A DNA stretch of 64,000 nt from Siphonodentalium dalli (lineage: Eukaryota > Mollusca > Scaphopoda > Gadilida > Siphonodentaliidae), in the NCBI GenBank assembly GCA_032622095.1, contig CP136063.1:216459982-216523981 (forward strand). Reading direction: 5' to 3'. The notes beneath the pieces were generated by a model. The model was not told the origin of the DNA. It searched no databases and was given only the letters and a program-made list of their open reading frames with translations. Positions 1 to 64,000 of the stretch are shown in pieces. The position numbers and the translations under genes were made by a program. Each line of letters opens with the position of its first letter. The first letter of the stretch is position 1.

Positions 1-1188
1 TTCATTTGTAGGGTTCAACGTTTTAATTTTGACACCAAAACGATGCTACTGCATGACCAGATTATGCTATGCACATAGTTTGCAATCCTAAACTTATATT
101 GCTATATGAGTCAAATTTGATAACTTATTTTGATGTAGATCATGCCACAAAGCTCTACTCTGGCTACGCCCACAAATTCCCATAATATTCTACCAGTTTA
201 AAACCTGGGAACCTTTTTGATTTTCTGCATGACGGGAAATTTATGACATTGAAAAAAAATCAACACATGTAATATATTTCTTTATTAAAAGCTGTCCCTC
301 TGCATGGTTGCCCACTTCCAACAGTTCAGATGCCGCTTGTGGTGTGCACTCATAAGCAAAGTGCCTTTACTTGACTGGCCTCTTGGTACAGGATTGACTC
401 GATTATGGAGACTTTATTCAGCGCCAGAGGGGCTTTGCGCACATTTTGATCATTTGAACAATTTAATTTAAACAAAACTTTAATTAAATTTAAAACAAAC
501 AAATGTTAATTTAAATTATAAATGTTGTTTCTTTTTACATTCAACTCCTCACTCAATTTAACACAATTTTAATTTTTGTTTAAATTATATTTTACTTATT
601 TTTAAATCAAATTTTTTTAAACCTAACGTAGTTATACCACACGAATCACCACACCTAATTTAATTGAAATGGGTCCATGGGTATTGTAGAACAGTTCGGA
701 ACAGACAAACGGACATACAGATAGACAGTTCATATACCCTTTAATATATACAGATATGTACATGTAAATACACCAAATTTTTTCTTTACGGGTGAAGCAT
801 CTTGCAGAAATCTATCACAATGAAAGTGACAAACAGAGCGTGATTCTCGTGTTGAGAGACATGCCCTTTGTTAAATTGTTTAAACACAGAATGAGATCGG
901 ATTAATAGTCAATGAGCGATACTTGTTTCTCAATGAATAAATCCATTGAGCGTGCACGCGGTCACGATAATTTATGACTTGTCAATAACAATTATATCGG
1001 ACTATCTTTTGGTCCGATTGGTATACAGGGTAATTTGCTTGCATAATCATATCACCGAATCGAGTTGTCAATTAGCTGGCAACTGAACGACAAAAACGCC
1101 CCCTTAGACCAGGTTTGGCTGGACCGCCAATGTAGGTTTAAACCAGGTTTAAACTCGGAGGTTTAAACTGGAGATGACGAATCCGGCC
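1..1188 (+). mobile_element. TIR element family E, copy D (partial, right portion)
   Basis: This is the right-hand part of a non-autonomous DNA transposon whose left end lies outside the window. It matches 40078-40350 joined to 43087-43926, and the reverse complement of 35235-36340. It ends with several GGTTTAAACC-type boxes and the terminus GAGATGACGAATCCGGCC at 1171-1188, the inverse of the left terminus seen at 39425. The stretch 268-290 is uninterrupted and serves as the empty site for the Crypton inserted in copy C. No coding capacity is visible. An AT-rich block with TTTAAA-like runs lies at about 460-620. The superfamily is not recognised. Confidence 0.75.
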
Positions 1189-4100
1189 AAATAGTTGCCA
1201 CTTTGATATCTATATAACCAATATAAGTTTGAATTCAAGGAATTATCTTTATATATGTCACACTGTCAATATCAGTCTTAGTAAACTTAGCGTACATTTG
1301 CTCCCAGACTCGCGCACGGTACGTCTAATCGAAATGGCAGTCAATGTCATTTGCTCGAGGTAGAAAAACAACAGAGCGAGAGACGTCATTATCATGGCAA
1401 GCTACTCCCGAAATAGACTAATATATGCACGTCAATCATTTTGGTGCCAAGAAACGAAATTAGGTTTCGAAAGTTGTAAATACTTCCGCAGAATCATGGC
1501 GTAAATTTAGATATCTGTGTCCATAAGAATTAGCGTACATATATAGCATAATGCGATTTATAGAAATACATCCTTCATTGTTCGTAGTATATATATTTGC
1601 AGTAGAACACACTTTAATAGATTATTCTCAAATATTTTCCGCTTTTCTGGTGAAAACAGTTTAAAGCGGAAGAGATTCCTGTTTGGACTACTCATGCGCC
1701 AAGTAATTATGTTATCGATTATCAAAGCCCATAAGCTAAAATTAGATGTTCCACGTGTTTATTTGTATACAAAAACTGGCGCTTTTTAAAGACGCCAGCC
1801 AATCAGGTGGCAGGATTTCCCAGGGCTTCCCCGGTATGTGCAAACGGGAATGAGGGCTTCTTTCGTTCGACGTACGTGCGCGACTAGCAATTGTACTTCG
1901 AAATTGATTTACGACTGTGTCAATATCGGGTTATCCAGGATGATGACGTCAGCTGTTACCGGAGATGACATCAGAGCTGCGACTAGAATAGTCTCTCGAG
2001 CGAAGAATCTCACTCAACCGTCACCCTAGTCAATTCGGCTTACTGGTTTCTGACTCATCCATACAGTCACCATATCGCCGGCGGACTGCTTTCCAGTTGA
2101 ATATCCCAGGTGTTCTCGGGTGGAAAGAAGTATATTTTAGTTCCAAATATATTGCTGTATGCCGGCTTGTTTAAATTTCTCAATCCGTGTATACAGGTAT
2201 GATTTGGTTTCCAATTCTGTCGGGTTTCATTTGCGAAAATGTTAGAACACTATATAATGCAAACTCATAAACACTGCAGAATTAAGAGGGAGGTGAAGTG
2301 GCAACATTTGAAAGGTGAATTCAGTGCTAATGTTTGGAAAAAGATTGATCAAACATTATAAAGCGTATGCGATCATATCATACCTATTTGGAAAGTTTGA
2401 ATACTTATCTAGTGACAACGCGAAGCGGAATTTAGATTTTCATTCTATGTTGGATATTTTTGGACCATTGTTTATCATTGCTTAACATATCTCCATCAAA
2501 TGTCACGTCACGGGGGCTGGTCATGAATATGCAAAATCAGATAAAAAAATCTAATTAATCTATAGCCATGATCAAGTTCAAAATAATATCTATAACTCTA
2601 CCTGTACTTTGCTAATAATAAAAATGACAATTTTGTAACGTAATCCACTTAAAAATGTTTATTTATGAAATATATGACCCAATTTAGGATTACGCAACCA
2701 ATGATAAATACTAATAATAATAAGTACTACCTCTTCTGATATTATATATACTTCTGGATTATTCTTAAACTGGTACGCTTTGTTACATGTGAACTTTCAA
2801 TGGCAATTTAATGTGTCATTGATTTTTCTGTATGTTTGTTCACATCTAGGCCTATCATTAATGGTTGTATTACCTGATACAAATAAATAGTAAATATCCA
2901 TCTCACTTGGAAATGTCTATCCCAGATACAACAATCCGTCCATTTGTCATAAATACCTGTCGTACTCATTCAACTGTCACTCGCATCTGTCTTAGACTTT
3001 GTCTTCGACTTCATATCATGCAAACATATTTCATCTATTGCAGCATTTGTTGTGATCATGTTTGCATGATTCACTTACTTTTATGTATATTTTAAATCAA
3101 GTTTGATTTCATGCAGGCCTTAGAGTCAAAATTGTTAATTATTGCCTCCCTCAACCATTTATTGCGGCTCTCATATTCTTCAAAATAATGGTAGAATGTA
3201 TACTATAAGTTCCCTGCTTCAGGATTAGGAAAGTCATAGGGATTTTCATGATTTTTCTCTCTCAAAAAGTCAGACCTGTTCATATTTGTTCACCTGCTTT
3301 CACCTATTTTTATTCTTATTTTTGTTTAGTTTGTGTTATGAGTGTAACCAGATTCAAGAAAGGTAAGATATATTGAACACATGTGTAGTGACAGGTTATC
3401 ATACCATCACCCCCCTCCCCAATTTTGAACCACAATTCCTGCAGTCCAGTGGGTGTATTACAATCCAGGGATGGTACATAAACGGGATAGTAGTTTTTTG
3501 TCATTTCCAGAAACCCGACTTGATCATTCCTGGTGGTATGATCAGGTGTTTCCCCATTACTGTCAGTGTTATTTTGGTTAAATTTGTCACTCAAAATATT
3601 CACTTCAATTATGTTGCCTTCATAGAAGGATATCAATTATGAACATGTATGTCCATGGAGTGGAATAGTTCAATCACTGAGGATTTGGTGAGTTTTGTGG
3701 ATGTCTATTATGGTGCTATTGTGTTTGGAATGCTGCTGGTGGGAAGATTTCCCCAGCACTATCAGCAGATTCAGCACAACATCGAAAGTAATTTAAAGTC
3801 ATTCAATTTTCGTCATGAAATCAGTTGATATTAAGTTAATGTACTCAGCGGTATGGTTACATAGGTAATACGGATATAAGACTATTTATACAAGTTATTA
3901 ATTGTATTATTTTATAGCTTTATGTTTTTTTTATTTCTAAGAAGTTTTGTAATTTCAATTTCAAGAATTACATGCATTCACATTGAGTATGAATAGCTAG
4001 TTTCTACACCTGATGTAATATTTAATACTTGTGCCAGTTGTGGCCAAACATTAATTGCCGAGTCTGTATGACAAATTTTTTAAATTCAGGATAGAGATTG

Positions 4101-4618
4101 GAAAATGCGGCATGCCCAACTTAAACAAATCAGAAATGTAGTACGGCGCTAGGCCTACGCTTATAGTAGTGGTACCCCTATTTTGGGTAAATTTAAAATC
4201 TGGCAGCTATACCCAAACTTTAAAATACATTATATATATCAGTATTATTTGTTGCTCTTTCGGGTCGCTGAGGCTATTTCAGTTATTATTGCCAGTCTAC
4301 CAGATTAATCTTAATTGAGCGGTATGGATGAAGACACATGATGTAGTGCTTTGTGATATTGATATGTTAATAAACTTAAGAGATATGGAGGATACAAGGT
4401 AAGATTACTGACATTATAACAGCGATTAACCTAAGCATCATGCAGGAAAGCGAACACATGCCCGGTATGCATAACAGAAATATGTGGAAATAGATGGGAA
4501 ATTATATTTCATATGGATTTGGACTTTTGGAGGAAAAACATTGTCAGCTCTCCATTATAAGATACATGACATATACTAATATATATAATAAGTAACTCGT
4601 GCCTTTCTTGTGCATATT
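1189..4618. other. Intergenic, no supported gene
   Basis: I see no gene I can support. Two overlapping open frames on opposite strands cover about 3316-3642. Neither has both a start codon in context and convincing splice sites. A 57-codon ATG frame at 3655-3828 contains a short hydrophobic run but has no recognisable family. The stretch is moderately AT-rich with TATA-like runs near 1200 and 1590. Confidence 0.5.
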
Positions 4619-4925
4619 GGGGAGAAGGGGGCTCAGTCGGTTAAGGGTACAACTCCAAGCTGTCTCGCCCTCCAGTGCTGGCGATGAGGGTTTAAATACA
4701 CATGTTTCCATCGTTGACTTTGCAACTCGAAATCGTTATCTGGTGGAGTTGCCAATTACTCGCCGATGGCATGTGGTTTGCCGCACATGGTTGACGAGTT
4801 TATCAGCCATTGAAATCACTGTTAGATTAGCCGTAAATGTGCGGATTTCCTCCAACACTAAAACTGACAATGTCGTGATATGGCGATCGCTGCTGAAAGC
4901 AAAATTAAACCACAATCAATCAATC
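4619..4925 (+). mobile_element. tRNA-derived SINE
   Basis: The head resembles a tRNA gene. An A-box-like GGCTCAGTCGGTTAAGG lies at about 4630-4646 and a degenerate B box, GAGGGTTTAAATAC, at about 4686-4699. A unique body follows, ending in a short AATC repeat (CAATCAATCAATC) at 4913-4925, a tail style common in molluscan SINEs. It is not a functional tRNA because no acceptor stem or anticodon arm can be folded. The family name is not known to me. Confidence 0.65.
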
Positions 4926-5772
4926 TTGTGCTTATATAATAATAATATTAAATAATGAATGCATATTTTGCTATTTTTATCACAATTCACAGAACATCTA
5001 AAAATGTACCTCTGACAGGACACGAAGGGAAGAAAAGGAAATATAACTATGCGCTCTGCTGCAAACTGCCTCAACAGATCAAATAAGGAACTTAAGATAT
5101 CATTGTTCCGTTTTCCTACAGAACAGGTTAGTTTACTAAACAAGTACTGAACATTATTTGTATTTAGCCTTATAGTTAATTTAAGTTTATATCACTCATT
5201 CTAACTTTGTTTCTTATAATCAATTTCAGACATTTAAAAAAATAATGTATTCAGTTTCTTTTAAGTCGCTTGACAATGCAACTATAGATATCGGTTATCA
5301 GATCACACATTACATAACCTGTGTGATCGACTGTATGGTGTTCATACTAGTACTCTGATGAAATTTAATACAGGAAATGAATAAATCCCTTTCGTATAAT
5401 TTCATCTTCGCATACTAGACAACATTGATACTGGAGACGACAAAGATATTAAAACAATTTAAGACTATTAGACATTTTTGTAAACACGTCTCCATGACTG
5501 ATACATGGAATTCACCGCAACAAATCCGATCAGTTTTCAAGGACTTATGGCCCTTTTTGAATTTAAATTTTTTTTTTTTTAGATTGAACTCCTTGCTCAT
5601 ATTGTTAAATGTGACTGACCCGTCAAACAAGAACCAGATCTGGTGTCACACTTTCCAATTGACCCTCCAACACATTCTACTCTCCCCAACCTCCCCACCC
5701 CTAACATATCTCCTACCCACAACAAATGATTGTCAAAGTTATACTGTATATCTTGCTTTGAGAAAAATACGC

Positions 5773-6097
5773 ACAGTTAATTACGTAACCACACGATAAG
5801 TCAGATCTGAACTATGCCAGTAAACAAATTCCACAGATCATACATACTATTATTTAGTTCCAGTAGTGTTGTTTTAACCACCTATATCATAATGAAAATA
5901 TGCTGTAGATCCTTGGATGCTTGGACTTACATTAGTTGAACTAGGGTCGGATAATGAGTAAAAGTTGTTAAATCTCCTCTATCCGACCCTAGTTAAAACA
6001 ACACCACTGGAACTAAATAATAGCACCCATGTTCTGTGGAATTTGGTTACTGAACTAATGCAGATATGACTTATCGTGTGGTTATGTAATTAACTGT
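5773..6097. mobile_element. Palindromic MITE
   Basis: Two arms of more than 100 nt fold back on each other. The outer terminus ACAGTTAATTACGTAACC (5773) reappears inverted at about 6080-6097 with one difference. Inner matches continue through TAGTTCCAGTAGTGTTGTTTT and its complement. A second small hairpin (CTAGGGTCGGATA and its complement) lies at 5941-5992. It is non-coding and inserted within the P-element relic. Confidence 0.7.
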
Positions 6098-6312
6098 TGG
6101 TATTTGACAGGCTCTATAGTTTGAATGTTATATCAGCCCGCATCTTTTGACCCACAAATTCCTATAATTTGTGTTATGTACATGTGTCTATATTACTTTA
6201 CTACATAATATACTCTATAATTCAACATAGAAACCCTATATTATGATTCCGAACAATTTACTATCGCCAAAAGTATTTCCGTGATGATATGACTGGACAA
6301 AGTAAAATGTTA

Positions 6313-6488
6313 TTAACCCTTTGAGTGCCAGGGGCCGATCTCATCGGCCCTAAACATACAAAATAAGTCTGTTAAAGAATATAAGAATAAATTATTAAAA
6401 TTGTAAAAAATTGTAAAACAAAAACAGAATGCATTGGCACAGGGTATATGGGTTGATACAAAAATCGACCTGGCACTCAAAGGGTTAA
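6313..6488. mobile_element. piggyBac-like MITE, TTAA flanked
   Basis: The element starts with TTAACCCTTTGAGTGCCAGG at 6313-6332 and ends with the exact complement at 6469-6488. The TTAA at each end is the target duplication typical of piggyBac-type transposition, and the CCCTTT terminus fits that superfamily. It is about 176 bp long, has no coding capacity, and sits inside the P-element relic. Confidence 0.75.
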
Positions 6489-8454
6489 ACATGTTATTGC
6501 ATACCTGTATTGTAGCAGATGTTTGTAAATGTGCCTATTTGTGATTTGCTTTCCGCTTTAAGTTTTGAGCTACATATATATGAGAGTGGGTTCAAAATTC
6601 CCGCTTACCTAATCTCAGCTAAAATGGTAGATGATTTTTACAAAAATTGTCGTATCTTCTCTCAAATGTTCGCAAAAGATCGGGAAAGAAACATGTTGAA
6701 AACGATATTGTTCTTACTATATTTTATATCCAAACCCACCCGCACCTTTCAATGTCAAACGTAAATTAACAACCTGTCATCAGTTACATGAATTACAAGG
6801 AGAATTATAAGGCTTTGGTTTACATGGTGAGAGTCCTAACTGTGAAATGGAAACAGCCAATTGGTTACTTCCTGTCATCAAATGCAGCCTCCATGGTTGT
6901 GTTAAAGGAGCTTATTGAGGAGAGTATAACTTTAATTGAGAGTGCTGGAGGCATCATTAAAGCTGTACTTTTTGACCAGGGAAATTACAATTAGCTCATT
7001 GTTAGGTTTACTTAAAATGACTGCTGAAATGCCATATATTAAGAGAGGTCAGGACAAAATATTCTGTTTCTTTAATCCACCACAGTTAATAAGTCCACAA
7101 GGAACAATTTCAAGAAATACTACTTTAACTCTGATCAGAAAATAGAAAAATGGTTTCACATTGAACAAATGTTGCCACTCATGTTTGGAGTCATTCTGTG
7201 ACGGTTGCTATTGCCACGAATAACTCATATATTAGTCTTGGTGCTCTCCCAGTGGAAGCCTTTCACAGCAGAATTTATTTTACGATTTGACCAGCTTTTG
7301 ATTGTTTTAATTCAGCAATGATAAAGAACCGACTCAAACCATACAACGCAGCTATTAGTCCATGTCAATTTTCTAAATGAATGTACCAACTATCTATCAA
7401 AATTATGTCCTCTCGGGATCAACAAAGACAAACTCCATTTCATCAAAGGCTGGAATATTTCAATATCAGCTTGAACCCCTGGGATGACCTACCACAGAAC
7501 TTTCATTTAAAGCTTGTTGACAAACAGACTAAACCAGGATTGTTTGAAAAATATGTTTGGTGTCATTCAACAATCCGGTGTGTCGAGATAATCCTGACAG
7601 TGAAGAGTTTGCAGTTGACAACAAACATACCTTGGTAAATCTCTGTCGACGCAAACCGAAGGGAAGTAACTGCCAGGAAGATACCGATATCATTCTGTTT
7701 ACCCTGAAGAGAATCAACACACATGCAGCAACATCACAAGCAGATCATTACCAGTATACTCGTATCAAATCATCTAAAGTTTCACTTTCCACAATACAGC
7801 TAAATGCTCATTGCATTCGAGTTCATGATGTAACTTCGGGTGTATCTGAAAGGAATATTTCTGGATATATCATAAAAAGATTGCTGAGTTTCCACAAACA
7901 ATGTGACGAGTTTCAACTGAGCAACATCGAGAATTCTAACTTGTCTGATGAACAAATCCTGATCTATTGGACATCCTCACGTAATAAGAATGATGATTTT
8001 GGTGGATTGCGTGTCCCATCAGATTCCTTCTTCCGTAAAGTATAATGCTTTTAGAACATATTCAAGAAAGAGTTCGTTGATGTGGCATATGAGGCTGGCA
8101 TTAAGAATAAACTTTGTTGCCGAATATTAGATGTCTTTCAAAGTGATGACTGATGTATGGTGGCTACGGAGATTGTCATTAACTTATTCACAAATGTGAG
8201 GATCCACAACAACCTGAGATTTCAAAATTATGAGTTATAGAACGCTTCCGCGAAAAAAAGCCTGTTCGGAGAGTACGAAAACTCCTCAATGTTATGAGTT
8301 TGTAACTATTGTATAAACACTGCCTGGAAATCATAAATTGGGAGGTGTGATACCGTTCAATGCCCTGGAAATTATAAATAGAACATAGGAATATTTTTGG
8401 CTGCATCGATCGTTGGTGCAAATGTATGTTAGTATGGTTATCCAGGCTGAAGTG

Positions 8455-8956
8455 TTAAAGGTACGGTTGGCCTTGGCGGTGGGTATCCTGTGAAAATATT
8501 TCCACCCGTCAAAAACCGCCACAAACAGAAAGAACAACAAAATGTAGACAGACTTTGTCCGTATACAAATAAGAAATATCGCATAAACAGTATGTTATTG
8601 TCATATTTTTGACCATTGTTATGTAAACAAAAGCATAAAAAGTAACTTTTCTGGTGTTTGTTTATATTATGATGGTAAACATAAAGAGCGTTCTTTGTGG
8701 GTGAATTCCTGATATGGAACGAATAAAGAGCGTTTATGCCATTTGTGTGTGATTAGCAAGCAGCATTGTGTTGTCTTCTGTAACACAATCAGGCTCTTGC
8801 TTAGGTCAAATATAGTAAATCTTTATGATACCATGCTGTTTACGCGATGGTCGTGGTATATATGAACGAAACTGTATGCGTTTTAATGTTTTTCTGTTTA
8901 CGGTGATTGGAACAAATATGAATATTTTCGACAACTAAGGCCTCACGTGCCTTTAA
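8455..8956 (-). mobile_element. 500-bp TTAA element, copy 1
   Basis: This is one of seven copies in the window. One end reads TTAAAGGTACGGTTGGCC and the other CCTCACGTGCCTTTAA, so short inverted repeats (TTAAAGGYACG) are bounded by TTAA. The interior is non-coding and includes the recognisable phrases GAGCGTTCTTTG and TTTATGCCATTTGTGTG. I infer a piggyBac-type non-autonomous element from the TTAA target. Strand is set so that the CACGTGAGG end is the left end. Confidence 0.8.
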
Positions 8957-10999
8957 CTCTCACCAAAAGAGTGCTGAAGGGTTCACCGGTTTTTAAATAT
9001 TGTTCTAAATGATGTTTGGTTTCGAGGCTGCCATGATTTATGTTATTATTGTCTACATTCAAATGAACATTAAGATGAACTGAAAACAAACTTGGCAAGC
9101 ACCAGACTGTCAGCAACACTGTTGAAGTTAACTACGTTAGTGTCGATAACAACTCCTGTGTACCCTTCATCACATTTTCAAAACCAGTGTAACCTTCACA
9201 ACTTCAATCTATTCAGTGCCGACAGCTGTATGGTTAATTTTGAAATTAAAAACGTCAAAGTGAAACATGTTTTTCATTTTGAATTAAAAATTATCTTATT
9301 ATCGGTTCTAACATCAGGCATATTCCACAAGCAAACTGGGATATATCATGTTTTTCATTTTGAATTGAAAATTATCTTATTATCGGTTCTAAAATCAGGC
9401 ATATTCCACAAGCAAACTGGGATATATCTTGTCTTAAATTGAAAGTTTTAAAATAGGGTTACGGCAACCTGATCTCAGTGATATAGTAAATTATGACTTT
9501 GAATCATTGGTGCTAATGTTTGTTCAAAAGAGGTGTAGTTTCCATCTGTTGATTAGAAACCACGTAAATCTCGATAGTAAAAGGATAATAGAAGGGTCAT
9601 GTGAAATTATCTTTGGTTTGATGTCGGTATTGAATGTGCCCGTACCTGTATTCATACCTGTATCTAAGAGTTTGTCATTCATCTGGTAACATAAAACTAC
9701 AAGTAATCAATATGTCTCGTTCAGTGAGCATAGCTTATTAATATTTTATCATGAGTAAGAATGAAAGTATCAGCTGAAGCAGGCTGACTTTAATCACATC
9801 CTGGTGCATCATCTTTATTTTTACTCATTTACAGACATAATTCTCATTCAAACTGTCTCTGAACTCGTAAAGTAAAACAATACTATATTGACAGATCATT
9901 TCGATGGATATGTATGATGGCTGTGTGATAACTTAGTAATATATTTTTTATATTTATATATATGCTGAATCGTGTAAGTGTATGGTACATGCACAGTTGA
10001 GTTGAAAGAAATCGAAAGTAAGATACGAGTCTGGTAAGTACAGTATAGTCTTACACATTCTCCTTTAATTGCTTTATTTGTGGAAATAACAAGTCTGACA
10101 CCGCTACCCATGTAAGATCATTTGCCATGTCCATGATAATATATTGTAATGTGTGCGGTCATCATCCAAAATTCCGACTGGCTTGCCCGTTTTTTTTATC
10201 TCGAAAATAGGGAACCTGTATGTACATTTTAATACACAATCCCGACAATAAAATTACGGTTTTTAAATTTAATGATTTTGTTAGTGTCTTCCATTATCAA
10301 CTGTGAAGTAATTATATATTTGTATCAAGTTTGTGTACAGTGAGATCAATTTGTTCAACGCCGATCTCGAAACATTGTGCTTTTAGTGGTTTTGCCAATG
10401 ACGGCCAACTCGTTCAATGACTACTCCCTTATGACATAACATGGCTCGTTACGTCATGTTCATATCTGGTCTATTTCTGTACTCCCTATACAATCGTAGG
10501 AACATGCCCTTATTCTGAACTGCACTGGCCATACGTTTCTGCACTGATGTGGTGAAAATAAAAGTTGAGAAATTTTCAATTTCAACCAATTGACACGCCA
10601 TTGTTAGGTGAAAGGGTTAAGTTTGGGAGCAACGACGTGCGAAGTGACGTAATCGTAAACAAAGCGTCTCTTCAAGTTCAAATCGTACGTGTCTCGTCTG
10701 AATTTGAATTAAGCTCGGACGGGTTTTACTTTGTGGTGGGAGAACTATTCGGATCTTAATTACATGCATGCATATATTGCTTTGTTTACACGTGATGACA
10801 GACTCGAATAGACCACCTAGTCAAAGCATATTTGATTTTATTGGGTCTTAACATACATTAATGGTTAATCACTTTGTGAAATGTTGAGCTGCAAATTTCA
10901 GAGTTTCAACTTTCAAGAATGAGTGACTATGTGTAAGCATATGCATGGCAATACGCACTATGACATTGAGTGACCGACAGCACTGGTTTCGTGAAAGTG
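8957..10999. other. Intergenic with one short tandem repeat
   Basis: No gene is supported. A frame at 10565-10759 and one at 9896-10111 have no recognisable features. The only clear structure is the 81-bp tandem repeat at 9266-9429. Confidence 0.5.
9266..9429. repeat. Tandem repeat, period 81 bp, two copies
   Basis: The unit beginning CATGTTTTTCATTTTGAATT occurs at 9266 and again at 9347 with two or three substitutions, followed by a decayed third start near 9427. It creates an internally repeated open frame that I do not regard as a gene. Confidence 0.85.
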
Positions 11000-11855
11000 C
11001 AGCCTGTTCTCCCGAAATCCCGCACATTATCTGTTTATAATAGAACTAGTTTTCGGTAGATAATCGGCTTAGAATCGCCTCATTTTGTGTAGCTAAGTGC
11101 TGAAAATCAGTGTTTTAGTCACATTATTGACTCATAATGATGCGAGTCAAAGCAGATTATGTGCGAACAATGACACAAATAAGCAAAATCACGACTTTTC
11201 AGGTGTACGCTCTTTAACATTTACGCCCCGTAAAACGGTAAAAACGGCTATGAATTCTTTATCTGCCTATTTAAAGGCACGTGAGGCCTTAGTTGTCGAA
11301 AATATTCATATTTGTTCCAATCACCGTAAACAGAAAAACATTAAAACGCATACAGTTTCGTTCATATATACCATGACCATCGTGTAAACAGCATGTTATC
11401 ATAAAGATTTACTATATTTTACCTAAGCAAGAGCCTGATTGTATTACAGAAGACAGCACAATGCTGCTGGCTAATCACACACAAATGGCATAAACGCTCT
11501 TTATTCGTTCCATATCAGGAATTCACCCACAAAGAACGCTCTTTATGTTTACCATCATAATATAAACAAACACCAGAAAAGTAACTTTTTATGCTTTTGT
11601 TTACATAACAATGGTAAAATATATGACAATAACATACTGTTTATGCGATATTTCTTATTTGTATACGGACAAAGTCTGTCTACATTTTGTTGATCTTTCT
11701 GTTTGTGGCGGTTTTTGATGGGTGGAAAATTTTTCACAGGATACCCACTGCCAAGGCCAACCGTGTCTTTAAGAATCAAATAATCACATTATGTACATAT
11801 TTCCTATTATAGGTCGATTATGTGCGTATTTGTGCGAGGATATGTTGGACAGTGT
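11000..11855 (+). mobile_element. Repeat family 2, copy split by a TTAA element
   Basis: The sequence from AGCCTGTTCTCC (11001) to about 11271, and again from 11773 to about 11855 (ending TAGGTCGATTATGTGCG), matches the reverse complement of 27220-27560 and 27890-28205. In those copies the two parts are continuous. The family is rich in ATAATC/GATTAT words such as CACATTATCT and GTCGATTATGTGC, and is non-coding. Its superfamily is not known to me. Confidence 0.65.
11272..11772 (+). mobile_element. 500-bp TTAA element, copy 2
   Basis: It starts TTAAAGGCACGTGAGGCC and ends CCAACCGTGTCTTTAA, with TTAA at both edges. It interrupts a family 2 repeat, whose uninterrupted relatives at 27.3 and 27.9 kb show the empty site. 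This supports TTAA as a true target duplication. Confidence 0.85.
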
Positions 11856-12360
11856 TGATATTTCGGTTCCATTTTTCTCACTTGACTCTTGAGCCAGTAT
11901 TCAGTAATGACTGGATACTGAATTAATTATTCAAGTTTATTTATTATGGTATGTATTTACTATTTACCTTATCAGGAAGTTATATTTATAATATATTATG
12001 GGTGTTTCATAAAACTATTGTGAATTTGTGTCTGTCAAGTAATTCATGTTAAATCTTGTCTCGATAAATAACTTAATTTATAAAGCCACTGAATGATTGA
12101 TTATTTCACCACCAGTGCCAATCATTCAATGTTTTTTTTTTGGAAATTGTGAATTACAAATAACAAAAATTGTTCCAAACGTATTGCTATTGCCCTTATT
12201 CCCCAACCATCATGTGCATATATATTATGATAGGCTATTAGTAGTACACACCACAATGTGCTAACATATTTAGTTACAAGACCATGTTATTACTATTTGA
12301 TGTGTACTGTACACCAGTCATCTATTATTAAAAAAAAACTGATTAATATAATGTGTTGCA
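11856..12360. other. Intergenic, nothing recognised
   Basis: AT-rich sequence without a supported gene, repeat or structured element. Confidence 0.5.
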
Positions 12361-12859
12361 TTAAAGGCACGTGAGGCCTTAGTTGTCGAAAATATTCATA
12401 TTTGTTCCAATCACCGTAAACAGAAAAACATTAAAACGCATACAGTTTCGTTCATATATACCATGACCATCGCGTAAACATCATGTTATCATAAAGACCT
12501 ACTATATTTTACCTAAGCAAGAGCCTGGTTGTGTTACAGAAGACGGCACAATGCTACTGGCAAATCACACATAAATGGCATAAATGCTCTTTATTAGTTC
12601 CATATCAGGAATTCACCAGCAAAGAACGCTCTTTATGTTTACCATCATAATATAAACAAACACCAGAAAAGTAACTTTTTATGCTTTTGTTTACATAACA
12701 ATTGTCAAATATATGATAACATACTGTTTATGCGATATTTCTAATTTGTATACGGACAAAGTCTGTCTACATTTTGATGTTCTTTCTGTTTGTGGTGGTT
12801 TTTGACGGGTGGAAATATTTTCACAGGATACCCACCGCCAAGGCCAACCGTATCTTTAA
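12361..12859 (+). mobile_element. 500-bp TTAA element, copy 3
   Basis: Same family and orientation as copy 2. It is bounded by TTAA at 12361-12364 and 12856-12859, full length, with scattered substitutions relative to copy 2. Confidence 0.85.
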
Positions 12860-13498
12860 GTCTAATGTTTAACTTAAGCAGAGCCTGGTTGAATATCTAA
12901 CATATTGTGGGTCGTTCCCATCCTCAAGCTATTGGGGTCATTGAGACAATTTAGCCAAACATTTTATTCATATCAGTGACGGTTGATGTTACATATAAAT
13001 TCTTTCTGTATTTTAAAGAGGACCGGATACAGGTAGTGTAAATTAAAGCGTTTCTGATTATGCATTTGACTTTCAAGAAAATATATTAGCTACTTCAGTG
13101 AAATAAGCTACGTAAAAGTTAAAGGGCTATGTCAACATGACCGACATTGACCGCATTTACAGATTGTTGCATCCAGTGTCATGATTATATTCATCCTGAA
13201 AGACAACCACCACATAAATAGTTTTCTGCTATGGTTGACACTTTTCGTGTCATGACTGTTGATCACTGAAACATTATAATGGGTTGAATGCCATAAGACC
13301 ATACCAAAAAAAAAGCTGACCACCATATCCATTAACACTCCAGACAGAACATATCGAATATTGTGCACTGGGCCGAATAGTTGTGGCTGCTTTATTCTTC
13401 ATTGTAACATATGGTGGTATGATGTTACATCATGTAGTTGAAAATTTAATGCAACACTGTCAAACAAAAGAAGCCCCCTCTCAATAAGCTATTTGGAG
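12860..13498. other. Intergenic, nothing recognised
   Basis: A 78-codon minus-strand frame at 13132-13368 has no recognisable family features. I see no supported feature. Confidence 0.4.
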
Positions 13499-14964
13499 AG
13501 TTGCTTTTCTTGTGAAATTATCATAGCAGTTATTGGTACACAAAGTGACAAAAACAATGATTTAACCTCTCAAATATATTAATGTCCATTGTTTTTGGTC
13601 TTCTTTTAATAACTGTTCAGATTATATAAGCAATGGAGAAATGATATATAGAATTCAAGATCCAGAGACATTCATTATATGTGCGCTTACAATAAAACAG
13701 CAGTTATCCTTTTCGACATACTTAATTTTTTCCTTAATATACTCATTAATTTCCTGCTCAATTGAATTGAAACTTGGCTTGAATCGTTCCACTATATGAA
13801 GTTCGACTGATCTCGATCAGTCGTTTTTAGTAGAGTTATCCATCGTTTTTCGTGTTAGAGATTCCTCGCAACATACACAAGCCTGTCCAAGCCTGTACTA
13901 TCTCCTTCATTTCAATTTCAATGAAACTTGGCATATGTAACTGCCATTTGAAACTGAGTTTGCGACTATGAAGTGTTAGTGTAGTTATCCACGTTTCGTA
14001 CCATATATGGACATTTATTGCGACATACATAATATTGTACAAAATTGTATTCGTGCATTTATTCTTAAGAAGCAAGACACATTTATTCACCGTCATGGGA
14101 ACCAGTGCAACCTATATTGTGAGGTTATCAAATAAGTTAAACGGAGATGTTGATATACCAATATGTCAGTATGGCTACCGTAATATAGCTTATAAGTGCC
14201 TTAATTATATCTATCAAATAGCTTATCACTGGAGCTGTACAACTAATGAAAGCCATTGAGTCAACCGGCCTCAATTTCTTAACTTACTACAAAACCCTCT
14301 GAGAATAATCTCACACAACACAACACACTTTTACCTACATATTTCTGTTTCACCATATCCAATTATCTTACTACTTAGAATGAGGTATTATATTATTTTA
14401 ACCCTGGTGTGGGGTGATTCGCATATAAAGGAGGGACCTAGAAGAACATAATTGCCCGGCAATTGTTAACCTGGGGCAGTCCCACCTCTATCACAGCATA
14501 CGCCAACAATCTGATTCTTATTTGATTATATACCCATATTATACCGTGTTTCCCCAGCCTGCACAGGCTTGGAAAAATGTTGTATGTTGCGAGGAATATC
14601 CAACATGAAAAAAGAGGCGTAACTCTTAAAAAAAAGACTGACCGACATCAGTAGTAGTTCATATATTGGAAAGATTCAGGCTAAGTTTCAAAACAATTGA
14701 GCAGGAAATGAATGAGTATTTTCAGGAAACAATTAAGTATTCGAAAAGGGAGGATAAATCCACTGTTTTGCTGTAACTGCATATATAAAGAATGTCTCTG
14801 TATATTGAATTCTACATATCACTGTCTCCATGCTTATATAACCTGAACAGTTAATAAAAAAAGACCAAATAACAATGGAGATTAATACATTTGAGAGTTT
14901 AAGTAACTTTTTGTCGCTTTATGTACCAAGAACAGATTTTATAATTTCGCAAGACAAGTGGAAA
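13499..14964. mobile_element. Foldback element with arms of about 400 bp
   Basis: The left arm (about 13499-13899) is matched in inverse by the right arm (about 14555-14964). Matched landmarks include CTTGTGAAATTA with its complement near 14945, GGTACACAAAGTGACAAAAA, CCTCTCAAATATATTAATG, TTTCCTGCTCAATTG and ATTCCTCGCAACATAC. The arms differ by many substitutions and small indels, so the insertion is old. The 650-bp centre shows no transposase. It could be a non-autonomous DNA transposon or an old inverted duplication. Confidence 0.75.
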
Positions 14965-14983
14965 GGATATGACCACTGGTGTG

Positions 14984-15683
14984 AAAAGCATCTGTGCTAA
15001 CTTTTTATCTGTCTCTTGATCTGTTAGAACAAATGTTCGTATTATCTTTAGTATAAACATATCCATATATAACAGGTATTGACTTTCTTTTGAAGTTATG
15101 TCCCTTATAAAATAAACCTATACGAAAAGCCATCATTACGTGGGGTACACGGTGACCTACGATTGTTGAAGGTATGGTTGGCCTTGGCGGTGGGTATCCT
15201 GTGAAAATATTTCCACCCGTCAAAGGCACGTGAGGCCTTAGTTGTCGAAAATATTCATATTTGTTCCAATCACTGTAAACAGAAAAACATTAACACGCAT
15301 ACAGTTTCGTTCATATATGCCATGAGCATCGCAAAAAGCATCTGTGCTAACTTTTTATCTGTCTCTTGATCTGTTAGAACAAATGTTCGTATTATCTTTA
15401 GTATAAACATATCCATATATAACAGGTATTGACTTTCTTTTGAAGTTATGTCCCTTATAAAATAAACCTATACGAAAAGCCATCATTACGTGGGATACAC
15501 GGTGACCTACGATTGTTGAAGGTATGGTTGGCCTTGGCGGTGGGTATCCTGTGAAAATATTTCCACCCGTCAAAGGCACGTGAGGCCTTAGTTGTCGAAA
15601 ATATTCATATTTGTTCCAATCACTGTAAACAGAAAAACATTAACACGCATACAGTTTCGTTCATATATGCCATGAGCATCGCA
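14984..15683. repeat. 350-bp tandem duplication, near identical
   Basis: Two adjacent 350-bp units (about 14984-15333 and 15334-15683) are almost identical. The clearest difference is GGGGTACACGG against GGGATACACGG. Each unit joins a unique segment to a fragment of the TTAA element's right end (ATGGTTGGCCTTGG) fused directly to the element's left end (AAAGGCACGTGAGG). The 74-codon minus frames within (15005-15229, 15355-15579) are by-products. The near identity implies a very recent event or an assembly artefact. Confidence 0.9.
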
Positions 15684-16071
15684 TAAACAGCATGTTATCA
15701 TAAATATTTACTATATTTTACATAAGCAAGAGCCTGATTGTGTTACAGAAGACAGCACAATGCTGCTGGCTAATCACACACAAATGGCATAAACGCTCTT
15801 TATTCGTTCCATATCAGGAATTCACCAACAAAGAACGCTCTTTATGTTTACCATCATACTATAAACAAACACCAGAAAAGTAACTTTTTATGCTTTTGTT
15901 TACATAACAATGGTCAAATATATGACAATAACATACTGTTTATGCGATATTTCTTATTTGTATACGGATAAAGTCTGTCTACATTTTGTTGTTCTTTCCG
16001 TTTGTGGCGGTTTTTGACGGGTGGAAATATTTTCACAGGATACCCACCGCCAAGGCCAACCGTACCTTTAA
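15572..16071 (+). mobile_element. 500-bp TTAA element, copy 4
   Basis: The element runs from CAAAGGCACGTGAGG to ACCGTACCTTTAA. The right edge has TTAA; the left edge is fused to a second element's end, TTTCCACCCGTC, instead of TTAA. The left 110 bp are part of the 350-bp tandem duplication. Confidence 0.8.
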
Positions 16072-17355
16072 CTGTCGTTTCCATTCAAAATTGAACATAA
16101 CTTTTTGATAACATTCTGGCAAATATCTACTCCTGAGTTCACAAAGAGTCTGGCTTATCATTACAATCTTTGACTTTGACCAAACTAGTCAGTTGCTAAC
16201 TAGACAGTGTCATACTGCCATTACTTGTTACAGTGTCAGCCATTCTATCAACAAATAGTTGACACAAATTTCTGATAAACCATGAATGTTTATATTACAA
16301 ACAGCCAGAGCAAATATTCCACAAAACAGATTGATTTTGAACTATTACATTTGATTTGCAATTTAATTTGGTGATGATTGTTGATAAAAGTAAACATCAC
16401 AGTATATATATTTTTCCATGTACTCCTTAGTGGTGATGGATTTACAAACCTTGTTTTCACATTTACCCACTGCGAGTTTCTTGTGTCCCTTTAACAAGTA
16501 GTCGGGTTAATTTTACACTGTTTATTTCAGACAATTCCATACAACGGATGGTGATGGTATGATAATGCACAAACATACATCAGTCATGATGAAGTTAGAT
16601 GATAAAATACATACATCCAAAGATATGTGTGAGTTGAAGATGGCGCACTCGAATTGACACCATGCCAAAATTTATATTTTTCCTATGGGCGATTATAAAG
16701 CTATCAAAAATATGAACTTAATGCATGGTCAGTTTCACCAGGTTGTATGGTGTATATGTAGTAGCTACACAGCAAAGGATCACATCTCGTGATTATTGAC
16801 AACGGTATATTAGATAGTTTTCAAATTTACAAAAGAATTGCCATAACGAACTATTTTGATTGGGGTAATTTTATGTTTTTATTTGAAGGATTTGCCAACA
16901 ACTGTCTCAGGAAATTCTGATTTTAGAATAAAATTATATAGGCGATTTTTATGGATATCAATGATTGTAGTATATTTTATTCCAATCCGAGTAACATATA
17001 TGCACATTTGATAACAGTTTTGACATTAAGAGATATCTATAATATATATATCATAAATAGGTGTATTGATTGGAAAAGGGGGTTAAACAACAAGCACAAT
17101 GTTTTTTTTTACGTTTGCTCCCCTTTTGTTTCGCACACCATCCCCATTAAGTGGAGATGGGGTCAGATGAGAAGGAACGGACATATTATAACAATGTTAA
17201 TGATAGTGTTGTGAGAGGCATAGGAAGTGTGAGGAGAGAACAAGGAAGAGAGCGAGGGAGAGCGAACAAGAAAGAGACTGGGGAAAAGTGATTTTATAAT
17301 CCAGATGGAGCTTCATGGATACAATGATATACGTATAATTACGTTTGCGTCATTT

Positions 17356-17379
17356 GTAGTAGTAGTAGTAGTCGTCGTC
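17356..17379. repeat. Trinucleotide microsatellite
   Basis: Five TAG units followed by three TCG units. Confidence 0.85.
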
Positions 17380-17446
17380 ATACATAAATGCTATGCCCTG
17401 GACAACATGTTATATACTAAATAAACATTCACGGGTAGTTCCCTCG

Positions 17447-17571
17447 GGAAATGTTCAGATAATAAGTTCTACAATCGAACATAGGTCAGCACACTATATC
17501 TTCTATCAATGAATAGGATTCCTTCTGTACTAAGGTCATTTGTTGAACTTATTATCTGAACATTTCCCACC
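17447..17571. mobile_element. Short hairpin MITE
   Basis: GGGAAATGTTCAGATAATAA at 17447-17466 and its inverse at about 17552-17571 flank a centre of about 85 bp. A related single end (ATATTCAGATAATAAGTT) occurs at 30191-30208. Confidence 0.65.
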
Positions 17572-20510
17572 AATTGATAGTAATCATTCTGTACTATTAT
17601 CTTTTCTATGTCTGTCGTCTGCTTTTATTCCAGGACATCCCTCCAAATCAATAATAGACCATTCCAATAGATAATTTTATCACTGAATACGATATTCCGT
17701 TAAGCAAAGAAAGTGTTAAAGCCCAGTGGCGATTTGAAGCCTCAACTTGTGCTCGCTGTGTTAAATAAATGTCAATAAATGCGATGAATTATTTTATATT
17801 AAGAGTCATACATTTTTGAAAATTCTGATCATATATATTACATTGGTGTGAAACAACCAGGAGCTTTCATTGTTAATCTATTCCTGATATGGTAAAAGAA
17901 AGGGGTTTTTCCCCGTGAAAAATAAACAAAGACTTTCGCTACTTCCTCAGAGTATATAAAGCCTGTAGATCTGTATATCGTGTAGATGTCGACATATCTT
18001 ATCTCCCCTTACAAAACATGTAGATATAATAGGGATTCCAACGAGCCATGTACGGTATGACTAATTACTGTTCACGTAAGGCAACTGTAAATTGTTTCAG
18101 AGCATTAACTTCGAAACTACATTTCATTCATTGTTATAATATCCTCGATTACCATCTTATAGGTTAGTTGTTTATTGTTGAGATTCTTGAGATTAAGTTC
18201 ATTAGTTATTGTCATTTTCTGTATGCAGTAACTGGCTTTTCAAGCGGGTGATCATTACTAAACATTCATCGGATCTAGCACCAAACTATAAGCTACACTT
18301 TTAATAATTACTAAATTGCCAAACTGTTATTTCCACTTTGTTTGTGTTTTAAAATGCTAATATGTTAGTCGCACAGCATGTCATTGATTCAGAAACCTGC
18401 ACTTTATGTATACGATCTTGTTTTAAATTGTTTAAACTTCGTCTTCTGGAACTCGGCGGTTTATTCACATCCACATTATTGCTTCGGGGTTCGGCTTGGT
18501 TTGTGGACCTCTCAGAACTATACAGGAATGATCGATGATTGTGAGTGGAAGCTGTTCCTAGAAGTTCTCAATAATTATGCAACCAGAAATCTGGCGAAAA
18601 TTCGGTTATGTAAATTGGGTACATGGTATCAATAACGAGTGAGCATCTGTATTAGGATGGTTTGAATCACACAACAGTGTTATACTTGCATGAGACTCTA
18701 ATTAATATATGACAGTTACCCTTCATCCAAATGCCAAAAGTGTGCAATGCACAAGGTTACATTCTCGCAAGGTTGCACGGTATGTTTTGCAGCCATTTCA
18801 CCATAGACAAACTATATGGTGCCAGATTATGAACATATATATATATACATAAAATGCATCAGAGCTGAAGTAAAATTTATGTTTCTCATGCATTGATGAT
18901 ATTGACATTTGCTTTTAAATACTGTATGATTGATTTTTGCGAGATATTTAATGCCGTTTACACCGGGGTGGGTCTGCAGAAAAAAATCCTTACACAGGGG
19001 TAGGTGAGTCAGGTCGAGAAGACACGTTTTTTCCGGTGTTTGCATTTTTTCTCTTTTGGCTTTTCTTCACCTAATTACTTGGTAATTACACAGTACGGTG
19101 ATTGTTTGATTGCGGTATGATCTATATATCACATATATGACATACACAATGTACTAGATACAGGTCCCTGTGATCATGTTGGTCAAAGCAAGTGGAAGTG
19201 TTTGGTGACTCTATCATTCAAAGCGTGTCTGCAATTGGTGTATGGTGTCACAGCTAAGCATGTCTTTAATGACAATACATTGCACATGTTGGCATTAACA
19301 GGTCTAGTACATTTACCGATTGGGCTAAATGTCTCAATCAAAATAGGATGTAGGCTCGCCGTTGCTTAACTTCAATCGTTCGATGGGGATCGAGGTGCAA
19401 TGTCACTTACGTTAATTTACATAGGTAGCCAGTTTTTGCATCTTGAAATTTTAGCGTCAAAGTTTTTGTTACGAACCATTTTATCCCGGCAGGGTGATAC
19501 AACTGCTCCCCGGTTGACCATGGTATACCGATATATCGGCCCCGACTTCGTAATATGGGAAATTTAACAGTGAGCCGCGTCATATGTTTTAATACGTTTT
19601 TAAAATATTTTTATTTTAGCAGCCAATTTCGCGGTCATATGTATTTTGCCGTATTCACTTATATGCAGATACCAGTATATGTGGGTTTGTTTATGTTTCA
19701 TTACGTCACGTAGGCACATTTATCACGATTGAGACGTACAGCCCGTTCAGTAGATGTGATTAACATGATAAACAACATTCAACAACAATTTTCTTTGACT
19801 AAGACAAGTATGCAAACCGTCAAATTTATTTATGTTATATTCTTGTATATTCAGGTATATTCAGGGATATTTGACAGCAATGTATATATGCGGGCATATC
19901 TGAACAGTGGTTAATTCAGAAGCTTATATATATTCATAGGGCTGAATTAGGTTGATGAAATGAATTTTGAAAAGCTGGACAAGTGTTGTGATTTTTTTCA
20001 GTCATGTTGAACTTCCGAATGGTGATGTCTAAATGTAACTAGGTAGGATCAGAGTGGATATGGATTAAATATTGAGCGAGGAAATGGAACAGTATACTTT
20101 ACGAGAACAGTCTGGACAAGCTTGGTGAAGTCAATTGAAATGTGAGTTTGGGTCCCAAAATCATGGGAGGAAAAAATACTTTGTGGTGGGTACCTGGAAT
20201 GTTGCAACAACAAAAAAACAATCGACGCTGTGTGTGCAATTTTCTCCTGACCCCTCCGCTTTACTAGTAAAATTCGGTAGCATCGCTATAGGTTTTACTA
20301 CAAAACTTGCACTTCTCAATGAAGTTATATGTGATACAAATGCATGTTATGTGCATTCTTCTGCATATTCTGGCACCATCTGGTTTTCTACAACGAAATG
20401 CCTGTAAAACATACCGTGAAAACTACCGTGTGTATGAACGCACCCTTAGGCTACGTTCACACAGCTGGTAAAACTGCCTGCCAAATCTTCAATTTCCTTA
20501 TAAATGGTTT

Positions 20511-20516
20511 TTTATT
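20511..20516 (-). terminator. Candidate polyadenylation signal of the minus-strand gene
   Basis: The complement reads AATAAA, about 185 nt beyond the stop codon at 20699-20701. This is a plausible 3' UTR length. No transcript evidence is available here. Confidence 0.45.
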
Positions 20517-20698
20517 ACACCAGCAGGACGAAGCATAACCAAATTATAGTCGTGTAGAATTTTAAATGCCAAAAGTAATACAGATAATGATATCGTACTG
20601 CATTGAAAGCCATATTTTGCGGGTAACTCGAATGATTTCTAAATGCTCATAATGATGGAGCGCATAGCTCTTAAATAGTTTAGATCCACTCAAACTGT

Positions 20699-20865
20699 TC
20701 ACATATCGTTGTCCTCGTCATCGGATAGGTCTGTTACAGTCATCGATGGAAACGATAATATAGCATCCGCCAACCGTAAGCTGTCACTAGGTTGGCTTGC
20801 ACTACTACCCTCAGATGACGTTACTTCCTCTCTGTTATAAATTGTGTTGAACACATCCGTTCTAT
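20699..20865 (-). CDS. Terminal coding exon of a single-pass membrane protein
   Basis: On the minus strand the exon follows a strong acceptor (CTCTTTGCAG) and reads 54 residues after a split Asp codon, ending in TGA. It starts RTDVFNTIYNREEV, passes through a Ser-rich stretch, and ends in an acidic tail (TDLSDDEDNDM). The entry phase needs one base from the previous exon, which the exon at 21986-22057 supplies. No domain is recognised. It is the cytoplasmic C-terminus if the upstream transmembrane exon is right. I see exon structure and a consistent frame; the function is unknown. Confidence 0.75.
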
Positions 20866-21092
20866 CTGCAAAGAGATGTAAGAGTGACTAATATCTTGGC
20901 ATCTGGAACATCATATTCATTGTTGGCGTATTACTTTAACATTCACTCATAACTCATTGTCAGGACGTGAACATGAGCAAGTATGATCTAATTATATTTG
21001 CTGAAAACTTTATCAAATACTGGCTCCGTGTGTTTACATTGTCTTAAAACATTTTCAGCATTCATGGGCTAGAAATAAACACCAATCTCATG

Positions 21093-21592
21093 TTAAAGAC
21101 ACGGTTGGCCTTGGCGGTGGGTATCCTGTGGGTATCTCCACCCGTCAAAAACCGCCACAAACAGAAAGAACATCAAAATGTAGACAGACTTTGTCCGTAT
21201 ACAAATAAGAAATATCGCATAAACAGTATGTTATTGTCATATGTTTGACTATTGCTATGTAAACAAGAGCATAACAAGTTACTTTTCTGGTGTTTGTTTA
21301 TATTATGATGGTAAACATAAAGAGCGTTCTTTGTGGGTGAATTCCTGATATGGAACGAATAAAGAGCGTTTATGCCATTTGTGTGTGATTCGCTAGCAGC
21401 ACTGTGCTGTCTTCTGTAACACAATCAGGCTCTTGCTTAGGTAAAATATAGTAAATCTATATGATAACATGCTGTTTACGCGATGGTCATGGTATATATG
21501 AACGAAACTGTATGCGTTTTAATGTTTTTCTGTTTACGGTGATTGGAACAAATATGAATATTTTCGACAACTAAGGCCTCACGTGCCTTTAA
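21093..21592 (-). mobile_element. 500-bp TTAA element, copy 5 (intronic)
   Basis: TTAA edges at 21093 and 21589-21592, with ends AAAGACACGGTTGGCC and CACGTGCCTTTAA. It lies in the intron between the last two exons of the minus-strand gene. A small change near 21130 replaces GAAAATATTTCC with GGGTATCTCC. Confidence 0.85.
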
Positions 21593-21985
21593 ACCTGAAC
21601 AAAAGTCCATATTTTGCTAAATGTGTCGGTCCACACAAAACTCAGAATCGTCTCAACCTAATTATGCCTCAACCAACTTTCTGGTAATGGATCTTCAAAC
21701 CAAGGTTTGCATAGACACAGACAAACAATCTCCGGAGCCAATATTTGGCAAGATAATATATGCATTGAATATATGACAGAAAATAATTAGAGGAATATTT
21801 CACTAGTTGATGGCACTGACTATTATTGGTGGGAAAATAATTCTTTTACAAACTGATAACGACATAATAACTACGATATGATACGAAGTGGCATCCAATA
21901 TTTTGAACCAACACAATGAATTTAAGTCACTGATCCAACCTATTTTTTTTTTTTATCGCCATCAAAAATAGTTGAAAACACCTAC

Positions 21986-22057
21986 CAAGTCGGGCGAGGC
22001 GAATAAGATCGTCAGCTGAATAACAACCTTCCAAGCGAACAGTTGTATCTGCGTCAC
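21986..22057 (-). CDS. Internal exon of the membrane protein gene (tail)
   Basis: This 72-nt exon lies between an acceptor (CATATTTTAG) and a donor (CTTG|GTAGGT). It is phase 1 at both ends and encodes a Gly-starting block of 24 residues, GDADTTVRLEGCYSADD followed by LIRLARL. The 5' G pairs with the donor phase of the exon at 23848-23936, and the final G completes an Asp codon with the terminal exon. The sequence looks like a short amphipathic motif, but I cannot assign a domain. Confidence 0.75.
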
Positions 22058-23847
22058 CTAAAATATGATTCATACGGAGACTCGTTATTTAATATGACAT
22101 AAATTAATGTGTGGAAACTTTCCACTGGTTGATGATACTGATTACTATTTCGTTGGTGGTGAACTGGATACAATCCTTACACATGATAATGACCACTTCC
22201 AGAAGAAAAAAACGATAACAGCGATATTTCGCATGCTGAAACCATTGAATGTAAATATTAATGTCACAGCCATTTGTCAACGAACATTGCTAATCGCGCA
22301 GGTAATTAAACATTCAAGTCAAAATCTGTTTTTACGAATGATTTTAATACCGTAACCATGTCCAATGTTTACCTTTATATTTTGTTGGACTTTTGTATTT
22401 TATTGGTCGGCAACGCAGCTGTAACAAAAATGTTTACATTATGTTCAATGGTTTTGAAAGTGGGAAACCTTGCTAATGAATAAATATTGATAATGATAAC
22501 AACGAAGTTTTTGCATGTATTTGGTGACGATTGTTGTTAGCAGATGTCCATGACTTTCAAATGCACCCACCGCGAATAAATCGACATATGTCAAACCTTT
22601 TATATAAAACAATGATATATATGATACAGGTATCGTGCATACAGGTCCATGATGTTAGTAGAACATAGTATACGATAAGACGTGCCGAGATGGTGATAGC
22701 CGATCGAACATTGGCACTATACTCATCGAATCGTTAGTCAGAGGCATTATTCCGTGTGATGATTATGATTTATTACACTCCATACACAAAGGTCCGTGGA
22801 CAGAGTAGACCGTAATTAATCCCACATGCATAATGGCAATAAACCAAGGATCTATCATTTCGCAGTTTAAAAACCCAAATACAACATAAGAAACCGTTCC
22901 TTGGATACAACATATTGTAGAATATAAATATCAATATATTTAAAACAGCGAAGAAAACATTTTGCTGTTGATTAGGAGTGGAGTATGTTACTAACTGAAA
23001 TTAGCCATTATAGTTTGAGACAGTGGGGAGCTTGAGTTACTAGATGGAGAAGCTTGTCCATTTCATCATTTTCATTTAAAATATCGCCCCACGCATGTCG
23101 ATTTGACCAATTTCACGTGAACCTGAATGTATCTCCTGCACTTATCAGGATTTAATCTTATTTAATGAGGCGCCCCATTCGTGAATTGTCAAAAAATCAA
23201 ACTATAATTTGATGGAAATTATCCTTTATAACCGATGTATGATATGGTCATATAACATGTTTACCCTTTCAATATGAGAGATGTTCTAATTATGGATGTT
23301 TTTCATACAGGATGTTTTCGATGCGGTCATTTGATTTGGACACGAAATATTTTCAAACAACGCACAACGTTATCTGGCAAAGGAATCTAATTAGGGTCTA
23401 CACGCTGTCTACTATCTGAAATCAACTGTCTACTGCGAGAAAATAAATCAAACATTTCTCATTGCATATATAAGTTTTGTGTAGCCATATGCAGAACTAT
23501 GTATTTGGCGGAAAATTCACAATAAAACAATGTCTGGAAAGATGACCTAATATTGCTTGTTTTAATGTCTGCCAGATTACTTCAAAAGTGGTCGAATAAT
23601 ACTTTATTATTTTATGTTGGTCCTTCACATGATGATAATCCCACTTTGTTTAATAATTTGAATACATCTCTTCGAATGTGACAGTAAACTGGTGTTGTAG
23701 TACTACAGCATTAATTGGTTATAAAGGATAATGATTTTTCCTTCAAATTGATAGTTTGAAATTTTTGTGAATCTTAATATGATAGCCCCAATACCTCTAG
23801 AGAAGTCTTTGGTATGATATGTGTATCGAATGATTCCACAAGCTTAC

Positions 23848-23936
23848 CTGTACTTTGGTGAGATATGTTAGGCATACCACTTCTTCCTGGAACATCTGCG
23901 TCAGTGTCGTTTTCGTTCCCCGGGTCCAGATTATTT
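23848..23936 (-). CDS. Internal exon of the membrane protein gene (tail)
   Basis: This 89-nt exon runs from the acceptor GCATATTTCAG to the donor ACAG|GTAAGC. It enters in phase 2 and leaves in phase 1. It encodes an Asn/Asp-rich, probably disordered linker (NNLDPGNENDTDADVPGRS, then GMPNISHQST). Phases fit both neighbours exactly. An old reverse transcriptase fragment sits just upstream of its acceptor. Confidence 0.75.
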
Positions 23937-23949
23937 CTGAAATATGCAT

Positions 23950-24085
23950 TGGAGCATCTTATGGACAAGTTTTGAGACCAATTCTGTTTTGGTATACATT
24001 AATGATCTCCCGGAAAAATTGGATAATAAGCATGCCGTGATCACGGATAAAACCAACATCTATGAACCGCCGTACAGCAGATCGC
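23950..24085 (+). pseudogene. Non-LTR reverse transcriptase fragment
   Basis: The plus strand reads GQVLRPILF, then after a frameshift YINDLPEKLDNKHAV and TDKTNIY. This resembles the block of non-LTR retrotransposon reverse transcriptases with a G-x-VLGPLLF motif, an YINDLP motif and a catalytic A-D-D motif. Here the last is degraded to T-D-K. It is a short dead relic in the intron of the minus-strand gene. Confidence 0.65.
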
Positions 24086-24976
24086 ATGAGTGACATCAAC
24101 AAAGTATGTAAATGTCTATAAACCACGGGCGATCTCTCTTTCCCCGACGTTCCGCCTTAGACGCCCAAAATGTAAACTTTCACATCTTGGCATATCTTGT
24201 TAAAATAATCCATGTTATCCATTTTCGTTCTAAAACTAAAAACTAACATAATACATGAAAGAAGAATCGAAACGCACATCAATATTATGTAACAATGAGA
24301 GCAAAGAGCATATTTTAACGAGAATCTGATAAAGGAAATCCAAGTCATTGCATGAACGTGGAGGCAATTACAGAAATACTTGCAAATACTGAGAGCTACA
24401 TGGTAATTCTGATATAAAATATTGTTCTCTGATAAAATAATCAGTCAATGTAGCTTTCCACAGCTGTCAATCAAATAATTATTAACATACATATTCTACC
24501 AATCAGCGACTGAACAGGTCGCTTGCTTCACTGAAAATTCATTGCTCACCCTAATTTTGATATCCAAGCATACTTTCAGTTAGATTGCCTACTTTCAAAC
24601 TGTTTTGTTATGTACTCATAATGTACAATAATGTTGGAAATGTATGAATGATTATGAGTCTTCATTTTGCGTGACAGTCATATAATTCACAATTGAAGAC
24701 TTAATTAAATAAGGTATGATCTCCAGTGTATTTTTCATACCGTTAGCACTGTAAAAAACTGATTAAACTTTCTCCAGACGCCTTTTGTCCTGGCAACCGT
24801 AAGCTCCTACTGAGTATGTGTGGAAATCTCTGTTGTATACAAGCATACTGTCATAGTGGCAGTATATCTTTCCACCATATTTTAAAGTGTTATTTTTCTT
24901 AACAGATTTATTACTATACATTGTAACATATTGTCGTATCGGGCGAACATATAGGATCATGTTAATATCTACTCAC

Positions 24977-25165
24977 AAGACATCGCCGTCGTATTCGGCA
25001 GTTCCATCCCCATTCCTCGTAATGGTGGACCCATTTGTCAACTCGTTAGAGCCAATCCTCCTGACGGTGGATCTATGCCTCGTGTAAGGTAACGTTAGGA
25101 CATTTCTTATGTCGGTCGAGCCATTGCTCACACGTACATGGTCTGACTGAAGGTTCCCATCATCG
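24977..25165 (-). CDS. Internal exon of the membrane protein gene (tail)
   Basis: This 189-nt exon is flanked by a polypyrimidine-rich acceptor (ATATTTTTCAG) and a strong donor (CTT|GTGAGT). It is phase 2 at both ends and encodes 62 whole codons, beginning DDGNLQSDHVRVSNGSTD, with a basic patch (YTRHRSTVRRIG) and an acidic end (GTAEYDGDV). The polar, Ser/Thr/Asn-rich composition suits a disordered cytoplasmic tail. No catalytic domain is seen. Confidence 0.75.
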
Positions 25166-28100
25166 CTGAAAAATATTTTGATTTGATTATTGAAATATTC
25201 AGGAACTTTGCGTGACCTTATTAAATTATTGATTATCCTGCCTGCTTTTACCACATGTAATTCTTATGGATATGTGTCTACATATATATATTCGCATATT
25301 GTATTAGCTAATATGCTGTACATGCTGAGACAAGAAGTGAATAGATTAGGATGAAATATTTGACCACGCGTTGCCCATAATAATATTCGAGCCAAAAACT
25401 TGGCATAGCAACTAGCTGTCGCAGGAAGTGTCAATTTACTACTAATCGGGCGACTGGGCAAATGCCAGTCTAATGCTGGACATTCGGAAACAACTAAGTT
25501 TCTACCTCATGAAAGTTAAAGAACATTTTAATAACAGTTTCGTCTCAAAGTTTATATAATTGCCTTTTAGCTGTCGTCTCTCATTGTACGCGAATCTTGT
25601 GTTTATTTGGGTGCACTCAATTTTAAATAGTTATCGATGGGCGTTGTTATATATATCACCAATCATTGCATGGAAATGTTTGTTGTTATTTATCGCATAA
25701 CAAAACAGTGTCAGGTATGAAACATTAAAGTGACGTGAAATACAAACAGATGGCACAGGTAAGACCAGAGTGCGGAAATTACCATGCAATTATTGAATAT
25801 ACTTTAACCCTAGGTATTCAGATGCAATTTGGTATTCAGATGAACAGTGGTGACAAATATGATTTGGGGGGGGGCATTTTAAAAGGTTTTTTGCACATAA
25901 ATTATTTCATGGGGCGGCGGACTGCACACACTAACCTACTGGAATATCGAGCACCCCACGAAATACTTGTATTCGGTATAGATTTTTCTAGCATTCCTGC
26001 TAGTTCCATACGGACTTTAACATGATTTTTCTCGAAAGCAATTTTGAAATGTAGTACATGTGACATGACATGAGTCATTTAAAAATTCACATCAACTTTT
26101 CTGATCTTCCCTTAATTTTGAAAATATCATTCATTTATAACATCAATATGATATAATTTTCTTTAAATAGCAGCTTGGAAATCCATGTTATCTTATCTGC
26201 AGTTCAACAGATTGTATGTAACCTTTCTCGATTCAACACATTTCATAGTACTGGAGAATTTGTCATAGCAGTTGATTAGACGAATTATTGGAATGAGATG
26301 AGTTATATCACATGTAGACGACAGATATTCTCTGTAATTCACCATTAGTTTCACACATTTCGCTAAACTAGAAACGACCAATATAGCTCTCACGGAGAAC
26401 AATACTTACATAGCGTTATTCCATCTGAATAGATAGTCAGATTTTGTTGAGAGAAGTGTGTGAATATAATAAAGAATGAAGCAAAGAAACCGACTCCATT
26501 GCAACTAGCCATCAGAGTTGTAAAGGGAGATTTCAAAGTAATTGTGAAGATATCTAGACATCATTTTCTGTCACATTCCAATGCTGATAGATTGTGATAC
26601 TCTGTATTTAAATAACACTATATTAGACGGATACTATATATGCTAGAGATATTGAAATGTCTAAGTGCGAGTCAGTTGTTTAAGGCAATAGCGCTGTGGT
26701 TGAGTTTGTGAAGTCCACCAACTAATTAATCAATGTTTAGATTAATCAACAGGATCAAATAAAAGTGTACTTGCTTATACGCGCTACCTACAATCAACAA
26801 AACAGTGGTAGGTAACCATAAATCACACACGAATGTGAAGATGTTTTCACACAAAAAACCTCTTAAGAAAACTATTGTTGATTTTCACATATATCATATC
26901 CATTATTACAAGAATCTGAAATATGGTTTAGAGAAGAAAACTACTTTCATGAAATTTGAAAGCTGTACATTTGAGAGACTTAAATATTGTAAAATAGGAT
27001 AGTGTGCACTGTCCATGCTACATGAATATACATGTATGCCTTTAATTTCTATCTAACAGATGATACTTACATTTTTGTTCACAATTGCCACAATCATTGG
27101 TGACAAGTACTAAATTTCAAATAAGTTTTCCGTACAAATCTTAAGAAAATTAATTTTAAAATAAGAAGATGTTAGGCAAAACATGCATACAGATGTTGGC
27201 GATATATGACAGACCAACATAACCTCGATGAAATACGCACATAATCGACCTATAATATGAAATAGGTACATAATGTGATTATTTTATTCTGACAAAAGCA
27301 GATAATGGGGTCATAACCGTTATTTTGTTTTATGGCGCGGGCCACAGTAAAACACATGTTAAAGAGCGTACACCTGAAAAGTCGTGAGTTGGCTTATTTG
27401 TGTTAATCTGATTAGTATCGCCTCGTTATGACAATTTATGAGTCGATAATGTGACCATAACGCTATCATTTTCAGCACATTATCGACTCAAATTGAAGCG
27501 ATTCTAAGTACATAATCTACCTATAATAAGTTCTTTATAAGTAAATAATGTGCGGTTTGCATATTATCATCTCCAGTATTACAAGAATCTGAAATACGGT
27601 TTAAAGAAGAAAAATACTTTCATGAAATTTGAAAGCTGTACATTTGAGAGACTTAAATTTTGTAAAATAGGATATTGTGCACTGTCCATGCTACATGAAT
27701 ATACATGTATGCCTTTAATTTATATCTAACAGATTATACTTACATTTTTTGTTCACAATTGCCACAATCATTGGTGACAAGTTCTACATTTCAAATAAGT
27801 TTTCCATACAAATCTTAAGAAAATTAATTTTAAAATAAGAAGATTTTAGGCAAAACATGAATACAGATGTTGACGATATATGACAGACCAACATAACCTC
27901 GATGAAATACGCACATAATCGACCTATAATATGAAATAGGTACATAATGTGATTATTTTATTCTGACAAAAGCAGATAATGGGGTCATAGCCGTTATTTT
28001 ATTAAATAGCGTACACCTGAATAGTCGTGAGTTGGCTTATTTGTTTTAATCTGCTTAGAATCGCCTCATTATAAGTCGATAATGTGATCAAAACGTTCTT

Positions 28101-28993
28101 ATTTTCAGCACATAATCGACTCAAAATGAAGCGATTCTAAGTACATTATCTACCTAAAATAAGTTCTTTATAAGTAGATAATGTGCGGTTTAGTTGGAGA
28201 ACAGGCTGTACAGAGTGGCACTTAAGCAGAAATGATTTCATGAGATTTATCATTGACCAACACATACAACTTGATGGCTGACTTATTGACTTAACTGTTT
28301 CAGAAAAAGTAACAGTAAATTTGAATGAATTTTGCCAAACTGGTGTGTCACATTATGGAAATGGTATTTTAAGCTCAGTCATGTATGAGATGATCAGTAG
28401 AAATATGTTGGGAATCGTAAACGCATGTTGAAAACCTTTAAATTGAACTTCACCTATGCAGAAAAATCATATTGATCACCACTCTTTCCCAGAATACCAA
28501 GTTTGCATTTGATAAAATAGGGACCAGTTGTGTTGAAAAATAGCATGAGCATTATTACCGCCAGTGGTACATGCCTCATACTGGCTATATTGGGTGCTCA
28601 AACAAACAGCAAATATTTCTCACGCAGGAATTGTTCTCGAAATTGGCAGCTCGGTTCATTATTCTTTTCCATAATGTATTTTTAGTGACTCTCGTTCACA
28701 GAAACATTTCTTTTTTTATCATTGTGCTTCTTCTTGGACTATTTTAGTCGACGGAATGCCCCCCAAGTACAGTGTAAAACATTTTTGTCGGTTTTATCTA
28801 TATAGAAATAAACACTTTAATTTATCGGGGATGAGACGACGCTTGACCTTTTCAAACACGATATCAGTGAGAAAAAAACGTCACCTGTACAAGCGTTAAA
28901 ATTTAACTATGAGGTACTTTAGAGTTGCTGCGTTGTATGTTTGTTGTCTAGAAACATCCATAAAATAATACTGTTTTCAACATTATCAAGTAC
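25166..28993 (-). other. Long intron of the membrane protein gene
   Basis: Phase continuity between 28994-29129 and 24977-25165 suggests one intron of about 3.8 kb. It holds the tandemly duplicated family 2 repeats. A frame at 26193-26402 on the minus strand lacks matching splice phases. Confidence 0.5.
26900..28205. repeat. Tandem duplication of about 670 bp containing family 2 repeats
   Basis: The segment starting ATTACAAGAATCTGAAATA at about 26906 recurs at about 27579 with a 673-bp offset and continues for over 600 bp. Both units include the same family 2 element (reverse orientation: ATAATCGACCTATAATATG, then CACCTGAAAAGTCG). The first unit lacks the final GGAGAACAGGCTGT end that the second keeps at about 28196-28209. 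The second has about 40 bp of internal deletions. Divergence is low to moderate. Confidence 0.8.
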
Positions 28994-29129
28994 CTTGTCC
29001 CACAAGCAAGGTGGTTGTTCCTTGTTCGTGTTTCAGTGGATGGTGGAATACAACGACCATCTGCACCTATACCATGATTGCTGTTCACGGTAGCCCGACG
29101 GGGTGGTGTATGTCGGCCGTCTTCTTCCC
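28994..29129 (-). CDS. Internal exon of the membrane protein gene (juxtamembrane tail)
   Basis: This 136-nt exon has acceptor TTTCATGTTACAG and donor ACAAG|GTACTT. Entry is phase 1 and exit phase 2. It encodes EEDGRHTPPRRATVNSNHG, a cysteine-containing middle (GADGRCIPPSTETRTRNN), and HLACGT. Its entry phase matches the transmembrane exon and its last two bases complete a Ser codon with the next exon. The TPPRRATV segment could be a proline-directed or basophilic phosphosite (inference). Confidence 0.75.
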
Positions 29130-29779
29130 CTGTAACATGAAATGTTAAGTAAGTTACTTATATCATCGAACAATTTATATATCAAGTTGAACTCAAATCT
29201 GATGGGTTGAAATTAAATTTTGTATTGATAGATTTTTAAGTATATCACAGACCAGAAAATATATTAGCAAGTCATTATAGTATAGTCAACTTGACAGACC
29301 CTACAAAAGACCCCGACCCTAAACTTGATATTGGGGTTTTTAATATAAGGTTGTAAACTTCCATTTTTCGTTCTGTTTTTGGCTAACTAAATGTCAGAAT
29401 GAGATGGACCCTATCGGTACATATTTCTGCAGTCGCAAAACTGTACGAACTGTATACAAAGTGATAGTATCTGTTAACTAAATAACTAATTAACTTTCAA
29501 TTCTAAAACATCCCAAATGTTGAATTAATCAGTTACCGCAATACGTGGTCCATACATACCATGAACAATGGATAATATTATATTTGTTAGCCAAAAACAT
29601 CGACAATATTTTTACATTTCGATGAAAATTGGGATCGGGAAGAGGACAGATTTAGAGCTAGAACAATTTCAGTAATGTTCAGCAGATGTGAACTAGAACA
29701 CAAATATTTCATATATAATATGGACATGGAATTTAATTTTTGTTTCGTGTTTGTGAGAGTTGGTGCCGAAAATTATCTC

Positions 29780-29847
29780 TTAAGGGACAGACACATGTTT
29801 CTCAATCTGCTTGTCACGGTCACAACCGAGATCATTCTCTGTATCAA
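29780..29847 (-). CDS. Alternative last exon of the membrane protein gene
   Basis: A polypyrimidine-rich acceptor (ATCAATTTTTTTAG) opens a phase-1 exon encoding DTENDLGCDRDKQIEKHVSV plus a final Pro, then TAA. It lies between the transmembrane exon and the main tail exons and accepts the same phase. Splicing to it would give a 22-residue tail. An ATTAAA signal in complement lies near 29732. A weak internal donor (CTCG|GTTGTG) could instead make it a cassette exon, because the phase would still be 1-1. Transcript data would decide. Confidence 0.5.
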
Positions 29848-30763
29848 CTAAAAAAATTGATTATATTTTATATTATACGCGTTTCCAAAGAAATGCACCA
29901 TTTAAAACAATAACTTTTCTCATAACCACGTGCACATTATGAGTGAACCGAACAGCTATGGGTTCGATAATCTGATCAATCCTGGTATCGTTCGTTTTTC
30001 CACCGCTATAAGTGATGTGGAAATCACTTACCCAAAAGAAATTAATTACAATCACATCACAAGTTCCCAATTACAAATAAAATTGCTTTCAAAGCACGAA
30101 GTGATTACATAAAATTTAAATAACTTTTAGAGTCTAAATAATTACGTTTCAATTAATTTAACCGGTTACTTACTAGTTATCCCATAGGACATATTCAGAT
30201 AATAAGTTAAACAAACGACCGATTATCAAAACATTTCCCTCAATAATTAGTGCTCCTTAAAGTGATGTGAAACATTCAGGTAGGGCGATCGAATAGAAAT
30301 GGAGAATAATCTTGCGCAAAGTAGTTATTTTTATGAATATTAATCCAAATTTACAACACAGACCATCATAATTATATATTCAATAAATGCAATGAGTATC
30401 GATGGCGAAATTATTTACGTTAGTTTATCGCCGATTGTTGCGTCCCGAATTGAGATGTAAATATTTACAATTGAGCGTAGTTCAGATGGTGTTTTCTGTC
30501 AATTTCTTTGAGATTTGTGGCGATGTTAGTAGAATGCCACATTCCCCTTGTTGGCATAGCGCCTGAAAAACTAATTTATCAGTTTGACGCACCGAACAAG
30601 TCCATTACATGTCTTTAATATTCTTCCAAAATGGATAATATATCATTCCAATTAAGACTATTTACTGACTGGGGGAATCCATTTAGTATATAAAGGATTA
30701 CTATTGTTTCATGTGTCATTGTGATCAGTCATATAAACCAAAATGTGGATATAACCCACATAC

Positions 30764-30850
30764 CGTAACTTAATGTTTTATTGTGATGTGAAGTACAATA
30801 ACCATAAAACACGAGTAAAAACAAATAAAACAACAAGCAACACCCGACCA
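30764..30850 (-). CDS. Transmembrane exon of the membrane protein gene
   Basis: This 87-nt phase 1-1 exon lies between acceptor GATCAATATAG and donor TACG|GTATGT. It encodes a hydrophobic helix (VGCCLLFYLFLLVFYGY) followed by CTSHHNKTLSY, as expected for a membrane segment entering a cytoplasmic tail. The phase-1 symmetry is typical of extracellular-module genes, which suggests EGF/Ig-like or similar ectodomain exons upstream. The upstream exon is not identified. The topology with the tail inside is inferred from the order of exons. Confidence 0.7.
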
Positions 30851-31079
30851 CTATATTGATCAAACAACCTATATCCATGAGGTCTTTTTTATAAAAACAA
30901 AATATTTTGTCCCAGAATTGTTTCCATGGTTGTTAATAAAATGACAGAATTAATAGAATACAAATATAGTGATACAGCATAATTTGTTGTAACCCCGAAT
31001 TTTCTCTTTGATCATTTAAAATTCGTGGATGATTTAGGATCATGCATCTTTACATGAGTGGTGATACCATATTGTGGTA

Positions 31080-31235
31080 CAGCACATGCACATTACAGAA
31101 AAGGGTCCGCTATGTATACACAGGTCTTTCCCTCAGTATGAGGTCACCACCAATGCTTCGAATCAAAAGTTTAACGCGACCATCTCTGATTGTCCCGACT
31201 GAGTCTTGTCCCAAATGTCGGGTTTGAGTTTGGCT
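31080..31235 (-). other. Possible ectodomain-like coding segment, unresolved
   Basis: Upstream of the transmembrane exon, the minus strand has a protein-like frame including SVGTIRDGRVKLLIRSIGGD. This is faintly like an Ig-fold strand, but the frame ends in TAG without a strong donor. The plus strand is also open (31042-31227). It could be a decayed exon, an exon with an unseen donor, or transposon debris. Confidence 0.2.
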
Positions 31236-31359
31236 GATACTGATGTAATACTACTTGGAAGTATTGGGACAAGCATAATTGAGTGTTACCCCCCCCCCCG
31301 ACGTTCTGAAAGAAAAGGGGGACTATAGAAACGAGGTTCGATCGTTCGTCACACTTTTG

Positions 31360-31695
31360 AGTACCTTTATGGTGTAATCAACTCCTCCTACAGGTTTCAT
31401 CCCAGAGATTTGAAACATCAGAGTATTGTTACCCATATATTGAAGATGTGCAACATTTATATAGATGACGGAAAATTAATTTTTGACAGAGTTATTAACC
31501 CTTTTCGATTTAGAAAATTTCAACATTTTTTAGAATTTTCTGTATGAGGGTACCTTCATGGTGTAATCAACTCCTACAGTTTTGATCGTAGATGTTTGAA
31601 ACTTCAGAGTATTGTTACCCACATATTGAAGATGTGCAACATGTATATAGATGACGGAAGTTATTAACCCTTTTCGACATTTCAACATTTTTTTT
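31360..31695. repeat. Tandem repeat, period about 189 bp
   Basis: A unit with GGTGTAATCAACTCC, GAGTATTGTTACCCA and TTGAAGATGTGCAACAT occurs from about 31360 and again from about 31549. The second copy has a few small deletions. Confidence 0.8.
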
Positions 31696-31719
31696 AATTT
31701 CTTTAACAAAGCGGCATCG

Positions 31720-33150
31720 ACTTGCCACGTTGTCGGGGGACTCTGTGGTCGGCTGACCTTTTATTAGAATATAGATATTCCAAACCTTGGGAATGTACTA
31801 TATATACAAAACTGAGTTCAATACAGAACCTGTCCCTAAATTCGTTTCTGATAGACATTGATGCGAGATACTGCCTGGAAAAGTATGCATCGGAAAGATA
31901 CTTTGAATCGCCTCCGATTAGAATCGGGTGATATACATGTAATTAACGCTGTCAAGCACCTGGGTGACAATATTAAATCAGCATCAAATACCACAGGACA
32001 CAAAGAGGCAGTTCTATAGATTGAAATTTGAAAGAAATTATTGTTATATGTTTATATCTCGTTTCATTTTATTATAATTTGCAATATATGTATATAATGG
32101 GTTATTTAGAACAACTATTGAGTGAAACATTGAAGTCAAAATTCAACGAGAAAGAAAACGGCCATATAAACACAACATGGAAGCGCTATATAGACGACTG
32201 TTTTATAATCTGGGAAATCAGTCTATCTAACCTACAAGAATTGAACGTCCTATTCAACTCAATGCAATCTCAGATCAAGTTCACAATCGACTATAGCTCT
32301 GACGAGAAAGACAGACACTCACCAATATCTAAACTTTAAATCGTGGCATCCATCTCAAACCGAGAGGAACATTCCATACTCACTGGCAAGTCTTTGCACA
32401 ATCGTCCACGATTAACGACTACTGGAACTACGATATATTCTGCCATAAGGCGATCCACAAAAACTGGTTTTAAACGCGATTGAACTAGCGAAACAAATCC
32501 CTCCATCATAACTCGAATGCAGGAAAGTAGTCCAACAATAATACATTTCGTGGTCACGCATAACCCACGTCACACATACTTAGTGCAACTAGCTAAGGCA
32601 TTAATGCCTAAATAACAATGCAGCCATAAAATCAGAGACAATACAACCAAAACACATAATCCAGAGCAAGAGACAACCGCACAACATAAAGAAAATAATT
32701 ATGAGAGCTCGTTTCGACAGCATAAAACGAACACCAGGAAGCTCACGGAATTGTGGGAACCCGAGATGTGGTATGTGTAAAACGGGATATACATGCAGAA
32801 TATTAATGGGCGAATCCATGATATTGAAGAATGGAAAAGTGGTTCGACCAAACGAAGATATGAACTGCAAAACTCGCAACCTGGATTATCTGATTGTTTT
32901 GCCCAGGTTGTAAACAACATTATATCGGCGAAACGGACAATTCTGTATGCGAAAGAATGAGAATTCATAGACAGCATATTCGACAGATAACTGAGACAAA
33001 CCCCAGTCAGCGAACATTTTGACGAATGAGGCAAGGGGGAATTTGACGTATTTCCCCTTAGAAAAATGCCAACAGCTGATATGTCGAAGAGAAGAATATT
33101 AGAACACGAATTCAAAGTTGAACTCCCGTCACCTGTTTGGTGAAGAGCAG
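31720..33150 (+). pseudogene. Penelope-like retroelement relic (RT and GIY-YIG nuclease)
   Basis: Frames on the plus strand match the order of a Penelope-like element. First comes MGYLEQLL and WKRYIDDCFIIW (the reverse transcriptase Y-x-D-D box) at about 32097-32220, then IKFTIDYSSDE. Next is FVVTHNPRHTYLVQLAKAL at about 32550-32610, and then GSSRNCGNPRCGMCKTGYTC. Finally, NCKTRNLDYLIV followed after a frameshift by CKQHYIGETDNSVCERM forms the GIY-YIG endonuclease region at 32860-32960. Several stops and frameshifts are present, so it is not functional. Confidence 0.8.
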
Positions 33151-33230
33151 TAATTGCAACGTAAAGAGGCAATTACTGCAACGTGAGTGTGTGAAATAGA
33201 TATAAATAGAATGCGTGCAGGGTTGTCAAT

Positions 33231-33815
33231 TGTGAGCAAGAGAGCACCACCATCACACCACGAAGGAATTATTGTTATTTGAAATACAATGAATGCCACA
33301 ATGCTTTATTATGTCCGTGCAGATAGTGTTAATAAGGAATATCTAATCGAAAACGTAACTCTATGATAGATGGTTTCCATGGAATAACCGTTTTCTATAG
33401 CTACTAGTTTTGTTATTTATTATTTACAACATTTACTATTTACATATTTACACAACTAATTCCACAATAATCAGTTACAATATTAAGCGAGTAGCAAAGA
33501 ACAAAAAATAAGACATATATATGCGTACGTTGTGAGCAAGAGATAACCACCACCACATACACGAATGGGTGTTATTGTTTAATGTATGAATGCCACAATA
33601 TTGTATTATGCCCATATTCATAGTGTTTAAAGAATTAAAAAAGACATAATCGAACACGTAATTATATGGGAGCTGATTTCCCATGGAAAAACTGTTCTGT
33701 TGCTACTTATATTGGTAGCTATTATTTGCATATATTTGTTATTTACACAACTAATTCCACAATAATCAGTAACACTATTGTGGTTAACAGAGTAGCAAAG
33801 AACAACATATAATAG
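33231..33815. repeat. 300-bp tandem repeat just after the Penelope-like relic
   Basis: TGTGAGCAAGAG starts units at 33231 and 33531. Matching words include ATGAATGCCACAAT, TTTCCATGGAA and ACAACTAATTCCACAATAAT. The two copies differ by perhaps a fifth of bases. The position directly 3' of the Penelope-like coding relic suggests it may be part of that element, for example a terminal repeat. I found no hammerhead ribozyme core here. Confidence 0.75.
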
Positions 33816-35050
33816 CACATCACGCCAAATGCTTCGTGTGTAAAAACTGGTTGCGATAGAGATAAAACTAAACTTTATAGATGTGCGCGGAAGAATATCC
33901 TGATATTCAAGCGTCTTATAGTCTTAAGGCCTCAAATTTGACATGGTGTTGTCTCATGGTGTTGTTCGGCAAATCAAATAAAAAAAAAATATATGCAATA
34001 CTGTTGTTCAGATTTTATTCAGGGCATTGAACCTACGTCAACAATCTAATCCAAAGCGGTTTTGATTTTGAATTTACTTAATTCATATACACTTTTGTCT
34101 TACTGTATAAACCATTACATGAGCTATTGCAATTCACAATGCACGTTCAGAAATAATTAATCTATAAATCTCATTATATATAACTTAAATCTACAAGCAA
34201 AATAGGAAATGATTGTGTCCAAAATTTGAACATCAAACACACCTCAACCATTTGAGATAATTTCGTCAAATGCATTCATCCACTTTCACTCGTGGGTACA
34301 ATATGACTCCTGTAACATTTATCAAGCACAACCACTGCATGAGTTCCAGATAGCAGCTATCCGAAAGTCTGAAGCGACGGTTTATAGCTTTCGTTATAGA
34401 CGTAGGTTGTTAGCCATGTTATTACACGTCCATTGCCATCGTTCGGTTGATTAAGTTACTGTAGGATGTGTGGTAATTTCAGAGAATATTTCAACCAAAC
34501 GCACAACAGTGATACCGATTAGATAGCTTGTGTGACGTAAACGACGTGATGCACGAAAACACAACATGTACTACAATAATAATATCAACTTCGCATTGTG
34601 TTGTGTATGTGACTAACTAGCATGGAAAACAAACAAACAATTATTTGACAATAACTATTGAACAAAAGCGGTTAATAAACACAGAACCGAGGGAGTTGAA
34701 CAGCATCGCACTCGTTAATTATGCCGCAATAGTCTCTATTCAGTTTTAAGCAAGAAGGCCATGTTGATAACGTAACCACGGGCATTGGTAAAAATCATGG
34801 TATTACATTTAAATATCAAACCCATCAACTTCTAATTTGTGCAGCAGTACATTTATTAATATGGTAAATAACTTATTTTAACAATGTTTTCCACGATATT
34901 GCGTGCAAAATGCCGTGTGTATCATTTATGTTTGTTCACGAAGAAATTACCCCACAGGAACGACAATTAGCTTATTATTCAGTCGCTATTTGGCCTCTAT
35001 GTAAAGACATTAGAGGCATGTCCGCGTATGTTGGCACGAATAAGAGACAC
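33816..35050. other. Intergenic, nothing recognised
   Basis: AT-rich sequence without a gene or repeat that I can support. Confidence 0.45.
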
Positions 35051-35054
35051 CTCG

Positions 35055-35215
35055 CCACTTATCAATAACCACATAAGTATTACATGTATAACTGGACATA
35101 GCCATGTCGCAAACAACCCAGGAACACGATTTGCAAAAGTAAGAAGTGATACAATATTAGGCACTGCAATGTTGAAAACCGAAACAATGTGCTGTGTTAA
35201 GAATTCCACAACGTG
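35055..35215 (+). pseudogene. Possible retrotransposon RNase H fragment
   Basis: The plus frame HISITCITGHSHVANNPGTR followed by FAKVRSD resembles the C-terminal block of non-LTR RNase H domains, with the usual pattern G-H-S, G-N-x-x-A-D and L-A-K. The expected Ala-Asp pair is replaced. It is short and isolated. Confidence 0.4.
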
Positions 35216-35234
35216 CATGCTGATATGAACAAAA

Positions 35235-37028
35235 CCAAACCGGGACTAAGGGGGCGTTTTTGTCGTTCAGTTGCCAGCTAATTGACAACTCGATTCGGTG
35301 ATATGATTATGCAATCAAACTACCCTCTTACCAATCGGACCAAAAGATAGGCCGATATAATGGTTATTGACAAGTCATAAATTATCGTGACCGCATGCAC
35401 GCTCAATGGATTTATTCATTGAGAAACAAGTATCGCTCATTGACTATTAATCCGATCTTATTCTGTGTTTAAATCAGTTTAACAAAATTAATGGCATGTC
35501 TCTTAACACGAGTTTCACTCTCTATTCATCACTTTGTTTTTGATAGATTTCTGCAAGATGCTTCACCCCGCAAAGACAAAATTTCGTGTATTTACATGTA
35601 TATCTGTTTATATTAAAGGGCATAGGAGCTGTCTATCTGCATGTCTGTTCGCAACTGTTCTCCAATACCCCTGGACCGATTTCAATTAAATTAGGGGTGT
35701 GGTGATTCGTGTGGTATAACGGCGTTAAATTTTTAAAATTTTGATTTAAAAATAAGTAAAATATAATTTAAAAACAATTGTGTTAAATTGAGTAAGGAGT
35801 TGAATCTAAAAAGAAACACAATTTAAAATTTAAATTAACATTTGTTTGTTTTAAATTTAATTAAATTTGTTTTTAAATTAAAATGTTCAAATGATCGAAG
35901 TGTGCGCAAAGCCCCTCTGGCGCTGAATAAAATCTCCATAATCGAGTCAATCCTGGACCAAGAGGCCAGTCAAGTAAAGGCAATTTGCTTATGAGTGCAC
36001 ACCATAAGCGGCATCTGAACTGTTGGAAGTGGGCAACCATGCAGAGGGACAGCTTTTAACAAAGAAATATATTACATGCGTTGATTATTTTTCAATGTCA
36101 TAAATTTCCAGTCATGCAGAAAATCAAAAAGGTTTACAGGTTTTGGACTGGCAGAATATTATGGGAATTTATGGGCGTAGCCAGAGTAGATATTTGTGGC
36201 ATGATCTACATCAAAATTAGTTATCAAATTTGACTTATATAGCAATATAAGTTTAGGATGGCAAACTATGTGTATAGCATATCTGGTTATGCAGTAGCAT
36301 CGTTTTGGTGTCGAAATTAAAACGTTGAACCCTTCAAATGAATTCGTAGAAAACACCAGTATTTGTGATTGCCACAAGATAAACAAACAAAAAACACTAA
36401 ATAGTTGTTAAAATCATATATTTAGGAACATGTCCATATCTGAGCAAAGCTCGTGTGCGAATGAATCAACTGTGACATGATAACACCAGTCGGCAGTCGC
36501 CACTTTGACACGCACTCATTCGAGATTATTTACAGCTCCACCATTTGACTAATTGATTGACAATTCTAAACCGCGATGAAGAAAAGACGGATTCGTCATC
36601 TCAAGTTTAGCCTCGATAAAGCTGGTTTAGCTGGATCGCCGAATTAGATGGTTTAGTTGCCGGTTTAAGCTTACAAAACGCAAAAACAATATTGAAATTG
36701 ACAAAAACTTATCCCCATACGCTTTATATGTGTGACTGCTTCTATAAATTTCCAATCAAAATATGACCGCTGTCGTAATTATTGATTTTCGCAATCAATA
36801 AAATGAGGCGGTTCGCATTAGGAAAGTACGTTTAATTATCTCGACGATACGTAGACACTACTGCTGCTAAACCACTGGTCTGGCTGGACCAGGTTTAAAC
36901 CAGAGATGACGAATGCGTCACATAGACCTGCGGTCTCGGGTTTAAACCACGAATTTTGCTGACTCACGGTGGTTTAAACCTAGAGGTTTACGTAGACCAG
37001 GTTTAAACCTGAGATGACGAATCCGGCC
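35235..37028 (-). mobile_element. TIR element family E, copy A
   Basis: A nearly full-length copy in reverse orientation. Its terminus GAGATGACGAATCCGGCC is at 37011-37028. The opposite end starts at CCAAACCGGG (35235) and lacks the last 68 or so bases present in copy D. Several GGTTTAAACC-like boxes lie at 36890-37010. The stretch near 36062-36085 is uninterrupted where copy C holds the Crypton. No transposase frame is seen. Confidence 0.8.
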
Positions 37029-38308
37029 ACCGGGTCTAAGGGGGCGTTTTTGTCGTTAAGTTGTCAGCTAATTGACAACTCGATTCGGTGATATGATTAT
37101 GCAATCAAAATACCTTCTTGCCAATCGGACCAAAGTATAGGCCGATATAATGGTTATTGACAAGTCCTAAATTATCGTGACCGCTTGCACGCTCAATGGA
37201 TTTATTCATTGAGAAACAAGTATCGCTAATTGACTATTAATCCTATCTCATTCTGTGTTGAAAAGCAATTTAACAAAGGGCATGTCTCTCAACACGAGTT
37301 TTACGCTCTGTTCATCACTTTGTTTGTGACAGGTTTCTGCAAGATGCTTCACCCGCAAAGACAAAATTTGGTGTATTTACATGTATATCTGTATATATTA
37401 AAGGATATAGGAGCTGTCTATCTGTGTGTCCGTTTGTCTGTTCGCAACTGTTCTCCAATACCTCTGGACCGATTTCAATTAAATTAGCGGTGTGGTGATT
37501 CGTGTGTTATAACGGCGTTCGGTTTTAAACGTTTTGATTTAAAAATAAGATATAATTTTTTTTAAATTAAAAAATTATGTTAAATTGAGTAAGGAGTTGA
37601 ATCTAAAAAGAAACAAAATTTTAAATTAAAATTTGTTTCTTTTAAATTTAATTATAATATTTTTTTAATTAAAAACCCCACAAAATAGTTGTAAAAATCA
37701 TATATTTGGGAACATGTCCATATCTGAGCAAAGCTCGCGTGCGAATGAATCAACTGTGACATGATAACACCAGTCGCCACTTAGACACGTCCTCACTCAA
37801 GATTATTTAGAGCTCCACCCTTTGACTGATTGTTTGACAATTCTAAACCGCGATGAAGAAAAGACGGATTCATCATCTCAAGTTTAGCCTCGATAAAGCT
37901 GGTTTAGCTGAACCGCCGAATTAGATTGTTTAGATGCCGGTTTAAGCGTATAAAACGTAAAAAACAATATTGAAATTGACAAAAACTTATCCCCATACGA
38001 TTTATTTGTGTTACTGCTTCTCGCTTATAAATTTCCAATCAAAATATGACCGCTGTCGTAATTATTGATTTTCGCAATCAATATAATGAGGCGGTCCGTA
38101 TGAGGAAAGTACGTTTAATTATCTCGACGATACAGAGACACTACTGCTAAACCACTGGTCTGGCTGGACCAGGTTTAAACCAGATATGACGAATGCGTCA
38201 CTTAGACCTGCGGTCTCGGGTTTAAACCACGGATTTGGCTGACTCATGGTGGTTTAAACCTAGAGGTTTACGTAGACCAGGTTTAAACCTGAGATGACGA
38301 ATCCGGCC
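37029..38308 (-). mobile_element. TIR element family E, copy B (internally deleted)
   Basis: It lies directly against copy A in the same orientation, beginning at the same truncated end (CCGGGTCTAAGGGGGCG). About 500 bp found in copy A (about 35890-36390) are missing, with the junction at about 37675-37690. It ends GAGATGACGAATCCGGCC at 38291-38308. The head-to-tail pair may be one duplicated insertion. Confidence 0.8.
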
Positions 38309-39265
38309 AACGAGTTGTTGATAATTGGTTAACATGGAAATTGTCAGTTTCCTGAGTTGTCTTCATATCGCTTCATGCGTATGAATTTTGCGAGGTGTCA
38401 AATCGGACAGTGGATCTTTAAATTAAATGTTTCAAACACAGATACGAAACAAACTTTAAACTGACATAGTTAATTCGATATTCCAAATTGTGTCTACGTA
38501 ATTTGGCAGGATGTATACGACAGGTTGACAATTACACGATATATTGTTATACGTCGGCTCTATGTGCTCTGATAAATTACACTTTGTGTGGTTTAGATGT
38601 TGACGTTGAGTTTTACGAAATTGTGCAACCGATTTCGTTGAAATGTTCGATGATATTGGCTGTACATTGCGTTCTTTAGATGGGTGTATTGGCTGAATTG
38701 TAAAGCATTAGTAGTTAATTGAGAGGATTTACGTAGTAAAATAAAAACTGATTTTGCAAAAAAAAAAAAAATTGCAGGTCTTCATGTGAGCACTGTTGAG
38801 GAGATCGCCATGATTTAACAACTATTAAACAACCAAAGATAAGAACCTGTCCCGTGTTAAATGAAGGCGTGCATATATGTTAGCGGCATATTCATAAGAT
38901 CGCCGTGGCGAACTAATTGTTTCAATCCATAGAGATATTAGCCTCTAACCCAAACGGTTATATATGGTCGTATATTAACGGTTGTTAGTGTTACAGAAAG
39001 GCAAAGCTACCACTGCAATTTCGACCTGAAACGTCGAGTTAAAAGTCGAATCGGACCCTTGTGTTTGAGTGATTGATAGTTATTCCATACCAAGAGATGC
39101 ATTTCATGAAGGACTGGCTACAACCTTTGTTTTGTTATTTAAAAATGCTGAAAATCCAGACAAGCCACACGATAAGCAACAGGGTTATTGCACAGAATAC
39201 ATGACTATGAAAATTGATATTCACAGCGTGTTCTCCAGAAAACCAGCAAATATCTGATTATAATA
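38309..39265. other. Intergenic, nothing recognised
   Basis: Frames at 38488-38679 and 39069-39257 are short and unrecognised. A run of about 14 A residues lies near 38757-38770. Confidence 0.45.
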
Positions 39266-39424
39266 CAATTAGTTTTAGGTCGATAATCTGCTTAGAATCG
39301 CCTCGTTTTTGAGTCGATGAAGTGAAAATGATAGGGTTTTAGTCACATAATCGACTCATAATGACATAATAATAGGTTCAGGGGGTGCGGACAATGATAC
39401 ATATAAACGAAATCGCGACATATA
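39266..39424 (+). mobile_element. Repeat family 2, left fragment of a split copy
   Basis: TAGGTCGATAATCTGCTTAG, then GAATCGCCTCGTTTTTGAGTC, matches 11046-11110 and the complement of 27470-27540. The partner fragment at 46150-46310 continues the family after the inserted copy C. Confidence 0.65.
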
Positions 39425-40353
39425 GGCCGGATTCGTCATCTCAGATTTAAACCTGGTCTACGTAAACCTCTAGGTTTAAACCGCCGCGAGTTAGCAAAAT
39501 CCGTGGTTTAAACCCGAGACAGCAGGTCTAAGTGACGCATTCATCATCTCTGGTTTAAACCTGGTCCAGCCAGACCAGTGGTTTAGCAGTAGTGTCTCTG
39601 TATCGTCGAGATAATTAAACGTACTTTCCTAATGCGGACCGCCTCGTTTTTATTGATTGCGAAAATAAATAATTACGACAGCGGTCATATTTTGATTTGA
39701 AATTTATAAGCGAAAAGCAGTCACACACATAAAGCGTATGGGGATAAGTTTTTGTCAATTACAATATTGTTTTTGCATTTTATAAGCTTAAACCATCTAA
39801 TTCGGCGGTCCAGCTAAACCAGCTTTATCGATGCTAAACTTGAGATGACGAATCCAGCTTTTCCTCATCGTGGTTTAGAATTGTCAAATAATCAGTCAAA
39901 GGGTGGAGCTGTGAATAATCTCGAGTGAGGGCGTGTCTAAGCGGCGACTGCCGACTGGTGTTATCATGTCACAGTTGATTCATTCGCACGCTCAAATATG
40001 GACATGTTCTTACATAAATCTTGTGGTTTTTGTGTTTGGCTTGTGGCAATCACAAATAGTGCTGTTTCTTACGAATTCATTTGAAGAGTTCAACGTTTTA
40101 ATTTTGACACCAAAACGATGCTACTGCACGACCAGATATGCTATACACATAGTTTGCAATCCTAAACTTATATTGCTATATGAGTCAAATTTGATAACTT
40201 ATTTTTATGTAGATCATGCCACAAAGCTCTACACTGGCTACGCCCATAAATTCCCGTAATATGCTACCAGTTCAAAACCTGGGAACCTTTTTGATTTTCT
40301 GCATGACGGGAAATTTATGACATTGAAAAAAATCAACGCATGTAATATATATA

Positions 40354-40512
40354 GGTTATCACCACCATGTGTATTTCCGAGATCCGTATTCAAGTCGAGC
40401 TGCCTTCTCTGGGCAGTCTATCGACGAGTCCGCAGGACGAGTCGATAGACAGCCCAGAGAAGGCAGCGAGACTTGAATACGGATCTCGGAAACACACAGG
40501 GTGGTGATAACC
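40354..40512. repeat. Long near-perfect hairpin at the Crypton 3' edge
   Basis: The arms of about 72 nt begin GGTTATCACCAC and end GTGGTGATAACC. They close on a GTCC-GCA-GGAC tip. The few interruptions on the plus strand are two symmetrical GA/GA mismatches (GTC-GA-GCTG against CAGC-GA-GAC, and GAC-GA-GTCC against GGAC-GA-GTC), one A-A, one A-G and one A-C. It is absent from the empty-site copies of E, so it belongs to the inserted element. The tip partly resembles the stem II region of a hammerhead ribozyme, but the rest of that core is missing. Confidence 0.9.
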
Positions 40513-40573
40513 AATTTATCTTACAATTCGTCCCATAAAAATGCAATAAAACTCAATTTAAAACAGGAACTAT

Positions 40574-40579
40574 TTTATT
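40574..40579 (-). terminator. Candidate polyadenylation signal of the Crypton gene
   Basis: The complement reads AATAAA about 80 nt past the recombinase stop codon, before the terminal hairpin. Confidence 0.5.
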
Positions 40580-40660
40580 ACGCGCAATACAAAACGTACA
40601 CAATATTCTCAGCACGCGACGTCGTGAGAAGTCAAATTCCGAGAAAACCACGTCACGTGA

Positions 40661-42427
40661 CTATTCAATTTCGCTTTGACTGGAATCCGATTCAATGATG
40701 AGTCGACGATATTTACGTTTCGAATGTTCGACATAATTATCACTTTTAACAGGATAATTGTAATTATTGATGGTGCAATTTCCTTGGATGGTGATATTGT
40801 TGGCGAGAGGCAATGCAGGAGATGATTGTCTATTCACTGTTTTCACGAATTTCGTACTTTCCGACACTTCAACAATCGACTTCTGACTTGCCGAATTCGC
40901 AGTGTCACGTGTGTCAGCAATTCTAGTCGGAACGGAATTCGAATTGTCAACATTGGAATCAGAAGTTGTTGTTCGTTTTGATGCTATGCAGAGGATGTCC
41001 GACATTTTTCGTTGCATTTCTACAGATGCAACAGAATAATTATTCACACTGGCAATATTTCTGTGACCTGAAAGCTGTGCAATGGTGTTAGGGGTAATAT
41101 CATTATGAAGAAGTCGAGTGCACGTTGTTTTCCGGACGCAGTTATTGGTCTTTCTACCAGGAAGATCACCTTTCTCTGCCATCTTCTTCATTATTTTGGC
41201 CAATGCATGTTCACCCATAGGTTGAGCCTTATACCAGAAAGGTGAATCTGGTTTCCGATTATGATTAACTTGAATGTAAAATGGTGAATCAGGCTGCAAA
41301 GTGTTCAATGGACGCTTTGATTCGAATACCTTGTATGCCGCAACTGGACATTCTGTAGCTGGAACTCCAGGGATTGCGAATGCTTTTGGACTGAATGCTC
41401 GGTGGTGAGTATTGGCACTTTCTCCTGTTCGGGTTTTTGTCGTTCTTTCATTGTGTTTAAGAAATTCAACACCATTCGCGTCCTTCTCAAGTGTAATGTC
41501 ACCCCATCGCAAACTATGTTGCTCTTTTCCTGTACGCATGCCGAATAATTTAACATTATTGTACCACATCAGATTTATTAAACCGTAGGGGCAGTCAACA
41601 CTCAGCACTGATCTCTCCCTGAGAAGAACTTCCTCACTTTCCGTTATAGGTTCCGCTGCATTTGGGCGATTACCTTTCCCAGCTTCTTTCAACTGCTTCC
41701 TCTTGCTTGCTAACACAATCCTGGAACCTTCAAATTCACGGTCCATGCATATTCGATAAGGATATTTCTTTTCCCTCAAGTATCGGTCAATACCACGGTG
41801 GTATGATGTCAATGAGTCTGGCTCATAATCAGATCCATCAGCTTTCCGTATAGACAGAATGAATGATCCTATATAATTGTCCATATGAATTGGGTCAATT
41901 GTCTCAATTGCTTGAAATTCATTTCTCTCTGACAAAAATCTTGTGAATGCCCTTATCACAACTTGTGTCTTCTTCACTGTATTATCATTTTGCATGCTAG
42001 TAACAAAGTCATCTTTCTCAGAATCATGAACATCAACAAATGTTGGTGCCTTGGAATTTGATGCAGGTCTCTGAATATTCAGATTCACCACTGATGGTTC
42101 ATTAACAGCAGCAGTACTAGTGGTATCACCATCACTGGCATCAGTGGTTGAAATACTTGCATTTCTGTTGTTAGCATCGTTGCTTCTTCTCCATCCCCAC
42201 AATGGAACTGATGACCCATAACCAGAAACACTGGCTGATATTGTGGCATCTGCAGGCAACATTTGAGAATTACACTGACTTTCCACTAAAACATTGCTTT
42301 CACTAGTTTTAGAACTGTCTACTTGGTCGATTCGGCTCACAACATCATGCAAATCGTCATCGTCTCTGAATAGCTGCATTAGATCATCGTATGATACCTC
42401 ATTTAGATTAATTGCTTCCAATTCCAT
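40661..42427 (-). CDS. Crypton-type tyrosine recombinase (DUF3504/ZMYM-KIAA1958-like), intact
   Basis: This is an uninterrupted 588-codon gene from ATG at 42425-42427. Residues 1-150 are acidic and Ser/Asn-rich, probably disordered. Residues 150-250 fit the core-binding domain (TRFLSERNEF, Y-x-P-x-SL-x-x-YHRGIDRYL). Residues 260-480 fit the catalytic domain: Arg298 in FGMRTGKEQHSLRW, Arg432 in NNCVRKTTCTRLL, His455 in QLSGHRN and Tyr464 in VNNYSVAS, the likely nucleophile. Where the HxxR motif is expected, residue 429 is Asn instead of His (a one-base change), which may reduce activity. The C-terminal 100 residues are polar and end in a basic then acidic patch. Active Cryptons are thought to use this enzyme for excision and integration through circular DNA. 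It is either young or under selection, given its intact frame among decayed neighbours. Confidence 0.85.
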   Translation of the reverse strand: MELEAINLNEVSYDDLMQLFRDDDDLHDVVSRIDQVDSSKTSESNVLVESQCNSQMLPADATISASVSGYGSSVPLWGWRRSNDANNRNASISTTDASDGDTTSTAAVNEPSVVNLNIQRPASNSKAPTFVDVHDSEKDDFVTSMQNDNTVKKTQVVIRAFTRFLSERNEFQAIETIDPIHMDNYIGSFILSIRKADGSDYEPDSLTSYHRGIDRYLREKKYPYRICMDREFEGSRIVLASKRKQLKEAGKGNRPNAAEPITESEEVLLRERSVLSVDCPYGLINLMWYNNVKLFGMRTGKEQHSLRWGDITLEKDANGVEFLKHNERTTKTRTGESANTHHRAFSPKAFAIPGVPATECPVAAYKVFESKRPLNTLQPDSPFYIQVNHNRKPDSPFWYKAQPMGEHALAKIMKKMAEKGDLPGRKTNNCVRKTTCTRLLHNDITPNTIAQLSGHRNIASVNNYSVASVEMQRKMSDILCIASKRTTTSDSNVDNSNSVPTRIADTRDTANSASQKSIVEVSESTKFVKTVNRQSSPALPLANNITIQGNCTINNYNYPVKSDNYVEHSKRKYRRLIIESDSSQSEIE

Positions 42428-43926
42428 ATTGTTTTAAATTTCGTACTTTCGCAAGAATCGATCGATTTACGTAGTGTACTCTGCAGAAATTGCAAATGCA
42501 GACGACGCTTTAAAAGCATCTAAATAACACATTAAAATTAATTCATGGGAATGCAATGAAATTACGGACTTTTCGTAAGTAATCTCTCTTCTATCCTTGA
42601 CAAAATATAATTTATTTCAAATTCCATTCTGTATTTTATCGAATAAAAATTGCCGTCAGCAGCTTCTGTCAGATCAAGACCGTACTGAATTTCGGGGAAT
42701 TCCCTACTTCGCTTATAATAGAAATTGTTGAAATAGTCCGTATTCGTGCGCACTGTAAACAATGTGTTGCTTTTTAAATTTCCAATCATTTTGCGGTGCG
42801 TTTTTTTAGTTATTTTCGGTCCTGTCCTGTCCTCTCTCCACCTTATTTCAACTTTGTTAACACAAGTATTTATTATGTTACGTTCGTAGCGCACGCTGAT
42901 GTTATTTTACGGCTTTTAAATTTGTTATTCAGATGCTTTGTTTTGAAAACAAGCCAGTTGTCAAAACGCACGTGCACTCGCTGTTGCCATCCGCGATATC
43001 CTTGTTGCCATCCAGGATACAAGATCGGAAACCGCCTAGGCGTTTACGCGTGTATTTGAAGGAAAATAGCTAAATTGTCAGATAAGTTTCTTTATTAAAA
43101 GCTGTCCCTATGCATGGTTGCCCACTTCCAACAGTTCAAATGCCGCTTATGGTGTGCACTCATAATTACATTGCCTTTTCTTGACTGGCCTCTTGGTCAG
43201 GATTGACTCGATCACAGAGACTTTATTCAGCGCCAGAGGGGCTTTGCTCACATTTTGATCATTTGAACATTTTAATTTAAAAAAAATTAAATTAAATTTA
43301 AAACTAACAAATGTTAATTTAAATTTGAAATTTTGTTTCTTAATTCTAGATTCAACTCCTTACTCAATTTAACACAATTTTTTCAAATTATATTTTTATT
43401 ATTTTTAAATCAAAATGTTTAAAACCTAACGCGTTATACCCACACGAATCACCGCACCTAATTTAATTGAAATCGGTCCAGTGGTAGTGGAGAACAGTTG
43501 CGAACAGACAAACGGACATACAGGTAGACAGCTCCTATACCCTTTAATATATACAGATATACATGTAAATACACCATATTTTGTCTTTGCGGGTGAAGCG
43601 TCTTGCAGCAATCTATCACAAAGTCACGGACAGAGCGTGAAACTCGTGTTGAGAGACATGCCCTTCGTTAAATTGATTTAAACACATAATGAGTTCGGAT
43701 TAATTGTCAATGAGCGATACTTGTTTGTCAATGAATAAATCCATTGAGCGTGCTCGCGGTCACGATAATTTATGACTTGTCAATAAACATTATATCGGCC
43801 TATCTTTTGGTCCGATTGGTAAGAGGGTATTTTGATTGCATAATCATATCACCGAATCGAGTTGTCAATTACCTGGTAACTGAACGACAAAAACGCCCCT
43901 TTAGACCCGGTTTGGCTGGACCCACT

Positions 43927-46087
43927 GGTCCGAATCGGCATCTCTGGTTTAGACTAGGTTTTATTCTAGACGAGGTTTAACTCCAGTTTAAACTAGGTTT
44001 AAGTAGGGTTTAAACTTGGTTTTACGGTAGTTAAACTAGGTTTAATGGGAGTCAAACCCAGTTTTAGTGTAGTTAAACCAAGTTTTGTGATAAACTCAGT
44101 TTAAGTTTGTGGAATTCGATCTCAATTAAAAACTAGGTTTTATTGACGTGATAAAGTTATGGTAATATTACTAATTGGTTGTGGTGAATTGTCTATATAA
44201 TCATCAGTATAAGCTTCGGTATAACCGTATATATGATTTATACGTACCATACGTCTCATCTCGAAAATATACCTTTAAATATACTTTGAAAAAACATCCA
44301 AGTTAAACCACCCTACCCCAGGTTTGACTAAAACCTAGTTTTTTGGGTTTAATTATTCGGCCGATTTTTTTCGCCCAGTATTGATGTTGTTTCTTCGCGT
44401 ATATGGGAGTGTTTATTTTGAATTTGGGGAGGCGTTTATGCTCGGGCGTTTGTCACCCAATGTACATCCAGGAGAGTCTTAGTGGAATTCGGGGAGGCGA
44501 TTGCGGTACTTATGAGATAATTCCAACAATATATGTGCCAGTGTGATGGGTGATTTCTTGCTATTTCTTGCTATATGCAGTATGTCTGTTTGCAATTCGC
44601 TCGTTCGGATGTCGCTTTGGCCACTGGGAGCATGGAGGGGTCGAACTGATCAGTTTGACACGTTAGACACGAACATGACTTTTGAAACGGATACCTTATT
44701 CACAAAAAGGTATCTTTCGGTCAATTAGACGCATGGGTTGGTGGCCCGCCCAAATTCCCATCAGAGACACCCCAGCCCTCACCGGGGGGGGGGGGAGGGT
44801 AACGGCCACCCTGAGGGGGAATGGAGTATGGACTATTTATTTTGGAGAACTGTAAGGATTTCGGCCAATTTGATGGTATGGGTGGGTGGCTCGCCCCAAA
44901 TAACCCATAGAAACACCCCATTCTCACATCCGGGGAGGGGGGGGGGGGGTACCACCGAGCGGGTGAACACGGTATATGGACCATTTTCGAGACCGGTAAG
45001 GATTTCGGCCAATTTGACGGCATGGGGGGCTGGCCCGCTCAAATGTCCCATAGAAACAGCCCACCCCTCAACGCTGGGGGAACCACCCCAGGAGGTGAAA
45101 ATGGGGTATGGACCATTTTCGAGAACGGTAAGGATTTCGGTCAATTTGACGTCAGGAGTGCGGGTAGCCCGCTCCAACTACCCCCTAGAAACACCCTCAC
45201 CCGGGGGTACAACCCCGAGGACTGTGGGTGGCACATCCCAAATGTCCCCATAGAAACACCCAAACCCGCACCCCGGGGTCCATACCCCATTTTCACCCGG
45301 ATGTGAGGGTGGGGTGTTTATATTGGTTATTTGATGTACCCTTCCCCAGGGGTGAGGGCTGTGGTGTTTCTATTCGGTATTTGGGCGTACCAAATTTCCA
45401 CCTCCTCGGGTGGCACCCCCCGGGTGTGTGTGTGGGGGGGGGGGGGGGGTCGGTGGTGTATTTTGGTCGGGTCACCCACTCCTGCTGCCAAATTAATTAG
45501 CCTAAATTCTCACCGTTCTCGAAAATCGTCCATACCCCAGTTATCCCGGGGTGAGGGGTAATGTTTCTATCGGGTATTTTGGGCGGCACCAATTCTTGCC
45601 GTCAAATTCGTAGAAATCCTTCCCGTTCTCGAAAATGGTCCATACCCCATTTTCACCCGTCCGGATGGTACCCCCGGGGGTGGTGGTGTTTCTATGGGGT
45701 ATTTGTGGCGGGCCCCCACCCATGCCCTCAAGAGATATTTTTGAGTTCCAAAAGTCATGTTCGTCCATGATATTAGATAATATATAACCGCTCTACAACA
45801 GACCGTGCATTCGTCGTGATTTCTCAAAGCGCGCGGGTTATTCGCCTGATTAGGAGATTAGATAACGGCAACAGGTCGCGTGACCGGACAATGCATTGAC
45901 AAGTAGCGATAATAAACAGACAGACCACGCCTCCTATCCTTGCAATTGGACAAGTGTGGCCCACAGGTAACACAATCTACCAAATCTATGTCGTCCCAGC
46001 GGTGGAGAAAAACTTGGTTTTACTACAAAAACCCAGTTTAAACTGGTAGTTTAAACTAGGTCTAAACTGGAGATGCCGATTCGGACC
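43927..46087. mobile_element. TIR element family F with palindromic GC-rich core
   Basis: The termini are GGTCCGAATCGGCATCTC at 43927-43944 and its complement GAGATGCCGATTCGGACC at 46070-46087. They are clearly related to the E termini. Subterminal zones (43943-44130, 46005-46075) hold many variants of ACTAGGTTTAA and GTTTAAAC spaced about 15-25 bp apart, perhaps transposase binding sites. The middle has the inverted GC-rich array at 44734-45745. It interrupts E copy C, where copy D (1118-1135) gives the empty site. Possible short target duplication CCACT/TCAAT, imperfect. No transposase is seen. Confidence 0.75.
44734..45745. repeat. Head-to-head GC-rich minisatellite
   Basis: Left units on the plus strand repeat every 135-140 bp: CCCATAGAAACACCCC-like words at about 44768, 44907, 45047 and 45181, each followed by GGACCATTTTCGAGAACGG and GATTTCGGCCAATTTGACG variants. 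From about 45290 the same unit runs in the opposite direction (GGTGTTTCTATGGGGTATTT at about 45687, related words at 45555, 45362 and 45310). Several G runs of 9-16 occur. Long open frames here (for example 44738-45253) only reflect the periodic, stop-poor sequence. Confidence 0.85.
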
Positions 46088-46149
46088 TCAATATAGGTTT
46101 AAACCAGGTTTAAACTCGGAGGTTTAAACCGGAAATGACGAATCCGGCC

Positions 46150-46310
46150 ATTGGGTGCACGCTCTTTAAAAATGGGGTTACATTGTGGCCCGCGCAATAA
46201 AACTGAATAACGGATGGGTCCATAATCTGCTTATTTCAGAATCCAATGTGAACCTATTTGAACACCATAGGTCGATTATGTGCGTATTTGCGCGAGGATA
46301 TTTAACTATA
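46150..46310 (+). mobile_element. Repeat family 2, right fragment of a split copy
   Basis: GTGCACGCTCTTTAA, then GTGGCCCGCGCAATAAAAC and TAGGTCGATTATGTGCGTAT, matches the family 2 copies at 11.2-11.85 kb and the complement of 27.23-27.37 kb. It is the continuation of 39266-39424. Confidence 0.65.
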
Positions 46311-46801
46311 ATGTTGGTGGGACAATGTTTTGCTTTTAAGAAAAAGTACCGTTAATTTTTATAATTTTTTAGATGTCATTGGTTTATCAGAATGATTGGA
46401 CGAAAAGTAATTATCTGAATAAAACATTCCCTTCCATCGTTTTGCAACTACCAGAGACGCCATTACTAAAATAAGCTTTGAATATATATGTTGTTGCATG
46501 AATGTTTTTTCAATTTTCATCGAATCGATCGGCTTAGCCACAAAAATTAAAATTTAAAAATAATAAGAGTTTTCTTAATTCTTTATTATTAAAGTGATAG
46601 TACTGTTATTTCTATATGAAATTATTCTTGCCCAGAATAATCGGATTGCCATGGTGGCGCGCGCACCAGCAAACCCAGGCCTTCATCGTAAATCGGTGTT
46701 TAGATATTGCAAGCATTGGTCGAAGGGTCAAGGGTCAGAAAGACCAGAATGCATCATCGATCTAAAAATAATGCTGACGGACACGCATTAATAATATAAA
46801 A

Positions 46802-47104
46802 ATGGCGGAACGTTTAAAAAATAGATTTGGAAGCGATCCGGGGGCTGTTAATTGTTCATGCGGGAATGTATGCGCGTGGAGGAAGTCGGCCACGTCTCGT
46901 TCGTTGCGGACATCGTGTCCCTGTTTGGATGCGGGGACATTTTGCAGCAGAGGCTGCAAATGTGGAACAAGCAAAATGAGCTGTCAGAACCAGCCCAAGA
47001 TTGGCAAGAAGAAAGGGTCGATTTTGTCGGCAGAACTTGGGTTGTCAAGTAGCGAAGACGATGCCGTTGGTGAAAATGTCGAAGATGTCGTCGTGAAAAA
47101 ATAG
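46802..47104 (+). CDS. Candidate cysteine-rich CXC-like protein, 100 residues
   Basis: A complete frame starts in a good Kozak context (AAAATGG). Cysteines cluster at residues 18-62: CSCGNVC, then CPCLDAGTFCSRGCKCG and SCQN. The spacing C-x-C-x6-C-x3-C-x-C-x6-C-x-N resembles half of a tesmin/TSO1-type CXC zinc-binding motif. The C-terminus is lysine-rich then acidic (SSSEDDAVGENVEDVVV). A donor-like GAG|GTAAAA follows the stop and a T-rich acceptor ends near 47193, so the mRNA may have a 3' UTR intron. It could be a small host gene, an exon of a larger one, or a transposon-encoded protein. The function is unknown. Confidence 0.45.
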   Translation: MAERLKNRFGSDPGAVNCSCGNVCAWRKSATSRSLRTSCPCLDAGTFCSRGCKCGTSKMSCQNQPKIGKKKGSILSAELGLSSSEDDAVGENVEDVVVKK

Positions 47105-47540
47105 AGGTAAAAAATTGTATCACTCTTCGCTATAAAATTGAAATTGATATCCACACAAATTCCAACAGGCAATATTAATTTTTTTTTTTTTAGGCCTTAC
47201 TCTTGTCGTCTTGAAGTTGAAGGTCTTGTTATTCACCATTCAAATAGTACTAGCAGTATATGTAGCATCATAAGCATGTGCAGTGTTGATGTTAGTACTA
47301 GTAGGCCTACCAAAAATAATAATAATACTGTAATATTTTTCATGACCATGATTGTGGAAAATTTTCCCATATTGAATAAATTACAGGCCAAAATAATAGT
47401 AGGGGTGGATTTTTTTTTCCCACATTGAGTTTCCAAAAGTTATTCTCAGATGGGCTAGTTACTATCAACGGAAAATCAAATATATAAGTTCTCTAATTGA
47501 TTAACAGTATTTTATCTGCACAATACATGTAAGTCCATAA
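47105..47540. other. Region after the CXC-like frame
   Basis: It contains the candidate 3' UTR intron (about 47107-47193, ending in a run of T then AG). No further coding exon is supported. Confidence 0.35.
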
Positions 47541-50400
47541 TTTTGAGGCGAAGTTGATCGGAAGTGGGCAACTATGGGAGGCCCTTTTCACATTTATTAT
47601 TTATTTGCGCTTAAGCATAAAACAATTTGCCCTTAAGCACAAATCATTTGCACTAAAGCGCAAATATGTGTCTATCAATTTATTTGCTCTTAAAGCGCAA
47701 ATCATTTGCGGTTAAGCGCAAATACCTAGCACTTCCTTACTTCCCTCTGATTGTGAATGATTGGGTCCATCTCATAGTAAATTATGATGGGCCCATAGTA
47801 ATAGCCCCATACAGACTAGAAGTTGAAGAAAAAACATATATCCATGTCAGCATCTCTGTCCATGGTGTCCCAGGAATTGGTGTCTCACTCCCAGAGCTCT
47901 AGTATATTTTATTAAAGGGATATCTCCTGCACAGATATATACCATTTCCATGGCCATAAAAAGGGAATTAAGGGTTACTACTATCTAACTTGCCCATAAA
48001 TTATTGGCATGACCTGGTGTATCAACTAGCAACACAAGAGGAGCATTGGGCTAATTTTAAGCTGTTTTAATTAGCCTGAGTACTCAACAGTCAAATGTGA
48101 GTGTGTGTTCAACAAGGATAATCCCTAATTACATACTATCAGCATCCATCTATCCAAAGAATTTATGTCTCCTTCCCGGAACTCTAGTAATTTTTTGTAT
48201 GATGTTTTTTAATGTATTATTGCAATGATTTGGGCCCTTACTATGGTCATATACTATAGCATGCATGTGGTGTCACTGCATGAGGGCTTGCTTACCTCAT
48301 ATTGTTTACTTATTGACTTAAATCAGAGGAAATAACCCTATTTTCATATTATCAGCATCCCTGTCAAAAAAGATTGGTGTCTCATTCCTGGAGCTTTGGT
48401 GTCTCAGTCCTCGAGCTCTAGTTCTTTTTATTACACAAATCTATAGTATTGCCATGGTCATATACATGTAGTTCCATCGAGGGCTTGCTTCCCTCATATG
48501 GTGTGCCTGTATACTCGAAAATTGAGGAAAATCAAAGTCGCCCCGACTAATACAGAATAACTAATATATACTGAAGATATTATAATGCTATCACGAGTCG
48601 CTCCAACAAAAACAGAAGGTGATACTATTGCGAGTCAGCCATTTTGATAAAGAAGTTGGGCTAGCTCCCTACCCATCCAAACCAATGAAACCAAGAGGTG
48701 ATATGTCAATAGGAGTTAATGCTAAGTTATGGAGAAACCTATTTATTCACCAGGGGTGTTTAGTTACCTATAACCATGAATTGCGCATAAGCGCAATGAT
48801 TGCACTGAAGCGAAATTATTTGCGCTTAAGCGCAATTAATTGCACTTAAGCACAATTGATTACGCTAAAGTGTTAAGTGCAATTGATTGTGCTTAAGCAC
48901 AATTAATTATTAAATGTGAATTGGGCCTCCCATATACTTAAACATAAATCAAATTCCAGATCTAAAAACTCCCCTGGGGCTGAAATGATGGGCGGGGGGG
49001 GGGGGCTTTCATATTTATTATTTATTTGCAAATATTTGCACTTAAGCATAAATCATTTGCACTCAAGTACAAATATGCGTCTAACAATTAAATACCAAAC
49101 TCGCTCTCCCTTACTTCCCTCTGATTGTGACTGATTTGAGTCAATCTCATAGTATATTATCATGGGCCCAAAGTAGTAGCCCCATACAGACTCAATAGTT
49201 GAAGAAAATTTCTGTCCCTGGTGTCCTAATAAGTGCCTCACTCCCAGAGCTGTAGTATATTTTATTAAAGGGACATCTCCTGCACAGATATATACCATTT
49301 CCAATTTTCCATGGCCGTAAATAGACAATTAGGGCTTAAGCGTAAATAAATGATAAATGTGAAAATGCTTGAGAAAAGAGGGTAAATAAAATATACTTAA
49401 GTGTAGATCAATTATACCTAAATGTAAATTAGTTATGCTTATACATAAATAATTACACTCCCATAGAGCTCCCCTCAAGCTGAAATTGATGCAACCACAT
49501 ATATTGTCTGCATATCAGTAGAATCTTTCAATGGCAGATATTATATACCGGGGGGGGGGGGGGGGGTGATACGAAATTTACAGGAAGGTATTTCGGGGTG
49601 GGTGACCCATGCAAATGTTTTACTTTGAGCACTTATTTGACATTTGTAACAGTTTAAAACTCATTTTGAGTATTTATAACAACAAAAACACCATATGTAT
49701 GGTACTGGGACCTCATATGGCCCTTAGTGCAGTGGAGATGACATTAATCTATGTCTTTTTGCATATGGGACGGTGGGGTGAAAAAATTCCTTCACCACAC
49801 TTCCCTCTGATTGTGAATGATTTGAGTCAATCTCATAGTATATTATCATGGGCCCAAAGTAGTAGTCCCATACAGACTCAATAGTTGAAGCATTTCTGTC
49901 CCTGGTGTCCTAATAAGTGCCTCACTCCCAGAGCTGTAGTATATTTTATTAAAGGGACATCTCCTGCATAGATATATACCATTTCCATGGCCGTAAATAG
50001 GCAATTAGGGGTTACTGGGGGTTTGCTTATTGGTGTACTTATTGACTTGAAATAGGGGGAAAACCCCTATTTTCATAATATCAGCATCCCTGTCCCCAAG
50101 AATTTGTGTCTCCATCCCTGAGATATAGTATTTTTATAAAAGAGACATATCCTGCACAGATCTATACCATTCCCATGGTCATAAAACATCTTGGGGTTAC
50201 TGGGGGATTGTTTCCATCATATGGTGGGTCTATATAAACTTTATTGATGTGTTTAGGCCTGTGCCATTTGAAATTAATTCATGGGGGAATCAATGTTTTG
50301 AGCTAAAGTGTAAATAAATAATAAATGTGAAAATGCTTGAGGAATGAGGGTAAATAAAATATGCTTAAGTGTAGATCAATTATACCTAAAAAGAACCTTC
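47541..50400. repeat. Degenerate repeat array with self-complementary 20-mers
   Basis: Two kinds of unit alternate. One is a block of about 220 bp containing CCCTCTGATTGTGAATGATT, ATGGGCCCAAAGTAGTAG, CTCACTCCCAGAGCT and CATTTCCATGGCC. It occurs at about 47740-47960, 49108-49330 and 49800-50000, with decayed relatives at 48150-48260, 48340-48470 and 50060-50200. The other is runs of a palindromic word close to ATTTGCGCTTAAGCGCAAAT, at 47604-47728 (five copies), 48776-48912 (six copies) and weaker at 49023-49070, 49330-49455 and 50300-50380. No gene is supported here. Confidence 0.7.
49550..49567. repeat. Poly-G tract
   Basis: An uninterrupted run of about 17 G within the degenerate array. Similar runs lie near 44786, 44938, 45437 and, as poly-C, 58862. 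Confidence 0.9.
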
Positions 50401-51193
50401 CAGAAACGTAAAACTTAAATAAATAAACTTGTCTTGATGTCGCTAATGCATAGATCATTGTGTGAATGGAAAATGAGCGAGCAACTGACATTAAATGTCA
50501 CTATCAACGGATAGAAAGTATCTGACTATCAATGGGTAAAAAATATCTGTCATCAGTGCATCAAGCCAATCAGTGAATTATTTGCTTGTCTATCAACTAA
50601 GATGATCTCTGGCAAGACCTAAAGTATCCAAGTCTGATAGAGTGATGTGACTATGTTTATTTCCATCAAAACAGCTTCTGAAACAGGTTAAACTGTTATT
50701 TGAACTAAATGAGATAGATCATTCCCAGTCATATGAGTAATATCAGTACAGCTTTATTCAGTTTTGAACCAAATTTAGTGAAATTTGGGAGGTGGGTGTG
50801 AACAAATTGGGAGTAAAAAACATATTGGTTTTGCAGGTTTGGTGGTGATGGGTCCCCGAAAATGCCAGATGCCCAAAAAAATTCATTCCTTCCTGCAAAT
50901 TTTTTACTACCCCCATCCCCCTGCTCCACCTACAATCTTTGCATCAGCTTATACCGAGGTAAAATAGCCGAAGAACCCAATCATGCTAATTTATTGTGCT
51001 GCATAAATCATATATGCTAAGCATAGTCAGTTAATAAATGTTAACACATCCTCCAATAAAGGGGTTTCAGTTTTTAATTTTCCAACAATTGGAAAGATAT
51101 AGGTACCAGTTGAAAACAATTTCCAGAGTATATGCAAAGTTAATGCACATTTACTGATATAAGCTAATTATGATAAAACAATTCAATTAAGCT
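50401..51193. other. Intergenic, nothing recognised
   Basis: Only short unrecognised frames on both strands at about 50729-50967. Confidence 0.45.
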
Positions 51194-51875
51194 TTAAGGT
51201 AGCAATACACGATTTCCAGCAATTTTGCCAACCTGGGAGGGGGTACTGTACTTCAAATCAATGCTAAGCCATTATCGTTGGCATATATCCAATCAAGCAT
51301 GTTTTAATTTCGACAGAAATTTTAGGTGTAATCATTTAAATGTACTTTTGGTTCTTCGTACAATATGTCATTGAGTTATGCCCCTTGGTTTGCACACACG
51401 AACCGCTCAATTTTACCCATTTTTTTCACTCAAATTGGCCATTTTCTACCCAAAAACAGACCATGATAGAGCGAATGTCAATAAATAAGATTCTTCCACC
51501 TGATAGAGCTGAGAAATATTTGAAATAGAAAAAAAGTTATCGTATCAATTTGAAAAAAAAGTCTTGCGAGCCCAGATGACAGAATTCAGGGGAGAGAAAT
51601 CGAGCCCAGATGACAGAATTCAGGGGAGAGAAATCGGGCTATTTTCCTGTAACCAATAACACAGAGTTGGCCTTCACTGAATACGAAAACCCTGTTGCGT
51701 ATCCAAATTTTTCACTTTTTTTGAGAACTTTCCCAGTTTTGTAAAATAAATAAACCTTCAAACCAGTAACGACACAGTTAACACAGACTACACTGGCCGT
51801 TATGCCCCCCCAGATATTTATATTTCTATTTTTCAGACCCCCTACAACCTGTGAAATCGTGTACTTCTACCTAAG
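51194..51875. mobile_element. Short TIR element (about 680 bp)
   Basis: TTAAGGTAGCAATACACGAT at 51193-51212 is matched in inverse by ATCGTGTACTTCTACCTAAG near 51856-51875. The centre is non-coding and includes a 34-bp tandem duplication. Confidence 0.55.
51568..51636. repeat. 34-bp tandem duplication
   Basis: Two perfect adjacent copies of a unit beginning GAGCCCAGATGACAGAATTC. Confidence 0.95.
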
Positions 51876-51969
51876 CATAAATATATTGCTCTGAAGTATC
51901 ATTGTATTATGGTAAATCATAATTCAGTTACCCTTAACCACCATTGTTTGTTTTACCTCTCTCATCTTG

Positions 51970-52149
51970 GATAAAATGGTATGACATAAATGGTATCAGT
52001 GTGTGGAGCCTTCCCCTATTAGTTGACTCAAAGACTGAGATACTACTATGTCAAAGTTAAGCGAACCATTATTTCGCTTAAGACAGCCAAGGGTATAATA
52101 AGTGACGGCATTGCCCACACTGATACCATTTATGTCATACCATTTTATC
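51970..52149. mobile_element. Hairpin MITE, about 180 bp
   Basis: GATAAAATGGTATGACATAA and the following ATGGTATCAGTGTG (51970-52003) are repeated exactly in inverse at 52116-52149. Confidence 0.8.
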
Positions 52150-53171
52150 AGCTAACACTGGTCAATGTGAATTCGGGTCCCACAATACTCTAGGAATACA
52201 CACACCGCTGCACACTGTGGGTCAAATATAGACAAATTTTGACAAAATTCAGCTCAAATAAGGTTGAAAACAGACATTTCTCTAAATATCAGTCATGTGA
52301 CAAATGTTCAGGTTGCTACATGTACCAATTATTATTGTTGCAACACATGCCGAAATAAATTTATGAACTAAAAAGATCTTAAATCAGTTTGAAAATAAGC
52401 ATAAGTCTAGTAGATCTGAAATTTTGAAATGGCTGAAACCCAAACATGGCTGATGAATCTTAAATACATGAAAATATCTAGGGTTATGTTAATTAGCCTT
52501 GATAATAGTGCAATGTTACCTCTAAAGTGCACATAATTTATCTGATCATTGTGCGAGTATAAACAAAAGTTTTACTTTTTTCAACATATAATGAATTTCC
52601 CTTTCAAAATATAGTCCATATATCAATGTATATGGATTTCTATGTGTTTTTTCCCTTTCAAAATTCATGTGAACTCTATTATATTCTGATTTATATGCAA
52701 CTGTGCATGGATGCACTGGAAGCCCTTGTGGCAGATATTTTTGTATCTGTATTTCTGGCATGGGGGATGTCCTAGGCATTGATTGAACCATAATTTGTGT
52801 GAATAAATGGTTGCTATGGCTCCCTAATGTTCTCGTCTTGTGGGTAGAGTTTGAAAAATCTTCAAAAATGAGGTCCTGTCCCATCATGTATGGTCATAGA
52901 ATGGTGCACTGGACCTAAATCATGAATATGTTAGATTAACACAACTGATAGTTGTTTTAAATACTACTTCCTGGTCACAAATGCTTGAAACATATGTTTT
53001 GTGTCCATGCTTTAAACCAGCAAGGACCATGACTGGTAAATATAATGTTTAATTAGGTGAATAGCTATTGGACTCACAGAGAGTGATAATTTGATGGATT
53101 TCACAAGTCGCAGTATCAGTATAATAAGTTGTGAACTTGTGAGGCAGATGTTGGTTTAAATTAGCCAAGTT
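52150..53171. other. Intergenic with one unassigned open frame
   Basis: A minus-strand frame at 52546-52887 (113 codons, ATG start) begins MMGQDLIFEDFSNSTHKT. It has no recognised domain, no clear promoter or splice context, and an internal repeat of FERE. I do not call it a gene but note it as the longest anonymous frame in this part. Confidence 0.3.
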
Positions 53172-53290
53172 ATACATTAATGCCCTAAGTAATCGACCTC
53201 TTAACCAAAGCAGAAGTATGGGTAACATTTCAGGATTTAGTCAGAAATGTGGCTTGTTGCCATTCATCAGAAAGCTCTCCCCGAGATTCA
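53172..53290 (+). mobile_element. MITE fragment
   Basis: From TTAATGCCCTAAGTAATCG to AGAAAGCTCTCC this matches the outer and inner parts of the hairpin element at 55205-55372, with a few differences. The second arm is missing. Confidence 0.65.
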
Positions 53291-55204
53291 CTACCTTTAT
53301 ACATTTCTATTTTCAGACTATATTAATGATGGAGAACGAGAGATGTGGTTAACTCATCAGGACAAATCATTAGAATGTAATAATGTGAGTACCATAATGA
53401 TAAGCATAAATGATAATTGTATTTTGCATGCAGATCTTTAGTAACATCAACAATCAGCACTGACTGGTACAATGTACATGTAGCTGTATATGTAGCCATA
53501 AATCAATGACTTTTGGGATAAAAACATATTTCTATATAATCTACTTTTGTTGATATATTAAAGAGATTAAACTACTAACTAATACCAATATTAGTGATAA
53601 TGACTTTTTTTGGTGAAAAAATTGGACTTTTTTATATTAATCCCAGAGACTACAATTATCTGCTGAAGTAAAAATATATGATGTGGTATATAGACTGTTT
53701 TTACTTTTGTCACATTCTCAGGGTCAAAGTATCATGATTATAGAATATATTCTTCAGTCATATTTAAATTTGTGCAGTACATTGTACTATTTTTCGCTAG
53801 TGTGCATTTATTATTCACATGTGTATAGCTAAATCATGGTTAGATATTTTAAGTTGAATTTCTTCTAAAATATAAACATATATATTCCAGACTGAAGGAA
53901 TTTTTGTCAAGATGATCTTTAATATGCACAAGTATTTTCAGCGATAATGAAGAACTGAAATTGTCATCATATACAAAAATATTTGTAAGTTTAGAAGTTG
54001 CTCAGAATTTTAAATAGAGCGAAACATAGTACTACACAAATTCAAATATGAGTAAGGTATACAATTGATATACAGGGGATCCTAGTAGTTCAGTCAGTAT
54101 TGGGCATGAATAAGGAATCAGAATTCCTAAATGAAAAGATGTGTACTAGTATTTAAATATCGTACATGTATATGGTACATGTATATTTATTCCAAAAATA
54201 TATAGCATATTTAATTTGTAGTAGACAATTATATCATCTCAGCCATAGAGCTTTCTCTTCCAGAATCATTCCGATAACCAAGATGGACACAGTTTAAATT
54301 GAAAAGCACAGTATGACATCATTTGAACTAACCATTGCTTGATCTGCATGTTAATCAGGAATGAGATTTTCTTCATGGCATTGCTGAGAAAGTGCATCGA
54401 ACATAGCAATATATCTTTTTCAATATCATTGTCATTATTGTGTTACTTCACAAAACTGCTGGTAACATTGTAAGAATGTAATGATTGTACATGTGGCAAT
54501 TCGCTAAATTCAAGTGTGTTTAATGAACTGCAGTTGTGCAATTTCTTGGAGTCTTGTCCTTCCAGCCATATCTACATCTCTCTCTCCATTAGAACCTATA
54601 ATAGAACGATAACAATATTTTATGTTATAGAAACCAACATCACTATATAAAGGAGACTGGTGCTGCCTAACTCATGGAGTGTGTGACTCACTGGAATTGG
54701 CGTCAAGTTTTGGATAGCAGATCTTGAATGTTAGTAACCAGAAAAAGTGAATAGTTTCAGTCGAGGCCAACAAACAGTGCAAAAGACAATAACTTTCAGT
54801 TTAGTTTAATTGTTATTCTCATTAAAATTATAAAATAACAATTCTTGTAATATCAATCCACCAGCAATGTTATATATTAAGGTTGGCAAAATTGTAAAGT
54901 TTGATGTCTAATCTATACTGGCCTTTAGTGAAGAATTGAATATGAGGTCACTCTCCCTCAGACAATTTTTTTTTACAACAACAGACATTTTATGAAACTT
55001 GTTTTGATAACATGATTATATAAGTGCAGTTATCATCAAAACATGAAAGAAACATATATGCTGTCTCATATATTCATCCCTAGATATTGAATCAAATAAA
55101 ATACATGTGCCACTGCCAAATAAATTGTGTTCTAAACATCGTAATATTTTTGTCCCACAATATATATTTCTAGTGACGGAAATGTCTGTTGAGTGGTGCC
55201 TTTT
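53291..55204. other. Intergenic, nothing recognised
   Basis: AT-rich sequence with short dinucleotide-like runs. I see no supported gene or element. Confidence 0.45.
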
Positions 55205-55372
55205 AACTTCTTAACCAAAGCAGAATTATGGGTAACTTTTCAGGATTTAGTCGGAAATATGGCTTGTTGCCATTCATCGGAAAGCTCTCCCGAGAGCCAT
55301 ATTTCCGACTAAATCCTGAAAAGTTACCCATAACTCTGCTTTGGTTAAGAGGTCGATTACTGAGGGCATTAC
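55205..55372. mobile_element. Hairpin MITE
   Basis: CTTAACCAAAGCAGAATTAT at about 55211 pairs with ATAACTCTGCTTTGGTTAAG at about 55331, with GGTAACTTTTCAGGATTTAG and its complement between. The tip is near 55295. One outer end (AGGTCGATTACTGAGGGCAT) also occurs in the fragment at 53172-53290. Confidence 0.75.
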
Positions 55373-55864
55373 TGTATGTCTATTATTCATTTGGAGGGAA
55401 TTCAGGATACACCAACAGATAGAAAATATAGTATTTAGTAAAGAACCTTTGACAAGCTAAGCTGTAGATATAAACTTCATCAGTTATAACAAAAAAATGT
55501 TTCAAATGTCCGCTCTCAGAATTCTAATGTACATGTATGTACCTGTCAATATTCTAGTGGTGCAATCCTCAAACCATGCTGACACCCATCGGTCTCAATC
55601 ATTCTTTCATTCCTTCTATTCATATTCTGTGCTTGGACTGGGCTACAAGTGCATGAACAACTGATCTGAAATATAAGAAAAGTTTATTTAATTTTTGGTT
55701 TAACATGAAACGGCATACATTTTTAAATACTTTTCTGTCAGAAAAGAATATCTATAACATCATTGGAATATTGAATAAAGAATGTGCATCATATAAGATG
55801 ACATATGATATGGTGTGAGATGTGCTGCAATTGGTTTGGAATAAAAATTCATTTTTTCCATTTT
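55373..55864. other. Intergenic, nothing recognised
   Basis: No supported feature. Confidence 0.4.
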
Positions 55865-55970
55865 TAGTTTTTGACCATCAGCCATGATTTTGGCCGAATA
55901 ACCAAAAAATGACTCGATCTCATCCATGACAAATTTCACAATGATCTGACAAAAGATGCGACCTGTAACC
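55865..55970 (-). repeat. Left part of a split AAGATGG-type repeat
   Basis: GACCATCAGCCATGATTTTGG, GTGACAAATTTCA-like words and GCGACCTGTAACC match the tandem units at 57337-57860. The Mutator-like element has separated it from the rest of the array. Confidence 0.6.
55962..55970. repeat. Target-site duplication, left
   Basis: CCTGTAACC, repeated exactly at 57337-57345 on the other side of the Mutator-like element. The nine-base length is typical of Mutator-like insertion. Confidence 0.85.
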
Positions 55971-57336
55971 TAGTCCAAGTCTTCTTGTACTAAAACCAGC
56001 TAAGATATTGGGATGGCGATGCTGGCGTTTAGTCCAAGCCCGCTTGCATACCAATCCTACCACACGACTTACGCCCACGATCTGTGGCGGGAATCTGTGG
56101 TGTATTTTACTCGATTTACCTAGCAAATCAATACATGATGCTATATACATCGGAAAGGCTTACATCTTATGGTCACAATGGTGTATAATAATCTAACTTT
56201 AATGTTAAATTACACATAGAATATTCCGGTTGATTGCCATAAACATCGATTTGTTTCTCTGTTTGTTTACGTTTTAACCGAAAGCCGAAGTGGTCCGAAT
56301 AAGTTCGGCATAATCCGCTGTTTGTTCTGGGAATTCTACTTTCCGTTTCTATATATAGCGCGGGTTTTCCGAACAAAAATGGCGTAAACCGATCGCCCGA
56401 AAGTCCAGTTTTCTATGTGCTTTCAGAACAATTCCCGCACTAAAAACTTAATGACATAATGGAGGATCAGAACGGTAGTTTTGTTGACAATTTTCGCAAG
56501 CAACTTGTCAAAATTGGAGCAAATTAGAACTCTTGTGTCTGACTTTCCATCCGTGTGATTTTCATCCATTGTGCATTTTGACTTTTGTGTTGATAAAATA
56601 ATCGGAGAACCGAATCACACAGTTTCGAAATATAGTTCTTCCGTTTTAGTGGGACTTTTCAAACTTAAGGTTAAAAATTTATACAAATTTTGTTTGATTT
56701 TTTGTGTGCTTAACAAGAGCAGTATATTGCTCTGTTCGCTTAGTATATATCTTAATTTCGCCGAAGTCCACCAAATGTGGGAAATGTAGCACCATATTAT
56801 TTATTCTAATACTCGTTGTGTTTACACTGTTTTAAACTTTGAGAGGGTTGTAATTCCCCGTAATTTATTTAATGTATTACATTTATATCTTCAATGTTTA
56901 ATTAATCTATTTATTATTTTATTTATTGACACACATAATTACGATTACAATGGAGAATTCTTCGTAATTTGCGTTGTTGTCCAAAATCTACGGAATATTT
57001 TCAACGGAAAATGCCGAACACAGTTCGCGAGGTCAACCGAGTTCGCATACTTTTAAAAAATTGTAAACATTGAGGTAAATGTCTCTTTTCGCATTAAATT
57101 ACCGTTTTAAATTCACAACTGATGTGGGTTTCAGATAAAATAGCATGTCTTCTGCGGAAAATATCCGTTTATTGTCGCAATTGTGATATTTTATTTCATA
57201 TAATTGTGGTTTTATTTGAGCGGGTCACTAACGCTTAAGCCGTGTCATAAGCGAGCATATAGGGCGGTCTTGGACTAAACGCCAGCATCGCCATCCCAAT
57301 ATCTTAGCTGGTTTTAGTACAAGAAGACTTGGACTA
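55971..57336. mobile_element. Mutator-like non-autonomous element with identical TIRs
   Basis: The first 68 bp (TAGTCCAAGTCTTCTTGTAC onward to 56038) are repeated in perfect inverse at 57269-57336. Long TIRs plus a 9-bp target duplication are the signature of Mutator-like elements. The identity of the arms points to a recent insertion. No transposase is visible. The 1.2-kb interior is not repeated elsewhere in the window and has promoter-like features: a TATA-like word near 56350, then an ATG frame of 22 codons at 56458-56526 starting MEDQNGSFVDNF. This raises the possibility of captured host sequence, as in Pack-MULEs (inference). Confidence 0.8.
56349..56357 (+). promoter_or_regulatory. TATA-like word inside the Mutator-like element
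   Basis: CTATATATAG followed by CGCGGG, about 100 nt before the ATG at 56458. It is only a sequence resemblance; use as a promoter is not shown. Confidence 0.25.
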
Positions 57337-58300
57337 CCTGTAACCCTGGCCAAAGGATTTAGTCATGCAAAGAGTAAAATCCAAGATGGCTGCCAGCGGC
57401 CATGATTTTTGGCCTAACGACCCCACTAATGTAGCCGAATGACCCCAAAATTACTCATTCCCCATCTCCATGTCAATATTAACATCCGTGACAAATTTCA
57501 TGATGATCCAACCAAAGGTACGACCTGTAGGCTGTGCCAGAGAATTTAGTCATGCAAACAGTAAAATCTAAGATGGCTGCCAGTAGCCATTTTTTTGGCC
57601 GAATGACCCCAAAGTTACTCGTTCGCATCTACATGTCATTGTTAACATCCGTGACAAATTTCATGATAATCAGAAGAACAGTACGACCTGTAGCCCGTGC
57701 TAATGTATTGAATATTGAAATCCAAGATGGTCGCTGGCGGCCATGTTTTTTTCTCTTCAGAATGACCCCAAAATGAACGGTTCTGGTCTAAATGTTGATA
57801 TCAACAGCTATGTCAAATTTCATAATGATCCGACCACAAGTAGCACCTGTAGCCTGTATTGTTGACGAATCACACACACACATACGCACACACAGACGAC
57901 AAAGCCATGGCAATAGCTCAAACTTTACAAAGTAAAGTTCAGCTAATAAAACAAATGGTTGGGTTAGTCTTAACTAACATATATGTGAGCCAGAGAGGCC
58001 CATTTCACATTTATTCTTCAGGGCGAAAACTATACCTGTGTTTCTGGTAATAAACGGTCATTGAAAAATATGGGTGGCCCAGGTGGGAAGGTGGTGTTTT
58101 CATTTTTAGCTCAACTTTACTTTGTAAAGTTTTAGCTATTGCCATGGCTTGGTATCGTCGTCTGTGTGTGTGTGTTTGTGTGTGACTCGTCAACAATTTC
58201 CTCTAGCACGGGCTACAGGTCGTACCTACGGTCACCAGCAGCCATCTTGGATTTTACTCTTTGCATGACTAAATCCTTTGGCACGGGCTACAGGTCGTAA
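57337..58300. repeat. Tandem and inverted AAGATGG-type repeat
   Basis: Units of roughly 150-190 bp contain TCCAAGATGGCTGCCAGCGG, AATGACCCCAAA, GTGACAAATTTCATGATGAT and ACGACCTGTAG. They occur at about 57337, 57510, 57680 and 57830. A CA-rich stretch and the palindromic ACTTTACAAAGTAAAGTT end this arm at about 57945. The same series runs inverted from about 58103 to 58300 (AACTTTACTTTGTAAAGTT, then GGCTACAGGTCGTA and CAGCCATCTTGGATTTTAC). The overall form is a large imperfect inverted repeat with a short centre at 57950-58100. Confidence 0.75.
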
Positions 58301-58505
58301 CCCTTTTATGACTGGAGCCATGCTGGTTCAGCATTAATGATCCTGTGCCAGTGCATTCTATTATATATGGAGCCTCGAATATATAAGAGAATGCACTGGC
58401 TTATAAGGTCAAGGTAAATATTGTTAAGCCAATGAATTCTCTTAAATATAAGAGAATGCATTAATTCTCTTAAATATAAGAGAATGCATTGGAACAGGGT
58501 TTTCA
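58301..58505. repeat. AGAGAATGCATT inverted and tandem motif cluster
   Basis: CCAGTGCATTCTATTATATA at 58350 is mirrored by ATATAAGAGAATGCACTGG at about 58380-58398. AATTCTCTTAAATATAAGAG is repeated twice in tandem at about 58434-58490. It resembles a decayed palindromic MITE with an internal duplication. Confidence 0.6.
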
Positions 58506-58559
58506 CAAAATTTCAAGATGCAGTCATGAAAGGGTTAACCCGAAGAAATTCACCTTGAT

Positions 58560-59620
58560 AGTTGAAGTTTTGGACATCTTACTTCTACTTAAAATATCAT
58601 GACAAACCTATGTCTCATATACCGGTACTCGATAATTTCCTAACAGGTCACTGAACAGGTATTGGGGGGGGGGGGAGATAAAAGGACCTGAGTATCCAAT
58701 TACCACCTAGTAGCTACATATGAGAAAAAATAAACTTATGATTTTATTGCTTATTATTGCTTTATATAGTCATGAAATGGTGAGAAATTAACTTTATTGA
58801 GTTGATTGTGTTGGTGTTTGGATGGATGGATGCTACCCAAGTATGATCAGGCTGATTATAACCCCCCCCCCCCCCCCCACTCACGCAGAAGCTACATCAG
58901 GGAAATTTCCAGGGCTGTTTTGATAGCTGTTACAGGTATGGGTGCCCAAACTTGAGAAGCCCAAATGACCCCAAATTCCCAGTGGACAGTATTGAATCAA
59001 CCTGAATTTTCAAGGCAATTCAACAATAAGCGCTGTATTAAAAAATCTGCTGGAAACAGGTGTCCCCAAATTATCTCTGGATTCTTCCCTGAGCTACATA
59101 TGAGAATGTTTGGACTATATAAAGCAAAATAAGTGATAATCAGGACTTGGTATCTCCCCCAACTTAATAAACTTTTTCTCGGATGAAGTATGGTATATAA
59201 AGCAAAATAAGCGATAGATGATGTTTTGATCATATGCAGCTACTAGATGGGCGGCGGAGAAGATTCTCAGTCCTGGGTATCTCCCCCGAGTCCACCCCCT
59301 CACAAACCCAGACTCAACCAAATTTTTCTCAGATATAGTTAATTTCTTGCCATATCATCACTATATAAAGCAAAATATGTGATTGTGAGGGTAAAATAAG
59401 TGGAAAAATATTATGTGGGTGGGAGATACCAATGTTGGTAGAGGAAAATTGTTCCACTTGTAGTCCACAATTTCCTAACAGGTACACAGGATATATACCC
59501 ATCCCTGTTAACTGCATATGTTCAGCAGTTCTTATGATATTGGTTGGGGTAATGCATATTTTGGGAGGAGATATAACAAAACAAAAGACACCCATATGTA
59601 AGGCCAAGTGATAATCTGAC
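58560..59620. repeat. Low-order degenerate repeats
   Basis: The phrase CTATATAAAGCAAAATA recurs near 59116, 59192 and 59360. GGTATCTCCCCC and its complement GGGGGAGATA recur near 58672, 59148 and 59277. A poly-C run lies at about 58862-58878. The stretch has no supported gene. Confidence 0.5.
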
Positions 59621-59949
59621 AGATTTGATTTGCTCTTAAAGTGCCTTAAGCGGAATTAATTTATTTGCTCTTTTAAAAGTAAAATTCATCTATTTGAGCT
59701 TGACCATAAATCAGATTGTCTAGAAATAAAAAAAGAGTGAATTAGACTCTGAGAAAGGAATTACAAATAGGTGGACTAGTATATATTATTAAATACATGT
59801 ATGATAGTCTCATGTCTTATTTACACTTAAGCGCAAATGATGTGCGCGTAATTGAGCTCAAATAAATGTTTTTTTTACATAGAGCATAATTAAATGATTG
59901 GGTCTATGAACACCTTTCATGTATGGTACATATTCCAGATACAGATAAT
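59621..59949. repeat. Decayed self-complementary 20-mer cluster
   Basis: Words related to the 47.6-kb motif occur here (TTGCTCTTAAAGTGCC, CACTTAAGCGCAAATGATG). No gene is seen. Confidence 0.5.
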
Positions 59950-60467
59950 TTAAAGGTACGGTTGGTCTTGGCGGTGGGTATCCTGTGAAAATATTTCCAC
60001 CCTTCGAAAACCGCCACAAAAATAAAGAACATCAAAATGTAGACAGACTTTGTCCATATACAAATAAGAAATATCGCATAAACAGTATGTTATTGTCAAA
60101 TGTTTGACCATTGTTATGTAAACAAAAGCATAAAAAGTTACTTTTCTGGTGTTTGTTTATATTATGATGGTAAACATAAAGAGCGTTCTTTGTTGGTGAA
60201 TTCCTGATATGGAACTAATAAAGAGCGTTTATGCCATTTGTGTGTGTGATTAGCCAGTTCAAGAGTTGCATTAATATTGTGCTGTCTTCTGTAACACAAT
60301 CAGGCTCTTGCTTAGGTAAAATATTGTAGGTCTTTATGATAACATGCTGTTTACGTGATGGTCATGGTATATATGAACGAAACTGTATGCGTTTTAATGT
60401 TTTTCTGTTTACGGTGATTAGAACAAATATCAATATTTTCGACAACTAAGGCCTCACATGCCTTTAA
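59950..60467 (-). mobile_element. 500-bp TTAA element, copy 6
   Basis: TTAA edges at 59950 and 60464-60467. A small insertion near 60250 (GCCAGTTCAAGAGTTGC) makes it slightly longer than other copies. It appears to have inserted within a 20-mer cluster, whose words flank both sides. Confidence 0.85.
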
Positions 60468-60539
60468 TAGCACTTTAAATGTGCAAATGATTTTACACTG
60501 TTTAAATAATTTGCACTTAAGTGCAAATGAACAGGTCAT

Positions 60540-60975
60540 ATGGTGAACCAACGATCGACCTTTATTAGACTAATCGCTATAGAATAGACCGATTGGTCAT
60601 TCATCATATGCAGGCATTGGGGATAAGTCGAGTCACTCTGAACTGTTCTATAGTGGTAATTATATTACATCCAATACGTAAAAAGAGATAATTATAATTT
60701 CTGTTGAAAGACACGGAACAATTATTTACTGAATATATTCAATATAAAGATAGACTGATCAGTTTTATACAGATCAACCAGTGGTTCACCGAGACCTGCA
60801 GATGATTGTTGAGCTTCGGTACATTCAATGCGATTATTAATAAACATGCAGGTCTGGGTGAACCACCAATAGATCTTTATTTAGACTAATCGATCTAATA
60901 TAGACTGGTCTTACACCACCTAGATGCATCTGAGATAAGGGGAGTCACACTAAACTGTTCCATGATATCGTTCAA
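60540..60975. repeat. Direct repeat with offset of about 316 bp
   Basis: GGTGAACCAACGATCGACCT at 60541 and GGTGAACCACCAATAGATCT at about 60858 begin diverged copies sharing ATTAGACTAATCG-like words, GGGGATAAGTCGAGTCAC and AACTGTTC. Each copy is about 120 bp. The intervening part includes a GAGACCTGCAGATG word partly mirrored nearby. Confidence 0.65.
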
Positions 60976-61389
60976 CTTGGTAACTACTTAATAACATTTG
61001 GATTTCTTTTGAGAGAATGAGAATATAAATAAACGTTTAAAAATCTTCAAACAAACACCATTTAAATATTCAAGAATTGGAGTGAGCCCCTCTCGGCTAC
61101 TGACAGTACTGACTCGGCATGTCAGTGTCAGCCATGTTTTATTGGATTTCGATCAATTGGTGTTCACCCAGACCTGATATTTAAATGTGAATTTGGGCTC
61201 CCTTTCCCATACAATTTAGTAAGACACAAACTTACGCAACCTTCCAAGTCTGCATGGGGTTGACATCAGCCGATATACTGCAACGTATTCATCGATCAGT
61301 TCATGCCAATAATGGAAACTTGTTTGTGACTCGTCTTCCATTCCAGATCATTCCAAATTCAACCTGCTGGCTGCTGTCAACTGTCTAGG

Positions 61390-61580
61390 ATTACTTGAGT
61401 ACCGGTACGATTAAACGGACACTGACCGTGGAATGTCGCATTTCCATATCACATAAGCGTTGCGAGTATAATTTCTGCAATATATGCTGTCTTTGTGGTG
61501 CGAATTTCTCACAACAAACGTCGTTAACTTGCGAAGTAACAATGCGGAAGTTACAATTTTTGGGTTTTCCCAACCCGGAG
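61390..61580 (+). other. Possible cysteine-bearing exon
   Basis: An acceptor-like CAACTGTCTAG is followed by an open frame of 63 codons containing CNICCLCGANFSQQTSLTCE and ending at a donor-like CCCGGAG|GTAAAC. The cysteine spacing hints at a zinc-binding motif. No adjoining exon was found, and the opposite strand is also open, so this stays a suggestion. Confidence 0.25.
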
Positions 61581-61699
61581 GTAAACAAATCAGACAGTGC
61601 TTAAAGTCACGCAGTCGGAGGACATCGCGTGGCGAGGGGACTGAACTCTGTTTTGCAACTTGCGATCGACGTACCACCGGTCATCTGAGTACTATCCCT

Positions 61700-62201
61700 T
61701 TAAAGGTACGGTTGGCCTTGGCGGTGGGTATCCTGTGAAAATATTTCCACCCGTCAAAAACCGCCACAAACAGAAAGAACAACAAAATGTAGACAGACTT
61801 TATCCGTATACAAATAAGAAATATCGCATAAACAGTATGTTATTGTCATATATTTGACCATTGTTATGTAAACAAAAGCATAAAAAGTTACTTTTCTCGT
61901 GTTTGTTTATATTATGATGGTCAACATAAAGAGCGTTCTTTGTTGGTGAATTCCTTATATGGAACGAATAAAGAGCGTTTATGCCATTTGTGTGTGATTA
62001 GCCAGCAGCATTGTGCTGTCTTCTGTAACACAATCAGGCTCTTGCTTAGGTAAAATATCGTAAATCATTATGATAACATGCTGTTTACGCGATGGTCATG
62101 GTATATATGAACGAAATAGTATGTGTTTTAATGTTTTTCTGTTTACGGTGATTGGAACAAATATGAATATTTTCGACAACTAAGGCCTCACGTGCCTTTA
62201 A
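61700..62201 (-). mobile_element. 500-bp TTAA element, copy 7
   Basis: Full length with TTAA at 61700-61703 and 62198-62201. It lies about 120 bp downstream of the possible exon at 61390-61580. Confidence 0.85.
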
Positions 62202-64000
62202 CAGCAGAACTTTTGCCTCACTGACATCATAGCTATATATCAGTAGGGCCCCACTAACATGACATAAAATTAGCATGATCTTTAACCAGGGGTGAAGTTC
62301 TATTCTGACAACCGTTGAAAAGTTCCTGATTGTAGGTGGACATGATATCACTATCAATATGAACAGTGAAATGCGTGCCATGCATCAATATGCATCTATT
62401 CGGTCACTGCAGAGTGGGACATAATTAGTAATAATACCTCATTGATATCAACACATGTTCTGATACCATCTATGTTGTATATATTAAGATACAATCGGGC
62501 ATGGCTCATTCGAACCTCCACATTTTGACTACGGAATTTGGAGGGAAAGATATAATAGGTCGGTAAATACACGAAATCTTGGTATGCCGGCTTCATATGC
62601 TTTGAAAAACACTTGACAAAGTTACCATTTTCCAGCCGTTTTTAAAACGCTCTTTATTGCTACCGTATCAGGAATAGAATAACACACGTCGTGCAAATGT
62701 CTGTTTTTTATTTGGGACTCAAACACCTTGTTCAGTTGCATTTTTCATTACTTCAATGCGTCTTTTTGGTTTACATAATGCTCGCAGAAAGGTAGTTAAA
62801 ATATTTATCGACCTATTTCGATACCGGGAAAAATTCAAAAGCGATTAATATTATTCGTATTTTGGAGCGCAAACCGCCATGTTGCTTTAAGCTTGGCAAT
62901 ATTATATATAATCTTACCAGTGTTGTCTGTGAATACGTTTACAGGAGCCATCTGTATATTGTGTCACCTGAATGGAGAGAGGGGTGTCGCTATTACAACA
63001 AATAACACTATGGTAAATTCTGGCAGCTCTGTCGGCGAAGGTTATTTCTCGTTTCCAGGGATGTGGCTAGAGGGCCGCCGCTGGGGTGGAGTTGAAATAT
63101 CAACGGACCCTCCTTGAGCAAAACACAAATCCCACATTTGAGAAACTATTTGAAGCTATTATCATGGTAGTTTCAAATCTAACACACCTACGGTTGAAAT
63201 GTTTGAATGGGTGGGAATTTCAGCCCCAAAAAGTGACCGGATGTAGAAAATATTTGACTTTTTATCTTTTTATCTGAAAACAACAAATTGCACCTTATAT
63301 TAATATCGAAATATCAGAACAAATTCAACCTAATTTTGGTCTGAAATTTCCCACTGATATGGTGGCAAGCACGAAATTCAGAACTGTTTAAAATGTTTAC
63401 CAAAGTTGGGTGATGAGACACTCCAACTCCACAGGTCCCTAACAAGTCTTATATGTGGTACTTTAAGTGCTATTACAAATAGTGTGACGGCGACCTGTGT
63501 CCAATCCAGTCAAAACGTCCCTTGTCCGTTATGTTTTACTTTCTGATATAGAATGGATTTGACAACATTGCGAGCTACAGTGGGTTCCCCGGTCCTCACT
63601 GTGTATGCGATGTCAGAGTGCTAATTTTTGGACAATTATGTCATTGTTTATCTACATTGATTTGATTGTATCAGAGGTGGGGTTCGTGTCTATAGTATTC
63701 GCGTTAGGTTTGTTTCTTTGTTAGGTTAGGCTTTCTCGTAATTCCGACATTTTCTTTGTATTAATCAGCTGGCTTTTCATGTGCAACTTGTCAATTCTTG
63801 CCCAAGCCTGTGCTCATTAATTACCATTCATCGCACGTATTCTTAGCTTTACTTTTAATAATTAATTATTTGTCAAACTGTTAATGCCACGGTGGTGATC
63901 GGATATTTTATCATGCAAATCTGTTAATCTAATCCCGCGTCGTTTATTCACACCTGTGCATGCTTTGTATATAAGAATGTGTAAAACTGTGTTATGTTAC
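62202..64000. other. Right flank, no supported gene
   Basis: A plus frame at 62893-63117 (74 codons, including NGERGVAITTNNTMVNSG) is protein-like in composition but has no recognised family or splice context. The phrase AAACGCTCTTTATT near 62645 recalls the interior of the TTAA element and may be a small fragment of one. Confidence 0.4.

Follow-up and report, generated by a model that had tools for sequence, protein, structure and literature searches.

What role does a near-perfect hairpin play at the edge of a Crypton? The question is raised by one element in a 64,000-nucleotide stretch of Siphonodentalium dalli DNA (the whole stretch is referred to here as the window), for which an earlier note made from the letters alone had described a long stem with paired GA/GA interruptions and offered several possible functions. 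The stem and its interruptions proved real, and among the functions offered a recombination signal was the best supported.

Fold and geometry of the hairpin

The hairpin consisted of 159 nt at exactly 40354-40512 of the window on the forward strand. Its RNA minimum free energy was -135.4 kcal/mol relative to -44.0 (sd 4.6) in 200 shuffles, a z score of -19.95, and none of the 200 shuffles folded as well. Two symmetrical GA/GA internal loops were present, each with 5'-C-GA-G-3' opposite 5'-C-GA-G-3', and three single mismatches (A.G, A.C and A.A) occurred in the stem. The palindrome exceeded the ends of the hairpin, with ungapped arms of 91 nt (40341-40431 and 40435-40525) that were 89% complementary. 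In DNA, stable structures are formed by tandem sheared G.A pairs and by C-GNA-G loops. Feature positions are collected in Table 1.

Table 1. Positions of the Crypton, its recombinase gene and the parts of its hairpin end in the window
Feature	Position	Strand	Basis or remark
Whole Crypton copy, 2.7 kb	40349-43085		Hairpin end left, plain end right
Left half of target, AATAT (consensus RATAh)	40344-40348	+	Target logo of 33 left flanks; crossover inferred after 40348
Element spacer ATATAGG, 7 nt, from crossover to inner arm	40349-40355	+	Found at this end in 15/17 body-selected copies that have a hairpin base
Inner arm TTATC, 5' side	40356-40360	+	Pairs with GATAA 40506-40510; sequence, fold
Outer GA/GA loop	CGAG 5' side 40396-40399 / CGAG 3' side 40467-40470	+	5' side 47 nt from crossover
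Inner GA/GA loop	CGAG 5' side 40425-40428 / CGAG 3' side 40438-40441	+	
Tip loop GCA closed by C-G (C-GCA-G)	40432-40434	+	Several other copies have GTA
Short spacer CCAAT, 5 nt, opposite ATATAGG	40511-40515	+	Sequence
Outer arm TTATCTTACAAT	40516-40527	+	Repeats the element's right end in inverted form
Tyrosine recombinase ORF, 588 aa, DUF3504 / Phage_integrase	40661-42427	-	Pfam, catalytic-position alignment, fold match
Right end of element ATTGTCAGATAA	43074-43085	+	Common terminus of full-length copies; agrees with the inverted inner arm save for 1 mismatch

The Crypton and its recombinase

Crypton boundaries are described as difficult to characterize in the main text of the 2011 Crypton survey (PMC3212892). 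The left boundary was placed here from the flanks of other copies and from tandem joins, and the right boundary at 43085 is the right end shared by full-length copies in a search with sequence adjoining the hairpin. Flanks to the left of hairpin copies were unrelated except for a short AT-rich target motif while those to the right were alike, which together with the common right end therefore defines the element as 40349-43085 and places the hairpin at the Crypton edge as the earlier note had held.

Two ORFs of at least 100 aa lie inside the element, an unassigned one of 110 aa and the recombinase, which is the only long one. The 588-aa product matched the Pfam families PF12012 (DUF3504, E 3.9e-23) and PF00589 (Phage_integrase, E 9e-11). 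Across 12 aligned recombinases, where R-K-H/N-R-H-Y was expected, R298, K331, R432 and H455 were invariant and Y464 nearly so, and the recombinase in the window carried N at position 429 where H is usual. An AlphaFold2 model of modest quality (mean pLDDT 57) gave predicted fold matches in the PDB to Cre, XerA and Tn1549 Int, with the integron integrase IntI (2a3v) at ranks 45-46, and sequence similarity to the Tn916/Tn1549 integrases was found at E 0.013-0.023. The 2.7-kb element is an animal Crypton with a DUF3504 tyrosine recombinase, and this membership is kept despite the terminal repeats since their reported absence is a published negative observation and no definition.

A basic patch followed by an acidic tail, of the type KRRRIxVIESDSD, was present in most of the 12 aligned recombinases and reads YRRLIIESDSSQSEIE at the C-terminus of the window protein (40664-40705); it resembles a SUMO-interaction motif. 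Beside the Crypton are inverted arms of about 308 nt (38001-38308 and 39425-39733), 93-95% complementary in two pieces, which are perhaps another terminal-inverted-repeat element; the search for them started at 38000 and the arms may run further.

Copies of the family in the same genome

All Crypton comparisons were drawn from this one genome (2.23 Gb in 9 contigs). A search with the hairpin returned 896 first-look candidates, 40 of which were scored, and each of the 40 was a copy 97-100% identical, giving a lower bound of at least 40 hairpin copies for what is termed family A. Insertion sites were dispersed in the genome. Short non-autonomous copies without about 40892-42521 had kept the hairpin, and the right end too in those read far enough. 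The hairpin was 94-97% identical to that of the window in five copies (L039 and L041-L044) with an ORF identity of 80-84%.

A second set of 21 family-A copies was selected by the element body, being the window copy and 20 from a search with that body, and four of these had no hairpin. L037 and L040 start near the inner arm, and L045 and L046 have common flanks and only the right foot of the hairpin left. Deletion of the palindrome or hairpin-free movement may account for the four, the two being indistinguishable. Absence of the hairpin from other copies, named in the earlier note as a result that would count against its reading, was not the rule: hairpin and loops were found in other copies and families, and the hairpin was missing from these 4 of 21. 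To its left, L034 is flanked by tandem repeat units of about 26 bp, within which AATACATATAGGTTATC occurs, a sequence identical to the left junction of the element.

Hairpins across Crypton families

Twenty-five DUF3504 loci (L047-L063 and L067-L074, three of which continue in L064-L066) were hand-picked to span families, seventeen before and eight after hairpins outside family A were seen. A terminal hairpin with GA/GA was present at 22 of the 25, twenty read directly and two (L057 and L073) counted as positive via separate placement as their hairpins are partly outside the fetched stretches. Positives with fewer than two intact loops were L053, L055 (outer loop now paired as CTCG/CGAG), L058/L065 (tip lost), L067 (remnant TGAG/CGAG), L069 and L072, and the loci not positive were L060, with a CTCG/CTCG hairpin of opposite polarity, L068 and L071. 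The hairpin was terminal in family A and in families B-E.

Loops were counted in 13 family representatives, one per family, where all 25 two-by-two internal loops were GA/GA and 23 of the 25 were CGAG/CGAG. Among other hairpins at the same loci only one of eight two-by-two loops was GA/GA and none of the eight was CGAG/CGAG. Both counts leave out L060. Also left out were L051:147-269 and L073:1702-1852, hairpins with CTCG/CTCG loops that were read as neighbouring elements in the other orientation. Conservation of GA/GA, raised earlier as something to be checked, was supported, and rather than varying at random the mismatches recur in other copies and families. Their spacing was also regular. 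In all 13 families a distance of 45-47 nt separated the crossover from the start of the outer CGAG, where the crossover in families G-M was set by an ATA rule in place of copy comparison, and the inner CGAG lay 23-31 nt past the outer in the 11 families where it was placeable; in family L the partner of the inner CGAG is CGAA. The tip pattern of CGAG, short stem, small loop and CGAG recurred in other families with different stems and loops.

Stem sequences diverged while pairing was maintained. The 5' arms were 21-38% identical between families A-E and F, H-K (25 pairs), and the 13 families form groups whose stems cannot be aligned with one another. In the two segments scored, arms paired with their own partners at means of 90.6% and 96.0% (lowest values 44.1% and 66.7%, n=10 families), relative to means of 37% between different families (n=90 for each segment). 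Two to four Watson-Crick pair types were seen at every scored position except the loop-adjacent one in each segment, and 966 stem pairs included 15 G.T pairs and 6 A.C mismatches. Conserved pairing taken alone could also be maintained by palindrome correction.

At L060:3030-3176, the CTCG/CTCG hairpin is located between two tandem 525-aa recombinase copies, and the hairpin of this family may belong to the opposite end of the element. Downstream of the DUF3504 locus at L071, hairpin units of about 99 nt that contain GCGAGTCTCC are arrayed over L071:602-1519. No relatives outside this genome were confirmed in viral (24 pattern stretches) or prokaryotic (301) contigs, which are poor places to find an animal element.

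The hairpin base as a recombination site

The right end of family A reads ATTGT(A/C)AGATAA, and its inverted copy is located just inside the hairpin. Such an inverted copy of the other end was found inside the hairpin in nine of nine families (A-C and E-J; 12-mers with at most one mismatch), a test that took in neither K, L, M nor D, the right-end relation of D being visible separately in its sequence; extra 12-mer matches occurred in E (one), F (two) and J (one, the hairpin's own start). Head-to-tail tandems at L003 and L021 joined the right end to the next hairpin as GATAA-ATATAGG-TTATC, as in a circle junction. Both autonomous and short copies are represented in these tandems. The 5' spacer exceeded its counterpart by exactly 2 nt in A-K, the 11 of 13 families in which the spacers were resolved.

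Because the inverted copy of the other end lies just inside the hairpin, a circle junction would fold into an attC-like layout. The folded single strand would have an outer arm ATTGTAAGATAA/TTATCTTACAAT, a spacer of 7 nt on one side and 5 nt on the other, an inner arm TTATC/GATAA and then the long stem. Judged from its sequence, the hairpin base is a recombination site.

On the ORF strand, AATAAA preceded the hairpin in five of the seven families checked. In families B-E it is in the inner arm, no more than about 12 nt from the hairpin, and this arm may thus serve both recombination and polyadenylation.

Target site and the apparent record of one strand

The family-A target was RATAh^AT-N5-TAT from 33 left and 29 right flanks, with the left flanks having to align from hairpin base 1, a rule under which copies with another spacer could be hidden. 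Nearly the same target was found for family F, the stem of which is unrelated to that of family A. Comparison of the L030 insertion with its empty site, GATAA|ATCACC in five copies of the invaded repeat, revealed neither duplication nor loss at this one insertion. The equivalent search for L031 returned only its own two flanks and diverged matches of 76-87%. Element and target agreed over only about 2 bases of the spacer.

Spacer sequence at the two ends was read as a record of which strand had been inherited. A hairpin base was present in 17 of the 21 body-selected family-A copies, and among these the element spacer was at the hairpin end in 15 and absent from the other end in 16 (at most 5 of 7 letters matching). 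Left junctions of family F had the element spacer in all 18 that were readable (of 20; L089 and L096 were missed by the anchor), while 18 of 20 right junctions were without it, the other two being a tandem join and an ambiguous case (L116, ATGTATA, 6 of 7 letters). A double-strand exchange would leave heteroduplex spacers and both arrangements would then be expected in descendants. Given this distribution, descendants appear almost always to have inherited the exchange of one strand, the one with the GA/GA kinks, whose 5'-to-3' direction leads from the crossover into the hairpin.

Two copies departed from this pattern, so the one-strand rule is not absolute. In L038 the spacers were the opposite way round (left AAAAAGT, right ATGTAGG), which looks like inheritance of the other strand, and the hairpin tip was shortened; this copy is possibly a rare product of that strand. 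The left end of L042 was mirrored, with a copy of the outer arm preceding it to give a fully symmetrical palindrome. Thermodynamic strand choice was considered as a further argument and dropped, as DNA parameters favoured the folded GA strand by a mean of less than 1 kcal/mol and 3 of 13 families went the other way.

Proposed mechanism and alternatives

Taken together, the hairpin is probably the structured half of the Crypton recombination site, acting as a folded single strand like integron attC, and on the same sequence evidence a single-strand, integron-like transposition of the Crypton seems fairly likely. Wherever the joined ends were single-stranded, in a circle or a replication intermediate, the GA strand would fold so that outer and inner arms form a duplex site around an unpairable spacer. 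The recombinase would bind this folded site and cut after ATAA on the GA strand, and the cut strand would be joined to an AT-rich double-strand target (RATAh^AT-N5-TA). The second strand would not be exchanged, so the junction would be resolved by replication and copy number could rise. The likely part of the GA/GA kinks, and the least certain step, is to label the strand and to place the recombinase or a partner on it. For animal Cryptons in general, the chances seem about even that they are replicative single-strand transposons whose recombinase recognises a folded hairpin with two tandem G.A kinks, the outer of them a set distance away from the crossover, forming a eukaryotic counterpart of attC recombination in which copies are gained without a DDE transposase.

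The main competing explanation is an ordinary double-strand tyrosine recombination of a circle in which the hairpin is accessory, whether as a topological filter or as a cruciform or hairpin to which the recombinase or a host factor binds; biased repair or a very short overlap would then explain the one-sided spacers. Integrases of the Tn916/Tn1549 family tolerate unlike spacers, and Tn1549 Int is among both the fold and the sequence matches of the Crypton enzyme. The tandem joins fit a circle junction, L038 supplies the opposite arrangement, and the core GATAA-ATATAGG-TTATC has inverted arms about a 7-bp spacer, within the 6-8 bp given for tyrosine recombinases in the main text of PMC3212892. 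However, neither a strand-specific GA/GA at a fixed distance nor a spacer asymmetry of 2 nt follows from this explanation, which should also yield both spacer arrangements from heteroduplexes, and as a double strand the family F junction is without a TTAT right arm. We regard it as unlikely.

It is rather improbable that the hairpin is a replication signal, such as a rolling-circle or strand-displacement start or stop comparable to the Helitron 3' hairpin, with the recombinase only joining or resolving the products. Terminal hairpins are used by Helitrons and IS200/IS605 (in part of PMC3627910) and head-to-tail tandems also fit rolling-circle products, whereas no Rep or helicase gene accompanies the recombinase, the one long ORF listed for the element, the recombination half-sites fall at the hairpin base, and the distance to the loop is measured from the crossover.

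An RNA function appears very doubtful, whether through a structured antisense transcript, as a signal at the 3' end or as a source of small RNAs. The RNA fold is strong, and weak matches to microRNA precursors on the minus strand fell below gathering scores. Nevertheless, GA/GA is antisense to the ORF and would appear as UC/UC in the recombinase mRNA, the hairpin is preceded by AATAAA on the ORF strand in five of the seven families, and short non-autonomous copies keep the hairpin. Fifteen G.T pairs in 966 are also few for an evolved RNA and, beside 6 A.C mismatches, give no clear sign of a G.T excess that would point to RNA. A separate foldback element next to the Crypton or a chance palindrome is barely conceivable and is refuted for this genome by the fold (0 of 200 shuffles), the boundaries and the copy of the element's other end encoded beside the hairpin, with the same hairpin type at 22 of 25 sampled loci, even though hairpins without GA/GA also occur at these loci.

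Conservative recombination alone adds no copies. A folded, strand-specific site would, if true, provide Cryptons with a replicative route, extend single-strand site-specific recombination beyond bacteria to animals, and allow Crypton ends to be annotated by rule. DUF3504 has been domesticated repeatedly in animals according to the main text of PMC3212892, including KCTD1, ZMYM genes and QRICH1, so a preference for folded DNA may bear on these proteins too.

Comparison with known systems

In the hammerhead ribozyme, GA/GA is found next to a stem, and the GTCC/GGAC stem with GA/GA seen here resembles that motif. The earlier note had taken the tip GA-GTCC-GCA-GGAC-GA as an echo of hammerhead stem II, a reading that was not borne out, as Rfam gave no match at gathering level in the window and only three sub-threshold microRNA-hairpin matches on the minus strand, none of them a hammerhead, in 40250-40650 at E <= 10. 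Other Crypton families have other tips and this one is a single case of the wider pattern with varied stems and loops. A hammerhead or other known RNA was rejected on these scans.

Among mobile elements, Helitrons and IS200/IS605 resemble the Crypton in having a hairpin at one end (in part of PMC3627910) and differ in their enzymes, the Crypton having a Cre-like tyrosine recombinase and an inverted copy of its other end at the hairpin base. The Tn916/Tn1549 integrases are tyrosine recombinases similar in sequence and fold to the Crypton enzyme, whereas the Crypton nearly always shows the same one of two possible spacer arrangements and has a terminal hairpin.

Published animal Cryptons (CryptonA), as covered in the main text of PMC3212892, share the recombinase family, the single-gene layout and abundant non-autonomous derivatives with the element described here, as well as the absence of target duplication, seen here at the one empty site read. 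Their movement by circle excision and reintegration was proposed by analogy with bacterial elements (PMC3212892, main text). In contrast to the present element, with its conserved terminal hairpin and inverted arms at both ends, that survey found no terminal repeats in animal Cryptons, and the word hairpin does not occur in its main text. Hairpins in animal Cryptons or attC-like sites in eukaryotes were not reported in the titles or abstract openings among the matches listed, a scope that excludes subscription papers and repeat databases. The conserved terminal hairpin and inverted end arms may therefore be new relative to the 2011 survey within the literature searched, with prior description elsewhere possible.

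The closest likeness is to integron attC, in which, according to parts of PMC2727003 and PMC4792948, structure is kept while sequence varies, a central spacer is unpaired, asymmetry is strand-specific, crossover is in the outer box and a single exchange is resolved by replication. The Crypton has an imperfect palindrome conserved in structure and not in sequence, outer and inner boxes around an unpaired unequal spacer (11 of 13 families), and a crossover in the outer box. Its junctions would fit the exchange of one strand in most copies (L038 being opposite and L042 and L116 ambiguous). Unlike attC, the site belongs to a self-encoded animal transposon with no promoterless cassettes, its targets are dispersed AT-rich sites and not attI, and its stem is much longer with symmetrical GA/GA loops instead of extrahelical bases. 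Strand selection in attC depends on the extrahelical bases and the variable terminal structure has no role in it (part of PMC2727003), so GA/GA in the upper stem of the Crypton hairpin would act differently.
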